A stretch of DNA of 64,000 bases. It comes from an uncultured Methylococcales bacterium (GTDB lineage Bacteria; Pseudomonadota; Gammaproteobacteria; Methylococcales; Methylomonadaceae). Numbering within the stretch: position 1 is the stretch's first letter; each line of letters starts with the position of its first letter. The stretch is taken from the NCBI GenBank assembly GCA_913019935.1, contig CAJVZC010000001.1, positions 32,968-96,967 of the forward strand, written 5' to 3'. Below the pieces are notes generated by a model. It was not told the origin of the DNA and did not search any database. It worked only from the letters and a program-made list of their open reading frames with translations. Shown one piece after another: positions 1 through 64,000 of the stretch. A program made the translations under genes and the position numbers.

Positions 1-828
1 GCCAATCTCTTCATGATCAAAAAATGCGCACACTTGTGTGGCTGATGATGCCACGGCACCATCCTCTAAAAATGCTTTTACCGCCGCATGACACGAAGCC
101 AGATTATCCAATTGCGAACTGGCAATAAACTCATCGTTTAAGCCCCACAACACACCCTTTTGGGTGTCATAGCTACACAATTCCCAGGACAAAATAGCAG
201 TAGCCTCTAACTTTAATTGATCAGCAATCAACGCTTTAAACTGAATAGGCTCCAGTAATTCATTTTCAACCGTTGCCAATACCAAAGGTAAATCTGTTTG
301 TTTATCAAGCTTTAATCCTTCTTCATTGACTTTATTATTCATATGAATAGCCAAATTAGGTAGCCTCAATAACGGCTTATCAAAAAGAATCGTCTTATTC
401 TTTACAGCACCCCGATCATCCTTATAACTCACAGAACCGGCTAAACTTAAATCTCGATCTGTATACGTGGCTAAAATCGGGCTTCCATACACTTCAACAC
501 CCACGCGCAATAAGCCTGCTTCGGCATAACTCGCATGGGGTTTAACACGCAATCCCGGTGAATCAGTATGAGCGCCAATAATTTTAAAGCCTGTTTCAAC
601 CAAAGGCTTAGTACCCACTATAAAGGAAATTATTGAAGATCCGCCCCTAACCACATAGTATCGCCCCTCTCCCAACAAGGCCCATTCTGACTGCTCATCT
701 AACGGGACAAAACCATGCGCATCCAATTGCTGTTTAACCGTACTAACGGCATGCCAAGGACTGGGCGAAGCATCAATAAAAGCCAGTAAATCTTCTGCTT
801 GTTCACGGTAAAAATCAGTCTGACTCAT
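1..828 (-). CDS. apeB: M18 family aminopeptidase (aspartyl aminopeptidase type), C-terminus truncated by window edge
   Basis: Minus-strand reading frame starts MSQTDFYREQAEDLLAFIDASPSPWHAVSTVKQQLDAHGFVPLDE and at the window edge reads SSATQVCAFFDHEEIG, typical of M18 peptidases; absent from ORF track because it is open at the edge. Confidence 0.85.
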   Translation of the reverse strand, partial: MSQTDFYREQAEDLLAFIDASPSPWHAVSTVKQQLDAHGFVPLDEQSEWALLGEGRYYVVRGGSSIISFIVGTKPLVETGFKIIGAHTDSPGLRVKPHASYAEAGLLRVGVEVYGSPILATYTDRDLSLAGSVSYKDDRGAVKNKTILFDKPLLRLPNLAIHMNNKVNEEGLKLDKQTDLPLVLATVENELLEPIQFKALIADQLKLEATAILSWELCSYDTQKGVLWGLNDEFIASSQLDNLASCHAAVKAFLEDGAVASSATQVCAFFDHEEIG

Positions 829-1219
829 CAGCTTTTTCCAATCGCAATGAAATTGAATTAACGCAATACCGTAGCCCGGTGGGTTTCGGGCCATCTTCAA
901 AAACATGCCCTAAATGCGCATCACAATGCTGGCATGTAATTTCTACCCGTCGCATGCTGTGACTCGTATCATCAATATGACAAACCTTTTCAGCACTCAA
1001 AACATCCCAGAAACTGGGCCAACCGGATCCTGAATCAAATTTTGTCACCGAATCAAATAAAGGCTGATCACAACAAGCACAATGATAGATGCCTTTATCA
1101 TGACAATTAGTATAGCCACCCACAAAAGGTGCCTCCGTACCTTTCTCACGGCAAACCGCATATTGCTCAGGGGTTAGCCGCTCCTTCCATTCCGCTTCAT
1201 TGACTTGTTTTTTAGTCAT
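815..1219 (-). CDS. msrB: Peptide-methionine (R)-S-oxide reductase MsrB
   Basis: CxxC zinc sites (CACCDQ, CQHCDAHLGHVFEDGP) and RYCVNSISL active-site motif. Confidence 0.95.
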   Translation of the reverse strand: MTKKQVNEAEWKERLTPEQYAVCREKGTEAPFVGGYTNCHDKGIYHCACCDQPLFDSVTKFDSGSGWPSFWDVLSAEKVCHIDDTSHSMRRVEITCQHCDAHLGHVFEDGPKPTGLRYCVNSISLRLEKADESD

Positions 1220-1333
1220 ATCACTCTCTATTCTTTTTACTTTAGCTTAACTGGCAATTAACAAACGTTACCGGCTTCTTTTTAACCCATCATAACTCAC
1301 AAAAAAATCACTCTAACCTATTCAATTAGATAG

Positions 1334-1394
1334 GTTATTCTGTACAATAACGCAGTACAAATACAATTCATCTGTTTTTCAAAAATGCTATAAT
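1334..1394 (+). promoter_or_regulatory. Putative promoter/operator of oadGAB: inverted repeat GTTATT-ctgtac-AATAAC (1334-1351) and extended -10 TGCTATAAT (1386-1394)
   Basis: Perfect 6-bp arms; consensus -10 with upstream TGn, 42 bp before the oadG start codon. Confidence 0.45.
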
Positions 1395-1436
1395 ATAGCG
1401 TATTAAAATCTAAATAAAACGAATAAAATAGCACCA

Positions 1437-1661
1437 ATGAGCAATAATATCTCCTTAGGGTTGGAATTAATGGGTCTTGGCATGACCATTGTATTCCTAT
1501 TCCTACTATTACTTATTTTCAGTATTTCTATCATGTCTTTTTGTGTACAACAATTTCAATCCCCCCCTAAAGACACCATACCAGAAACACCCGTTCAGGA
1601 AATTGATAGTAATATTGTGGCTGCGATTACCCTTGCTGTAAACCGCTACCGTAGAAAATAA
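1437..1661 (+). CDS. oadG: Oxaloacetate decarboxylase gamma chain
   Basis: Small single-TM protein (LGLELMGLGMTIVFLFLLLLI) immediately upstream of oadA/oadB; C-terminal AAITLAVNRYR. Confidence 0.85.
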   Translation: MSNNISLGLELMGLGMTIVFLFLLLLIFSISIMSFCVQQFQSPPKDTIPETPVQEIDSNIVAAITLAVNRYRRK

Positions 1662-1746
1662 TTGAAAACCTTTTACACAAACAAGTCGGCGCCTCAGCCG
1701 CCTTTTACATAACCAAAATTTAAGTTAAGAACCAGAGAAAACGAAC

Positions 1747-3516
1747 ATGGCAATAGCAAATCAACCCATCGGTATAACCGAAGTCGCCCTACGTGACGCC
1801 CATCAATCTATTCTGGCAACCCGTCTGCGCATAGAAGATATGTTACCCATTTGTGGCAAACTAGACCAAGTAGGTTACTGGTCAATCGAATCGTGGGGCG
1901 GCGCTACATTTGATGCCTGTATTCGTTACTTAGGCGAAGACCCATGGGAACGGTTACGCCTACTAAAGGCGGCCATGCCAAACACTCCTCAACAAATGTT
2001 ATTTCGAGGACAAAACATTCTCGGCTATCGCCACTACGCAGATGATGTCGTAGATAAATTTGTTGAACGCTGCGCCATTAATGGCATTGATGTTTTCCGA
2101 ATTTTCGATGCTATGAACGATATGCGTAATATCAAGTGCGCGGTTAACGCCGTCTTGGAAACAGACAAACACGCGCAAGGAACACTGTCTTATACCGTGA
2201 GTCCCGTCCACAATATTGATTTATGGGTTGATTTAGGTAAACAAATTGAAGACATGGGCGCCCATTCCATTTGTATCAAAGATATGGCCGGACTACTCAC
2301 CCCCTATGATGGTTATGACTTAATCAGCAAGCTCAAAGCTCAGGTTGACATTCCTATCCACCTGCACTGTCACGCTACCACCGGACTCAGCGTTGGCACT
2401 TACATTAAAGCTATTGAAGCAGGTGTTGATAATGTTGATACGGCTATCTCATCGCTAAGCATGACTTATGGCCATAGCCCAACCGAAACCCTTGTTGCTA
2501 GTCTTCAAAATCAAGCCTCTGATACTGGCCTTGACTTGAACTTACTGGAAGAAATTGCTGCCTACTTTAGGGATATTCGGAAAAAATACGCCCAATTTGA
2601 GGGCAGCCTAAAAGGCGTAGATGGCCGCATTCTAGTCAGTCAGGTTCCAGGAGGCATGCTAACCAATATGGAAAGCCAACTCAAAGAGCAAGGTGCCGCA
2701 GATAAATTTGATGCTGTTTTAGATGAAATACCACGTGTCCGAGAAGATCTTGGCTTCATTCCTTTAGTCACACCCACGTCACAAATTGTAGGCACTCAGG
2801 CGGTCATCAATATTCTTACTGGCGAGCGTTACAAAACCATCACAAAAGAATCAGCCGGCGTTCTCAAGGGTGAGTACGGCGCAACACCTGCTCCGGTCAA
2901 TAAAGCCCTACAAGAACGCGTCCTTGAAGGCGAAGCCCCGATAACCTGTCGCCCGGCAGACAAACTATCGCCTGAAATGGATAAGCTCATTGCCGGTGTT
3001 AAAGACAAGGCCAAAGAACACCAAGTCACCCTAGCGAAAAATATTGAAGAAGACGCCTTAATAGACGGCTTGTTTTTTCAGGTCGGCTGGAAGTTCATTC
3101 AAAACCGCGGCAACCCAGATGCCTTTGAAGCCGCACCCGATGCATTGGCTTTTGCAAAAGCCAATGCATCCTCACAAACAACTGAAACCTACACCGTCAC
3201 TGTTGAAGGTAAGAACTACCACGTTGCAGTCGGGCCCGGCGATGCTGATTTCAACATCCAACCCGCCACCAACGCTGAACCTGCCCAAACGACAATGCCT
3301 TCATCAGGAGAAACCATAACGTCGCCTATGGCGGGCAATATTTTCAAAATAAACACCACTGTCGGCGCTACTGTTTCGGAAAATGAAACCACCATTATCC
3401 TTGAAGCCATGAAAATGGAGACGGAAATACGAACTCGTGTGGGCGGCACTGTTTCTGCCATTCACGTCAAAGAAGGCGATGCCGTAACCGTGGGACAAAT
3501 TCTTATAACCCTGTAA
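1747..3516 (+). CDS. oadA: Oxaloacetate decarboxylase alpha subunit (carboxyltransferase + biotinyl domain)
   Basis: [19 protein letters not shown]-terminus; biotin attachment motif [11 protein letters not shown] near C-terminus. Confidence 0.97.
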
Positions 3517-3565
3517 CGTGCCTTAACCATTCACCCTTAGCTAAAACTATTTTTTAAAACACACC

Positions 3566-4693
3566 ATGGAAAACCTAACTTTACTCTGGGAAAGCACTGG
3601 AATATATAATTTAGAAAGCGGCCAGGCCATTATGACTGCCGTTGGTTTTTTACTAATTTTCCTTGCCATTAAAAAAGGCTTCGAGCCGCTCCTTTTGCTC
3701 CCTATTGGTTTTGGCGCAATCTTAAGCAATATTCCTGGCTCTGGCATGACCGAGGCAGGGGGTATTCTTTACTACTTATATGGCGGCATTAAAACTGGCG
3801 TTTTTCCACTACTTATTTTTATGGGCGTGGGTGCTATGACTGACTTTGGCCCAATGCTCGCTAACCCAAAAACACTGCTACTCGGCGCTGCCGCACAATT
3901 CGGTATTTTTGCAACGCTTCTTGGTGCCTTAGCGCTCAATACTATTCCTGGCTTAGATTTTTCCTTAAAAGATGCGGCGGCCATCGCCATTATAGGTGGT
4001 GCCGATGGCCCTACGGCAATTTATGTGGCCTCCAAATTGGCCCCAGAATTACTCGGCGCCATTGCCGTTGCCGCCTATTCTTATATGGCGCTGGTTCCGT
4101 TAATCCAACCCCCAATCATGCGCGCCCTAACCACTGAAAAAGAACGCAAGATTGAAATGCATCAACTTCGGCATGTCAGCCAAACAGAGAAAATCATTTT
4201 CCCACTAGCACTCGTATTCTTAACCGCCTTATTACTGCCTTCTGCAGCACCGCTCATTGGTATGTTCTGTTTTGGTAATCTTATGAGTTCTTGTGGTGTT
4301 GTTGACCGGCTCAGTGATACCAGCCAGAATGCACTGATTAATGTTGTTACTATTTTTCTCGGTCTTGCCGTTGGCTCAAAACTCAATGCCGATGCTTTCC
4401 TTCAGCCTGAAACATTAGGCATTCTGGCCTTAGGTGCAATCGCTTTTTGTATTGGTACAGCCTGTGGCGTACTTATGGCAAAACTCATGAACGCACTTAG
4501 TAAAACACCGATTAATCCTTTAATTGGTGCCGCCGGCGTTTCCGCTGTACCGATGGCGGCTCGAGTAGCCAACAAAGTCGGCCTAGAAAACAATCCACAT
4601 AACCATCTACTGATGCACGCCATGGGACCGAATGTAGCGGGCGTCATTGGCTCAGCAGTAGCAGCAGGGATTCTACTCAACCTCGTTCATTAA
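3566..4693 (+). CDS. oadB: Oxaloacetate decarboxylase beta subunit, Na+ translocating
   Basis: Polytopic protein with [19 protein letters not shown] motif; follows oadA. Confidence 0.96.
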
Positions 4694-4822
4694 TGAAGCC
4701 CGATACCACCGTTACCCCTTAATAGGCAGTCAAACTCTACCTTACTGCTAACCAATCCTCTACTGCTTTGAGTCGCCCCACCATTGCAGTAGAACGCTTC
4801 TTTTATAACCGCCGACCTCGCC

Positions 4823-5371
4823 CTAAAAGACTTTCAGCGTCAACCGTAATTGCTCGTCCTGATCCACCGCAACAGACTCTAAAACAGCCTTAAGCATTTT
4901 TTGCTTAACATCACTGTCTTGTAGTTGATAAACCTTAATTTTACTAAATGCGGCACTAATAACCTGCTGTAGAACAGATTTAATTTTCTGACTGGTACGC
5001 TCAGGAAGACCCTTCACCTCAATAGCCTCAACCTGAGGCCGAATCAAAAAGAATTGACTCGTTTCAGGGTTATATTCCACCTCACCCGACACTTCAGCAC
5101 TGCCCTGACTATGAACAGCACCCAACAAACTCAACGCCATTTGAACCGAGAAATGAATACGCTCATCGCCCTTAACAAGGTTTACTCGCGGATCACTTAA
5201 GGTAATACGATATAAATGGCTGCGCTTCTCCAGAGGCTTAATAAGCGACAAATACTCTTGCAGCTCTTGCTCAGCGACTGTGACGGTATAACTAAAAGCA
5301 TGGGCATTCGTTGTTAGCACCCAGAACAATAAAGCAATAGAAACGAACCTTAACTTTTGCAACCGAGTCAC
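4823..5371 (-). CDS. DUF1439-type periplasmic protein
   Basis: N-terminal signal sequence followed by FSYTVTVAEQELQEYLSLIKPLEK, resembling DUF1439 proteins. Confidence 0.6.
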   Translation of the reverse strand: MTRLQKLRFVSIALLFWVLTTNAHAFSYTVTVAEQELQEYLSLIKPLEKRSHLYRITLSDPRVNLVKGDERIHFSVQMALSLLGAVHSQGSAEVSGEVEYNPETSQFFLIRPQVEAIEVKGLPERTSQKIKSVLQQVISAAFSKIKVYQLQDSDVKQKMLKAVLESVAVDQDEQLRLTLKVF

Positions 5372-5383
5372 CCACCTATCTTA

Positions 5384-6106
5384 TTAAAAAGCTTTAAAAA
5401 CCAATACGACCCCCGATAAAAACAAAAAGGCCGCAAAAATTTTACTGTATTTTTCATTATCAATATTTTGATAAACAACTTCTTCCGTTAATAAAAACAT
5501 AATGACGCCAACATGCAAAAAAGCCATATTATTACTGTATGACAACTCATAGCTATCAAGAAGAAAGAATAACGTAACGATTTGAAAGACAGCAAAAGTC
5601 GCGTAACAGATGGCCACCGTAACCCGCGTCATATCCTTTTGGTATTGCTTACCATGAACAATCGCGGTTAGTAAGGACCCACCAAGATTCGTTAACCCAT
5701 GAATAACACCCATCGTAGCCAAATATGTTTTCTCATACTTCACCATCGACATCATCATTTTCTCAACTTTAGGAGAATAACTTTTCAAGGCAACAAAAAT
5801 TAAGAACAAACCGATGATCAATGCAATGTTGATTTTAGCCGCGGTGACTATAAACAAAAACAAGACTACAAATGGAATGGTATAGATCAAAACATTTTTA
5901 TAAAAACTAAGATCTATATAGCTATAGTGTTTGAGAATTTGAAAGGAGTTAATGGCAATAGATATTGGTAACAGGATCACCAATGCGTCTAAAAATTCAT
6001 ACCCCAACAACAATAACAATGGTGTACCAAATAACAAAACGCCCACACCAAATATGGATTGAATAACTGAGGTTGCGATAACGGTTAATAATATATCGAC
6101 TGGCAT
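5384..6106 (-). CDS. TauE/SafE-family sulfite exporter-like permease
   Basis: Polytopic; SIFGVGVLLFGTPLLLLLGY and HGLTNLGGSLLTAI motifs of TauE/SafE family. Confidence 0.8.
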   Translation of the reverse strand: MPVDILLTVIATSVIQSIFGVGVLLFGTPLLLLLGYEFLDALVILLPISIAINSFQILKHYSYIDLSFYKNVLIYTIPFVVLFLFIVTAAKINIALIIGLFLIFVALKSYSPKVEKMMMSMVKYEKTYLATMGVIHGLTNLGGSLLTAIVHGKQYQKDMTRVTVAICYATFAVFQIVTLFFLLDSYELSYSNNMAFLHVGVIMFLLTEEVVYQNIDNEKYSKIFAAFLFLSGVVLVFKAF

Positions 6107-6209
6107 AAGTCCTCTCTTGAGCCTACAAAAGCATTAAATGAATTTAATTATGTCATAGTTACACCACGATTTGATCGGAACTCCTCTGATAAACAGAAAG
6201 GCCCTATCG

Positions 6210-7502
6210 TTAACAACAACGGGTACGGGGAAAAATACAACTAAAAGAACTACCAACACCTTCTTGACTACTGATGAGCAATTTAGAATCATGATTCGCC
6301 AATACATGCTTTACAATAGCCAACCCTAAACCGGTACCGCCCTTTTCACGACTACGCCCAACATCAACCCGATAAAAGCGTTCTGTTAACCGATGAATAT
6401 GCTCCTTAGCAATACCGTCACCGTAGTCTTGCACTTCAAACTTAACACCCCCTGGAACTGATTGCCAACGCACATCTATTTTAGAACCTTCATCAGAGTA
6501 CTTCATTGCATTAACAATCAAATTGGTAAATACACTCTCCAAATCTTTCTCCTTACCTCGTATTTTCAAGACCGACTCAATCGATAGATTTATCCGAGCA
6601 TTGAGCGGATCAAAGGTATCTCCTGACAGACATAACTGCTTGAGTATGGCTGAAACGTCAACTGATTCTAGCGCCTCTAAGTCACCCTTGTTCTCCGTGA
6701 TGCATTCCAAACGTGCCAATAACAACAAGTCCTCGATCAATCCTTCCATTCGAGCAGCCTGTTGGGTCATCCGAGAATAACTGTCTGTTAAAAATTCCGA
6801 CACGTCCTCATCCATGTCTTGGAGGGTCTCAAGATAACCTTTAATAACCGTTAACGGTGTCCGTAATTCATGTGATACATTGGCTACAAAATCGCGCCGC
6901 ATATCCTCAGATTTTTTTAATTTAGTCACATTTTGAGCCAACAATAATCGCAGTTCATTATTGTAAACTAAGAATCTAAACTCTAAAAAAACACCTTTAT
7001 TAACTGGTGAAGTAATAACTGCCGTTTCACTTAAATCTTCCCGACTCAAGTAGGCTGTCAACAATGGGTGATCAATAACACGGGCAATATGCGTACCTAA
7101 ATTTTTCTTCCTTAAGCCAACAAGTTCTCTAGCCGAATCATTAAACCATTCAATTTCATCATCGACATTAAGAACAATCGCTGCATCCGGTAAGGTGGCC
7201 GTTGATTTATAAAATTGATTAAGTAACTTACCTAACCGTTTTTGGGTCTGACGATGCCGCCGATGAACTCGGTCCAAATAAAAATAGACCCAATACCAAA
7301 CGCCTTTAGCATTCGACTTGCCTTTAAGTTTATGTGTATCTAACCTTTTTATCAGTAGCGATAATTGCCAATACTGATGTCCCAAAAGTATTAATAATGC
7401 AACAAAAGCCCAGATAAAGAAATGACCCCAGACAACACTGACCAAGGTGGCAATCAATAAATAACAAAGCAGTTCAATAAGGGCTGACACCCAAAAATTC
7501 AT
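6210..7502 (-). CDS. phoR: Phosphate regulon sensor histidine kinase PhoR
   Basis: PAS region, H-box VSHELRTPLTVIKGYLETL, ATPase GTGLGLAIVKHVL; adjacent to phoB. Confidence 0.93.
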   Translation of the reverse strand: MNFWVSALIELLCYLLIATLVSVVWGHFFIWAFVALLILLGHQYWQLSLLIKRLDTHKLKGKSNAKGVWYWVYFYLDRVHRRHRQTQKRLGKLLNQFYKSTATLPDAAIVLNVDDEIEWFNDSARELVGLRKKNLGTHIARVIDHPLLTAYLSREDLSETAVITSPVNKGVFLEFRFLVYNNELRLLLAQNVTKLKKSEDMRRDFVANVSHELRTPLTVIKGYLETLQDMDEDVSEFLTDSYSRMTQQAARMEGLIEDLLLLARLECITENKGDLEALESVDVSAILKQLCLSGDTFDPLNARINLSIESVLKIRGKEKDLESVFTNLIVNAMKYSDEGSKIDVRWQSVPGGVKFEVQDYGDGIAKEHIHRLTERFYRVDVGRSREKGGTGLGLAIVKHVLANHDSKLLISSQEGVGSSFSCIFPRTRCC

Positions 7503-7511
7503 AACAGCACT

Positions 7512-8198
7512 CTATAATGAAAAACGATAACCAAATCCTCTAACCGTTTTAACCAAGTCGCCACAACCATGTTCGGACAAAACCTTTCGAAGTCGCCGAA
7601 TATGCACGTCAACCGTACGCTCCTCTATATAAGCGGTACGTCCCCAGACATTATCAAGCAGTTGTTCTCGATTGTATACTTTCCCGGGATGGGTCATAAA
7701 AAATCTCATCAATTTAAACTCGGTTGGGCTTAGAGGAACATCTCGCCCCTGATACGACAATTGATAACGCTCCATATCTAATATTAAATGACCCGCCACA
7801 ACTTTAGTCTTCGTGAATGACTTCCCTGCTCGCCTAAGCACCGCTTTAATTCTGGCCACCATTTCTCGGGGCGAGAAAGGCTTGGTCATGTAATCATCCG
7901 CACCCACTTCAAGCCCTCTGACTTTATCTTCTTCGGCTCCTCGCGCTGTTAATAAAATAACCGGCAACTCATTTAACGATGGGTCATTCTTTAACTGGCG
8001 ACACCAATCTATACCGCTCATATCTGGCAACATCCAATCCAATAAAATCAAATCTGGCATTGACTCGGCTATCAAATCTCGCGCCTCACGAACATCTTTA
8101 GCACATTGAACATCAAAGTCAGCCTTGTTCAGAACGATAAGCAACATCTGCCTGATTGGCTCTTCATCTTCAACCACCAATATTTTGGCAGAATTCAT
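7512..8198 (-). CDS. phoB: Phosphate regulon response regulator PhoB
   Basis: Receiver (ILVVEDEEPIRQML, LLDWMLPDMSG) plus winged helix (VDVHIRRLRKVL...VKTVRGFGYRF). Confidence 0.95.
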   Translation of the reverse strand: MNSAKILVVEDEEPIRQMLLIVLNKADFDVQCAKDVREARDLIAESMPDLILLDWMLPDMSGIDWCRQLKNDPSLNELPVILLTARGAEEDKVRGLEVGADDYMTKPFSPREMVARIKAVLRRAGKSFTKTKVVAGHLILDMERYQLSYQGRDVPLSPTEFKLMRFFMTHPGKVYNREQLLDNVWGRTAYIEERTVDVHIRRLRKVLSEHGCGDLVKTVRGFGYRFSL

Positions 8199-8640
8199 AA
8201 ACTTCCCTTCTTTAAAATAAAAGGCCCTTGTAAATCATAACCCCATAATGGCGTAAGTCTATTGACTTGCTCGTTACTATTAAACGAATCTATTAATTCT
8301 GAGTCAACGACTATTTATCATCGATACAAGGGAAACAATAACATTTGAAATAACCTACTAACCGATCAAATTGTTTTTATTCTTGATTACTTCCTACTTA
8401 TAGAGCCGATCTATCGACTAAAAAACACTCCCAATGACACTATCTTGCTACCGGTAATAGCCTGTTATAAATATAACGCCAACGTCACCAAGCATGGACA
8501 CCCATGAGTCATTTAACCCATCATCACAGATAGACACTGCAAACAACATACTTTTAATAACAGCCTAAGTCCTTTGTTTTGTTCTGTGATACGATGACCC
8601 ATAATGGTTCTGTAAAAAAACCTTTTGGATTACACTACTC

Positions 8641-9375
8641 ATGGCCGCCTTAAGAAATCGTTTTATCACCCAGATATTTCGCAGTTTTGCAGACCTGGCC
8701 CCCATGGTGTCAGTCATCCTCATTTTTCAGTTCTTCATCATAAAGCAACCCATACCGGACCTCATTAACCTGATTAGCGGTATTCTTTTTATTGTTCTTG
8801 GCTTAACGTTATTTATTCAGGGATTAGAACAAAGCCTATTTCCTATTGGCGAGTCAATGGCACAAGCCTTTGCTCAAAAAGGCAGTCTTTTCTGGCTACT
8901 TTGTTTTTCTTTTTGCTTAGGCTTTAGTACGACAATTGCAGAACCCGCCTTAATTGCGATTGCCAATGAGGCCGCCACAATTGCCCAAAACGAAGGGCTA
9001 CTTAAAGACTCTACAACAACCGTTTTTCAGTATGCGCTCGGCCTTCGGATTACAGTGGCCTTATCTGTCGGTCTGGCCATACTCATCGGGGTATTAAGAA
9101 TCATCCACGGCTGGAAATTACACCACCTGATTATTTATGGCTATTTAGCCATTATCATCATCACCCCTTTTGCGCCTAACCATATTATCGGCATTGCTTA
9201 CGATACCGGCGGTGTTACGACGTCAACCATTACCGTCCCCTTAGTAACCGCTCTGGGTATTGGACTTGCCAAAGCCATTAAAGGCAGAAACCCTATGACT
9301 GATGGTTTTGGACTAATCGCTTTTGCCTCGCTCACGCCGATCATATTTGTCATGCTTTACGGAATGCTCCTGTGA
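8641..9375 (+). CDS. DUF1538 family membrane protein, first paralog
   Basis: Polytopic; GFSTTIAEPALIAIANEA and AYDTGGVTTSTITVPLVTALGIGLA motifs shared with the next gene. Confidence 0.8.
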   Translation: MAALRNRFITQIFRSFADLAPMVSVILIFQFFIIKQPIPDLINLISGILFIVLGLTLFIQGLEQSLFPIGESMAQAFAQKGSLFWLLCFSFCLGFSTTIAEPALIAIANEAATIAQNEGLLKDSTTTVFQYALGLRITVALSVGLAILIGVLRIIHGWKLHHLIIYGYLAIIIITPFAPNHIIGIAYDTGGVTTSTITVPLVTALGIGLAKAIKGRNPMTDGFGLIAFASLTPIIFVMLYGMLL

Positions 9376-10145
9376 TTGAATGGCTGGGTCATTTTGCCGA
9401 TACCCTAGGCGCAACGGCCCGGGATATTCTCCCTATTTTGCTAATCATCATAATTTTTCAACTGATGATTATCCGAAAGCCGATCCCACACTTTAAAAAA
9501 ACAATCCTCGGCTTTATCTTTGTTCTTGTCGGGATTGCCTGTTTTTTAGAAGGCCTTGAGCGCGCACTTTTCCCTCTAGGTGAACTCATGGCTCAGCAAC
9601 TGACTCACCCTGACTTTATCGCTCCCAATAACTCCCCCTCCGAAATTTCCTGGGATGCTTATGGCTGGGTCTACTTATTTGCCGCTAGCATTGGTTTTGC
9701 GACTACTCTCGCTGAACCTTCCCTCATGGCTGTCGCCATAAAGGCCGAGGCTATTTCTGGTGGTACTATTCATGCCTTAGGTCTGCGCTTAGCGGTTGCG
9801 CTTGGCGTTGCTTTTGGGATTACACTCGGTAGTTATCGAATTATTACCGGCACCGAACTCTACCTCTACATTGTAGCCGGTTATTGCATTGTCATTATTC
9901 AAACGTTCTTCGCCCCTAAATTACTCATTGGACTGGCTTACGACTCGGGTGGCGTTACCACGTCATCAGTCACGGTTCCCTTGATCACAGCGCTTGGACT
10001 AGGGCTGGCCTCTTCTATCCCCGGGCGAAGTCCCTTACTCGATGGCTTTGGCCTCATCGCCTTTGCCAGTTTATTCCCTATCATGACTGTTTTAGCTTAT
10101 GCCCAAATTTCCCACTGGCTAAATCGTCGCAAATCTTCCTGTTAA
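9372..10145 (+). CDS. DUF1538 family membrane protein, second paralog
   Basis: GFATTLAEPSLMAVAIKAEA and AYDSGGVTTSSVTVPLITALGLGLA; overlaps the previous gene by 4 bp. Confidence 0.8.
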   Translation: MIEWLGHFADTLGATARDILPILLIIIIFQLMIIRKPIPHFKKTILGFIFVLVGIACFLEGLERALFPLGELMAQQLTHPDFIAPNNSPSEISWDAYGWVYLFAASIGFATTLAEPSLMAVAIKAEAISGGTIHALGLRLAVALGVAFGITLGSYRIITGTELYLYIVAGYCIVIIQTFFAPKLLIGLAYDSGGVTTSSVTVPLITALGLGLASSIPGRSPLLDGFGLIAFASLFPIMTVLAYAQISHWLNRRKSSC

Positions 10146-10160
10146 TATCGAGGTTAAATT

Positions 10161-10511
10161 ATGCACTTCAAATTAATTATCGCTTTTGTCGAAGATGACA
10201 AAACAGAATCAGTACTCGATGCCGCACGTCGTCACGGTGCTAAAGGGGTAACCGTTATTAATAATGCTCGCGGCGAAGGAATCGAGCAACCCAAAACATT
10301 TTTAGGATTAACCCTTGAAACACAACGGAATGTTTTACTGTTTTTAGTTGAAGAGCATTTAAGTCGCTACATTCTTGAAAAAATAGCGAACGCGGGTGAA
10401 TTTGACAGTAAGCCTGGAACCGGTATCGCTTTTAAAATTGATGTCGATGATGCCATTGGCGTTATGCATCAAGTCAACGAACTAACCCATGAATTTGAGG
10501 ACGAAATATGA
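10161..10511 (+). CDS. P-II-like signalling protein
   Basis: PII fold signature: DAARRHGAKGVTVINNARGEG at T-loop position and PGTGIAFKIDVDDAIGV C-terminal segment; no Tyr in the predicted T-loop. Confidence 0.8.
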   Translation: MHFKLIIAFVEDDKTESVLDAARRHGAKGVTVINNARGEGIEQPKTFLGLTLETQRNVLLFLVEEHLSRYILEKIANAGEFDSKPGTGIAFKIDVDDAIGVMHQVNELTHEFEDEI

Positions 10512-10915
10512 GCCATTCAGAAAAGATAACCGTCAAAGATGTTATGAAAACAGCTTTTAGCACCATTAACGGTGATGCAACCGTCAGCGAAGCCTTACTA
10601 TTAATGAAATCATCGAAAACCTCAACAATCATTGTAAATCGGCGCCATGATCATGATGAATTTGGTCTCATAACATCCAGTGATATTGCGCGACAAGTCA
10701 TGGCTAAAAATAGGGCCCCCGATCGCGTTAATGTCTATGAAATTATGGAAACGCCGGTTATCTGTGTTCGGCCTGAAATGGATATTCGATTATGTGCTCG
10801 GTTATTTGCAAACTACAACCTCGTTCGTGCACCCGTTATTGAAAACGATAAGATAATCGGCATGATCAGTCCGAATACCCTGGTCCTTGATGGCTTATAT
10901 AAAATTTATAGCTAG
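10508..10915 (+). CDS. Tandem CBS-domain protein
   Basis: Two CBS motifs: VKDVMKTAFSTINGDATVSEALLLM and VYEIMETPVICVRPEMDIRLCARLF...NYNLVRAPVIENDKIIGMI; overlaps the PII gene. Confidence 0.88.
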   Translation: MSHSEKITVKDVMKTAFSTINGDATVSEALLLMKSSKTSTIIVNRRHDHDEFGLITSSDIARQVMAKNRAPDRVNVYEIMETPVICVRPEMDIRLCARLFANYNLVRAPVIENDKIIGMISPNTLVLDGLYKIYS

Positions 10916-10924
10916 CCAAAACAA

Positions 10925-10966
10925 GCCCGCCCAAGAAGCTACATCCTCAGGCGGGCCTTTCGTTAC
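10925..10966 (+). terminator. Putative rho-independent terminator between convergent genes
   Basis: GCCCGCC (10925-10931) / GGCGGGC (10950-10956) perfect stem then CTTTCGTTACTTT. Confidence 0.6.
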
Positions 10967-11562
10967 TTTAAGGGTCTGTTTTGTGCGTCTCTGTCAATCC
11001 GATGCATTAACATTAAAATTCCCTCCAAAACCCCCCAGACAACGGCAAAACCCAACGTCCCAACCGTTGCGACTATTTGGGCGACACCTAACTTCCAATA
11101 CCCTAAATAGAAACGCCCTGCCCCTAGCCCACCCAGACAGATAGACAAGAACACAGCAAGACGCCGCGACTTAACAGCTTCGCCTTGTGGCCCGGTATAC
11201 TCGCCAATGAGTTCCATCTTAAGAACTTTACCGTATTTCTTATGTACTTCTTCGGCATCAAAGGCCACTAGACAGCCACCATACGGCTGGTTATCCTCAT
11301 GCCAATCAGCCAGCTCAAAGTAATAACTTTTATTATTTTTATCTGTTGAAATTATTCCGGTCTTATTCTTTGAATCATAAGCGGCTATATGCCCTTTATA
11401 ACTATTAATTTCTGAGGCCTTTTCTTTCTTTGGCGATGCATTTTGATCGGATTCCGCGCTTTGTTCTGCCTCCAGATCATCCTGCATTATTTCTTGTTCC
11501 TGAACCACGCTGCTATCCTGCGACCCCTCGCTGCTTTGCTCTTCTTTATCATCAGTTGCCAT
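10963..11562 (-). CDS. Cytoplasmic acidic N-terminus + OB/cold-shock-like domain + TM2 domain membrane protein
   Basis: SYKGHIAAYDSKNKTGIISTDKNNKSYYFEL (CSD-like) and RRLAVFLSICLGGLGAGRFYLGYWKLGVAQIV (TM2 motif). Confidence 0.7.
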   Translation of the reverse strand: MATDDKEEQSSEGSQDSSVVQEQEIMQDDLEAEQSAESDQNASPKKEKASEINSYKGHIAAYDSKNKTGIISTDKNNKSYYFELADWHEDNQPYGGCLVAFDAEEVHKKYGKVLKMELIGEYTGPQGEAVKSRRLAVFLSICLGGLGAGRFYLGYWKLGVAQIVATVGTLGFAVVWGVLEGILMLMHRIDRDAQNRPLK

Positions 11563-11766
11563 AGTTTTTTCACCAACCTTATACTTAAATAATATTTTTT
11601 GTTACACCCGCTGAAGATCGCTTAATCTCCGTCCAACCAGAGACTCGATACGTAAAAGAGACCTACCCTAGCTAACGACTTTTACCTTAGCGTAATTTAA
11701 TCAGGCTTCACTATAACGATGTCAGTCAGGTATAGCAACGAACTAACCATCAAATCTACAAAAAAC

Positions 11767-12279
11767 CTAAGTAATTGTTCGCTGAAGCAGAAAAATCACA
11801 TAATAAGAGCCATAAAAAAACAAAAAGGACAACCCTAAACCAGACACTAATGACCGCGATAATGCATGGCGAAAAATATGCCCCATAACCCCCCAGTGCC
11901 ACAACATAATCACTAATAAAAACAGAAAACCTTTTTCCGGCAACATCTCTGACATTAAAAAGCCCACCACCGGCAGCGAACAAAAGCTAATCAAACTATC
12001 AGCGCTCAACAACGCCGTTAATGTTTGACTAAAACGCTGTGTATTACCAAAAACATACAGCACTCCCCAAGTAAAACCTGCCAACAACCCTAATTGAACA
12101 AAAACCTGTACAAACCCCTTTACCCAATCTGGCGACAACAGCATTAAAACACTGTTTACCGCAATATAAATATAAACTGCAAGCCGCAAATAATCAGGCG
12201 AACGACCCATCGCCTGAGGCCCGTTTCGAAAGCGACAAATACTCAGGGTGGTCAAAAATAACTTTTTAAAAATACCCAT
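11767..12279 (-). CDS. Hypothetical polytopic membrane protein, possibly Yip1-like
   Basis: Several hydrophobic segments; no confident family recognition. Confidence 0.5.
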   Translation of the reverse strand: MGIFKKLFLTTLSICRFRNGPQAMGRSPDYLRLAVYIYIAVNSVLMLLSPDWVKGFVQVFVQLGLLAGFTWGVLYVFGNTQRFSQTLTALLSADSLISFCSLPVVGFLMSEMLPEKGFLFLLVIMLWHWGVMGHIFRHALSRSLVSGLGLSFLFFYGSYYVIFLLQRTIT

Positions 12280-12441
12280 TACTCAAACAAACTCCTCTGT
12301 CTGCAAAAAAACAAAATTAGCCCAAGAGGCTACTGCCATAAATATTAACTTACAATTTTAGTCTGAAATAACCTACCCCACGATAACTCTTTATTCTATA
12401 CTTTGGTTTTTATACATTTTATTGATCTAGAATTATCGATC

Positions 12442-13536
12442 ATGACGCCCTCAGAAAAAAAACTTACCGAGCAAATACAGCGCTTATCAGAAACATTAGA
12501 TCACGTTGGCGCCTATGTCTTTACAAAAGACCAGCAAGGCCGTTATACCTATGCGAATAAAATGGTTTGCGACCTTTTTGAAAGCCCTTTAAATGAAATA
12601 ATTGGTCTAACAGATTCAGCTTTCTTTGATCTATCGACATTCAATCAGTTACAAATAAATGACCGTCGGGTCTTAGACCATGGCGAACACATTGAATCTG
12701 AAGAAAACAATATTATCATTGCTAGCGGTGAATTAAGAACTTATTGGTCCGTCAAGAAGCCGATAAAAAATGACCGCGGCCAGATTATTGGAATGTGTGG
12801 TATTTCAACGGATATCACGGACCGACTTAAGTTGGAAGAAGATCTACTTACCGCCAATCAAACAAAGGATAAATTATTTTCAATCATTGCCCATGACATA
12901 AAAGGTCCTATTGGCTTTATCCTCGGCCTATTTGACGCCAGCCTCCTTAACAAAAACAACCATAAGCCTTCTGAACTATACTCAGCCATATACAATTCTC
13001 TCAACAACATACATAAACTGCTCGGGAATCTTTTATATTGGGCTCGATCTCAAAAAGGCGCACTGAAACCTAAAAAAATAGAGTTCGAAATCGAACCCCA
13101 TTTAAAAGACAGTCAACACGCATTTAATGTCGAAATTAACAATAAAAACATTACCTTCACCGTCAACATAGCACCCGCACTGACCGTTAATGCCGACCTT
13201 TTTATGTTTCAAACTATCATCAGAAACCTACTCCACAATGCGATAAAATTCACCCCTCAGAACGGTACTATCTCAGTAACTGCAGAAAGGGTAGATAACC
13301 ATATCTTAATTAGCATTACCGACACCGGAATTGGCATCGCTACAGCGGTGGCTGAAACACTTTTCACACCCTTTAAAAACCAGCCACTCCAGAATGAAGA
13401 CCTTATTACAAAGGACACCGGGCTTGGCCTTATCCTTTGCAAGGAATTTGTTACCCTTCACAGCGGCACGATAGGTGTTAGCAGTGCTCTTAATAAAGGC
13501 AGTCGATTCTGGTTTACCTTACCGAAAAACACATAA
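12442..13536 (+). CDS. PAS-domain sensor histidine kinase (orphan)
   Basis: PAS (VFTKDQQGRYTYANKMVCDLF), H-box FSIIAHDIKGPIGFILGL, G-box DTGLGLILCKEFV; ATG at 12442 preferred over the track's TTG at 12403. Confidence 0.85.
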   Translation: MTPSEKKLTEQIQRLSETLDHVGAYVFTKDQQGRYTYANKMVCDLFESPLNEIIGLTDSAFFDLSTFNQLQINDRRVLDHGEHIESEENNIIIASGELRTYWSVKKPIKNDRGQIIGMCGISTDITDRLKLEEDLLTANQTKDKLFSIIAHDIKGPIGFILGLFDASLLNKNNHKPSELYSAIYNSLNNIHKLLGNLLYWARSQKGALKPKKIEFEIEPHLKDSQHAFNVEINNKNITFTVNIAPALTVNADLFMFQTIIRNLLHNAIKFTPQNGTISVTAERVDNHILISITDTGIGIATAVAETLFTPFKNQPLQNEDLITKDTGLGLILCKEFVTLHSGTIGVSSALNKGSRFWFTLPKNT

Positions 13537-13626
13537 AAAACTGATACAAAACCTAACGAACGCTGTTATTAAGTTAAACAGAAAGTAAGCCGATCACTGA
13601 ACTTTACCATAACCACAACACCGAAC

Positions 13627-15513
13627 TTACAACCCATCAAAACTTTCCATCTCTTCCGTAATCTCTAACCATCGGTTTTCAGCATCCTGAACCAAAAGAT
13701 CCAATTCACCCTTTCTTTTCAGTATTTTTTTTAACTGCTCTTTTTGAGCCTCCTGATAGATGGTCGCGTCAGACAGTGCTTGTTCTATTTCTGTCTGCTC
13801 CCGGTGAAACCGATCAACCGTCTTTTCAACCTTCAACAAAATATCCCTGAGCGGCTTAAGCTTCTTTCGTTTTTCCGCCTCTATCCGACGCTGGTCTTTA
13901 CGTGAAACACCTTCTTCTATCACCTTCTCTGGGCTATTAATATTTTTCTTATCTTCAACCCAATGTTGATAATCATCAAGATCACCTGAAAAAACTTGTA
14001 CGGTACCCTCGTCAACAAAAATCAATTTATCAGTAACCGAACGAATTAAATGCCGATCATGCGACACAACAATCAGCGCACCCCGGTAGTCTTGCAAGGC
14101 CATACTTAGAGCATGTCGCATCTCTAGGTCAAGATGATTAGTAGGCTCATCAAGTAACAGTAAATTAGGGTTTTGATATACTAATATCGCCAGAACTAAT
14201 CGAGCTTTTTCACCCCCGGAAAAAGGCCGTACCGGGCCCAAAACCTTATCGCCGACAAAATCAAACCCCCCTAAAAAATTTCTTAATTCTTTTTCACTCG
14301 CTAATGGATCCAAATGCTGTAGATGCCACAACGGACTTTCTTCCACGCGCAATTGCTCTAATTGATGCTGCGCAAAGTAACCAATATCTAATGCATCCGC
14401 GCCTTGACGGACACCCGATAAAGTCGCAATCTCACCGGCTAAACATTTAACCAAGGTAGACTTACCGGCACCGTTTTTCCCCAGCAACCCAATTCTATCC
14501 CCCGGGCTAATAAATAAATCAACGGCTTTCAAAATCGTTTTATCCGCGTAACCAATATCTGCCGATTCCAAGGTTAATAATTGATTGGGGATTTTTCCGG
14601 GGTCTTTAAAACTAAAATTAAAAGGCGAATCAACATGCGCTTGGGCAATAAAGTTCATTCGCTCCAATGTTTTAATTCGACTTTGCGCCTGTTTTGCCTT
14701 GGTTGCTTGAACACGAAAACGATCAATAAAACTTTGGATATGCGCAATTTCTTTTTGTTGTTGTTCATAGGCTGCTTGTTGTTGTGCTAACTTCTCAGCA
14801 CGCAACCGTTCAAAAACGGTGTAGTTACCGGTATACATTTGCGCGCTATTCTGTTCAATATGCATAATATGATCAGCAATCGCATCTAAAAAATCACGGT
14901 CATGTGAAATTAACAACAAGGTGCCCGGATACCTTATCAACCAGTCTTGAAGCCAAATAACAGCATCCAGATCAAGATGGTTTGTCGGCTCATCCAACAA
15001 GAGCATGTCCGAACGACTCATTAACGCTTGCGCTAAATTCAAACGCATCCGCCAGCCCCCTGAAAACTCCATCACGGGCCGTGTCTCATCAGTCACCAAA
15101 AACCCTAAACCGTCCATGAGTCGCGATGCTCGACTTTGCGCCGTATAACCACCGATATCATCAAGTTTTACATGAATTTCTGCCTGCTTAATACCGTCAT
15201 TAGCTAACTCAGCATGAGCTAATTGTTCTTGTATTATGCGCAAGCTTCTATCGCCATCAACAATATAATCAATCGCTGTTCTGGAAACAGCTGGCATTTC
15301 TTGTGCAACATGCGCTATTTCAATGCCCTGAGGCATTGATAAATCACCCTCATCTGAATGAATAATATTACGAATCATCGCAAATAAACTGGATTTACCG
15401 GTTCCATTGGCGCCGGTTACTCCCACTTTCTGTCCCTTGTGAATAATGAAAGACAAGCCAGAAAACAACAGCCGTTCTCCACGGCGCAAGCTAATATTTT
15501 TAAAGTTCAGCAC
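13627..15513 (-). CDS. ABC-F family ATP-binding protein (YheS/Uup type)
   Basis: Two Walker A (GANGTGKSSLF, GKNGAGKSTLV), two LLLLDEPTNHLDL, no TM segments. Confidence 0.95.
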   Translation of the reverse strand: MLNFKNISLRRGERLLFSGLSFIIHKGQKVGVTGANGTGKSSLFAMIRNIIHSDEGDLSMPQGIEIAHVAQEMPAVSRTAIDYIVDGDRSLRIIQEQLAHAELANDGIKQAEIHVKLDDIGGYTAQSRASRLMDGLGFLVTDETRPVMEFSGGWRMRLNLAQALMSRSDMLLLDEPTNHLDLDAVIWLQDWLIRYPGTLLLISHDRDFLDAIADHIMHIEQNSAQMYTGNYTVFERLRAEKLAQQQAAYEQQQKEIAHIQSFIDRFRVQATKAKQAQSRIKTLERMNFIAQAHVDSPFNFSFKDPGKIPNQLLTLESADIGYADKTILKAVDLFISPGDRIGLLGKNGAGKSTLVKCLAGEIATLSGVRQGADALDIGYFAQHQLEQLRVEESPLWHLQHLDPLASEKELRNFLGGFDFVGDKVLGPVRPFSGGEKARLVLAILVYQNPNLLLLDEPTNHLDLEMRHALSMALQDYRGALIVVSHDRHLIRSVTDKLIFVDEGTVQVFSGDLDDYQHWVEDKKNINSPEKVIEEGVSRKDQRRIEAEKRKKLKPLRDILLKVEKTVDRFHREQTEIEQALSDATIYQEAQKEQLKKILKRKGELDLLVQDAENRWLEITEEMESFDGL

Positions 15514-15678
15514 TACCTTTCATCCAGTTTACTTAATTAGGGCTCAAACCATAGAACACAACCCTTGGTCGTGTTACATAATAAATCCATGGTAACGATT
15601 CTATTGTGATCAGAAAATATAATCTGTTTAAATACCGACTCAGACCTTAAATACACCTTAATAAGAAGGACCGATATT

Positions 15679-15987
15679 ATGTATATAGCCATCAACCGAT
15701 TTAAAATTAACCGTGGCAAAGAAAATGAATTTGAAACGATGTGGCGAGACAGAGATTCACACTTAGAAGACGTAACGGGCTTTATAAAATTTCATTTGGC
15801 AAAAGGAAATGCGGAACCATCCCATACCCTTTACATTTCTCATAGCACATGGCATTCAAAAGAAGACTTCAGCCAATGGACCAAATCAGAGGCCTTTAGG
15901 TCCGCGCATAAAAACGCGGGGAAAAATAGTGCGGTATATCAGGAACACCCCGTTTTTGAAGGCTTTACTGTTGTCATCGGCAATTAA
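15679..15987 (+). CDS. Antibiotic biosynthesis monooxygenase (ABM) domain protein
   Basis: MYIAINRFKINRGKENEFETMWRDRDSHLEDVTGFIKFHLAKG ... STWHSKEDFSQWTKSEAFRSAH. Confidence 0.85.
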   Translation: MYIAINRFKINRGKENEFETMWRDRDSHLEDVTGFIKFHLAKGNAEPSHTLYISHSTWHSKEDFSQWTKSEAFRSAHKNAGKNSAVYQEHPVFEGFTVVIGN

Positions 15988-16023
15988 AAAAGCAACACCG
16001 TTTTAGCACCGTATTGCTTTTTA
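15986..16023. terminator. Bidirectional terminator between convergent ABM and YcxB-like genes
   Basis: AAAAAGCAA ... TTGCTTTTT perfect arms with A-tract/T-tract on both sides. Confidence 0.65.
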
Positions 16024-16041
16024 AAAAATCACCCATGACCG

Positions 16042-16563
16042 CTAACTATAGCGGTCTATCAACTTATCAGCCTGCTCAGAGAACTTTTCCAAATCCCCTG
16101 ACGTCACAGAACGAACCGGAATAACTAATGCCGTATCGATATCAATATAGATATAAACATATTTTTCACCGTATTCAACACGTAACAATTCCTTCCATGC
16201 CATGGTATTTTCACCCGAAGGCGAGACTTCCACCAATACTTTCGGTTCAATAGTTAATTTATAATGCCCTAAAATATGAGCTTTTTCTTCTTCGCTATAC
16301 TGGCTCCTAAACCGTCTACGCATGTCCCACCGACTAAAATACGGCATACCAAAAACCAACACTAAAGCAAAGACAACCGTAAATAAACCGGTGTATTCAT
16401 CTTTAAGTAAAAGGCCATAAAAAATCCCAATCATAACCAAAATGGCGGGCACAATCCCCTGCCCAAATCGCATTCTTTTTCTGGCTTGTTCACTTCCTGA
16501 AAATCGCTTTTCATTGAAATGGATTAAATCGTCTTCTACTAAATCGTACTCTACTTCAAACAT
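16042..16563 (-). CDS. YcxB-like membrane protein
   Basis: Two TM segments followed by beta-rich C-terminus with MAWKELLRVEYGEKYVYIYIDIDTALVIPVRSV. Confidence 0.6.
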   Translation of the reverse strand: MFEVEYDLVEDDLIHFNEKRFSGSEQARKRMRFGQGIVPAILVMIGIFYGLLLKDEYTGLFTVVFALVLVFGMPYFSRWDMRRRFRSQYSEEEKAHILGHYKLTIEPKVLVEVSPSGENTMAWKELLRVEYGEKYVYIYIDIDTALVIPVRSVTSGDLEKFSEQADKLIDRYS

Positions 16564-16589
16564 AACTATCCCAATAAAATCTTAAAAAA

Positions 16590-17894
16590 CTAGTGCATTT
16601 TAATACGCGCATGCGTACTACGCCTAAACAAATTAGATAACGTTAACATCGCCGTTCGAAAATAACCATGAATAGCTATTTGATGCATTTTATATAACGA
16701 CAAGTAAACTAAACGGGCAATCAGCCCTCCCACGCTCACAGAACCCATCAAATTACCCATTAAACTACCCACCGTTGAATGCCGTCCCAGAGCCACTAAT
16801 GAGCCATAATCACGGTAAACATAATCTATCGTTTCATGCGTACCCTGAACACGGTTAATCAATGTCTTTGCCAAGGTGCTCGCTTGTTGATGCGCGGCTT
16901 GTGCTCGCGGGGGTACAGTTCGGTCATGTCCTGGCCATGGGCAAGCGGCACAATCACCCATTGCAAAAATATCACTATCTTCTGTGGTTTCCAACGTCTG
17001 CTTAACAACCAACTGATTAATCCTATTAACGTCTAAACCGTCTAAATCCGCTAACCAATCAGGACCTTTAATGCCTGCTGCCCAGACTTTAATATCAGCC
17101 AAAACAATATCACCGTTCTTTAAACGCACCCCTTTTTCTGTTACGCCCACCACTTGCTGGCCTAATCTTAATTCTACACCGAGCTTAAGTAACTGCTTAT
17201 GAACGGCTAAAGCCAATTTCTCCGAGAGTGCCGGCAATAAACGAGTTGCCGTATCGATAATCGTTACTTTAACCGTAATGTCATCCAAGCCGTACATTGA
17301 AAATTGTTTCTTAACATCTAAAAGCTCTGCTGATAATTCAACGCCTGTCGCCCCTGCTCCGATAATAGCAATAGACAAACATTTATTTTTACTTTGATCC
17401 TTGGTATGCGTCCGAATATAACGCTCAACTAATCTTTTCTGAAAACGATAAGCCTGATAAGGCGTATCAAGAAATAAACAGTGCTCATTAACGCCACTGA
17501 CATTAAATATATTACTAACGCTACCGACACTAATAACCAATGTGTCGTAATTAAAAACCCGCTTGGGAATAATTTCGTCACCATTTTTTGTGACTGTTGG
17601 ACTCACAAAGATCGCTTTATTTTCTCGATCGAGACCTTCCATACGCCCTAAACGAAACTGGAAATGACAACGATGCGCTTGCGCTAAGTATTCTATTTCA
17701 TCCGCTTCCGCAAAAGAACCGGCAGCCACTTCATGCAACAACGGCTTCCAAATATGCGTATAAGATGCGTCTACTAAGGTAATTTCTGCCTTGTTATTGC
17801 GCCCCAACTTTCGACCTAGACTGGATGCCAGTTCCAAACCTCCGGCGCCACCGCCGACAATAACAATTTTATGAAGCTCTTTTTCACCGGTCAT
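16590..17894 (-). CDS. ndh: Type II NADH dehydrogenase (NAD(P)/FAD-dependent oxidoreductase)
   Basis: IVIVGGGAGGLELASSLG, second dinucleotide motif IAIIGAGATGVELSAEL, DIFAMGDCAACP. Confidence 0.93.
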   Translation of the reverse strand: MTGEKELHKIVIVGGGAGGLELASSLGRKLGRNNKAEITLVDASYTHIWKPLLHEVAAGSFAEADEIEYLAQAHRCHFQFRLGRMEGLDRENKAIFVSPTVTKNGDEIIPKRVFNYDTLVISVGSVSNIFNVSGVNEHCLFLDTPYQAYRFQKRLVERYIRTHTKDQSKNKCLSIAIIGAGATGVELSAELLDVKKQFSMYGLDDITVKVTIIDTATRLLPALSEKLALAVHKQLLKLGVELRLGQQVVGVTEKGVRLKNGDIVLADIKVWAAGIKGPDWLADLDGLDVNRINQLVVKQTLETTEDSDIFAMGDCAACPWPGHDRTVPPRAQAAHQQASTLAKTLINRVQGTHETIDYVYRDYGSLVALGRHSTVGSLMGNLMGSVSVGGLIARLVYLSLYKMHQIAIHGYFRTAMLTLSNLFRRSTHARIKMH

Positions 17895-18098
17895 TTCACT
17901 TTATCCCTTACATGTGCGTAGAACCAACACGCTTTGGCTCTACATAACTGAAATAGCATTATAGCGAATAATGTCATTATTCAGGGCAAAACCATACGTG
18001 TTCTAGCCCCCTAAAACAAGTTCAAACCCTTTTTTCCTGTTACGGACCCTATATTTAGTTATTGGAGGCAGTCATTTAGCTATGGTATTATCATTAAA

Positions 18099-18458
18099 AT
18101 GAAGCGCTTAACATTGAGATATTATTTAGCTACTGCCCTCACTTTTATGGGGCCGTTACAAACTCTGTCTGCACAAACCTTGGCAGAACCCGTACCGCTA
18201 CCTGAGCCACCAGAACTACCACTGCCCGTTCAAAGTGGCGACAACATGGTGGTTCCCGATATTACAATTATTCGGCGCGCTGGCAAAACCATCCATGAAT
18301 ACCGCGTTAACGGTGAGCTCTATAAAGTTAAGATCATACCTGAATACGGCCCGGCCTATTATCTGGTCGATATTGATGGTGATGGCAATATGGAAATGCG
18401 CCATTCTGATCTTGAAAAAGGTTCTCGCCTACCCAAATGGCAACTACTGAGCTGGTAA
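18099..18458 (+). CDS. DUF2782 family secreted protein
   Basis: Signal peptide, then DITIIRRAGKTIHEYRVNGELYKVKIIPEYGPAYYLVDIDGDG. Confidence 0.75.
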   Translation: MKRLTLRYYLATALTFMGPLQTLSAQTLAEPVPLPEPPELPLPVQSGDNMVVPDITIIRRAGKTIHEYRVNGELYKVKIIPEYGPAYYLVDIDGDGNMEMRHSDLEKGSRLPKWQLLSW

Positions 18459-18518
18459 ATGGCCTACGGCTAATTATTTTACGGCCGAAACACTCGCTGC
18501 TTTATTAAAAAACCATTC

Positions 18519-19241
18519 ATGGACTCTGTTATTCCACCAATTTCATTACTCAACTTAGTCATTTCCTTTATCCCAGTTGCACTGGTTTTCGCCTTTTTTG
18601 TTTATTGGTCTCTAGGCATAAAAAAAACCCTTTATGCACTATCTAGAATGTGGCTGCAATTACTTACCATTGGCTATTGCCTAACTTTCCTATTCAACAC
18701 CGAAACGCCGTGGGTGATTGCTGTTGTTTTACTCGTCATGGTTGTGGCCGCCAGTTGGATCTCTTTAAATGAAGTTCAACAGCAACGAAGAGATCTCTTC
18801 TTTAAGGCACTCGCCGCTATTTCACTCGGCGGTGGCATCACACTAGCCATTATAATCTTTGGGGTATTACAATTATCGCCCTGGTTTCAGCCTCAATTCA
18901 TCATCCCTTTGTCAGGAATGATTTTCGCTAATGCAATGAATGCTATCAGCCTTGCGGCCGAAAGATTCAATAACGAACTGGCTCATCAACAAAGCTATCA
19001 ACAAGCCCGTAACATTGCCTTTAGTACTGCTCTTATACCCATAACTAATTCGCTTTTCGCTGTTGGCTTAGTCTCCATACCCGGCATGATGAGTGGACAA
19101 ATATTATCGGGTATTGCGCCTACCATTGCGGCACGTTACCAAATTATGGTTATGTGCATGTTATTTGCCTCAGCGGGTCTATCCACTGCGCTTTTTTTAA
19201 CCCTATGCCGATTTTCTACAAGACAATCTGATAACATATAA
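18519..19241 (+). CDS. fetB: FetB/UPF0014 family ABC permease
   Basis: IIPLSGMIFANAMNAISLA and VGLVSIPGMMSGQILSGIAPTIAARYQIMV match the FetB/YbbM signature. Confidence 0.82.
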   Translation: MDSVIPPISLLNLVISFIPVALVFAFFVYWSLGIKKTLYALSRMWLQLLTIGYCLTFLFNTETPWVIAVVLLVMVVAASWISLNEVQQQRRDLFFKALAAISLGGGITLAIIIFGVLQLSPWFQPQFIIPLSGMIFANAMNAISLAAERFNNELAHQQSYQQARNIAFSTALIPITNSLFAVGLVSIPGMMSGQILSGIAPTIAARYQIMVMCMLFASAGLSTALFLTLCRFSTRQSDNI

Positions 19242-19365
19242 GTCAAACAATAGAATATTGACTGTCAATCATTCGCTCATTGTTTTAACTTATTTTTATG
19301 TGACAATTTGCCCTATCGCTTTGTCAGATTTAATTAGCTAAAATATTTTCTACTAATAGCCATTA

Positions 19366-19398
19366 CTTTAATGGTTTAGTACAAATTAACCATTAAAG
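19366..19398 (+). promoter_or_regulatory. Inverted repeat CTTTAATGGTT / AACCATTAAAG (11-bp arms, 11-bp spacer) directly before the RBS of the 19412 gene
   Basis: Read directly: 19366-19376 and 19388-19398; followed by AGGAGA at 19401. Confidence 0.6.
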
Positions 19399-19411
19399 AC
19401 AGGAGACCCTC

Positions 19412-20344
19412 TTGATCACTTACAAAATAAAAACCTTTACACTGATGATTGGGCTTTGTTTATTACCGCTCGAATGGGTACACGCAAACGCTGCAGGACA
19501 AGATAAAATCCATATCTCTGTGGAAGGCCCTATTACCAAAACAGGCGATTCTTTATTCTCTTTAACGGTGCAGTGGCGCCATAATAATGATAGAACGTAT
19601 GAATCTACTGCCATGGCTTTTATTACTGGCCCTGACACATTGCGCCCAGATACCGCAGTCAGCTCGGCTAAAAAATTAAAATCAGCCATGTATGATGCGC
19701 TTGAAGAACTTTACCCAAACTCACGGGGTGTTAGCGCTGAAAATCCTAAAAAACAACCAGAAGTTACTATCAGCAATAATGCCAATTTTTCATTTACCCG
19801 CGTTACTGCCAGAGACTACGCCAACCAAAAATTGACCTACGACTTAGCCGGACAATCCTTTGGCGCTGCTGCTGTTAATTTCTCTGTTGATATGGTCTAC
19901 TTTGCTGATATTGCCTATATTGACGCTTTTGCCCCACCTAAACAAACTCAAGCAACCGGCGGCGGCATTACCATTAGTATTGATAACGGGCAACCTATCC
20001 ATATTGCAACCAAAAACAAAGACACTCGAACCATAGAAAAAGAACTGGCTGAAGCAATTTCACAAGCGACTTTTAGCAATTTATCTATCATCCCGCACAG
20101 TCGCGGTGGCGGAAAAAGAAACAGTAAAGCCTTTGATGGCGGTGAAATCCAATTTACTCACTTAGCTGCAAACAAAATTACGATTGACTTAAAAGACCCC
20201 AGCCTCGGTGTCTTAACAAAATTTCAATTTAAGGATACCGTAAAAGAACAAGAGAGCGCGTCCTACATTAAATGGATTTTCGCCTTACTTATCTTGATCG
20301 GTGCAGGCTACTTCTTCTACAGTTGGTATAAAGAAACACACTAA
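19412..20344 (+). CDS. Hypothetical exported protein with C-terminal membrane anchor
   Basis: TTG start with good RBS; N-terminal signal sequence, C-terminal TM IKWIFALLILIGAGYFFYSWY; no family recognised. Confidence 0.75.
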   Translation: MITYKIKTFTLMIGLCLLPLEWVHANAAGQDKIHISVEGPITKTGDSLFSLTVQWRHNNDRTYESTAMAFITGPDTLRPDTAVSSAKKLKSAMYDALEELYPNSRGVSAENPKKQPEVTISNNANFSFTRVTARDYANQKLTYDLAGQSFGAAAVNFSVDMVYFADIAYIDAFAPPKQTQATGGGITISIDNGQPIHIATKNKDTRTIEKELAEAISQATFSNLSIIPHSRGGGKRNSKAFDGGEIQFTHLAANKITIDLKDPSLGVLTKFQFKDTVKEQESASYIKWIFALLILIGAGYFFYSWYKETH

Positions 20345-20353
20345 AACGGGCCC

Positions 20354-20392
20354 AAATAAAACCGTTGTGCCAAGTGCAGAACGGTTTTATTT
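20354..20392. terminator. Bidirectional terminator, 13-bp perfect stem
   Basis: AAATAAAACCGTT (20354-20366) / AACGGTTTTATTT (20380-20392); one arm overlaps the stop codon of the minus-strand gene. Confidence 0.75.
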
Positions 20393-21268
20393 AACTTCAG
20401 CCAATAGTCGGTCAATAAGATTCTGTGCCTGATTGAGATAACCCGCACCAAATAAATTTAAATGATTCAAAACATGATACAAATTATAAAGATTCTTACG
20501 TACACCATACCCCGCATCTAGCTTAAATGATGCGTTATAAGCGCTGTAAAACCCCGCACTAAATCCACCAAATAACTCGGTCATTGCCATATCAGTCTCA
20601 CGGTCACCGTAGTAACAAGCTGGATCAAAGATAATCGGCAAACCCGTTTTATCTACAGCCACATTTCCCGCCCATAAATCCCCATGCAATAAAGATGGCA
20701 TCGGTTGATAATCGGTAAAAAAGACCGACATGATCTCCCTCAGGGATTGTCCAGATTGTTGCAATCGGCGCCCGTAGCCATTACAAAGAGCCAGCTCCAA
20801 CTGAAACCCTAGTCGCTGATCCTTCCAGAAAACTAGCCAATCCGTACTAGGGCTGTTTTTTTGCACGGTAGACCCAATGGTATTATCTCTGTGCCAGCCG
20901 AAAAAAGGCTGCTGTAAACGATGAAGTTCTGCTAATTGTTCCCCCAAAGACTGCTCAGACTGAGCTGTGCTCGAACCAAATTCTACAAAGGTCAACAACA
21001 AAAAACTTCTATCATCGATAACGCCACTCAACAATGGCTGCGGCACTGAAACCGTTTGGGTTGAATAAAGCGCCTCTAGACCGGCATATTCAGCCTCAAA
21101 CATCGACCGTAAACCCGCATCGTTTAATTTAATAAAATACCGCTGTTTGCCCCCTACAATTTGATAAGAGGCATTAATACTCCCTCCACTAACAGGGATT
21201 ATTTTCTCAATTTCAAAGGTTCTGCCACTAAACTCTTCGATTTTATGGGCTAATAATTTTTTATTCAT
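20387..21268 (-). CDS. Fructosamine kinase family protein
   Basis: SGGSINASYQIVGGKQRYFIKLN, LLHGDLWAGNVAVDKTGLPIIFDPACYYGDRETDMAMTELFGGF. Confidence 0.92.
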   Translation of the reverse strand: MNKKLLAHKIEEFSGRTFEIEKIIPVSGGSINASYQIVGGKQRYFIKLNDAGLRSMFEAEYAGLEALYSTQTVSVPQPLLSGVIDDRSFLLLTFVEFGSSTAQSEQSLGEQLAELHRLQQPFFGWHRDNTIGSTVQKNSPSTDWLVFWKDQRLGFQLELALCNGYGRRLQQSGQSLREIMSVFFTDYQPMPSLLHGDLWAGNVAVDKTGLPIIFDPACYYGDRETDMAMTELFGGFSAGFYSAYNASFKLDAGYGVRKNLYNLYHVLNHLNLFGAGYLNQAQNLIDRLLAEVK

Positions 21269-21288
21269 GACTCTAAATCATAAAATCA

Positions 21289-22101
21289 TTAAGGCTGTCC
21301 TTTACTTCTATCACCGTAAAAGAGCACCTGCCCTTTACGCTTAAAATTATTAATGATTTTTTGGCTCTCCTCACTAATCAAAAAAGCAATGTACTGCTGC
21401 GCCAAATCAAACTTAACATGCGGATGCCGTTTAGGGTTTATCGCCATGACATGGTAAGGATTATTAAGCTTTGGATCACCTTGGAAAACAATCTCTAATG
21501 CCACTTTACCTTGATAGGCAAGGTATGTCCCTCGGTCTGTTAACGTATAAGCCCCACTTTCATTAGCCATGCGTAAGACCGCCCCCATGCCCTGACCAAC
21601 AGACAAATACCAGTGCCCCTTAGGGTTAATACCCACCTGCTGCCAAAGACTATTTTCTTTTTTATGTGTCCCCGAATCATCTCCTCTGGAAATAAATACA
21701 CCTTGTCCGCTAGCGATTTTTTTCATCACTTCATTCGGGGTACTTAATTGGTGCAGCTCCAAAGGGTCGCTGGCCGGACCCACGATAACAAAATCATTAT
21801 GCATAACCGCTTCACGATGAATGCCAAATCCCGCATTCATAAAAGCGACTTCGGCTGCAGGCGCATGCACTAAAACCACATCGACATCGCCATTTGCTCC
21901 CAACTGTAATGCTTTTCCTGTGCCCACAGCAATAACGTTTAAACGAACCCCATTACTTTTTTCAAAAACCGGATGCAATACTGAAAGCAGTCCTGAATTT
22001 TCAGTACTTGTCGTTGTTGCCACCCGCAAAATGGCTGCATCTGCCACACATACTGAAAAAACAGCATTACATATAAAAACAAAAAAACATCTTTTAATCA
22101 T
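21289..22101 (-). CDS. tupA: Tungstate-type ABC transporter substrate-binding protein
   Basis: Signal peptide; LRVATTTSTENSGLLSVL; DVVLVHAPAAE; FISRGDDSGTHKKE; YTLTDRGTYLA. Confidence 0.88.
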   Translation of the reverse strand: MIKRCFFVFICNAVFSVCVADAAILRVATTTSTENSGLLSVLHPVFEKSNGVRLNVIAVGTGKALQLGANGDVDVVLVHAPAAEVAFMNAGFGIHREAVMHNDFVIVGPASDPLELHQLSTPNEVMKKIASGQGVFISRGDDSGTHKKENSLWQQVGINPKGHWYLSVGQGMGAVLRMANESGAYTLTDRGTYLAYQGKVALEIVFQGDPKLNNPYHVMAINPKRHPHVKFDLAQQYIAFLISEESQKIINNFKRKGQVLFYGDRSKGQP

Positions 22102-22248
22102 CTCGGTATCCCAATAGAAAAAATCCTCATTTTAGGTTAATTTAAACCGCCCAAAACGCATACCTAATCTTCAAATATAAACACTTAGAACTACTTTAAA
22201 TCGACATCATTCAGCGTTCTTTTATGTGCTCATGTACAATATGAGATT

Positions 22249-23226
22249 ATGAATCATGCCTACCAATTGACCAACCTTAAATTCAATTATGACCTAAAAG
22301 AAACACTACATATTAAATCGCTGTCAATAAAATCGAACCAAATTACTGCACTCTTTGGTGCTAATGGTTCGGGTAAAAGCACCCTACTCAACATTCTTGC
22401 TTTTGTCATACCCCCCCGTGAGGGACAACTTGACTTTTTAGGCCTCCCTACCTTTCCTAAGCAAGCACCCACTTATCGAAAACAAATTGCTTTTTTAACG
22501 CAACGCCCCTACTTACTACAGGGTACGGTCAAACAAAACATCTCAACAGCATTAAAAATTCGTTGTATTCCAACATCACTACACGCTGAACGTATTGCAA
22601 CGAGCTTAGATTATCTAGGCATTACAAATCTTGCTCATCGCACCGTCGATGAATTATCCGATGGCGAAAAACAAAAATCTGCACTGGCCCGTGCACTAGC
22701 CTTGACGCCCGACGTTCTCATCTTAGACGAACCTTTTAGCTATTTAGACCAAGCCAGTAAAAATAATCTTGAAAGTTTTGTAAAGGACTACCAAAAAACG
22801 CTAATTTTCAGCACCCACAATCACCTCCAGGGCTCTGCCCTTAGCGATGAAGTTATTACACTAGCCGCTGGAAAACCGGTTCCCAACGCGATGATTAATA
22901 TATTTGCAGGGCAACTTTCCAATAACTATTTTAAAACAACACAACTCACGCTAATCCCGCCAGACCAAACAACAACGGGCACACACATTTCAATAGACCC
23001 CTCGCAAATAGTCCTATCCAGATTAGCGCTTTCCTCCAGCATGAGGAATCATTTTCAAGGAAAAATTACTGCGATTATCGAGGACTTAAATAATGTGCGC
23101 GTCACCATTAAGGCCGGTGAAATATTTCATGCCATGATAACGCATCAAGCCTCAGATGATTTAAAACTCAACATTGGCGATGAGGTTTGGCTGAATTTTA
23201 AATCCAATGCCGTTACTGTTTTTTAA
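22249..23226 (+). CDS. tupC: Tungstate/molybdate-type ABC transporter ATP-binding protein with C-terminal TOBE/Mop-like domain
   Basis: Walker A GANGSGKSTLL, signature ELSDGEKQKSALARALA, Walker B VLILDEPF, C-terminal GKITAIIEDLNNVRVTIKAGEIFHAMIT. Confidence 0.85.
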   Translation: MNHAYQLTNLKFNYDLKETLHIKSLSIKSNQITALFGANGSGKSTLLNILAFVIPPREGQLDFLGLPTFPKQAPTYRKQIAFLTQRPYLLQGTVKQNISTALKIRCIPTSLHAERIATSLDYLGITNLAHRTVDELSDGEKQKSALARALALTPDVLILDEPFSYLDQASKNNLESFVKDYQKTLIFSTHNHLQGSALSDEVITLAAGKPVPNAMINIFAGQLSNNYFKTTQLTLIPPDQTTTGTHISIDPSQIVLSRLALSSSMRNHFQGKITAIIEDLNNVRVTIKAGEIFHAMITHQASDDLKLNIGDEVWLNFKSNAVTVF

Positions 23227-23300
23227 AAAGTGTTCTGTTTAAAATACTTTAACGCCTTGTTTTCAGTTAAAATTAGTCGTTTTTTACTCGTCTAATTATC

Positions 23301-23837
23301 ATGAGCTCGTTAGTTACTTTCGGTCAATGCACCATAAAAATCATTGACACATTAAATGAACAAATTGGTCGAGGTACGTCATGGCTTACGCTTGCCATTG
23401 TTATGGTATCGGTTATCGTTGTTATACTTCGGTACTGCTTTAATATTGGCTCCATTGCCACACAAGAATCTATCTCTTACATGCACGCCCTAATTTTTAT
23501 GCTAGGAGCGGCCTATACACTCAAACATAATGCCCACGTTCGAGTAGACATCTTTTATCACCGCTTTAACGAAAAAACACAAGGCTGGGTTGATCTTCTC
23601 GGCACCCTTTTTTTGTTAATCCCCGTTTGTCTTTTTATTATCATTAGCAGCTGGGAATATGTTGCTGATTCTTGGGCGATTCAAGAATCATCGCGGAACT
23701 CAGGGGGGTTACCCGCCGTTTATCTCCTTAAAAGCACTATCATTATTATGGCTGCTCTACTGCTCCTACAAGCAATTTCACTAGCCATTAAAAGCCTTTT
23801 TTCTGCCATTGGCATTCCCCTAAACACCGCGTCATAA
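23301..23837 (+). CDS. TRAP transporter small permease (DctQ family)
   Basis: Four-TM protein with DctQ pattern (AYTLKHNAHVRVDIFYHRF). Confidence 0.88.
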   Translation: MSSLVTFGQCTIKIIDTLNEQIGRGTSWLTLAIVMVSVIVVILRYCFNIGSIATQESISYMHALIFMLGAAYTLKHNAHVRVDIFYHRFNEKTQGWVDLLGTLFLLIPVCLFIIISSWEYVADSWAIQESSRNSGGLPAVYLLKSTIIIMAALLLLQAISLAIKSLFSAIGIPLNTAS

Positions 23838-23840
23838 CCC

Positions 23841-25220
23841 ATGGAAGAATACTTAGCTTTTTGGATGTTTCTTACCGTCTTTATCGTTCTACTTTCAGGC
23901 TTCCCTGTTGCTTTTGCTTTAAGTGGAACAGCTCTCGGCTTTGCCACTGTAGGCATTCAACTCGACCTCTTTGACACGGCCTTTTTGCATGCCCTACCCA
24001 ATCGTTTATTCGGCATACTCAATAATGAAACATTAATTGCCGTACCCCTCTTTGTCTTTATGGGTGTCATGCTAGAGCGCGCTCAATTGGCTGAAGATCT
24101 GCTGGAAAGTATGGCTGATTTATTCGGTTCCACACGCGGCGGTCTCGGTATTGCTGTGACTCTCGTTGGCATGTTAATGGCTGCAAGCACTGGTATTGTT
24201 GGCGCGACAGTTGTCACAATGGGTCTCTTATCACTGCCCACCATGTTACGCAATCAATATGACCCGGCTATTTCTTGCGGAACTATTTGTGCCTCAGGAA
24301 CCTTGGGTCAAATCATTCCGCCTTCAATTGTATTGGTGTTACTGGGTGATGTTATCTCAACCGCTTACCAACAGGCCCAACTTGATATGGGAATCTTTGC
24401 ACCGGAGACCGTCTCAGTCGGCGACTTGTTTGCAGGTGCGCTAATACCGGGATTAGGGCTGGTCTTTTTTTATCTACTCTACATCATCCTAACTGCCCAC
24501 TTCAAACCTGAATCTATGCCTACCCGCATAGACAAGAACACCCCCCGTGAAACCAATTACCAGCAATTATTTGCAGGACTCCTGCCCCCTCTGCTGCTCA
24601 TGTTTGCCGTTTTAGGCTCTATTATTAGCGGTATTGCAACACCCACTGAAGCGGCCTCTGTCGGGGCAAGCGGTGCACTGTTATTATCTTTCTTACGCAA
24701 AAAATTATCGCTCCCAACGCTACGTTCTGTGATGCAAAGCACCACAAAGATCACCAGCATGGTCTTTATGATCCTCATCGGAGCCGCTTTATTTTCACTG
24801 GTCTTTCGAGGCTTTAATGGTGATGAAATAATCATTGAATTATTATCTGACTTACCTGGGGGTAAAATAAGCGCTATATTTTTAGTCATGCTCGTCATGT
24901 TTGCACTGGGTTTTGTACTGGATTTTATCGAAATTACTTTTGTGATTGTACCCATCATCGGCCCTATTCTCTTAAGTATGGGCATTGATCCTATTTGGCT
25001 AGGAATCATGATTGCTATTAACCTACAAACCTCATTCCTAACCCCTCCCTTTGGTTTTGCGCTTTTTTACCTCCGCGGTGTTGCGCCAGCTGAAATCACA
25101 ACAATGCAAATTTATCGTGGCGTAATGCCCTTTATTCTGATTCAATTATCTATGTTAGCGTTATTAGCCTATTGGCCCTCGTTAGCCACTTGGCTACCTG
25201 AATTTATTTATAAAAATTAA
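23841..25220 (+). CDS. TRAP transporter large permease (DctM family)
   Basis: LSGFPVAFALSGTALGFA, VPLFVFMGVMLERA, ASTGIVGATVVTMG, TPTEAASVGASGAL. Confidence 0.94.
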   Translation: MEEYLAFWMFLTVFIVLLSGFPVAFALSGTALGFATVGIQLDLFDTAFLHALPNRLFGILNNETLIAVPLFVFMGVMLERAQLAEDLLESMADLFGSTRGGLGIAVTLVGMLMAASTGIVGATVVTMGLLSLPTMLRNQYDPAISCGTICASGTLGQIIPPSIVLVLLGDVISTAYQQAQLDMGIFAPETVSVGDLFAGALIPGLGLVFFYLLYIILTAHFKPESMPTRIDKNTPRETNYQQLFAGLLPPLLLMFAVLGSIISGIATPTEAASVGASGALLLSFLRKKLSLPTLRSVMQSTTKITSMVFMILIGAALFSLVFRGFNGDEIIIELLSDLPGGKISAIFLVMLVMFALGFVLDFIEITFVIVPIIGPILLSMGIDPIWLGIMIAINLQTSFLTPPFGFALFYLRGVAPAEITTMQIYRGVMPFILIQLSMLALLAYWPSLATWLPEFIYKN

Positions 25221-25224
25221 ACTT

Positions 25225-25338
25225 ATGTTTACCCAAAAAATTATTTGCTTATTATGTGCAGCACTTTTACTCTCGGCCTGTGGACAAATGGGACCACTAT
25301 ATATCCCTGATAACCTCCCACCAGCTGACACACAATAA
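25225..25338 (+). CDS. lptM: LptM/YifL-type small lipoprotein (not in ORF track)
   Basis: MFTQKIICLLCAALLLSACGQMGPLYIPDNLPPADTQ; lipobox LLSAC, CGQMGPLYxP signature; directly upstream of lysA. Confidence 0.9.
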   Translation: MFTQKIICLLCAALLLSACGQMGPLYIPDNLPPADTQ

Positions 25339-25340
25339 CT

Positions 25341-26588
25341 ATGGATTATTTTAATTATCAGGACGAGCAACTCTTTGCTGAACAGTGTTCAATTAGCGAA
25401 ATCACCGAACACTATGGCTCACCCTGTTACATCTATTCACGTGCCACACTGGAACGACACTGGAAGGCCTTTGACCACGCCTTTGGCAATCACCCCCACT
25501 TGATTTGCTATGCCATGAAGGCTTCTTCGAATATTGCTATTTTAAACTTACTGGCTCGCTTAGGTTCTGGCTTTGATATTGTTTCCATCGGAGAAATGGA
25601 GCGCGTTATCGCTGCTGGCGGAGACCCTAAAAAAATAGTTTTTTCAGGCGTGGGAAAACGTGAAGATGAAATCAGAGCAGCACTGGATGCAGGTATTCAC
25701 TGCTTCAACATCGAAGTCAGTGAAGAAATCGATCGCATCAACACGCTTGCCAAAGAACGGGGATGCATTGCTAACATCTCTATCCGAGTAAATCCTAATG
25801 TTGATGCCAAGACACACCCTTACATCTCTACCGGGTTAAAAGAAAATAAATTTGGTATTGATATCAATGAGGCCTTTACGCACTATCAACACGCGGCTTC
25901 ATTGACGAATATCAAGATTCTGGGTATTGACTGTCATATCGGTTCACAACTTACAGAAACGGGTCCTTTCCTTGATGCACTAGACAAGGTTTTATTGCTC
26001 GTAGACCGACTCAGCAACCAAAACATAACCGTTGAGCACCTTGACCTAGGTGGTGGACTAGGTATTTGCTATCAACATGAAACCCCGCCGGATCCTAAAG
26101 ACTATATTGATGCACTCTTGAAAAAATTAGCGGGTAGAAACATCAAAATACTCCTTGAGCCTGGACGAGCCATTGCCGGTAATGCGGGCATCTTAGTCAC
26201 ACGAGTTGAGTACCTAAAACCCACTGAAGCCAAAAACTTCGCCATTGTTGATGCCGCCATGAACGATTTATTACGCCCAGCCCTCTATAATGCTTGGCAA
26301 GCTATTATTCCTGTCAACGCACGCTCAACGGCACCCACAAAACAATGGGATATTGTCGGCCCTGTTTGTGAGACTGGTGACTTCCTTGGCAAAGAGCGCT
26401 CTCTAGCACTCTCCCCTAATGACTTATTAGCCGTTCGATCATCGGGTGCTTATGGTTTTTCAATGAGTTCAAACTACAACTCACGACCTCGCCCTCCTGA
26501 AATTTTAGTTGATGGAAATCAAGCTCACCTTATTCGAAAACGAGAATCAATAGCCAGTTTATGGCAAGGGGAAAGCTTGCTGCCATGA
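25341..26588 (+). CDS. lysA: Diaminopimelate decarboxylase
   Basis: CYAMKASSNIAIL PLP motif, HIGSQL, LEPGRAIAGNAG. Confidence 0.96.
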   Translation: MDYFNYQDEQLFAEQCSISEITEHYGSPCYIYSRATLERHWKAFDHAFGNHPHLICYAMKASSNIAILNLLARLGSGFDIVSIGEMERVIAAGGDPKKIVFSGVGKREDEIRAALDAGIHCFNIEVSEEIDRINTLAKERGCIANISIRVNPNVDAKTHPYISTGLKENKFGIDINEAFTHYQHAASLTNIKILGIDCHIGSQLTETGPFLDALDKVLLLVDRLSNQNITVEHLDLGGGLGICYQHETPPDPKDYIDALLKKLAGRNIKILLEPGRAIAGNAGILVTRVEYLKPTEAKNFAIVDAAMNDLLRPALYNAWQAIIPVNARSTAPTKQWDIVGPVCETGDFLGKERSLALSPNDLLAVRSSGAYGFSMSSNYNSRPRPPEILVDGNQAHLIRKRESIASLWQGESLLP

Positions 26589-26643
26589 ATGTAAGGGTTA
26601 AAATAAATCGCAAACACAGTTTATCCCCGAGTCTTTTAGCATT

Positions 26644-27483
26644 ATGACGCCAATAGCTTTCACAAAAATGCACGGCCTCGGCAATGACTTTGTGGTTATT
26701 GATGCTATCAATCAAACGATAAACCTTAGTGCTGCACAAATACGTTTTATCGCCAACCGGAATTTTGGTATTGGCTGTGATCAATTACTCTTGGTTGAAG
26801 CCAGTTCTCCTGACTCATCGGCTGACTTTAAATACCGTATTTTTAACGCTGATGGCAGTGAAGTTTCTCAATGCGGTAACGGTGCACGCTGTTTTGCTCG
26901 TTTTGTTCGCGACCAAAAATTATCCTTAAAAAACAATATCCTTGTCGACACAGGGGCAGGTCAATTATTACTCAGTTTCACCCAGAATGACTTAATTACT
27001 GTGAACATGGGACTACCTAAACACAATCCAGAACAAATACCTCTCATCACTTCATCACCGGCATCGCCCCTATATAACATCACCATTGACACGACGGTAT
27101 GGTCTTTTTCCGCCGTATCTGTGGGGAATCCTCACGCGGTTATCATCGTTAACGATATTGAGAGCGCTCCTGTCGACACGCTTGGAAAAGTGCTTGAAAA
27201 CCATCCTATTTTTCCTGAGCGTGCCAATATTGGATTTATGCAAATCATCACCCCCAGCCGCATTAAACTCCGTGTTTATGAACGTGGCTCCGGTGAAACA
27301 TTAGCCTGTGGCAGTGGAGCATGCGCCGCTGTGATTTGCGGTGTTGAAAGAGATATGTTAGAAAAAGAAGTACGCGTTGAATTACCGGGCGGAAAGCTAA
27401 CTATTCAGTGGCAAGGACGTAACACACCCGTTTTTATGACCGGTTCGGCGACCCCTGTTTTTAACGGAACGATTACACTGTAA
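26644..27483 (+). CDS. dapF: Diaminopimelate epimerase
   Basis: FTKMHGLGNDFVVID, QCGNGARC, ERGSGETLACGSGACAAV. Confidence 0.97.
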   Translation: MTPIAFTKMHGLGNDFVVIDAINQTINLSAAQIRFIANRNFGIGCDQLLLVEASSPDSSADFKYRIFNADGSEVSQCGNGARCFARFVRDQKLSLKNNILVDTGAGQLLLSFTQNDLITVNMGLPKHNPEQIPLITSSPASPLYNITIDTTVWSFSAVSVGNPHAVIIVNDIESAPVDTLGKVLENHPIFPERANIGFMQIITPSRIKLRVYERGSGETLACGSGACAAVICGVERDMLEKEVRVELPGGKLTIQWQGRNTPVFMTGSATPVFNGTITL

Positions 27484-27498
27484 TACGGAAACTACATC

Positions 27499-28197
27499 AT
27501 GGCACTCAAAATAACCGAGACTGACGTCAAAACCTACCTCGAAAAAAACCCTAGCTTTTTTCATAATAATCTCGAGTTATTAGAAACCCTTTCCATCCCT
27601 CACCTCAGTGGCCCGGCTGTGTCCTTAGTCGCTAAACAACTTGAAATTTTCAGAGCTAAACACCAACACGTCGAAGGACAATTTATAGAATTAATTGATA
27701 TCGCTAAAGAAAATGATCTCACCGCACAACGCATGCATGAGTTGACTCTAGCAACCCTTGACTCTCACACAATTGACACCCTGGTCAATAACTTAAATGA
27801 AGTCTTCAACAATTGTTTTTTAAGCGATTTTTTTACCGTTAAAATTTTTGATGAACAAAAACACAGCGCCCCAAACTCAGCAAAAATTTTCATTGATAAA
27901 GACAGCAAAGAAGCCCTCGCCTTCAAAGAGGTTCTTGCCTTAAATCAACCCAAATGTGGCAAACCACCCATCAATCAAACACGAATACTGTTTGCAGAGA
28001 ATGCCTTACAAATTAGATCCTGCGCCCTAATACCGATGAACTTTACTGGGTTAGAAGGCATTATTGCCATAGGAAGCCGTGAAAAAGAACGCTATCACGC
28101 GGATATGGGCCACCTTTTCCTAACTCAAATCAGTGAAATTATCGCCACGCGACTGATTACCTGTCTAAACCCAACAGATAATGTTCCTACCACCTAA
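27499..28197 (+). CDS. DUF484 family protein
   Basis: VKTYLEKNPSFFHNNLELLETLSIPH; located between dapF and xerC as in many gammaproteobacteria. Confidence 0.9.
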   Translation: MALKITETDVKTYLEKNPSFFHNNLELLETLSIPHLSGPAVSLVAKQLEIFRAKHQHVEGQFIELIDIAKENDLTAQRMHELTLATLDSHTIDTLVNNLNEVFNNCFLSDFFTVKIFDEQKHSAPNSAKIFIDKDSKEALAFKEVLALNQPKCGKPPINQTRILFAENALQIRSCALIPMNFTGLEGIIAIGSREKERYHADMGHLFLTQISEIIATRLITCLNPTDNVPTT

Positions 28198-28233
28198 AAT
28201 AGCCCGCACCACGAAAACAATACGGTTAAACTC

Positions 28234-29133
28234 ATGAGTCCTGAAGCCCTTATCTTACTCACTCACTTTTTTGACTATCTCCGCTATGAAAAACGAGCCT
28301 CCAAAAACACGTTAACGCACTACCGCCGAGACCTTAAACAACTCACGCTTTTTTGCGAGCAAAAATCAATTACGCACTGGTCGACACTACAATACCTTGA
28401 TATCAGAAATCATATTGCTGGCCGCCACCGCCTAGGACTCAGCGGAAAAAGTTTACAGAGAGAATTATCGGCCATCCGAAGTTTCTTTAATTACCTCATT
28501 AAAAACGAGCACTTACAGGACAATCCCGCTCGCTATCTGCGCGCACCAAAGACCAACAACGCTCTGCCTAAAACACTTGATGTTGATCAAATTCATGGCT
28601 TACTTGAAACACAACCACAATCCATACTAGAAACCCGTGACCTTGCTATCTTTGAAGTATTCTATTCCTGTGGCCTTCGGCTAGCAGAACTCACTGAATT
28701 AAATCTTGTAGATATCGATTTTTCCGAACAAATGGTCACTATTCAGCACGGGAAAGGACATAAAAGTCGCTTAGTACCTATTGGGGCGAAAGCACTCTCC
28801 GCGCTAGAAAAGTGGCTGCCTATACGACTCACTCTCAACGATGATAACAATCCTGCACTCTTTCTTAGCCAACACGGAAAACGCCTGAGCAACCGTAGCG
28901 TACAAAGTCGACTAAGCCAATGGTGTAAAAAAAACAATAGCCCTGTCCATATCCACCCCCACATGCTACGCCACTCCTTTGCCAGCCATTTTTTAGAATC
29001 CAGTCAAAATCTACGCGCAGTTCAGGAATTACTGGGGCATAGTAAAATTAGCACAACACAAATATATACCCATCTTGATTTTCAGCATTTAATCGCTGTT
29101 TATGACAATACTCACCCGCGTGCTAAAAAGTAG
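28234..29133 (+). CDS. xerC: Tyrosine recombinase XerC
   Basis: Catalytic residues: R (YSCGLRLAEL), H..R (HPHMLRHSFASHFL), H (LLGHSKISTTQIYTHLD). Confidence 0.95.
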   Translation: MSPEALILLTHFFDYLRYEKRASKNTLTHYRRDLKQLTLFCEQKSITHWSTLQYLDIRNHIAGRHRLGLSGKSLQRELSAIRSFFNYLIKNEHLQDNPARYLRAPKTNNALPKTLDVDQIHGLLETQPQSILETRDLAIFEVFYSCGLRLAELTELNLVDIDFSEQMVTIQHGKGHKSRLVPIGAKALSALEKWLPIRLTLNDDNNPALFLSQHGKRLSNRSVQSRLSQWCKKNNSPVHIHPHMLRHSFASHFLESSQNLRAVQELLGHSKISTTQIYTHLDFQHLIAVYDNTHPRAKK

Positions 29134-29266
29134 GCTTCTCAAGGTTATAACGCCTCCTTTTTTCCTTAAAAAATATCAGTTTCAATAACTTATCTTATCT
29201 TTTCTGATAATATAATGATCATAATGATTTCTTTAACGATCTGATAACACAGGTAAAGCACACACT

Positions 29267-30247
29267 ATGACGTTCCGTACACTTATTGATAATATTAGAT
29301 ACCGTGGAGCTCTCTGGGCAACAGGCTTCTTTTTTCTAGTCGCCATCATTTTAACCACTATCTTTGCACAATATATCTCACTGGAACCTAACCAATTCAA
29401 TGTGCAAAAAGAAGCCCTTAAAACAGCCAAAAAAACGACTACACGAGCACTCCCTACTGGCTATGTTTATAGCAATACACTTTCCGTTCTTGCCGATACC
29501 ATTTTAGAAAAAAACGGGGGTTACTTAAGTAATGACATTGCTCCCCCCAGTGTATTTCTGGACAATATGCCCAGCTGGGAATTTGGCGCCTTAGTGATGA
29601 TTCGTGATGGCGCAACAGCACTTAGAAATCAATTCGCCCGCTCACAATCTCAATCTAATGAAGATTCCGATTTAGCAAAAGCAGAACCGTCATTTTACTA
29701 TCAACACAATTCTTGGGCACTCCCTTCAACAGAAGGCGAATATAGCAAAGGCGCGAAAGCCCTCAAAGGTTATATGGGTCGTCTGCTCAACAATCGCGCT
29801 CAATTTTATTCGCGCGCTGACAATCTAAGGCAATATTTTGAAGTTGTTGAAAAGCGTTTAGGCGGCCTCTCTGCCCGTTTAATTGCCAGTACCGGCCGAC
29901 TCCAATCGGATGGCATCAACCAACGTTATGCGGCTATGAAACAAACACCATGGATAAAAATTGATGATGTTTTCTGGGAAGCGCGCGGAGCCACCTGGGC
30001 ACTTGTCCATCTCCTTAAAGCCGTCGAACACGATTTCGGTGACGTTCTAGCCAATAAAAATGCATCTGAAACGATGAAGCGTGTGATTCACGAATTAGAA
30101 AAAGCGATTACCCCGATCTGGAGCCCTATGATTCTGAATGGTGATGGTTTCGGTATTTTATCCAATTACTCGCTAACCATGGCGACTTATATTACGCGAG
30201 CTAATGCCGCAACCTTGGATTTACGCGACATTATGATGCGCGGATAA
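29267..30247 (+). CDS. DUF2333 family inner-membrane protein
   Basis: N-terminal TM, VFLDNMPSWEFGALVMIRDGATALRN typical of DUF2333. Confidence 0.8.
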   Translation: MTFRTLIDNIRYRGALWATGFFFLVAIILTTIFAQYISLEPNQFNVQKEALKTAKKTTTRALPTGYVYSNTLSVLADTILEKNGGYLSNDIAPPSVFLDNMPSWEFGALVMIRDGATALRNQFARSQSQSNEDSDLAKAEPSFYYQHNSWALPSTEGEYSKGAKALKGYMGRLLNNRAQFYSRADNLRQYFEVVEKRLGGLSARLIASTGRLQSDGINQRYAAMKQTPWIKIDDVFWEARGATWALVHLLKAVEHDFGDVLANKNASETMKRVIHELEKAITPIWSPMILNGDGFGILSNYSLTMATYITRANAATLDLRDIMMRG

Positions 30248-30297
30248 AATTACCGTTTTGGATTTTCGCTACTTATTACTTTTAAGGGAACGTACAC

Positions 30298-30606
30298 ATG
30301 AAAGAGGATTTTAATCAAAACCTCCAAAAAATAAGCACTTGGAAACGTATTTTCTTTATGGCTATCTTTGCTGTCATTGTCGGTTTGGTTCAAATAGTAT
30401 TGCAACTCATTATCCTTCTTCAAATCGCATCAATGCTATTCACTGGCAACCCGAATACTAACATTCTGGGTTTTGGTAAAAAATTATCAATCTACCTCTA
30501 CGATATCGTATTATTTTTAACCTTCAACAGCGAACGACTACCCTTTCCTTTTTCGGAGTGGTCTTTGACGGAGATCTTAGAAAACAAATCTAATACCCAC
30601 CGCTAA
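30298..30606 (+). CDS. DUF4389 family membrane protein
   Basis: RIFFMAIFAVIVGLVQIVLQLIILLQIASMLFTGNPNTNILGFGKKLSIYLYDIVLFLTFNSERLPFPFSEW. Confidence 0.8.
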   Translation: MKEDFNQNLQKISTWKRIFFMAIFAVIVGLVQIVLQLIILLQIASMLFTGNPNTNILGFGKKLSIYLYDIVLFLTFNSERLPFPFSEWSLTEILENKSNTHR

Positions 30607-30647
30607 GACTGAAAAGTCTTTGACCGCCCCTTTTTCGCCGTTACCTA

Positions 30648-31742
30648 ATGGATGCACAAATAAATCCAAGAAAAATCATTCATATCGATATGGATGCTTT
30701 TTTTGCTGCCGTCGAACAACGTGACTTTCCACAATACCGAAACAAACCGCTCATTGTCGGTGGTTTGCCTAATAGCCGAGGTGTCGTTGCCACATGTAGT
30801 TATGAAGCCCGTGCTTTTGGCATTCATTCTGTTATGCCATCATCTACAGCCTTACGTTTATGTCCCCATGCTATATTTGTAAAACCGAGGTTCGACGCCT
30901 ACCGAGACGTCTCGGAACAAATTCGAGCCATATTTAAAGAATATACTGAACTCGTTGAACCGGTCTCATTAGATGAGGCCTATCTTGACGTGACCACGAC
31001 TGATCATTTTAATCATTCTGCAACACGCATCGCTCAAGACATTATTCAAAAAATAAAGCAAAAAACACAACTCACAGCATCCGCGGGTATTTCTTATAAT
31101 AAATTCCTAGCCAAAATAGCTTCTGATATAAACAAGCCTAATGGGCTTTTTACGATTACACCCAAACAAGGATCCCAATTTATTGAACAATTACCCATCG
31201 GTAAATTCCATGGTATCGGCCAAGCTACTGAACAAAAAATGCACGCTCTGGGTATTTATACGGGGAAAGACCTCAAAGCATTAAGCAAAGAACAATTACA
31301 ACACCATTTTGGCAAAACCGGAGTACATTACTTCCACATCGCGCACAATGAAGATAACCGCCCTGTTCGTCCATACCGAACCATAAAATCAGTCGGTATT
31401 GAAAAAACATTTACTCATGATCTCAGTGACCCTAGGGTTATTGAACAATCTATTAAGTGTTTATTTTCAACTGCTTTTGCAAAATTACAAAAAAAAGAGC
31501 TTAACGCCTTGACCGTTACCCTTAAAGTAAAATATGAGAACTTTGAGCAAATTACTCGTAGCCGAACCGGTCATGAACACCTAACCGATCAAGGGCTTGA
31601 GCAAGAAATTCTGACTGCATTGATCAAGAAAACGGCCATTGGCCAACGAAAAGTTCGGTTGCTGGGTATCAGCTTTTCATCCTTAGAACCCAAGAGCACT
31701 ATTTGCCACCCTCAACAACTGGATTTATTTCAGCTTAGTTGA
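30648..31742 (+). CDS. dinB: DNA polymerase IV
   Basis: IIHIDMDAFFAAVEQRDFPQ, YEARAFGIHSVM, EPVSLDEAYLDVT. Confidence 0.96.
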   Translation: MDAQINPRKIIHIDMDAFFAAVEQRDFPQYRNKPLIVGGLPNSRGVVATCSYEARAFGIHSVMPSSTALRLCPHAIFVKPRFDAYRDVSEQIRAIFKEYTELVEPVSLDEAYLDVTTTDHFNHSATRIAQDIIQKIKQKTQLTASAGISYNKFLAKIASDINKPNGLFTITPKQGSQFIEQLPIGKFHGIGQATEQKMHALGIYTGKDLKALSKEQLQHHFGKTGVHYFHIAHNEDNRPVRPYRTIKSVGIEKTFTHDLSDPRVIEQSIKCLFSTAFAKLQKKELNALTVTLKVKYENFEQITRSRTGHEHLTDQGLEQEILTALIKKTAIGQRKVRLLGISFSSLEPKSTICHPQQLDLFQLS

Positions 31743-32251
31743 TCGGTTTCATCAAATAAACTTTTTAACAGCCTAAACAATAATCGTGCTGACTTTGCGG
31801 GCTTACCCAGCGCCATTTCTTTTTTAGCGGCACGCACCAACTGACGTAAATATTGTATATCCGCTTCTGGATGTACATCTAATAATTCCGTTAAAGCCGC
31901 TTTATCCTCTGACAGTAACCGGGTTCGCCAATGCTCTACCTTATGCAACTCACGTGCAGAATGAGCACTTTTATTTTTTAATACATCCAAACGTTCTTGA
32001 ATGACATCCATTTCAATTACGCGTAATATCCCCGCAATATATTTAAGCTGCCTTTTTCGAGCGCCTTTATTTGGCGGCATAGCCGCACCCGCAGTTATCG
32101 CATCCGTTAACTGCTCAGATAACTTTAAGGTTGCTAAACTAGCTGGTGATAACGCCACTAATTCTTTTGCCATCACTTGTAAAGCTTGGTCTTCCCGCTT
32201 TAATTGCGAACGACTTGGCTTTTCAAACTCCATCGACTCTAACTCTTTCAT
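31730..32251 (-). CDS. darP: Ribosome-associated protein DarP/YjgA (DUF615)
   Basis: PSRSQLKREDQALQVMAKELVALS; KLSEQLTDAI; KGARKRQLKYIAGILR. Confidence 0.9.
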   Translation of the reverse strand: MKELESMEFEKPSRSQLKREDQALQVMAKELVALSPASLATLKLSEQLTDAITAGAAMPPNKGARKRQLKYIAGILRVIEMDVIQERLDVLKNKSAHSARELHKVEHWRTRLLSEDKAALTELLDVHPEADIQYLRQLVRAAKKEMALGKPAKSARLLFRLLKSLFDETDQLS

Positions 32252-32252
32252 A

Positions 32253-32441
32253 TCATCCTACAACCAATAAAAAAACAACAAATATAACTACTACTCCAAT
32301 CGGTATAATGGCCCCCATCCAGTCTGAGGGAACATCACGATTTCTTCTCATAGATGACTTTATATTAGGGATGAATAGAAATAACACGCCTAAAGCAATT
32401 ATTCCTAGAACCACATTCTCCCACATTGATAATGCTTCCAA
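32253..32441 (-). CDS. Small hypothetical membrane protein
   Basis: 62 aa with two hydrophobic segments; no family recognised. Confidence 0.5.
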   Translation of the reverse strand: MEALSMWENVVLGIIALGVLFLFIPNIKSSMRRNRDVPSDWMGAIIPIGVVVIFVVFLLVVG

Positions 32442-32490
32442 TCGACCTCCTAAATTACCTTACTGCAATACCATTAACGACAAATCGCTA

Positions 32491-33003
32491 TTAAAGCATT
32501 ACTAAAATTTGTTGCCACTGCTTTTTCTTTTCATCCAGCGTCATTGCTGCATAGGCAGGACTCGTCGACGGTAATCGATAATAATCTAATCCATATGCTA
32601 GTTCAGGCAATACACGGCGTTGGAAAATTTTCTCGGCTGCCTGACCATTAAAAAACACTGTTCTTACTAAAGGGTATGTTTTAAAAAAAACATTAAAATC
32701 ATTAACCGTTATGGTTTGCGGATTAATATTCGCATCTAAACTCCCTTCGCGTTGGCAGCTTTGTAGAACATCCCAAACAGCAATTCCTTGGTTTAATAAC
32801 AGAGTGACCTTCTGCTCATAAGTCGTTAATTCTTGAGTATCAAATAAAGACGCTATAATAAACCAAAATGTATTACGGTCATGACCATAATATTGCTGTT
32901 TCTTAAGTGAATCCTGACTGGGCGCTGACCCTAACACAAGAACTTTAGAGTCCATATTGACTAGTGCAGGAAAACCACAAATCAAATCACTATTATGGTG
33001 CAA
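32491..33003 (-). CDS. DNA-deoxyinosine glycosylase / Mug-like uracil-DNA glycosylase superfamily
   Basis: VLVLGSAPSQDSLKKQQYYGHDRNTFWFIIASLF; LNQGIAVWDVLQSCQREGSLDANI; LPSTSPAYA. Confidence 0.88.
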   Translation of the reverse strand: MHHNSDLICGFPALVNMDSKVLVLGSAPSQDSLKKQQYYGHDRNTFWFIIASLFDTQELTTYEQKVTLLLNQGIAVWDVLQSCQREGSLDANINPQTITVNDFNVFFKTYPLVRTVFFNGQAAEKIFQRRVLPELAYGLDYYRLPSTSPAYAAMTLDEKKKQWQQILVML

Positions 33004-33116
33004 ATGTCAGACCTCCTTTACAGACTATTATACAACTTAACATTGCCGAATCTAATTGTAATGCATACCACAACAACAAATACAAACCTAACCACACGTT
33101 TCGCTTTACTATTTAA

Positions 33117-35643
<2,527 letters not shown>

Positions 35644-35649
35644 GCGTTA

Positions 35650-36381
35650 TTAAAACTCTCTCCAAATCAGTGAAACCATTCGCCCAGTCATATTATCTCT
35701 TCGATAAGAAAAAAACCGACGCGTATCCGTATAGGTGCAATATTCGCCCCCGTAAATACCCTCTATACCCGCATCCTTTAAAATTAACCGGGCTAACTCA
35801 TTAATATCTGCTAAAAAACGTCCTCCATCCACCGGGCTAAAAGCATCTATCATCATGGGGTTCTTGCTCATAAAAGCATCTCTCACCTCAGCGCCTACTT
35901 CAAAAACTGCGCCCCCAATAGCCGGACCTAACCAGGCTATAAAATCAACATCTGGCATGGCCTTCAACGTATTCTCTAAGATACCTGTTAATAATCCACG
36001 CCATCCACAATGTACAGCAGCAATCCACTGACCTTTTTTATCTGCTAAAAGAATGGGTAAACAATCCGCAGATAAGACAGCACAAACAACGCCGGGTTTA
36101 TCCGTAAAGCTAGCATCTGCTTCCGGCATTGTCGTAACGCCATCCGCACAAACAACCTGATTACTGTGCACCTGGTTTAACCAGACAGGCTCGGATGGCA
36201 ACATCCATTGCTGCCGTAAAATTTCACGATTTTCACGTACAGACTGTACACGATCACCGACATGCAGAGCTAAATTAAAACTATCGTAACACCCCGTGCT
36301 CACCCCGCCATAGCGAACTGTTGAAACAGCATGTATCCTTTGAGGGACTGGCCATTCAACATCGACGCTATATTTTATCAT
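35650..36381 (-). CDS. pgeF: Peptidoglycan editing factor PgeF / polyphenol oxidase family (YfiH)
   Basis: STVRYGGVSTGCYDSFNLALHVGD, SADCLPILLADKKGQWIAAVHCGWRGL, YCTYTDTRRFFSYRRD. Confidence 0.95.
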   Translation of the reverse strand: MIKYSVDVEWPVPQRIHAVSTVRYGGVSTGCYDSFNLALHVGDRVQSVRENREILRQQWMLPSEPVWLNQVHSNQVVCADGVTTMPEADASFTDKPGVVCAVLSADCLPILLADKKGQWIAAVHCGWRGLLTGILENTLKAMPDVDFIAWLGPAIGGAVFEVGAEVRDAFMSKNPMMIDAFSPVDGGRFLADINELARLILKDAGIEGIYGGEYCTYTDTRRFFSYRRDNMTGRMVSLIWREF

Positions 36382-37312
36382 TTGTCGCTAATGCCTCCGT
36401 AAGTTTATCCATATCTTCCGGCAATTCGGCAGTCCATTCACAATATTTACCGGTGCCTGGATGAATTATCCCTAATTTAGCCGCATGTAAGGCCTGCCGT
36501 TTAAAACCTTGTAACTCTACGGCTAATTCAGCACCACAATTTTTGGGTAGCCTAAATCGTCCCCCATAAACAGGGTCGCCTAATAAAGGGTAATGAATAT
36601 GCGCCATGTGTACTCTGATCTGGTGCGTCCTTCCTGTTTCCAGCTTTACCCCAATTAAAGTATGTTGCTGATAACGTTCTAACACCCTGAAATGCGTTAT
36701 GGCCACTTTCCCCGACGCCACAATGGCTTGACGCTTTCTATTAACCGGATGACGACCTATCGGCTCATCGACTGTTCCACCCGAGGTCATTCTGCCTTGT
36801 GTAACCGCCAAATACTCTCGCTGAACAGTTCTACTTTGTAATTGGTTCACCAAATGCGCATGGGCCGTGAGGGTCTTTGCTATCATCAATAATCCGGAGG
36901 TATCTTTATCAATACGATGAACAATACCCGAACGCGGAATTGTCGATAATACCGGTGCATAAAACAACAACCCATTCTGCAATGTTCCTGACCAATTACC
37001 TGCCGCAGGATGGACAACTAAACCTGCAGGCTTATTAATAATTAACATCTCTGAATCTTCAAAAACAATCTCTAACGGTAATTCTTCTGCTTCTAAGGTC
37101 GTAATAACATCAGCTTCCGCATTGAGTACGATCACTTCACCGCCTTTCATCAAGGCCTTGGGTCGTAATTGCTCCTCATCGACCAACACACGACCTGACT
37201 TTATCCATGTCTGTAATCGACTCCTAGAATATTCTGGGAATAATTCTGCAAGGGCTTGATCTAATCTAAAACCGGCCATTTCAAAAGGTACTATTTTGAT
37301 CATAAAATTCAT
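36368..37312 (-). CDS. rluD: 23S rRNA pseudouridine synthase RluD
   Basis: S4-like N-terminus, GIVHRIDKDTSGLLMIAKT, GRTHQIRVHMAHIHYPLLGDPVYGGR. Confidence 0.95.
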   Translation of the reverse strand: MNFMIKIVPFEMAGFRLDQALAELFPEYSRSRLQTWIKSGRVLVDEEQLRPKALMKGGEVIVLNAEADVITTLEAEELPLEIVFEDSEMLIINKPAGLVVHPAAGNWSGTLQNGLLFYAPVLSTIPRSGIVHRIDKDTSGLLMIAKTLTAHAHLVNQLQSRTVQREYLAVTQGRMTSGGTVDEPIGRHPVNRKRQAIVASGKVAITHFRVLERYQQHTLIGVKLETGRTHQIRVHMAHIHYPLLGDPVYGGRFRLPKNCGAELAVELQGFKRQALHAAKLGIIHPGTGKYCEWTAELPEDMDKLTEALATNDKI

Positions 37313-37406
37313 TCAACGTTAGTCATCTTAAAAGTTAATTTAAGGTATACTCAATTTTTCATTTAAAAAAATAAATGTACCTAACAGCAGGCTACATAAT
37401 TAATCC

Positions 37407-38258
37407 ATGGCGCACAATCTAAATATTGGACTCTGCCGCATACTCAGAGTTACTCTTCTTACCGTATTTTTACTGCCCATAAGCGGATGTGATTATTTAA
37501 AAACGCTCGACTTATCAGAACCGGATGAAATTAGCAGCCTGATCGAATCCGATCAACTCCAAATCGACGCCGATAAAGCGTTAGAAAACAAAAGCTTCCA
37601 AAAAGCCATTACCCGCTATGAAGAATTACAAGCCCGCTTCCCTTTTGGCGATCATGCTGCACAAACACAGCTTAATCTAGCTTATGCACAATATAAAAAT
37701 GGCGACTTTGAAGCGGCTATTGCATCAGCTGACCGTTTCATCAAAACTTATCCTACCAACGCCAGTGTTGATTACGCTTATTACTTAAAAGGACTGGTCA
37801 ACTATAATCAAGGAACCGGTTATATTGCACGCTTTTTACCCACTGACGCCTCGCAACGTGATCCCGTAAACAGCCGTGAATCATATGCTGTATTTTCCGA
37901 ATTAATACGCCGCTTCCCTAATAGCGCCTATGCCCCAGATGCCAAGCAACGCATCATTTCACTACGTAATAAATTGGCTTCCTATGAAATAAACATAGCG
38001 CGATACTATCTTAAAAGAAAAGCTTACATAGCGGCTGCTAATCGTGCCAGTGCTGTCATCCAAAACCATCAAAAAACCACGGCGATCCCCGATGCGCTTA
38101 AAATAATGCAAGAAGCTTATGAACACTTAGGTGTTGATGACTTAGCGAAGGATGCCGAACGCGTTTATCAAAAGAACTATCCTAATGGCCCTCCTCCCAT
38201 ATACCAAGATACCGGCATGATTCAAACTATTTGGGAATTTATTGGTTTAGAAAATTAG
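37407..38258 (+). CDS. bamD: Outer membrane assembly lipoprotein BamD
   Basis: Lipobox ISGC, TPR repeats (QKAITRYEELQARFPFG), divergent from rluD. Confidence 0.93.
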   Translation: MAHNLNIGLCRILRVTLLTVFLLPISGCDYLKTLDLSEPDEISSLIESDQLQIDADKALENKSFQKAITRYEELQARFPFGDHAAQTQLNLAYAQYKNGDFEAAIASADRFIKTYPTNASVDYAYYLKGLVNYNQGTGYIARFLPTDASQRDPVNSRESYAVFSELIRRFPNSAYAPDAKQRIISLRNKLASYEINIARYYLKRKAYIAAANRASAVIQNHQKTTAIPDALKIMQEAYEHLGVDDLAKDAERVYQKNYPNGPPPIYQDTGMIQTIWEFIGLEN

Positions 38259-38275
38259 TTACCACCCATAAAAAA

Positions 38276-39904
38276 CTACACCTCTACCCCGCGATATCCT
38301 GAGGTGATGGGGTAACGCCGTTCACGCCCATAAGCTCGCTTAGTAATACGTATACCTGGCGGAGCCTGACGACGTTTATGTTCATTTCGATCTACCAACG
38401 AAATAGCCCGATAAACATCCGCTTCTGTATAGCCTGCCGCTATGATCATTTCTGCACTCTGATCCTGCTCAACATACCTTTTTAGAATGGGGTCCAAATC
38501 AGAATAGGCAGGCAATGAATCTTCATCAATTTGATTCGGTGCTAATTCAGCCGATGGTGGTCGCGTTATAACACGCTCTGGAATCACCGAAGAAATCTGA
38601 TTCCGGTACGCGGCTAATTGATAAACCAATAATTTCGGAACATCTTTCAACGGTGCGAAACCGCCAGCCATATCACCGTACAAAGTCGCATAGCCCACGC
38701 TCATTTCACTTTTATTACCCGTGGTCAATAACAGCTTCCCTTGCTTATTCGAAATTGCCATCAAAATAACCCCACGGCATCGCGCCTGAATATTTTCTTC
38801 TGTAACACCGCCCTCAGCACCGCTTTCAAAAACAACTGATAACACCGAATTAAAGGCTGTGACCACTGAATGAATAGGAATGATGTTAAAAGCAACACCC
38901 TGATTCTGCGCCTGCTTTTCTGCATCTTCTAAACTCATACTCTGGGTATATTCTGATGGCATCAGTACGGCCTCGACATGCTTTGAACCCAAAGCATCTA
39001 CAGCGAGTGCCAGTGTTAATGCAGAATCAATGCCCCCCGACAAGCCTAAAATAGCACCCTGAAAACCATTCTTTCTAACGTAATCTCGAACGCCTAAAAC
39101 CAGAGCCTGATATTCACTTTTTATCGACTCATAACAAGGCGCTATCGATGATAATTTTGGCTGTAACCGATTGTGCTGATCAAACTGCACCACGGATAAA
39201 TCTTCAACAAATTCTGGTGCCCTAAAAACAACTTCACCGGAACAATCCATGACAAAAGAGGCTCCATCAAAAACCAACTCATCCTGACCTCCCACCTGAT
39301 TAACATAAACAACCGGTATTTTTACACCTTGAATACGCTCACGAACCATTTCCTCTCGCTCAAAAATCTTACCCCCATGAAAAGGCGAGGCATTTAAATT
39401 CAATAATAATTCAGCGCCCAAATTTTGAGTTCTTTCAACAATGCCTGAGCTCCAAATATCTTCACAAATACTCAGGCCTATGACATGTCCTTTAAAATCA
39501 AAGAGACAAGGGTCTTCACCACTGTCAAAATATCGTTGCTCATCAAAGACCCCGTAATTTGGCAAAACATTTTTACGATAAATAGTGTGGACTTCACCTT
39601 CATGAATAAAGGCAGCACTGTTATAAAGCTTGTCAGCCTCTTGCTCTGGAAAACCAATCACAATACTTATTTTTGTCAATGATCGCGCTATACGCTTTAT
39701 TGCTTCATTAGCATGGACAATAAAATCTTTGCGAAATAATAAATCTTCCGGTGGGTAACCCGTAATCGTTAATTCAGGAAAAACTACGAGATCAGCCTTC
39801 AAGTGATCACGTGCATTTTCTGCCGTCGCTATAATCTTATCGGTATTAGCCGCAATACTACCGACCATTAAATTCATTTGGGCCAATGCTATATTCAGAG
39901 TCAT
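38276..39904 (-). CDS. nadE: NAD+ synthase (glutamine-hydrolysing)
   Basis: N-terminal nitrilase domain (VVFPELTITGYPPEDLL) and synthetase LGLSGGIDSALTLALAVDALG. Confidence 0.96.
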   Translation of the reverse strand: MTLNIALAQMNLMVGSIAANTDKIIATAENARDHLKADLVVFPELTITGYPPEDLLFRKDFIVHANEAIKRIARSLTKISIVIGFPEQEADKLYNSAAFIHEGEVHTIYRKNVLPNYGVFDEQRYFDSGEDPCLFDFKGHVIGLSICEDIWSSGIVERTQNLGAELLLNLNASPFHGGKIFEREEMVRERIQGVKIPVVYVNQVGGQDELVFDGASFVMDCSGEVVFRAPEFVEDLSVVQFDQHNRLQPKLSSIAPCYESIKSEYQALVLGVRDYVRKNGFQGAILGLSGGIDSALTLALAVDALGSKHVEAVLMPSEYTQSMSLEDAEKQAQNQGVAFNIIPIHSVVTAFNSVLSVVFESGAEGGVTEENIQARCRGVILMAISNKQGKLLLTTGNKSEMSVGYATLYGDMAGGFAPLKDVPKLLVYQLAAYRNQISSVIPERVITRPPSAELAPNQIDEDSLPAYSDLDPILKRYVEQDQSAEMIIAAGYTEADVYRAISLVDRNEHKRRQAPPGIRITKRAYGRERRYPITSGYRGVEV

Positions 39905-39948
39905 TGCTTTTTAGTCAAAAAGTAAATTACAAATCAAGAAAACGATTA

Positions 39949-40818
39949 TTACGATAACCGCGCTTTCATACGCTCACCAATCTCAGTGGGTGAGCGAACA
40001 ACATCAACACCCGCTGCAGTCAATGCAGCAATTTTGCCTTCTGCCGTTCCTTTGCCACCGGTAATAATAGCGCCCGCATGACCCATTCGCTTTCCGGGTG
40101 GCGCGGTAATACCTGCGATATAACCCACTATCGGTTTACTCACATGATCGACAATATAGTCAGCAGCCTCTTCTTCTTCACTACCGCCTATTTCACCCAC
40201 CATAACAATACCTTCTGTCAATGGGTCTTCTTCAAACATTTTAATCACTTCAATAAAACGTAACCCATGAATCGGATCACCCCCTATCCCAACGCAGGTT
40301 GATTGCCCCAACCCTTGTTGTGTTGTTTGCTTAACGGCCTCATAGGTCAATGTCCCTGAACGCGATACAATGCCAATCCGCCCTGGCAAATGAATATCGC
40401 CAGACATAATACCAATCTTACATTCTCCAGGCGTAATAATCCCCGGGCAATTAGGCCCAATCAACACCGAACTTGAATTTTCAAGAACCGCTTTGACTTT
40501 CAGCATATGGAGAATAGGAATACCCTCCGTGATACAAACAATAACTTTTATACCGGCTTCTTCCGCTTCTAAAATAGCATCGGCCGCGAAAGGTGCGGGA
40601 ACATAAATCATAGTGGCATCGGCGTCAGTTAAATCAATCGCTTCTTGAACACTATCAAATACCGTTAGTCCTAAATGTTGTTCTCCGCCACGCCCCGGCG
40701 TAACACCGGCAACTAATTTTGTGCCATAGGCTAATGCCTGTTGCGAATGAAAAAGACCTTGCTTGCCAGTCAATCCCTGACAAATCACCTTAGTACTTTG
40801 GTTTACCAGAATACTCAT
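39949..40818 (-). CDS. sucD: Succinyl-CoA synthetase alpha subunit
   Basis: [59 protein letters not shown]. Confidence 0.97.
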
Positions 40819-41981
40819 AATTCCCCCGCATACTCAACAACTTTAATCGCTGCTGTTTCAAGATCTTCCGCGGCGATAACCGATAATCCAGAATTATTTA
40901 ATAATTGCCGCCCCAACTCTGCATTAGTCCCTTCTAAGCGAACGACAATTGGGATGGTCATCTTAACTTCCTGAATAGCTATAATCAGCCCTTCTGCAAT
41001 CATGTCACACTGAACAATACCACCAAAAATATTAACCAATATCGCCTTAACCTGTTCATCCGATAAAATAATCTTAAATGCCTCGGTCACGCGAGCCGCT
41101 GTTGCTTCTCCACCGACATCAAGAAAATTAGCAGGCTCACCACCTTTTAGCTTAACTAAGTCCATGGTTGCCATGGCCAATCCTGCACCATTGACCATAC
41201 ACCCTATATTGCCTGACAAAGTAATATAATTAAGCCCAAATCCTTGCGCTTTATTCTCCTTAATATCTTCTTGCTCTCGATCTCTTAATGCCAAAATATC
41301 AGAATGTCCTGACAAGGCATTATCATCAAACGTAATCTTTGCATCGAGCGCTAATAACACATCATTTTCTGCTTCAACCAAGGGGTTAATTTCAATTTGA
41401 CTGGCGTCTTTCTCTATAAATACCTGATACATACCACGCATAATGCGTTCCATCATACGAATCTGCTCCCCCTTCAAAGACAAAGCATAAGCGACCCGGC
41501 GACATTGGTACGGTTGCAACCCAACAATAGGGTTGACCTCAATAGACAAAATCTTCTCTGGGCTCTCTATAGCGACAGTTTCAATATCCATGCCTCCCGC
41601 TTCAGAAGCAATAAAAACCAACTTTTCTGAAACACGCTCAACTAACAAACTCAGATAAAATTCACGCTTAAGCTCAACGGTTTCTTCAATCCAAACTGAA
41701 TTTACCGGCAATCCCTTAGCGCCGGTCTGCTTCGTAACTAAGCGCGTACCTAACAATTGATGGCTAACCTCAGAAATTTTGCTAAAACTATCCACCACAT
41801 GAACACCACCAGCCTGCCCTCGACCACCGGCATGGATTTGTGCTTTCAGTACCCAAGCATTACGCTCTAACATTTGCGCACATTGTTTCGCTTCTTCTAC
41901 GGTAGAAGCCAACTTCCCAACAGGAACAGGAATACCATAATCACTAAGAATTTGTTTTGCTTGATATTCATGAATATTCAT
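40815..41981 (-). CDS. sucC: Succinyl-CoA synthetase beta subunit
   Basis: [52 protein letters not shown]; overlaps sucD. Confidence 0.97.
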
Positions 41982-42089
41982 ATGCTATTCCTTGATCGAT
42001 AAAATCATCACGTTCATTCTAAAATAATGACCCAACATATTATTGCCCATTGACCTTCAAATAAACTTTACCACAGTTTATCGCCTCTG

Positions 42090-43319
42090 CTACTTCACCG
42101 CTAGCTTTGGCAACCCCGACCTTAATCCCATCGCGTATTGGTTAAACATTTTCTTCAGCACTATAGATTGATTAATCATATTCATGCCCCAAGAACGCAA
42201 TTGCACAACAGGTTGATCATTAACACCGTACATTCGCTTTAATAAATCCATCGTTGTCATCATGACTAAGTTGTCACCTTTTCGCCATCGCTCGTAACGC
42301 CTTAATACGTGTGCGCTGCCTAATGGTCGACGCCGTTCCTTTGCCTGTACAAGTAATTCGATAATGGCTGCCGCATCTAATAATCCAGCATTAGCGCCCT
42401 GCCCTGCTAAAGGGTGCATGGTATGTGCCGCATCGCCCACTAACGCAAAAGCCTCAGCCGTATAACTATTCGCATGCTGAAAGGTCAGTGGAAAAGCGGC
42501 TCGCGTAGCCACACCCGTTATCTCCCCCAAAAGCCCCCCCGATGCTGCCGTTAATGCGGCCAAGAAATCCACCTCGGAACAATCTCTATACTCCTTAGCG
42601 CGGGCCGTCCCTAACGTCCAAACAATTGAGCTTTGCCCATTACGTAACGGCAAGAAAGCCAATGGACCCTGTTCTAAAAATCGCTGCCACGCCGTTCGTT
42701 GATGATCCTTTGTCGTTGAAACTGTTGTGACTAACCCCTGTTGGTGATAAGGCCAACCACGCACACCAATTCCCATTTGACTACGCATCGAAGAATGCTG
42801 ACCATCTGCAGCTATAACTAACGCTGCTTTAATACAACGCCCACTCTGCAATGTTAATTGCCGCCCTAAAGAATGAGGGGCTATCGCCACAACAGGATCC
42901 GCACAAATGACTTCACCACAATCAGAACTCTCGAACAGATCCCATAAGCCGGCTACCATGACTCTATTTTCAACAATAAAACCTAATTCTTGAAAATGTG
43001 TTTCAGTATTATCAAAATGCAGACAACCATTACCAGCACCGTCGTATACACGCATATCCCGATAGGGACTGACACCGCGTCGAACAATCTCAGGCCAAGC
43101 CCCCAATCCTTTCATGATATTAACAGACCCCTGCGTGAGCGCTGACACACGAAGGTCATGATCACTTTGTGGCAAAATACGCGGTGGGTTTTCTTTATTT
43201 AATAACGCTACTGAAATACCCTTATTTGCCAATCCACACGCAACAGTAGCTCCAACAAGACCACCGCCAACAACAATAACTTCATACTGATCTACCACCT
43301 CAATATCTCCGTTTACCAA
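42090..43319 (-). CDS. UbiH/UbiF/UbiI-family FAD-dependent hydroxylase (ubiquinone biosynthesis)
   Basis: VIVVGGGLVGATVACGLA, ALVGDAAHTMHPLAGQGANAGLLDAA. Confidence 0.9.
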   Translation of the reverse strand: MVNGDIEVVDQYEVIVVGGGLVGATVACGLANKGISVALLNKENPPRILPQSDHDLRVSALTQGSVNIMKGLGAWPEIVRRGVSPYRDMRVYDGAGNGCLHFDNTETHFQELGFIVENRVMVAGLWDLFESSDCGEVICADPVVAIAPHSLGRQLTLQSGRCIKAALVIAADGQHSSMRSQMGIGVRGWPYHQQGLVTTVSTTKDHQRTAWQRFLEQGPLAFLPLRNGQSSIVWTLGTARAKEYRDCSEVDFLAALTAASGGLLGEITGVATRAAFPLTFQHANSYTAEAFALVGDAAHTMHPLAGQGANAGLLDAAAIIELLVQAKERRRPLGSAHVLRRYERWRKGDNLVMMTTMDLLKRMYGVNDQPVVQLRSWGMNMINQSIVLKKMFNQYAMGLRSGLPKLAVK

Positions 43320-44514
43320 GACGATTTAATTTCCCACCTAAACCCATAGCATGTCGCGTTACCAGGGATTTAATACTGTTGACATGATCGAGTACAATTA
43401 ATGCCGTATTACGTGAAATAGCAACAGGAACCCAATCATTAGAAAAAACACGGATCAATCCATCGGTGAAATTAACAACCTTGTCATGATCAATCTGACG
43501 CACTTTTGCATAGCTTTTCAAAAAGTCAGGATCACCAATATCGCCTCCACTTTCAGCTTGCTCAATTAACATCTCAGCCAACTGCAAGACATCACGCAAC
43601 CCAAGATTAAATCCTTGACCTGCAACCGGATGTAATTGATGTGCGGCGTTACCCACGATAACCGCACGACCTTCAACCATTCTATCCGCTCGTATAAGAT
43701 TCACAGGAAAAGCAAATCGTGGCCCGACTAATTGTAATTCACCCATGCGATAACCAAAACAGTTTTGCAGTTGTGCCAAAAAATCACTGTCACTGCCTTG
43801 AATTAAATCATCAGCTTGTTCATTTGTTCGTGTCCAAACGACAGCGCTACAGCCTTCTGTTGTCGGTAAAACCGCTAACGGCCCCTGTGTGGTAAAGCGT
43901 TCATAGGCAACATTGTTATGTCCTAACGATGAACGAATCGTCGTAACAATGGCTTTTTGAGAATACCCTGTAATCTTTTGTTTAATACCCAATAAGTCTC
44001 GAACTGTGGACTGCCCACCGTCTGCACCAACCACAAGCTTAGCGGTCAAATTCACCGACTGCTTATCCACATTAATATTAAGATAAGTCGCCTCATCACT
44101 AGACATTAAGCCAACAACACGAGCGGGGCAATAAACCGTTAACTCCGTTTGACTCGCTTGCTTACTGACATGACTTTCAATCTGATGCGCCGTAATAACA
44201 TAGCCTAAAGCGTCAACACCTTCTTTTTCTGCAGACAAGCGGGTTTTACCAAAATGGCCCTGATCAGAGATATGAATATGTTTTATGGGGGTTGCTGTTG
44301 TGCTTATTGTTTCCCACAAGTCTAAGGCGGCCAACATCACTGTTGAGCCATAGGCTAAAGCCAATGCTCGTTGACCTATGGGTGCCTTTTCCCGTTCAAT
44401 AGCCGTTTCAGCCTCAATTAAAGCCACTCGTAAGCCAGAGTCCTTTAACGCCAAAGCCAGGCAATTACCGGCCAAACCACCACCGACAATAATCAAATCA
44501 TGGTCATAACGCAT
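43300..44514 (-). CDS. ubiH: 2-octaprenyl-6-methoxyphenyl hydroxylase-like
   Basis: LIIVGGGLAGNCLALALKDSGL, AVIVGNAAHQLHPVAGQGFNLGLRD; adjacent to pepP. Confidence 0.9.
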   Translation of the reverse strand: MRYDHDLIIVGGGLAGNCLALALKDSGLRVALIEAETAIEREKAPIGQRALALAYGSTVMLAALDLWETISTTATPIKHIHISDQGHFGKTRLSAEKEGVDALGYVITAHQIESHVSKQASQTELTVYCPARVVGLMSSDEATYLNINVDKQSVNLTAKLVVGADGGQSTVRDLLGIKQKITGYSQKAIVTTIRSSLGHNNVAYERFTTQGPLAVLPTTEGCSAVVWTRTNEQADDLIQGSDSDFLAQLQNCFGYRMGELQLVGPRFAFPVNLIRADRMVEGRAVIVGNAAHQLHPVAGQGFNLGLRDVLQLAEMLIEQAESGGDIGDPDFLKSYAKVRQIDHDKVVNFTDGLIRVFSNDWVPVAISRNTALIVLDHVNSIKSLVTRHAMGLGGKLNRLGKRRY

Positions 44515-45825
44515 CTAGTTGGCCTGCATTAATGCTTCAATCGCCGCAATAGTTTTAGGTGCCGCCTCAGTTAAGACCTCACACCCCTTTTCTGTTACTA
44601 AAATATCATCTTCAATCCGAATTCCAATACCTCGCCACTGTGGCGCTACTGACGTATCCTGTTCTGGAATATAAAGCCCGGGCTCAATAGTCAACACCAT
44701 TCCTGCTTCTAATAATCGCCACTGCCCATCTATTTTATAATCGCCGACATCATGCACATCCATCCCCAACCAATGCCCAATTCGATGCATATAATAAGGC
44801 TTGTAGGCCTCTTGCTCAATTAATTCACTAACTACACCGGTTAAGATACCTAATTCCACCAAACCTGCGGTTAACACCTCAATAGCAATATCATGCGAAC
44901 AATTCCAAGGCGTCCCCGGTTGCACTTGTTCAATAGCCGCTAACTGGGCATCTAAGACGAGCTGATACAATAATTTTTGAGGCTCACTGAATCGACCTGA
45001 AACCGGAAAAGTCCGGGTAATATCCGCTGCATAATAATCGCATTCAGAACCGGCATCGATTAACAACAAATCACCTGTCTGTAGGCGTGAAGCATTATCG
45101 GTGTAATGCAATATACAAGCATTCGCACCCCCTGCAACAATTGAGGGATAGGCAGGTGACCTATGCCCATGAAACATAAATTCATGAATCAACTCTGCCT
45201 CAACTTGAAATTCATATTGGCACAATCGACAATTCTGCATAGCTCGTTTATGCGCCTTAGTGGAGACTTCTGCGGCTTGGCGCATCAAAGCAATTTCTTG
45301 AGGGCTCTTAAAAAGGCGCATCTCATGCAGCACATGTTCTAAAGAAACAAACTCGCCCGGCACACGTATCCCCGAACGACTACTCCCTCTTAAGGTATTA
45401 ACCCACTCTAGAATATGATGGTTTATTTCACTATCTCGTCCCATCGGATAAAACACACGGGCCTTATTTTCAAGTAGACCCGGTAAAATATCGTCCAAGT
45501 CTTCAATAGGAAAAGCGTCATCTGCTCCATACTCTTCAACGGCACCTTCTAAGCCGGCATGAGCACCTTCCCATAATGCCTTTTGGGCATCAAACTCAGG
45601 ACAAAACAACATATATTCCCCTTGCTGACGACCGGGAATAAAAACAGCAACAGCATCTGCCTCTGCAAATCCTGTTAAATAATAAAAATCGCTGTCTTGG
45701 CGAAAAGGATAATCAACATCTCGATTACGGTTTTTTTCGGTCGCACTGGCAATAATAGCAATGCTACCTTCACCGATTGCTTCCATTAAAAAACGCCGTC
45801 GACGCTTAAATTCTTCTTGATTCAT
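44515..45825 (-). CDS. pepP: Xaa-Pro aminopeptidase
   Basis: DFYYLTGFAEADAV, LLIDAGSECDYYAADITRTFPVSG, HRIGHWLGMDVHDVG, TIEPGLYIP. Confidence 0.95.
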   Translation of the reverse strand: MNQEEFKRRRRFLMEAIGEGSIAIIASATEKNRNRDVDYPFRQDSDFYYLTGFAEADAVAVFIPGRQQGEYMLFCPEFDAQKALWEGAHAGLEGAVEEYGADDAFPIEDLDDILPGLLENKARVFYPMGRDSEINHHILEWVNTLRGSSRSGIRVPGEFVSLEHVLHEMRLFKSPQEIALMRQAAEVSTKAHKRAMQNCRLCQYEFQVEAELIHEFMFHGHRSPAYPSIVAGGANACILHYTDNASRLQTGDLLLIDAGSECDYYAADITRTFPVSGRFSEPQKLLYQLVLDAQLAAIEQVQPGTPWNCSHDIAIEVLTAGLVELGILTGVVSELIEQEAYKPYYMHRIGHWLGMDVHDVGDYKIDGQWRLLEAGMVLTIEPGLYIPEQDTSVAPQWRGIGIRIEDDILVTEKGCEVLTEAAPKTIAAIEALMQAN

Positions 45826-45853
45826 GTAGTTTCTTTTTTAAAAACGAACTGTT

Positions 45854-46378
45854 TTAATGTAAGGCCTCAGCATCACCTTCTGAAGACAGGTCAGACTGAA
45901 CAACCTGCACGGCGACGCGCACATACTCCACTAACTCAAAAAAAGCTGTCTCATCTTCTTCACCCTCAACATCACTATCAACCTGCGTGAATTCAACTAG
46001 GTCTTTCAAAAGCTCACCACTCTCACCGGGCCAATCATCTCCTGAACGGGTAAACCCCAGCCCCAGTAAAAAGCCTAAACACCAATGCCGTAGCGCCTCG
46101 ACACGATTAGACAAACTTTCCTCATCATCAGGCAATAACAAATCGAACTCAAAACCACCCTCACTCAATAATTTAGCGGTCTGTTCAAACAGGGCTAACA
46201 AAGCCAACTTTTCAACATCGGTCAAAGGATTGGATTCTGCTAATAATTCTTTTAACCATAAGTCACTGGATACTCGAATATCAACACACAACATGCCGGT
46301 GGCAAGACCGTGCGCTTCAGCCGCATTACTGGTTACACCGGCATCCATTAACAAGGCATCAATAGTTAAATATGTCAT
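45854..46378 (-). CDS. ygfB: UPF0149 family protein YgfB
   Basis: EAHGLATGMLCV...HWCLGFLLGLG; conserved position upstream of pepP and divergent from zapA. Confidence 0.88.
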   Translation of the reverse strand: MTYLTIDALLMDAGVTSNAAEAHGLATGMLCVDIRVSSDLWLKELLAESNPLTDVEKLALLALFEQTAKLLSEGGFEFDLLLPDDEESLSNRVEALRHWCLGFLLGLGFTRSGDDWPGESGELLKDLVEFTQVDSDVEGEEDETAFFELVEYVRVAVQVVQSDLSSEGDAEALH

Positions 46379-46487
46379 AAAATAGTGTTTACCCTTTTTG
46401 TAACTTTAATAAACCGGAGCTCTTATGCTACTATTTAAGCTCCATTCTAAACTAGCAATGATTCTAACATTAACCGCATTCTCAACT

Positions 46488-46700
46488 ATGGCAAGTGAAA
46501 ACAATCAACTCCAGATCCTTGAAGAAAAACTGGATAACCTTATCCAGATGTGTAATTCCATTACCGAAGAAAATGAATTGCTAAAAATCAAGCAGGCTGA
46601 GTTAATCCGTGAAAAATCGAGACTCATCGAGAAAACGATTCTTGCAAAAACAAAAGTTGAATCCATGATAACACGACTCAAATCAATGGAGCATATGTGA
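46488..46700 (+). CDS. TIGR02449-type ZapB-like coiled-coil protein
   Basis: MASENNQLQILEEKLDNLIQMCNSITEENELLKIKQAEL; ATG at 46488 preferred to the longer ORF start (46425); precedes zapA. Confidence 0.75.
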   Translation: MASENNQLQILEEKLDNLIQMCNSITEENELLKIKQAELIREKSRLIEKTILAKTKVESMITRLKSMEHM

Positions 46701-46996
46701 TGACAAAAAACTGCTCTGTTTTACTGCCTATCTTCGGAAAAGAATATAAGGTTTCCTGCTCCGCTGAGGAAAAAAATAATCTCTTACATTCAGCGCAATT
46801 ACTTGATAAAAGAATGCGTGAAATTCGAGACTCAGGAAAAGTCACTAACGCAGAAAGAGTCGCGGTTATGGCAGCCCTAAATCTTGTCCACGATATTGAC
46901 CCGACAACAATTGAAAATCCACAATTAAACCCTGAGATTGACCGTCACCTATTACGATTACAAAGAAAAATAGATAACACACTCGAAAAAGCTTAA
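46697..46996 (+). CDS. zapA: Cell division protein ZapA
   Basis: VLLPIFGKEYKVSCSAEEKNNLLHSAQLLDKRMREIRDSGKVTNAERVAVMAALNL. Confidence 0.92.
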   Translation: MMTKNCSVLLPIFGKEYKVSCSAEEKNNLLHSAQLLDKRMREIRDSGKVTNAERVAVMAALNLVHDIDPTTIENPQLNPEIDRHLLRLQRKIDNTLEKA

Positions 46997-47036
46997 TTTC
47001 CGATTTCCCTTCCCTCATAACTACGTTAGAATGCAC

Positions 47037-47219
47037 TGTGTCTCCTGTAGCAACCGAGGCGTATTTGGTCTTCTTGGGCTTAGATACAACCTTAGGGTAC
47101 AGACATTGACCATGGTGCGCATGTCCGTTAACGGAAAGCCTTTTTGGCCAATAATGTTCCCACTTGAACCCCTGGTTCAAGAACAAAAATACAAAACGGT
47201 GCACATGGGAGACGCCAAT
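47037..47219 (+). ncRNA. ssrS: 6S RNA
   Basis: Directly after zapA; closing stem GTCTCC (47040-47045)/GGAGAC (47208-47213); conserved central GTCCGTTAACGGAAAGCCT and CACTTGAACCCCTGGTTCAAG elements resembling E. coli 6S; upstream -10 TAGAAT at 47027. Confidence 0.85.
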
Positions 47220-47222
47220 CAA

Positions 47223-47243
47223 TGTGCTGGATCATGACCAGCA
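47223..47243. other. Hairpin GTGCTGG-atcatga-CCAGCAC downstream of 6S RNA
   Basis: Perfect 7-bp stem with 7-nt loop, no clear U-tract. Confidence 0.5.
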
Positions 47244-47299
47244 CAACGGTCTAGAATCACCCCATATAGGTCGCACACCTATCCCCTCTTGAATATTCG

Positions 47300-48295
47300 C
47301 TAAGTTAACAACCCTTGCGCCTGCTCAACCACTGAAACTGCGGGAATTTCAACAATAGAAAAATCCTGTTTATTCAACTTTAACGGATTAACCTTAGAGG
47401 GCGACTTTATAGCACTATTTATTTCAGTCTGATAAATACGACTGACGGGTGTTGGCCCAAACAAAGTAATGGACGGCCGATTCAATCCCCAAGCCATGTG
47501 CGTAGGACCGGTGTCATTCCCAATCATCAAATCTGAATTTGCTATCACCGCCTTTAATCCGTTCATCGTTAATTTAGGCAAAACCCTTGCAAACGCTGAA
47601 CGTTTCGCAATCCAATCAGCACGCTCTTTTTCTAGTTCGGTCGCCCAGAGGATTAAACTATTTTGTTGCAGCGCTTCTATCACTTCAAGAAAGTTCTCTT
47701 TTGGATAATTTCGACTTTCCCACGTTGAACCAATCGCAAAAACAATGTTTTTCTTTGTCGTAGAAAAATACCCTTCATAGCTATCACTGCAATCGCGATA
47801 AAATAAAAAAGGCTGCTTATTCATGATCATCGCTTCACTCACCCGAAAGCCTAAAGACTCGGTAATGACCTGTACATTTCGATCAATCGTATTGCCCACG
47901 TATGGGCTAGCAATGGTCTTGTTATAAAACATCGCTGCCAAACTCTCGCGCGCCGAAACCCTATCAAACCCAGCAGTATTTTTACCTAACAGCCGACTCA
48001 CTACAGCCGATTTTATTAAACCCTGCGCATCGATAATCCAATCATAATCATTTTCTGAAAAAGATTTGAGTTGCTTAAATTGCTGGGAAATACCTTTTTT
48101 ATTCTTTTTTAAAGCCTTTAAATTAACCACATTAATTTGATCAATATCAGGATTATCTGCCAATAATTCAGCAAAAGCAGCCTCTACAAACCAATGAATC
48201 TGAATACCCTGACTATGACGTCTTAAAAACTGCAAAGCGACCATCGCATGGACAATATCACCGAGCGCCGATAACTTAACAATTGCAATCTTCAC
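47300..48295 (-). CDS. waaC: Lipopolysaccharide heptosyltransferase I
   Basis: MKIAIVKLSALGDIVHAMVALQFLRRH; GNDTGPTHMAWGLNRPSITLFGPTP. Confidence 0.92.
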   Translation of the reverse strand: MKIAIVKLSALGDIVHAMVALQFLRRHSQGIQIHWFVEAAFAELLADNPDIDQINVVNLKALKKNKKGISQQFKQLKSFSENDYDWIIDAQGLIKSAVVSRLLGKNTAGFDRVSARESLAAMFYNKTIASPYVGNTIDRNVQVITESLGFRVSEAMIMNKQPFLFYRDCSDSYEGYFSTTKKNIVFAIGSTWESRNYPKENFLEVIEALQQNSLILWATELEKERADWIAKRSAFARVLPKLTMNGLKAVIANSDLMIGNDTGPTHMAWGLNRPSITLFGPTPVSRIYQTEINSAIKSPSKVNPLKLNKQDFSIVEIPAVSVVEQAQGLLT

Positions 48296-49311
48296 AGGTT
48301 AAAAGTACTTATTTCAGAAAGAACGCGATCTGAGGTAATCTCAGTCAAACAGTGCGTATGCCCTAAGGGACATTCTCGTTTAAAACAAGGAGCACATGAC
48401 TTTTGTAAAGAAACAATCCTAGCACCTTGATGTAACGGTGGGGTAAACCCAGGGTCTGAAGAGCCATAAATCGCAACCAAAGGCTTATTTAAAGCCGCTG
48501 CAACATGCATCAATCCAGAATCGTTACTCACAACGACATCAACTAACGATAATAAATCAACCGCTTCTGCTAAGGTTGTCTTACCAATGAAATCTATACA
48601 CTGATTATTCGTTAACAGATTAATCTGCTCAGCAACGTCTCGATCCTTATCCGAACCTAATAACATCACCTGCCAACCTTCGGCTATTTTAGCCTTCGCA
48701 ACGGCGGCAAAACGCTCCGGTAACCAACGCTTAGCCAGACCATATTCAGCACCCGGACATAAGGCTAAAATGCGCCCCCCCGTGTCGAGATGGAATTTAT
48801 CTTTTACAACGCCAAGCTCAATTTGACTTACCTGCAACTTCGGTATTGGAATATCAGCCGGACACCCACCATCGACTAACCCCAAAGACACAAAACGCTG
48901 TACGGTCATGGGCAAATCCTGTTTAAATAATTTACGAGGCTCTGTTAACAGCCCCCAGCGGCACTCGCCCAAATAACCAATTCGCTGTGGTATTTTCGCC
49001 GCGAAAGGCACTAAAGCAGACTTCCAAGAATTAGGTAGCACCACCGCTTGCTGGTAATGTTCTGCGATTAAATGGCGTCCTAACTTAAAACGATCCCCCA
49101 GCCCCAACTGACCATGCCCTAAGGGCATAGCCACCGACTTATTCACTTCTGGCATACGTGCCAATAAAGGAAAAGTCCAAGCCGGTGCAAGCACATCTAT
49201 CTGAGTATCTGGGTTTAAGCTCTTTAACGTTATAAATAAACTTTGCGCCATAACCATATCGCCAATCCACGATGGACCGACAATTAAAACTTTTTCCAAA
49301 TCACCCGCCAC
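48292..49311 (-). CDS. waaF: Lipopolysaccharide heptosyltransferase II
   Basis: VLIVGPSWIGDMVMAQSLF; VVSNDSGLMHVAAALNKPLVAIYGSSDP. Confidence 0.94.
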   Translation of the reverse strand: MAGDLEKVLIVGPSWIGDMVMAQSLFITLKSLNPDTQIDVLAPAWTFPLLARMPEVNKSVAMPLGHGQLGLGDRFKLGRHLIAEHYQQAVVLPNSWKSALVPFAAKIPQRIGYLGECRWGLLTEPRKLFKQDLPMTVQRFVSLGLVDGGCPADIPIPKLQVSQIELGVVKDKFHLDTGGRILALCPGAEYGLAKRWLPERFAAVAKAKIAEGWQVMLLGSDKDRDVAEQINLLTNNQCIDFIGKTTLAEAVDLLSLVDVVVSNDSGLMHVAAALNKPLVAIYGSSDPGFTPPLHQGARIVSLQKSCAPCFKRECPLGHTHCLTEITSDRVLSEISTFNL

Positions 49312-49312
49312 C

Positions 49313-50254
49313 TTAATTCACGTAATCCAACCATTCCTGATGATCATCTCGACGCCCACCGACATAATCAAAATATAGCGCCTGTATTTGCTGGGTGATA
49401 GGCCCTCTTGTACCGTCACCAATCAAGCGCCCATCATATTCACGAATCGGAGTTACTTCTGCTGCTGACCCAGTAAAAAAAGCCTCGTCAGCGACATAAA
49501 CTTCATCACGAGAAATACGCTTTTCTATGACCTCATAACCATGCTCCTTAGCAATAATCATAATTGTTTCACGCGTAATCCCCTCTAGCGCCGAAGTGGT
49601 TTCAGGTGTAAAAATTTTACCATTACGAATAATAAATAAATTCTCCCCGCTGCCTTCAGCCACAAAACCCTCATGGTCTAACAATAACGCCTCGTCATAA
49701 CCGGTTGACAATGCCTCTTGTAAGGCCAATATTGAATTAATATAATTACCGTTAGCTTTTGCCTTACACATCGTGCTGTTAACATGATTACGGGTGTATG
49801 AAGAGGTTCTAATACGAATCCCTTTTTCAAGATTTTCATCGCCTAAATACGCACCCCACTCCCAAGCGGCAACCATCACATGAACCTTTAAGTTATCCGC
49901 TCGCAAGCCCATACCTTCAGAACCATAAAAACACATGGTGCGAATATAAGCGCTGTCGAGTTGGTTTAAATTAATCGCCTCTCGTTGCGCCTTATTCAAC
50001 TCGTCTTTAGTAAAAGGCATCTTCATCATAAGAATCTGAGCGGATCGAAACAATCGATCAGTATGCTCTTTAAGCTTAAAGATAGCGGGGCCTTGATCGG
50101 TATTATAAGCTCTAATACCTTCGAAAACGCCGGCGCCATAATGCAAGGTATGCGTTAATACATGAACCTTCGCCTCACGCCAAGGTAGCCATTCTCCGTC
50201 CATCCAGATAACACCATCTCTGTCATCCATCGTCATTATTCTTTCTCCCACCAT
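49313..50254 (-). CDS. ilvE: Branched-chain amino acid aminotransferase
   Basis: HTLHYGAGVFEGIRAY, GYDEALLLDHEGFVAEGSGENLFI. Confidence 0.95.
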   Translation of the reverse strand: MVGERIMTMDDRDGVIWMDGEWLPWREAKVHVLTHTLHYGAGVFEGIRAYNTDQGPAIFKLKEHTDRLFRSAQILMMKMPFTKDELNKAQREAINLNQLDSAYIRTMCFYGSEGMGLRADNLKVHVMVAAWEWGAYLGDENLEKGIRIRTSSYTRNHVNSTMCKAKANGNYINSILALQEALSTGYDEALLLDHEGFVAEGSGENLFIIRNGKIFTPETTSALEGITRETIMIIAKEHGYEVIEKRISRDEVYVADEAFFTGSAAEVTPIREYDGRLIGDGTRGPITQQIQALYFDYVGGRRDDHQEWLDYVN

Positions 50255-50266
50255 ATCATCATTAAA

Positions 50267-53161
50267 TTAATCCATTATAGCGTGCCATACAGACTCTACC
50301 TGTGAACGTAATTCTTCAACACATTTAACATCAACTTTAACGCCCTGCCCCTGCAGAACTTGCTGGTGATTCTTAATACGATACTCACAATAAGCCTGTT
50401 GCAAAACAGCGGCATTCGGTTCAGAAAGCAGCCCTTTTTTCTGCAAAAGTTGGAGTAATCTAATGTTATCGGTGAATGTGACTAAATCTAAATTACTTTC
50501 AGCATAAGCTAATACATAAAATTGTACTATAAACTCAATATCGACAATACCTCCAGTCCCATATTTTAGGTCAAACAAGGTCTCATGGGGTTTTAAAAAA
50601 TGATCCTGCATTTTCAAACGCATGGCTAAAACCTCTCGTTTTAACACATCAAAGTCTCGAGATTGACTTAGAACTTGCTCACGAATAGCCGTAAACATTG
50701 CACCTATTGCTGGGTCCCCTGCGACAAAGCGACCTCGAACTAAAGCCTGATGTTCCCAAGTCCATGCGTTTTCTTGCTGATAAATCGCATACCCTTTGAC
50801 AGAAACGGCCAATAACCCTGAGGCGCCATTAGGACGCAAGCGCATATCTGTTTCATATAAAACACCAGACAATAATTTACTGTTTAACAAAAAGATAATC
50901 TTCTGCCCTAACCGGACATAAAATTCAACAACACTAATAGGCTTCAACCCATCGGTTAGCGCACGTTCATCAGTATTATGATATAAAAACACCATATCCA
51001 AATCGGAACCGTACCCCAATTCATAGCCCCCTAATTTTCCAAGACCAATCACTGCAAAGCCACTGGAGTCAAATTGACAGCCCTCGGGTACACCGTGTTT
51101 TTGGGTCAACAAATCCCAAGCCGAAAGAGCCACTTGCTGCAAAACCACTTCCGCAAGTGTTGTTAAATAATCACTAATCACCATGACAGGAATAATATCC
51201 ATGATGCCAGCCGCCGCCACACGAAGCATATTAACCTGCTTAAACTGACGCAACACATTCATTAAGACTTCTATATCACCGCTTTTGTTTTTCTCTACAA
51301 TAAAATTCAAATCAGCGCTTAACCGATCTTTCAACAGCGGCTCATACAATGTTCGACCGTCCAACAATTCATCTAATAACACCGGGTAAGTAGCCATTTG
51401 TTGGACTATCCATTCACTGGCTGCTGTTAATTTAATTAACCGCGCTAAGGCGTCAGGATTTTCAATCAAAAGAGAAAAATAAACATTACGACCGGCAACT
51501 TTTGACAATAAAATCAACAACCGTATTAACGTTTCATCTTGATTATCGACTTGTCTTACATTCTCAATCACTAAAGGAACCAACTGATCCAACGCTTCAG
51601 CGCCTTTAGTTGTTATCCGCCTGACTCCCACCGATTCTCTGAGCTTCTTAACTTGCTCTAAAAGACGCTCCGTGTCGATATAACCTAAATCAAACAAATC
51701 TGCCGTTAAAACATCATCATCTAAAACGCCAACCCAAATTGATAATCCTTTACTTTTTTTCTGTTCCGAACAAGAAAAAACCTGATCAAAGATGACTGAC
51801 ACCTGCAAACGGTATTGATCTAAAACAACTAAAAACTTCTCCCAGCTATCAAATCCCATTGAATATGCCAACAAAAACCTTCTGTTATCTTCTTTGGGTA
51901 AATTATGAACTTGCTCATCTCGGTATTGTTGTAAACGATTTTCTGTTTTCCTGAGAAAAACATAGGCTTCTCGTAAGACCTTAATATCATTGACCGGCAA
52001 TAACCCCAGTTCACTTAACCTATCCAGAACCACGAGCAATTGACGATGCTGTAAATCAATATCAGTTCCCCCTCGAATTAATTGAAAAGATTGAACGACA
52101 AATTCAATCTCTCTGATGCCGCCATGCCCTAACTTAATATTATCGGCCTGACCTTCGGCACTCAGTTTTTCTTTAATCTTGTACTTTAAGCGGCGCAACT
52201 CCTCAAAAGCGCCATAATCTAAATAGCGCCGGTAAACAAAGCGATTCAGTGTCGCCATTAATGATTCACCTAGATCATCACCTGCAATAATACGAACCTT
52301 AACCATCGCATAACGTTCCCACTCCCTAGCTTGTGTAAAATAATAATTTTCCAACCCTAAAAAGCTCATAACCCACGGACCACTGGCACCAAAAGGTCTT
52401 AACCGCGTATCCACACGATAAACAAATCCATCCTCTGTTACATCACTCAAAACACGGGTGAGCTTTTTTGCCAATCGAGAAAAGAAATCACCGTAATCTA
52501 AATGCTTTTTTCCTGTCGTGAGCACACCTGATTCGGCATAACAATAAATCAAATCGATATCAGAAGAAAAATTAAGCTCTCCACCGCCTAACTTACCCAT
52601 TGCCAAAACAACAAGACGCTGCTCCTTGCCATTAGATAAAACGGGCAGACCCCAGTACTGAGTCGCTTCTGCATGTAGAAAATCCAACGCATACTGAACA
52701 CAGGCATCGGCTAAAGCGGATAAGTCTGATAATGTTTCTTCTACAGAGGCCCAGCCTGCAATATCACGCCAAGCAATTCTAACCATTTCACGACGTCGAA
52801 ATACCCGCAACAAAGCCATTAATTCTTTTTCGTTAGTCGCGACTTGAGCAGCCAAAGCCTGCTTATAATCGTTTTTACCACCAATGGTTGTATATAGTGC
52901 TGTTCCTGAAACTATATCCGACCATAACTCAACATCTCTTACACAGCTTTCAGCAACGAACAAACTGGAACTGCAAACCGTTATCGCTGATTCAATAAAC
53001 TCACCATTAACCGGCTCCTTGAGCACACTTCCATCCACTCGTTCACACCAACGCCTAAAAGAACCTTCCAGCTCTTGTTTTACCGATTTAGGTAAGCGCG
53101 CTAAATTCGCTTCAAAATGACTAATACATGAACCGGTATTCATTTTCTTAACGGCCTCCAT
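50267..53161 (-). CDS. glnE: Bifunctional glutamine synthetase adenylyltransferase/deadenylase
   Basis: Two nucleotidyltransferase motifs: LGGGELNFSSDIDLIY and LGGYELGYGSDLDMVFLY; 964 aa. Confidence 0.95.
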   Translation of the reverse strand: MEAVKKMNTGSCISHFEANLARLPKSVKQELEGSFRRWCERVDGSVLKEPVNGEFIESAITVCSSSLFVAESCVRDVELWSDIVSGTALYTTIGGKNDYKQALAAQVATNEKELMALLRVFRRREMVRIAWRDIAGWASVEETLSDLSALADACVQYALDFLHAEATQYWGLPVLSNGKEQRLVVLAMGKLGGGELNFSSDIDLIYCYAESGVLTTGKKHLDYGDFFSRLAKKLTRVLSDVTEDGFVYRVDTRLRPFGASGPWVMSFLGLENYYFTQAREWERYAMVKVRIIAGDDLGESLMATLNRFVYRRYLDYGAFEELRRLKYKIKEKLSAEGQADNIKLGHGGIREIEFVVQSFQLIRGGTDIDLQHRQLLVVLDRLSELGLLPVNDIKVLREAYVFLRKTENRLQQYRDEQVHNLPKEDNRRFLLAYSMGFDSWEKFLVVLDQYRLQVSVIFDQVFSCSEQKKSKGLSIWVGVLDDDVLTADLFDLGYIDTERLLEQVKKLRESVGVRRITTKGAEALDQLVPLVIENVRQVDNQDETLIRLLILLSKVAGRNVYFSLLIENPDALARLIKLTAASEWIVQQMATYPVLLDELLDGRTLYEPLLKDRLSADLNFIVEKNKSGDIEVLMNVLRQFKQVNMLRVAAAGIMDIIPVMVISDYLTTLAEVVLQQVALSAWDLLTQKHGVPEGCQFDSSGFAVIGLGKLGGYELGYGSDLDMVFLYHNTDERALTDGLKPISVVEFYVRLGQKIIFLLNSKLLSGVLYETDMRLRPNGASGLLAVSVKGYAIYQQENAWTWEHQALVRGRFVAGDPAIGAMFTAIREQVLSQSRDFDVLKREVLAMRLKMQDHFLKPHETLFDLKYGTGGIVDIEFIVQFYVLAYAESNLDLVTFTDNIRLLQLLQKKGLLSEPNAAVLQQAYCEYRIKNHQQVLQGQGVKVDVKCVEELRSQVESVWHAIMD

Positions 53162-53291
53162 TAATTACCTATAACACTACATTCTGCTTACGGATTTTTT
53201 GAAAAAACACTGACTAGTAAGCTAATCGCGAAAGTGATAAAGTAAAAGAAAAATTTATCTGATAAATCTTATCATTGCTGTCAAAAATACG

Positions 53292-53741
53292 ATGAAAAAA
53301 ACTACACGACAAATCTGGGTGTTTTTTTATGCACTTACCCTAAGCTTATTGTTAACCGCGTGCTCGGATGACAACCAAAAAGAAGCCGTACAGACACCCT
53401 CAGCAGTTGTCAACGCGCCACAAAAGTTGAGCTTTGATCATGGCCATAACCAAGCAAAAGACATGGACAAGCATCCTTTTGAACATAAGTTTGCGCAGCA
53501 GTGCATCGCACGCGAAATAAAAAACTCAATCAATAAAGAAATTGACCGTGCTCGATTTAAAAAACCCTGCCTGTGTATCGCGACTTATATGATGAAAGAC
53601 TTAACCGCAACGGAAGCTCAAAAATTCCTAAGAGAACAAAAAAACACACAATCACTTCGCATTCGCTACGATAATGCTGCTTTCCATTGTCTACAACAAA
53701 AACAAACGCCACAAGCACCGACTATTTTTAAGTCCCGATAA
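53292..53741 (+). CDS. Hypothetical lipoprotein, His/Cys-containing
   Basis: Lipobox LLTAC; C-terminal C...KKPCLCIATYMMKDLTATEAQKFL pattern. Confidence 0.7.
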   Translation: MKKTTRQIWVFFYALTLSLLLTACSDDNQKEAVQTPSAVVNAPQKLSFDHGHNQAKDMDKHPFEHKFAQQCIAREIKNSINKEIDRARFKKPCLCIATYMMKDLTATEAQKFLREQKNTQSLRIRYDNAAFHCLQQKQTPQAPTIFKSR

Positions 53742-53779
53742 CTGCACGAGCCACGGCTAACCCTAGTATCCCCGCTGAT

Positions 53780-54547
53780 TTACGGCGGGTAGATAACCCC
53801 TTTAGCGGCTAAATCCTTGATAATTTCCAGCCCACCGTTGTAAATAACACTCGACTTAAAATCAACAAACTCGCCGGCCAACGCCTTTAAACAATCATCC
53901 ACCAACCAAACAGGCTGCTGCTGAAGTAGCTGAAGCAAGCGAAAGGTTATCGGTGTCATTTCTATAAAATTAACATCTAAATCACTATTCCGATAAACCA
54001 ACAAAAAAGTGGCCACCTCGGGCGGACATTGTGGTTTAAAATCTGAAGAAATTAAGTGTACTGGATACTGATAAGCCAATGGCCAAGCTAAGGACGACAA
54101 GGCGACTTCGGTCGTCAACGGCTCCAAAATAAAAGGGCTATAATTCTCAGGTTGCCTATCGGTAGAAATAGCTAATGCCAATTCGACCCATTCATAATGC
54201 GCCAATTCCAACATGAATGGATGGTCGCCTGCCAATGGAACGCGTTCCTCCTGAAGGTAAGTCAGAAATTCTTCCGGTATTTCGGAGAAATACGGACTCT
54301 TACTGCTATGAACAAGAAAATAATCCTGACACAATTGTTTCCATGTCTCATCTTCAATAAGGGAACGTAAAATAGGAAAACTCGTTTCTAGAAAACTAGA
54401 GATATTGTTAAACATCAGCTCACGATGAATATCAATCCGCTCGGGTACGATACCTTCTGGAACAGGACAAGCCTGTGGATTTCTTAAATAATCAGTAAAT
54501 GCTGCCTGCTTCTGCTGAAAAGAAAAAACATTACCTTTGTTAGCCAT
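53780..54547 (-). CDS. hvfC: DUF2063-type HvfC/MbnC-like RiPP modification partner
   Basis: FSFQQKQAAFTDYLRNPQACPVPEGIVPERIDIHRELMFNNISSFLETSFPILRSLI; overlaps DUF692 gene. Confidence 0.85.
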   Translation of the reverse strand: MANKGNVFSFQQKQAAFTDYLRNPQACPVPEGIVPERIDIHRELMFNNISSFLETSFPILRSLIEDETWKQLCQDYFLVHSSKSPYFSEIPEEFLTYLQEERVPLAGDHPFMLELAHYEWVELALAISTDRQPENYSPFILEPLTTEVALSSLAWPLAYQYPVHLISSDFKPQCPPEVATFLLVYRNSDLDVNFIEMTPITFRLLQLLQQQPVWLVDDCLKALAGEFVDFKSSVIYNGGLEIIKDLAAKGVIYPP

Positions 54548-55397
54548 GTCTTTTTACTGGCATTGATGACTGATAATCATTTTGTTTATTCTTGATCATT
54601 TCAACCTCACTCAGAAGTTCTTTCACTTCAGGAATATTAAAATCACGCTCCAGCAACGTTGGAAAAACACCGAATAACGCATACGCTTGCCCTAATAGCG
54701 CCCACACAGGATCAACAATAGCCGCGCCATGCGTATCGATTAAAAAATCTTCCTTTGCCACATAATGCCCTGCAACATGTGCATAGGCTATGCGCTCACC
54801 AGGCATTGATTTTAAAAAATCTTCCGGATCATAACCATGATTAATGCTATTAACATAAATATTATTCAAATCAAGCAATACGTCACAATCTGCTTGTTCA
54901 ACAACAGCATTAAAGAACTCTATTTCTGAAAGCTCATGACTTGGAACCGCATAATAAGAGGCATTCTCAATGGCAATTTTCTGCTCTAAAATATCTTGAA
55001 CACGCCGAATACGATTAGCGACATAATCAACCGCTTCTCCTGTAAAAGGAATCGGTAAAAGATCATATAGGTGACCTTGGTGGCTACAATAACTTAGGTG
55101 TTCACTGTATAGCCTAATCTGGTGTGTTTGAAGAAAATCCTTGATGTCTCGAACAAACACCTCATCCAATGGATCTGCGCTACCAATGGACAGCGACAAA
55201 CCGTGACAAATAAAAGGGAAACGCTCGGTCAATGCTCGAAATTGCTTACCGACTTTACCCCCCAAGGTCATCCAGTTTTCCGGTGCAACCTCGTAAAAAT
55301 CAATATCCTTCGGGGAAGTATCAGCGATCGTTTGCATAAACGACCGCCGCAAACCAAGTCCTGCGCCCGTAACAAAAGAACTTTTATTATTCATCAA
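54540..55397 (-). CDS. hvfB: DUF692 multinuclear-iron RiPP-modifying enzyme, HvfB/MbnB-like
   Basis: GAGLGLRRSF, DFYEVAPENWM, CHGLSLSIGSADPLD, YSEHLSYC, IAIENASYY, LLDLNNIYVNSINHG, AHVAGH, DTHGAAIVDPVWALL. Confidence 0.92.
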   Translation of the reverse strand: MMNNKSSFVTGAGLGLRRSFMQTIADTSPKDIDFYEVAPENWMTLGGKVGKQFRALTERFPFICHGLSLSIGSADPLDEVFVRDIKDFLQTHQIRLYSEHLSYCSHQGHLYDLLPIPFTGEAVDYVANRIRRVQDILEQKIAIENASYYAVPSHELSEIEFFNAVVEQADCDVLLDLNNIYVNSINHGYDPEDFLKSMPGERIAYAHVAGHYVAKEDFLIDTHGAAIVDPVWALLGQAYALFGVFPTLLERDFNIPEVKELLSEVEMIKNKQNDYQSSMPVKRHG

Positions 55398-55417
55398 TCA
55401 ATGACGTCAGGACAAAA

Positions 55418-55783
55418 TTATCTTTTCCCTACACACTTACCTTCTGGCATTTTAGGTTCTTCACCCATCATCATAGCGCCGCACTGACCTTCGCCACAAG
55501 AACCTTCTTTCATTCCTGCTTTTGCACCACATTTCATTTCACCTGTCTTCATGGCCTTCATTTGAGCGCCACACTTCATGTCAGCTTTCTTCATGCCCTT
55601 CATTTGAGCCCCACACTTCATTTCACCTTTCTTTGTGTCTGCCTCAGCCAACTGCATATAGCCACCTGATAGCTCATTCAATCCAAAAGGACTAACTTCA
55701 GCATTTACGCCAGTAGAACCTAAAGAAGAAACTAATGCTGTACCTAATGCTGCCACCAATGGTGTTTTATTAAACTTTTTCAT
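55418..55783 (-). CDS. hvfA: HvfA-like Cys/Met-rich RiPP precursor peptide with N-terminal signal/leader
   Basis: Signal-like N-terminus, leader-like SPFGLNELSGGYMQLAEAD, then core with EMKCG, DMKCG, EMKCG, EGSCG, EGQCG, EGKC motifs; directly upstream of DUF692 gene. Confidence 0.85.
   Translation of the reverse strand: MKKFNKTPLVAALGTALVSSLGSTGVNAEVSPFGLNELSGGYMQLAEADTKKGEMKCGAQMKGMKKADMKCGAQMKAMKTGEMKCGAKAGMKEGSCGEGQCGAMMMGEEPKMPEGKCVGKR
55508..55633 (-). repeat. 42-bp (14-aa) tandem coding repeat in hvfA core
   Basis: Cys57, Cys71 and Cys85 spaced exactly 14 residues; (E/D)MKCGA(Q/K) conserved; DNA copies cttcatttgagc at 55556 and 55598, 42 bp apart. Confidence 0.8.
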
Positions 55784-55815
55784 TTCTTATCCTCAAAAAT
55801 CTCTATTAATAACGT

Positions 55816-55835
55816 TTGTACCTTTATTGTACCTT
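55816..55835. promoter_or_regulatory. Direct repeat TTGTACCTT x2 with 11-bp period upstream of hvfA (AAGGTACAA on coding strand)
   Basis: Read directly: 55816-55824 and 55827-55835, about 32 bp before hvfA ATG; TACAAT within it could be a -10 element. Confidence 0.4.
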
Positions 55836-55942
55836 GGAATTTAATAACTGTATCGCGTCCTTTTGTCGCGCTGACTACTCGCCTAAATTTCAAAGTCATC
55901 ATCCCACGACCATTTTTTAACCCCACCTATAAAATGCAGGGA

Positions 55943-56578
55943 CTACACTGACGTCTTCTCAGTAAATTCACACAAATCCTCTATCACACAACTCCCACAA
56001 CGTGGCTTTCGAGCAATACACGTGTAACGGCCATGTAATATTAATAAATGGTGTGCATCAAGTTTATGGCATTTAGGCACGTATTTGTCTAATTTCTTCT
56101 CAACCTCAAGAACCGTTTTTCCTCGTGCTATTCTGGTCCGATTAGAAACCCTAAAAATATGTGTATCCACTGCGATCGTTGGAAAACCAAAGGCCGTATT
56201 GAGCACGACATTCGCTGTTTTTCGTCCCACGCCAGGCAAGGCCTCAAGTGCTTCTCTGGTTTGCGGTACTTCACTCTTATGACCATCAATTAACTGTCGG
56301 CAAAGTTTGATTATATTTGCAGCCTTGGTATTAAAAAGCCCAATAGTCTTAATATGGCTTTTTAACGCTTGCTCACCTAAAAGTAAAATTGTCTCTGGGG
56401 TATTCGCTGTTGCAAACAAAGACACCGTTGCTTTATTGACACTTTTATCCGTGGCTTGCGCCGATAACACAACGGCAATCAATAATTCAAAAACTGTCGC
56501 GTATTGAAGCTCTGTTTTAGGGTCCGGAATCGCTACCGCTAAACGATCAAAAATAATTTTGCGTTTTTTCTGGTTCAT
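55943..56578 (-). CDS. nth: Endonuclease III
   Basis: LEALPGVGRKTANVVLNTAFG, VDTHIFRVSNR, C-terminal 4Fe-4S Cys cluster CIARKPRCGSCVIEDLC. Confidence 0.96.
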   Translation of the reverse strand: MNQKKRKIIFDRLAVAIPDPKTELQYATVFELLIAVVLSAQATDKSVNKATVSLFATANTPETILLLGEQALKSHIKTIGLFNTKAANIIKLCRQLIDGHKSEVPQTREALEALPGVGRKTANVVLNTAFGFPTIAVDTHIFRVSNRTRIARGKTVLEVEKKLDKYVPKCHKLDAHHLLILHGRYTCIARKPRCGSCVIEDLCEFTEKTSV

Positions 56579-56613
56579 TATTAATTACTTATCTAAAGAT
56601 AATCTAGCCCGCT

Positions 56614-57315
56614 CTACTCATTACCTTTATCAAGGGGCTGTACACTAAACACCTTTCGGTGCAATTTAACCTGAAAATCCATACTATTTTTCAACGCTAT
56701 CAACAACCCTAAACCAATAAAGGCACCCGGTGGTAAGATAGCCAGCAGCATGCCTGAATAATCCTCAAACAAAACAACTTTCCAGCTGACTGCCGACTCA
56801 CCAAACATTAATGCTGCATCCGAAAACAAGGTGCCTGCGCCTAGAATCTCCCGAACACTACCCAATAAAACCAGCGCCAACGTAAAGCCTAAGCCCATAA
56901 AAAGACCATCCAAGAAAGCCTTAGGCGGTGAATGCTTAGAGGCATAAGATTCTGCTCTACCAATGATGGCGCAATTGGTAACAATGAGTGGAATAAATAT
57001 CCCCAAAACTTTATACAGTTCAAAAAAATAGGCCTTCATCATCAGTTCAATCGCGGTCACAATTGCTGCGATCACTAACACAAAGATGGGCAACCGTATT
57101 TCACTCGGAATTACTTTTCGAAGCACTGAAACCGTCACGTTTGAACAAACCAAGGTCATCGTTGTAGCTAACCCTAACCCTAAACTGTTTATCAAGGTAT
57201 TGCTCACAGCTAATAATGGACATAACCCTAACAAGGCAACAAAAGCCTGATTATTGGTCCAAAGACCTTCGGTAATTATTTGGCGATATGGGGTCCACAT
57301 TGTCATCGCTCTCAC
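56614..57315 (-). CDS. rsxE: Rnf/Rsx electron transport complex subunit E
   Basis: WTNNQAFVALLGLCPLLAVSNTLINSLGLGLATT; VTNCAIIGRAESYASK. Confidence 0.95.
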   Translation of the reverse strand: MRAMTMWTPYRQIITEGLWTNNQAFVALLGLCPLLAVSNTLINSLGLGLATTMTLVCSNVTVSVLRKVIPSEIRLPIFVLVIAAIVTAIELMMKAYFFELYKVLGIFIPLIVTNCAIIGRAESYASKHSPPKAFLDGLFMGLGFTLALVLLGSVREILGAGTLFSDAALMFGESAVSWKVVLFEDYSGMLLAILPPGAFIGLGLLIALKNSMDFQVKLHRKVFSVQPLDKGNE

Positions 57316-57947
57316 TAATCCTTAATCGGTTCGGGTAAAAATAGTGCTTCTCGGTTAGCCTCAAAAAAAACCACCGTTTTCTTCACTGCCTGAACAATGG
57401 CTCTAGGTGTTATTGTCGCCCCGGTAAATTGATCAATGGCACCGCCATCTCGTTTTACCTTCCATTGCGATTCAGGAAGAGTCTTAAAGGACTTCCCTTT
57501 AAATACATTAATCCAGCCCGAACGCTCAATCTCCATCTTATCACCTAATCCCGGCGTTTCGTGATGCGAAGTAACACGCACTGCAGAAACAACACCCTCG
57601 TTGTTAATCGCAACTAATAATTTTATTTTACCGTTATAGCCACCGGGCGCCACGGTCGGAATAACAACAGCGACGGGGCGGGTATTTTTTCTAAAGCGAA
57701 AAATAGTAAGCGTCTCTCCCGCAGCAAGATCAGGCTCTACCCAGTGAGCGGTGTCATTAACAATATCATTGTCATAGGACTCCTCAGGTAATAACGCTGA
57801 CAATTGCTTTACCAAAGCAACGCGTTCATTTTCAATGATTCTGGCCTTACTGGCATTAAATACCCACGTCACCATACCAATGGCTACAACGGCAAACGCC
57901 CCCAGAACAAACGCCATTAATAAAGATCGCAGGAATCCCGCCCTCAC
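57315..57947 (-). CDS. rsxG: Rnf/Rsx complex subunit G
   Basis: FMN-type motif SSGATxT-like DQFTGATITPRAIVQAVKKTV; HHETPGLGDKME. Confidence 0.94.
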   Translation of the reverse strand: MRAGFLRSLLMAFVLGAFAVVAIGMVTWVFNASKARIIENERVALVKQLSALLPEESYDNDIVNDTAHWVEPDLAAGETLTIFRFRKNTRPVAVVIPTVAPGGYNGKIKLLVAINNEGVVSAVRVTSHHETPGLGDKMEIERSGWINVFKGKSFKTLPESQWKVKRDGGAIDQFTGATITPRAIVQAVKKTVVFFEANREALFLPEPIKD

Positions 57948-58969
57948 CGTCGAGTTCCAAAAACCCTTGGCTGGGTATAATAATCAATCACGGGAACCGC
58001 AATATTCATTAATAAAACCGCAAATGCCATAGCATCAGGGTAACCCCCCCAAACACGAATAAGGTACGTCAGCACACCGATCATAAAACCAAAAATAAAC
58101 CGCCCTTTCGGCGCCGTTGCAGCCGTTACCGGGTCGGTTGCGATAAAAAAAGCACCGACCATCGTGGCACCCGCCAACAAATGAAACAGTGGTGAAGTAT
58201 ACGTTTGAGCATCATAGAAATAAAATCCCGCAGCGATCAGTGCTAATGCACTAAGAATACCCAAAGGAATTTGCCAAGCAATAATGCCCTGCTGAACCAA
58301 CCATAGCCCCCCCACAAAATAACTTAAAGAAAGCCAGCCCCAGCCTTGCGTAAAGAGCGTTTCAATACCCAAAGGCAAAACGGTAACATCCGTGTACGGA
58401 TTTATCGCCGCTTGCGTTTTCACAACGTCTAATGGCGTTGCCATGGTGATGCCATCTATCGTCATAGCATCGGGTAATTGCGCTGAAAATATTAACCTGA
58501 TGATGTCAGAAAATGGCCATGCATTTAAACTCTCTGGCATCGCCCAAGCCGTCATCTCCTGTGGAAAAGAAATTAATAAAAAGGCATACCCAGCCATTGC
58601 CGGATTAAACAAATTAGAGCCTAACCCGCCGTAAAGTTGTTTAACAATAACGATTGCAAAAAATGTTCCTAAAACAACCACCCACCACGGTGCAAGTGTC
58701 GGAATAGCCATTCCTATAAGTACCGCAGTCACTAACGCACTTAAATCCTTTAAACACTTTAATACTACTCGACCCCTAAGTTTTAGCACCATAGCTTCTG
58801 CTATTAATGCTGTCAAAGTGGCTAACAAAATATTGATATAAACGCCGCCGCCAAAAAACCAAGCCAGCAAAAAAATACTAGGAAGCAGTGCCAACAAGAC
58901 CTTAAGCATGATTTTACTCACGCTGTCACGTGGCTTTATATGCGGTGCAGCAGCCCACGTAAAGTTCAT
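57944..58969 (-). CDS. rsxD: Rnf/Rsx complex subunit D
   Basis: APHIKPRDSVSKIMLKVLLALLPS; ATDPVTAATAPKGRFIFG. Confidence 0.95.
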   Translation of the reverse strand: MNFTWAAAPHIKPRDSVSKIMLKVLLALLPSIFLLAWFFGGGVYINILLATLTALIAEAMVLKLRGRVVLKCLKDLSALVTAVLIGMAIPTLAPWWVVVLGTFFAIVIVKQLYGGLGSNLFNPAMAGYAFLLISFPQEMTAWAMPESLNAWPFSDIIRLIFSAQLPDAMTIDGITMATPLDVVKTQAAINPYTDVTVLPLGIETLFTQGWGWLSLSYFVGGLWLVQQGIIAWQIPLGILSALALIAAGFYFYDAQTYTSPLFHLLAGATMVGAFFIATDPVTAATAPKGRFIFGFMIGVLTYLIRVWGGYPDAMAFAVLLMNIAVPVIDYYTQPRVFGTRR

Positions 58970-60492
58970 GGCTTATCCTGCATTTTAGCAGACGATGAAA
59001 CACTCTCTTTTTGTCGCTTTACTAAGGCAAGTTTTTTTACTCGAATACGTTGCTCTCGCGCTACCTTTTCTTGCACCTGGCGGGTATCCCGACGCTCAAA
59101 ACGCTGCTTCGCTAACGTGGCCGCCTCATCCTCACGACGCTTCAAAAACACTTTACTTTTACTGGCTCGAAAATATTGAACCAAGGGAATATGGCTCGGG
59201 CAAACAACATCACAACAACCACACTCGATACAATCAAACAAGCCAAAAGACTGACATTTTTGGTGTGCTCCGCCTTGGCTATACCAATAAATCTGTTGTG
59301 GCAATAAATTTACCGGGCATACTGACGCACATTCACCACAACGAATACACGGCTGTATCTCTGCTTCAGAACTTTTCGTCACTTCTTTTGATGTTGCAAC
59401 CAGAATACAGTTGGTTGCTTTTGTTATGCCAACGCTATCATCCGGCAAACTAAAGCCCATCATGAGTCCGCCCATAATCAGTCGCTCATTCGGGCCATTG
59501 TAACCGCCACACTGGCTTACAAGATCTTTAATGGGCGTGCCTATTCGAGCCCACATATTTTGAGGCTTATTAATGCCCGTCCCCGTGACCGTTACCACTC
59601 TTTCTATTAATACTTGGCCCTTAACAATCGCCTGATAAACGGCCATAACCGTACCTACATTCTGACAAACAACACCAATATCAACGGGAAAACCTTGACT
59701 TGGTGTTTCACGCCCCGTCAACAGATAAATCAATTGCCGTTCACCGCCTGCAGGATAAACCGCGGGCACCACTTTAACCTGTATCTGATTAAATCCAGAA
59801 CATTCAATAGCCTTTTGAATAGCCTCTATTGCTTCTGGCATATCCTCTTCAATTCCGATCACACAATTTTTAATCGCCAACGCACGTAACAAGACCTGTA
59901 TCCCCAATAATATCTCACTGGGGTATTGCTGCATTAACCTATCATCGCACGTTATGTATGGCTCACACTCTGCCCCATTAATAATTAGGGTATCGATAGT
60001 ATGAACGTTATTAGGGGTAATCTTAATCGCTGTTGGAAAGCTTGCCCCACCGAGACCAACAATGCCGGCTTGATGAACTTTTTCACAAATATCGGCCGCG
60101 GATAACTGCCTGTAATCAACCGGCTCATCTATCGGACAGCACTCATCTAAACCGTCCGTTGCTACAATAAGACACTCGCTTTTCAAGCCCGAGGGATGAG
60201 CGATCATACGCCATTCATTTTCTTTCACAAGACCTGAACTTGCCGCATGTAATAAAGTGCCTTGAACGCCTTTTGAGCCTGCAATCACTTGCCCCTTCAA
60301 TACTCGCTCACCGGTTTTAGCCAAAGCTGTCAGTACATTCCCAGAGCGATCTACCAAAGGATAAATCAATTCATCTGGAATAGCCGTGTTATTAATCGAA
60401 TACTGACGAGACAAATCCTTATGCCCTTCTAGATCAAGTCCACCCTTCAGATTCCAACCTTTAAACACAATTACTCCGTCTTGGTCCATCAA
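58966..60492 (-). CDS. rsxC: Rnf/Rsx complex subunit C
   Basis: GLGGASFPTAIK, INGAECEPYITCDDRLM, two ferredoxin clusters CIRCGECASVCP and CIECGCCDVVCP. Confidence 0.95.
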   Translation of the reverse strand: MMDQDGVIVFKGWNLKGGLDLEGHKDLSRQYSINNTAIPDELIYPLVDRSGNVLTALAKTGERVLKGQVIAGSKGVQGTLLHAASSGLVKENEWRMIAHPSGLKSECLIVATDGLDECCPIDEPVDYRQLSAADICEKVHQAGIVGLGGASFPTAIKITPNNVHTIDTLIINGAECEPYITCDDRLMQQYPSEILLGIQVLLRALAIKNCVIGIEEDMPEAIEAIQKAIECSGFNQIQVKVVPAVYPAGGERQLIYLLTGRETPSQGFPVDIGVVCQNVGTVMAVYQAIVKGQVLIERVVTVTGTGINKPQNMWARIGTPIKDLVSQCGGYNGPNERLIMGGLMMGFSLPDDSVGITKATNCILVATSKEVTKSSEAEIQPCIRCGECASVCPVNLLPQQIYWYSQGGAHQKCQSFGLFDCIECGCCDVVCPSHIPLVQYFRASKSKVFLKRREDEAATLAKQRFERRDTRQVQEKVAREQRIRVKKLALVKRQKESVSSSAKMQDKP

Positions 60493-60510
60493 ACAGCATT
60501 TTAGCCTCTT

Positions 60511-61068
60511 TTAATGCCTGTTTGGTATCGGTTTTGGCCATTGCCAATTCAACACACTCGGCTTAATAGCTGTCATTACAATACAATCAACTGGGCATGG
60601 CTCAACACATAAATCACAACCGGTACACTCAGAGGCAATGACGGTATGCATGTATTTAGCCGCGCCTAAAATAGCATCGACAGGACAAGCTTGGATACAC
60701 AGGGTGCAGCCTATACAATCCGCCTCAACGATAACCGCAACTTTTTTTTCTTTTTCTATTCCGAAACTTTCATTTAAAGGTTTCGCATCAAGGCCCAGTA
60801 GATCAGCCAATGCCTTAACCCCAACCTCTCCACCCGGTGGGCATTGGTTGATATCAGCTTTTCCCTGAGCAATTGCTTCCGCATAAGGTTTACAACCTGG
60901 AAAACCACATTGCCCACACTGGGTTTGAGGTAATAACGCCTCAATGTCCACCACCAAAGGATCTCCCTCAACCTTAAATCGAAAAGCTGCGTAGCCTAAA
61001 ATTACCCCTAAAATCGCAAATAACAAACAAATCCACAGCAAACGATTATCCTTCCACCCATCCGGCAA
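60511..61068 (-). CDS. rsxB: Rnf/Rsx complex subunit B
   Basis: [22 protein letters not shown], ferredoxin motifs [16 protein letters not shown] and [16 protein letters not shown]. Confidence 0.95.
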
Positions 61069-61627
61069 AACCCATAAAAGCCATTGACATTAATCCGGCC
61101 GTCACCAAAGCAATCGCATTACCCTTAAACGGCAAGGGTACATCTGCCAACTCAATTCGCTCTCGCAAAGCAGCAAATGAAACTAATACCATTGAAAAAC
61201 CAATCGCTGCACCAAAGCCATAAAGGGCCGACTGTAAAAAACCATTTTGCGCCTGAACGTTAAGCAATGCGACACCCAAAACAGCACAGTTCGTTGTAAT
61301 TAACGGTAAAAAAATACCCAGTGCTTGGTAAAGTATCGGACTGGTTTTATGAACCACCAACTCAGTAAACTGAACCACAAAAGCAATCACCACAATAAAG
61401 ACAATGGTTCGCAAATACTCAAGCTCTAACGGTAACAATAAATACCGATTCACGGCATAACTGCAAACGGAAGACAACGTCAAAACAAAAGTCGTTGCTA
61501 GGCCCATCCCCATAGCCGTTTCAAGTTTTCTTGAAACACCCATAAAAGGACACAAGCCTAAAAACTTAACCAGCACGAAATTATTCACCAAAATCGTGCT
61601 AACCAAAATAAGCCAATACTCCTGCAT
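61046..61627 (-). CDS. rsxA: Rnf/Rsx complex subunit A
   Basis: [50 protein letters not shown]. Confidence 0.95.
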
Positions 61628-63645
61628 TATTTAATTCGCATGCCTACTTGCGCACCCGTATCAGGGGCTAAAACCCAAATATCATCACCGCCAGGACCGG
61701 CCGCAATTACCATGCCTTCAGAAAGACCAAAACGCATTTTTCGTGGTTCAAGATTGGCGACCACAACCACCAATCGACCGGTTAACGATTCCGGTGTATA
61801 GGCTGATTTTATACCGGCAAAAATAGTACGCGTTTCATCACCGATATCAACGGTCAATTGCAACAACTTATCCGCACCCTCAACAGCCTCAGCCTTAATG
61901 ATTTTTGCAACCCGTAAATCTAATTTTGCAAAATCATCGAATGCTATGGTATCTGCAATCGGTTCATGTTTTTTCTCAATAACAGGCGCTGACACCGGCT
62001 CCATACTTTCTTTGGACGCCGCTACAACGGCTGCAATCTTATCGCTATCAACACGAGTCATTAATGGCTTAAATTTATTGATTGTATGTCCTGTCAGCGG
62101 CTCAAATTCAGTCGGCCATAATTGACTTTCAATATTTAAAAATAGCTCAGCCTCTTGTGCCAATCCCGGCACTACCGGCTTTAAATAAGCCACTAAAACA
62201 CGGAACAAATTAATACCCATTGAGCAAACTTCATGTAACTCTTGGTCTTGATTTTCCGCTTTAGCGATAACCCATGGTTTTTTATCATCAATATATTGAT
62301 TTGCAAGATCCGCCAGCATCATAATTTCACGCATTGCCTTACCAAACTCACGATCTTCATACAATTTCCCAATCGACTCATTAGCAGTAATAAACTGCTG
62401 ATACAAAGCAGGCTCAGCACACCTCTCCGACAACTGATTATCAAAACGTTTTCTAATAAAACCACTACAACGACTGGCAATATTCACAACCTTACCTACC
62501 AGGTCTGAATTAACCCGCTGCGAAAAATCATCAAAACTTAAATCGATATCATCAATGCCTGAACTCAATTTAGCCGCAAAATAATAACGCAAATATTCTG
62601 GATTCAAGTGCTCTAAATAAGTCCGTGCTTTAATAAAAGTGCCACGTGATTTAGACATCTTTTCGCCATTAACGGTCAAGAAACCATGTGCAAAAATAGC
62701 ACTCGGCGTTCTAAACCCGGCACCGGTTAACATTGCTGGCCAAAACAAAGCATGAAAATAAATAATATCTTTACCAATGAAATGATAAAGCTCCGCGGTA
62801 CTATCCTCTTTCCAAAACGCATCAAAGTCTAGATTTTCTTTTTCACAGAGTTTTTTAAAACTGGCCATATAACCAATGGGCGCATCTAGCCAAACATAAA
62901 AATATTTACCCTGTGCCCCCGGTATCTCAAAACCAAAATACGGTGCGTCACGAGAAATATCCCACTCCTGCAAGCCTTGCTCAAGCCACTCATCCAACTT
63001 ATTTTTAACCGTATCCTGAACATGGCCGCCGTGAATCCATTCCCGAAGCATTTCAGTAAAACTCGATAATTTGAGAAAATAGTGTAACGAATCTTTCTCA
63101 ATAGGCTTGGCTCCTGAAACCACAGAAATTGCATTTTTTAAATCTGTCGGCGCATATGTCGCCCCACAAACTTCACAATTATCACCGTACTGATCGCTGG
63201 CACCACATTTCGGACAATCCCCTTTAATAAAACGGTCCGGTAAAAACATTTCCTTTATCGGATCATACGCTTGCGTAATTTCCCGAGATGAAATATAGCC
63301 TTGGTCTTTTAAGCGTTGATAAATAAGTGAAGATAACGTCTTATTTTCTTCTGAATGTGTACTGTGATAGTGATCAAAGGTAACTGAAAAATCCTTAAAA
63401 TCAGCTTGATGCTCAATACTAACGCGAGCGATCAATTCTTCTGGGCTTATACCCTCTCTATCAGCCCGCAACATAATCGGGGTTCCATGACTATCATCAG
63501 CGCAAACAAAAAAGCAACGGTGCCCCCGCTGCTTTTGAAACCGCACCCAAATATCAGTTTGGATATATTCAACTAAATGACCTAAATGAATCGGTCCATT
63601 CGCATAAGGTAAAGCACTGGTAACTAGAATTGTTCTTTCAGACAT
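61627..63645 (-). CDS. metG: Methionyl-tRNA synthetase
   Basis: [37 protein letters not shown]-terminal tRNA-binding domain. Confidence 0.97.
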
Positions 63646-63809
63646 AAATTTAAGTGGCTATTAGAATCTACATGGTAATTAACCATTAATTATTGCATAA
63701 ACCAGACATTAAATGTTGCTCTCAACGTTTAATCCACATACAAAATACCTTGTAATCTGTAAAATAGACTGCAATTAAAAAAACCACTCACACGCACGGA
63801 GTTCAACGC

Positions 63810-64000
63810 ATGTCCAGCGATCTTAAAACCGCCATTCATACCGCCTTAACAACACTCATAGAACCTCATTTAGAAACTGACCTAATCAGCGCCAAAGCCG
63901 TTACGCATCTTGATATACAAGGCTCCCATGTTGATCTGAAAATCACGCTAGGTTATCCCGCTAAGGGCTATGAAAGCCTGCTCAAAGAATCTATTACCCA
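63810..64000 (+). CDS. mrp: Mrp/ApbC family Fe-S carrier ATPase, truncated by window edge
   Basis: MSSDLKTAIHTALTTLIEPHLETDLISAKAVTHLDIQGSHVDLKITLGYPAKGYESLLKESIT; divergent from metG as in E. coli. Confidence 0.75.
   Translation, partial: MSSDLKTAIHTALTTLIEPHLETDLISAKAVTHLDIQGSHVDLKITLGYPAKGYESLLKESIT

Follow-up and report, generated by a model that had tools for sequence, protein, structure and literature searches.

In the 64,000-nucleotide stretch of DNA from an uncultured Methylococcales bacterium that we analysed (hereafter the window), we find a three-gene operon whose first gene we assign, on sequence grounds, to the captophorin (Buf_EGKCG/oxazolin) precursors, a known type of copper peptide. 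We consider it likely that this gene encodes an HvfA/Buf_EGKCG-type captophorin whose EMKCG motifs are ordinary substrates of the maturase, that the product is an exported Cu(I) buffer, and that its 14-residue units represent a tandem expansion at the level of the genus. Judging by its homologs, EMxCG is a lineage-wide variant of the Methylococcales and the most common motif at the first cysteine across methanotroph genera. The features of the locus, in window coordinates, are the following.

55418 to 55783, minus strand: hvfA-type captophorin precursor, 121 aa, matching NF050137
55700 to 55783, minus strand: putative Sec signal peptide, residues 1-28
55652 to 55690, minus strand: conserved post-signal segment PFGLNELSGGYMQ, residues 32-44, from an alignment of 20 homologs
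55583 to 55624, minus strand: 14-residue unit 1, EMKCGAQMKGMKKA (Cys57)
55541 to 55582, minus strand: 14-residue unit 2, DMKCGAQMKAMKTG (Cys71), 37/42 nt identical to unit 1
55418 to 55540, minus strand: ancestral module with Cys85, Cys96, Cys101 and Cys117, colinear with the core of locus L022
54540 to 55397, minus strand: HvfB-type MNIO maturase, 285 aa (NF003818, PF05114, 3bww)
53780 to 54547, minus strand: HvfC, the DUF2063/RRE partner, 255 aa (NF050145, PF09836, PF22106, 3dee)
55826 to 55871, minus strand: upstream block of 46 bp, 5' of the precursor gene and conserved within the genus, a candidate promoter/operator

The translation of the precursor gene, MKKFNKTPLVAALGTALVSSLGSTGVNAEVSPFGLNELSGGYMQLAEADTKKGEMKCGAQMKGMKKADMKCGAQMKAMKTGEMKCGAKAGMKEGSCGEGQCGAMMMGEEPKMPEGKCVGKR, matches the NCBIfam HvfA-family domain NF050137 with 32.9 bits (cut-off 19.5), a threshold that is also cleared by the precursors of three genus members. 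Against the stricter HvfA equivalog model NF050188 it scores 25.3 bits, below the cut-off of 95, and by NCBI's rule it is a member of the HvfA family, not an HvfA equivalog. Homologs are present in 53 of the 61 relative genomes, its own genome counted. The nearest of them, at 80-95% identity, come from the same-genus Methylococcales MAGs UWMA-0325, UWMA-0047, OPU3_GD_OMZ and ETNP20_MAG_37; we place the host accordingly among Methylococcales methanotrophs close to OPU3, and the record names of the relatives suggest a marine, low-oxygen habitat.

The operon has the hvfABC order (precursor, MNIO maturase, DUF2063/RRE partner), a three-gene captophorin arrangement that is already known (PMC12452194, PMC13097082). 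The maturase scores 435.3 bits against NF003818 (cut-off 360) and 355.7 bits against PF05114, with 3bww as its best PDB match (E = 3e-70), and HvfC scores 277.3 bits against NF050145 (cut-off 142), also matches PF09836 and PF22106, and retrieves 3dee from the PDB (E = 4.5e-11). A DoxX gene is missing from the operon, and across the five genus members a search for it gave a single weak match. Convergent with hvfC lies a 149-residue lipoprotein-like open reading frame (53292-53741, plus strand), which scored above none of the family cut-offs. The 46-bp upstream block is almost the same in each of the five genus members, with the flanking intergenic DNA diverging between subgroups; we rejected it as an order-wide element, since of the 79 named loci only 4, all from this genus, have it 5' of hvfA. 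A sigma-70 scan of the region gave nothing clearly above shuffled expectation. Five loci from other Methylobacter-like genera (L066, L069, L071, L073 and L074) have, 5' of hvfA and immediately 3' of a TATGAT box, a palindrome resembling ATTCGATACG-N-CGTATCGATT.

The N-terminus of the precursor begins with a start rich in lysine followed by a hydrophobic stretch, and Ala28 is invariant in the alignment of 20 homologs. Read by eye, signal cleavage would fall after VNA, and the signal peptide may double as the leader peptide, as work on HvfA suggests (PMC13419390). Behind it, P32, F33, G41, Y42, M43 and Q44 are invariant across the same 20 homologs, making the post-signal segment a likely piece of the maturase/RRE recognition site. 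An AlphaFold2 model built from the 20-sequence alignment predicts an essentially disordered precursor (mean pLDDT 44), which speaks against a defined fold and fits a flexible substrate.

The core (residues 51-121, window 55418-55633) contains 12 methionines among its 71 residues and six cysteines, at positions 57, 71, 85, 96, 101 and 117. The first three lie in [ED]MKCG motifs spaced exactly 14 residues apart, which makes half of the six motifs of this type; the other three, the only ones that approach E-G-K-C-G, are EGSCG (Cys96), EGQCG (Cys101) and a final EGKCV, not EGKCG (Cys117). Translation bears out the residue numbers, motifs, spacing and methionine count of the original prediction. 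Chance is ruled out as the source of the repeat: when the core was shuffled 20,000 times, the 19 identities observed at a lag of 14 were never reached, and three [ED]MKCG motifs never arose. The further claim, of three near-identical 14-residue units, needs refinement: units 1 and 2 are near-identical, and the third is no close copy of either (21/42 and 19/42 nt alike). Unit 3 is better read as the start of the ancestral module, for the core of L022, a locus from another genus (EMKCGASMGMKEGSCGEGKCGAMM...EGKCAGNK), runs colinear with residues 82-121 (EMKCGAKAGMKEGSCGEGQCGAMM...EGKCVGKR), and the two share the cysteine spacings of 11 and 5.

We thus describe the array as one or two extra 14-residue units, apparently specific to the genus, set ahead of an otherwise ordinary module. 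As had been proposed for comparison, repeat number does vary between related genomes: the five genus members carry two or three copies of the [ED]MxCG unit, with one inserted unit in ETNP20_MAG_37 and two in the other four. Between units 1 and 2 of a single genome, 37/42 nt are alike in the window; for UWMA-0047 the figure is 41/42, for OPU3 40/42. The window units agree with those of UWMA-0047 and OPU3 at 32-36/42 nt; being more alike within genomes than between them, they fit recent duplication or homogenization within lineages. Such closeness within two of the genomes, the copy number of two or three among the five genus members and the variation in cysteine-repeat number known from the captophorin family would all be expected of an array that arose by neutral slippage of the 42-nt unit and has no effect on function. 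We regard this as possible though doubtful, as all units keep the cysteine, the glycine and the methionine at position 2, and it is the spacer residues that vary. Comparable expansion is seen elsewhere, with GEMSCGAMMEKMKS repeated in 14-residue tandem in L038, and EMKCG motifs paired 13 residues apart occur in L023, L025, L027 and others of Methylococcales family f4.

Among the precursors of relatives (n = 55), 38 contain [ED]MxCG, 34 have E-M-x-C-G as their first core motif, and at motif position 2 methionine ranks second in frequency (60/405). Of 79 named Methylococcales loci, 74 contain [ED]MxCG and 70 have it in first place; these loci were chosen by similarity to the window and form a biased set, which led us to draw samples by way of the maturase gene. 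Anchored in this way, [ED]MxCG is found in 44 of the 58 precursors of families f1, f4 and f5, usually at the first core cysteine. By family the counts are 22/25 in f4, 21/32 in f1 (leaving out one spurious open reading frame, L242), 1/1 in f5, 0/3 in f7 and 0/1 in f8, and no clear precursor was found in f6. Outside the order the motif occurs in none of 48 clear precursors (50 were called, of which L199 and L222 were excluded by eye), position 2 being glycine in 327 of 352 motifs there. Comparing 44/58 with 0/47 by Fisher's test yields 1e-17, a figure that overstates the evidence because the genomes are related. Median core methionine is 11.4% in f1, 10.8% in f4 and 1.8% outside the order. One outside precursor (L160) among 29 in a score-ranked sample has DMKCG, so that the motif is rare outside the order, not absent there. 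On the HvfB tree the EMxCG label can be explained by four changes, shuffled labels needing 6.6 on average; it is clustered without forming one clade.

These counts rule out EMxCG as a curiosity of a single gene. The original prediction was right that EMKCG departs from the dominant EGKCG, and the question it had raised, whether the motif is specific to a lineage, is answered in the affirmative; as an oddity, the motif does not survive the comparison, being common inside the order, the very outcome that the prediction had taken to speak against itself. No description of the EMxCG class was found in the literature searched (main open texts), and its novelty is provisional. In several long methanotroph precursors (L009, L011, L013, L031 and L050) the C-terminal part shows a second cysteine pattern, MKxC with MQGC or MVGC at 7-residue spacing, unlike the acidic-x-x-Cys-Gly motif.

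How the enzyme would treat such motifs can be judged from relatives, in which the scheme of leader, partner and maturase, the conversion of cysteine to 5-thiooxazole and copper binding are established (PMC13097082, PMC13419390, PMC12538549). All six HvfA cysteines are converted by HvfBC (PMC13419390), and bulbicupramide, an EGKCG product, binds Cu(I), its operon aiding the growth of E. coli at 2 mM Cu (PMC12538549). As far as the accessible text of PMC13097082 goes, FonBC processes non-proline changes at motif position 2, methionine not being named among the variants there; position 5 is the strict one, with alanine alone accepted among the double variants tested; the glutamate at position 1 is thought to contact an arginine; the minimal FonA substrate is two adjacent repeats, a single repeat being left unmodified; the chemistry is that of a 5-thiooxazole; and up to four Cu are bound per FonA fusion. 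EMKCG keeps the acidic residue at position 1, the lysine at position 3, the cysteine and the small residue at position 5, differing only at the tolerant position 2, and we think that it is probably modified to 5-thiooxazole as an ordinary substrate. Given the tolerance at position 2 and the strictness at position 5, the likeliest site to stay unmodified would be Cys117, followed by valine, and not the EMKCG cysteines; turnover of the latter might be lower, as a single FonA repeat is unmodified and the EMKCG units lie 14 residues apart. Modification or metal data for any EMxCG peptide were not found in the literature searched.

The maturase itself gives no pointer to altered specificity. Its R17-R18 and D252-F253 match by motif R15-R16 and D249-F250 of FonB, and the equivalent residues are conserved in 53-56 of 56 sequences, including those of species with EGKCG only. 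That precursor and enzyme share one operon, and that the genus sits on a long branch of the HvfB tree, would suit a cognate maturase that accepts EMKCG through a shifted specificity or, as the original prediction had suggested, a broadened one; with contact residues those of EGKCG enzymes, we consider this very improbable and set aside an altered maturase. The companion proposal divided the core into two site classes, the EMKCG cysteines remaining thiols in Met/Cys Cu(I) sites and the EGxCG half bearing the thiooxazoles. Methionine at or near position 2, abundant in the core, would suit Cu(I), the variant is strongly lineage-specific, and its preference for the first core cysteine could mean a special role; yet the motif retains all features reported as relevant to turnover (the acidic position 1, the cysteine and the small position 5), position 2 is tolerant in the available FonBC results (PMC13097082) and the contact residues are unchanged, all of which disfavours the proposal and makes it improbable in our estimation.

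We therefore return to EMKCG as an ordinary substrate and propose the following scheme. HvfC would bind the N-terminal leader of the precursor, and HvfB would oxidize the core cysteines, those of EMKCG among them, to copper-binding 5-thiooxazoles. The product would leave via Sec and buffer Cu(I) in the periplasm, where the methionine-rich spacers may supply weaker thioether ligands, and tandem expansion of the 14-residue unit in the genus would provide more copper sites per peptide.

A wider role is conceivable, in which the methionine-rich EMxCG type is a methanotroph adaptation for storing copper or handing it over to the particulate methane monooxygenase (pMMO), not only for detoxification. 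In the pMMO-bearing families f1 and f4 this type prevails, and it is missing from f7 and f8, where the PF02461 genes are divergent; searches detected an HvfB-type MNIO in 119 of 121 genomes of the order, in all 38 genera sampled, the class-wide figure at the same E-value being 216 of 370. We rejected a strict link between EMxCG and pMMO, however, because the PF02461 test shows a lineage pattern with exceptions: family f3, with its pmoA match (E = 2e-114), and the class member G342, with its three strong PF02461 genes, both have canonical EGKCG, and f5 carries EMKCG with no PF02461 match found there. With strong PF02461 genes beside canonical motifs, and with few independent origins, descent alone may explain the correlation; the known relatives, moreover, are tied to copper excess. 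We hold the supply of pMMO to be an unlikely role, to be entertained tentatively. Still more speculative, and in our view quite unlikely, is the fuller proposal that Methylococcales use distinct methionine-rich EMxCG captophorins in which thiooxazoles and methionine thioethers form Cu(I) sites supplying pMMO, and in which lineages of marine low-oxygen waters tune the number of sites through tandem 14-residue units.

Two f8 species carry a fusion of an HvfA-like EGKCG core with a cupredoxin-like domain (L302, 5362-6210, and L303, 2531-3361, both minus strand), with NF050137 and PF07731 both above cut-off. Upstream of the fusion genes, on the same strand, come pmoC, pmoA, pmoB, a gene for a membrane protein of 176 aa and one for a multicopper oxidase, and the place of the fusions beside pmoCAB appears to point the same way as the supply of pMMO. 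Among the order-wide matches listed, the HvfA-like half was matched only in these two species, the cupredoxin part occurring alone elsewhere. A PDB sequence search with the fusion gave no match, and no description of it was found in the literature searched (main open texts), so that its novelty is provisional. Gammaproteobacterial methanotrophs rely on a copper monooxygenase, and how they handle copper is poorly defined; several alphaproteobacterial methanotrophs use methanobactin, which is likewise MNIO-made. A near-universal hvfB-type system with an order-specific methionine-rich precursor core offers a concrete candidate for this task, and the EMxCG variant provides a natural test of the residues that the maturase allows before the modified cysteine.

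Comparison with known systems places the window closest to the EGKCG captophorins oxazolin/HvfA (Haemophilus influenzae), fontiphorin (FonA) and bulbicupramide (MmrA), with which it shares a putative Sec-type signal, a Cys-Gly repeat core, the gene order ABC and the adjoining HvfB-type MNIO and DUF2063/RRE partner; it differs from them in first motifs that are EMKCG instead of EGKCG, in a spacing of 14 and not 5 or 17 residues, in its methionine-rich core and in an operon without DoxX. The precursors of Methylobacter, Methylovulum, Methylotuvimicrobium and Methylomonas share the EMxCG first cysteine, the methionine-rich core and the leader NPFG..ELS.GYMQ, but other Methylococcales precursors usually have EGxCA and CGAMMKGKEGxCG modules after a single EMxCG, and lack the triple 14-residue array with lysine. 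Methanobactin (MbnA/MbnB) is likewise an MNIO-modified copper peptide of methanotrophs; however, the window maturase reaches only 51.4 bits on the MbnB-type model TIGR04159 (cut-off 325), and the window precursor combines a putative Sec-type signal with many Cys-Gly motifs. The bufferins Buf1 (DUF2282) and Buf2 (Buf_6/12Cys) resemble the window system in their MNIO and DUF2063 partners, in the Sec signal, putative in the window precursor, and in copper buffering, predicted for its product, but the window precursor has no DUF2282 match in a Pfam search, and its maturase, at 273 bits, lies under the BufB cut-off of 310 yet over that of HvfB.
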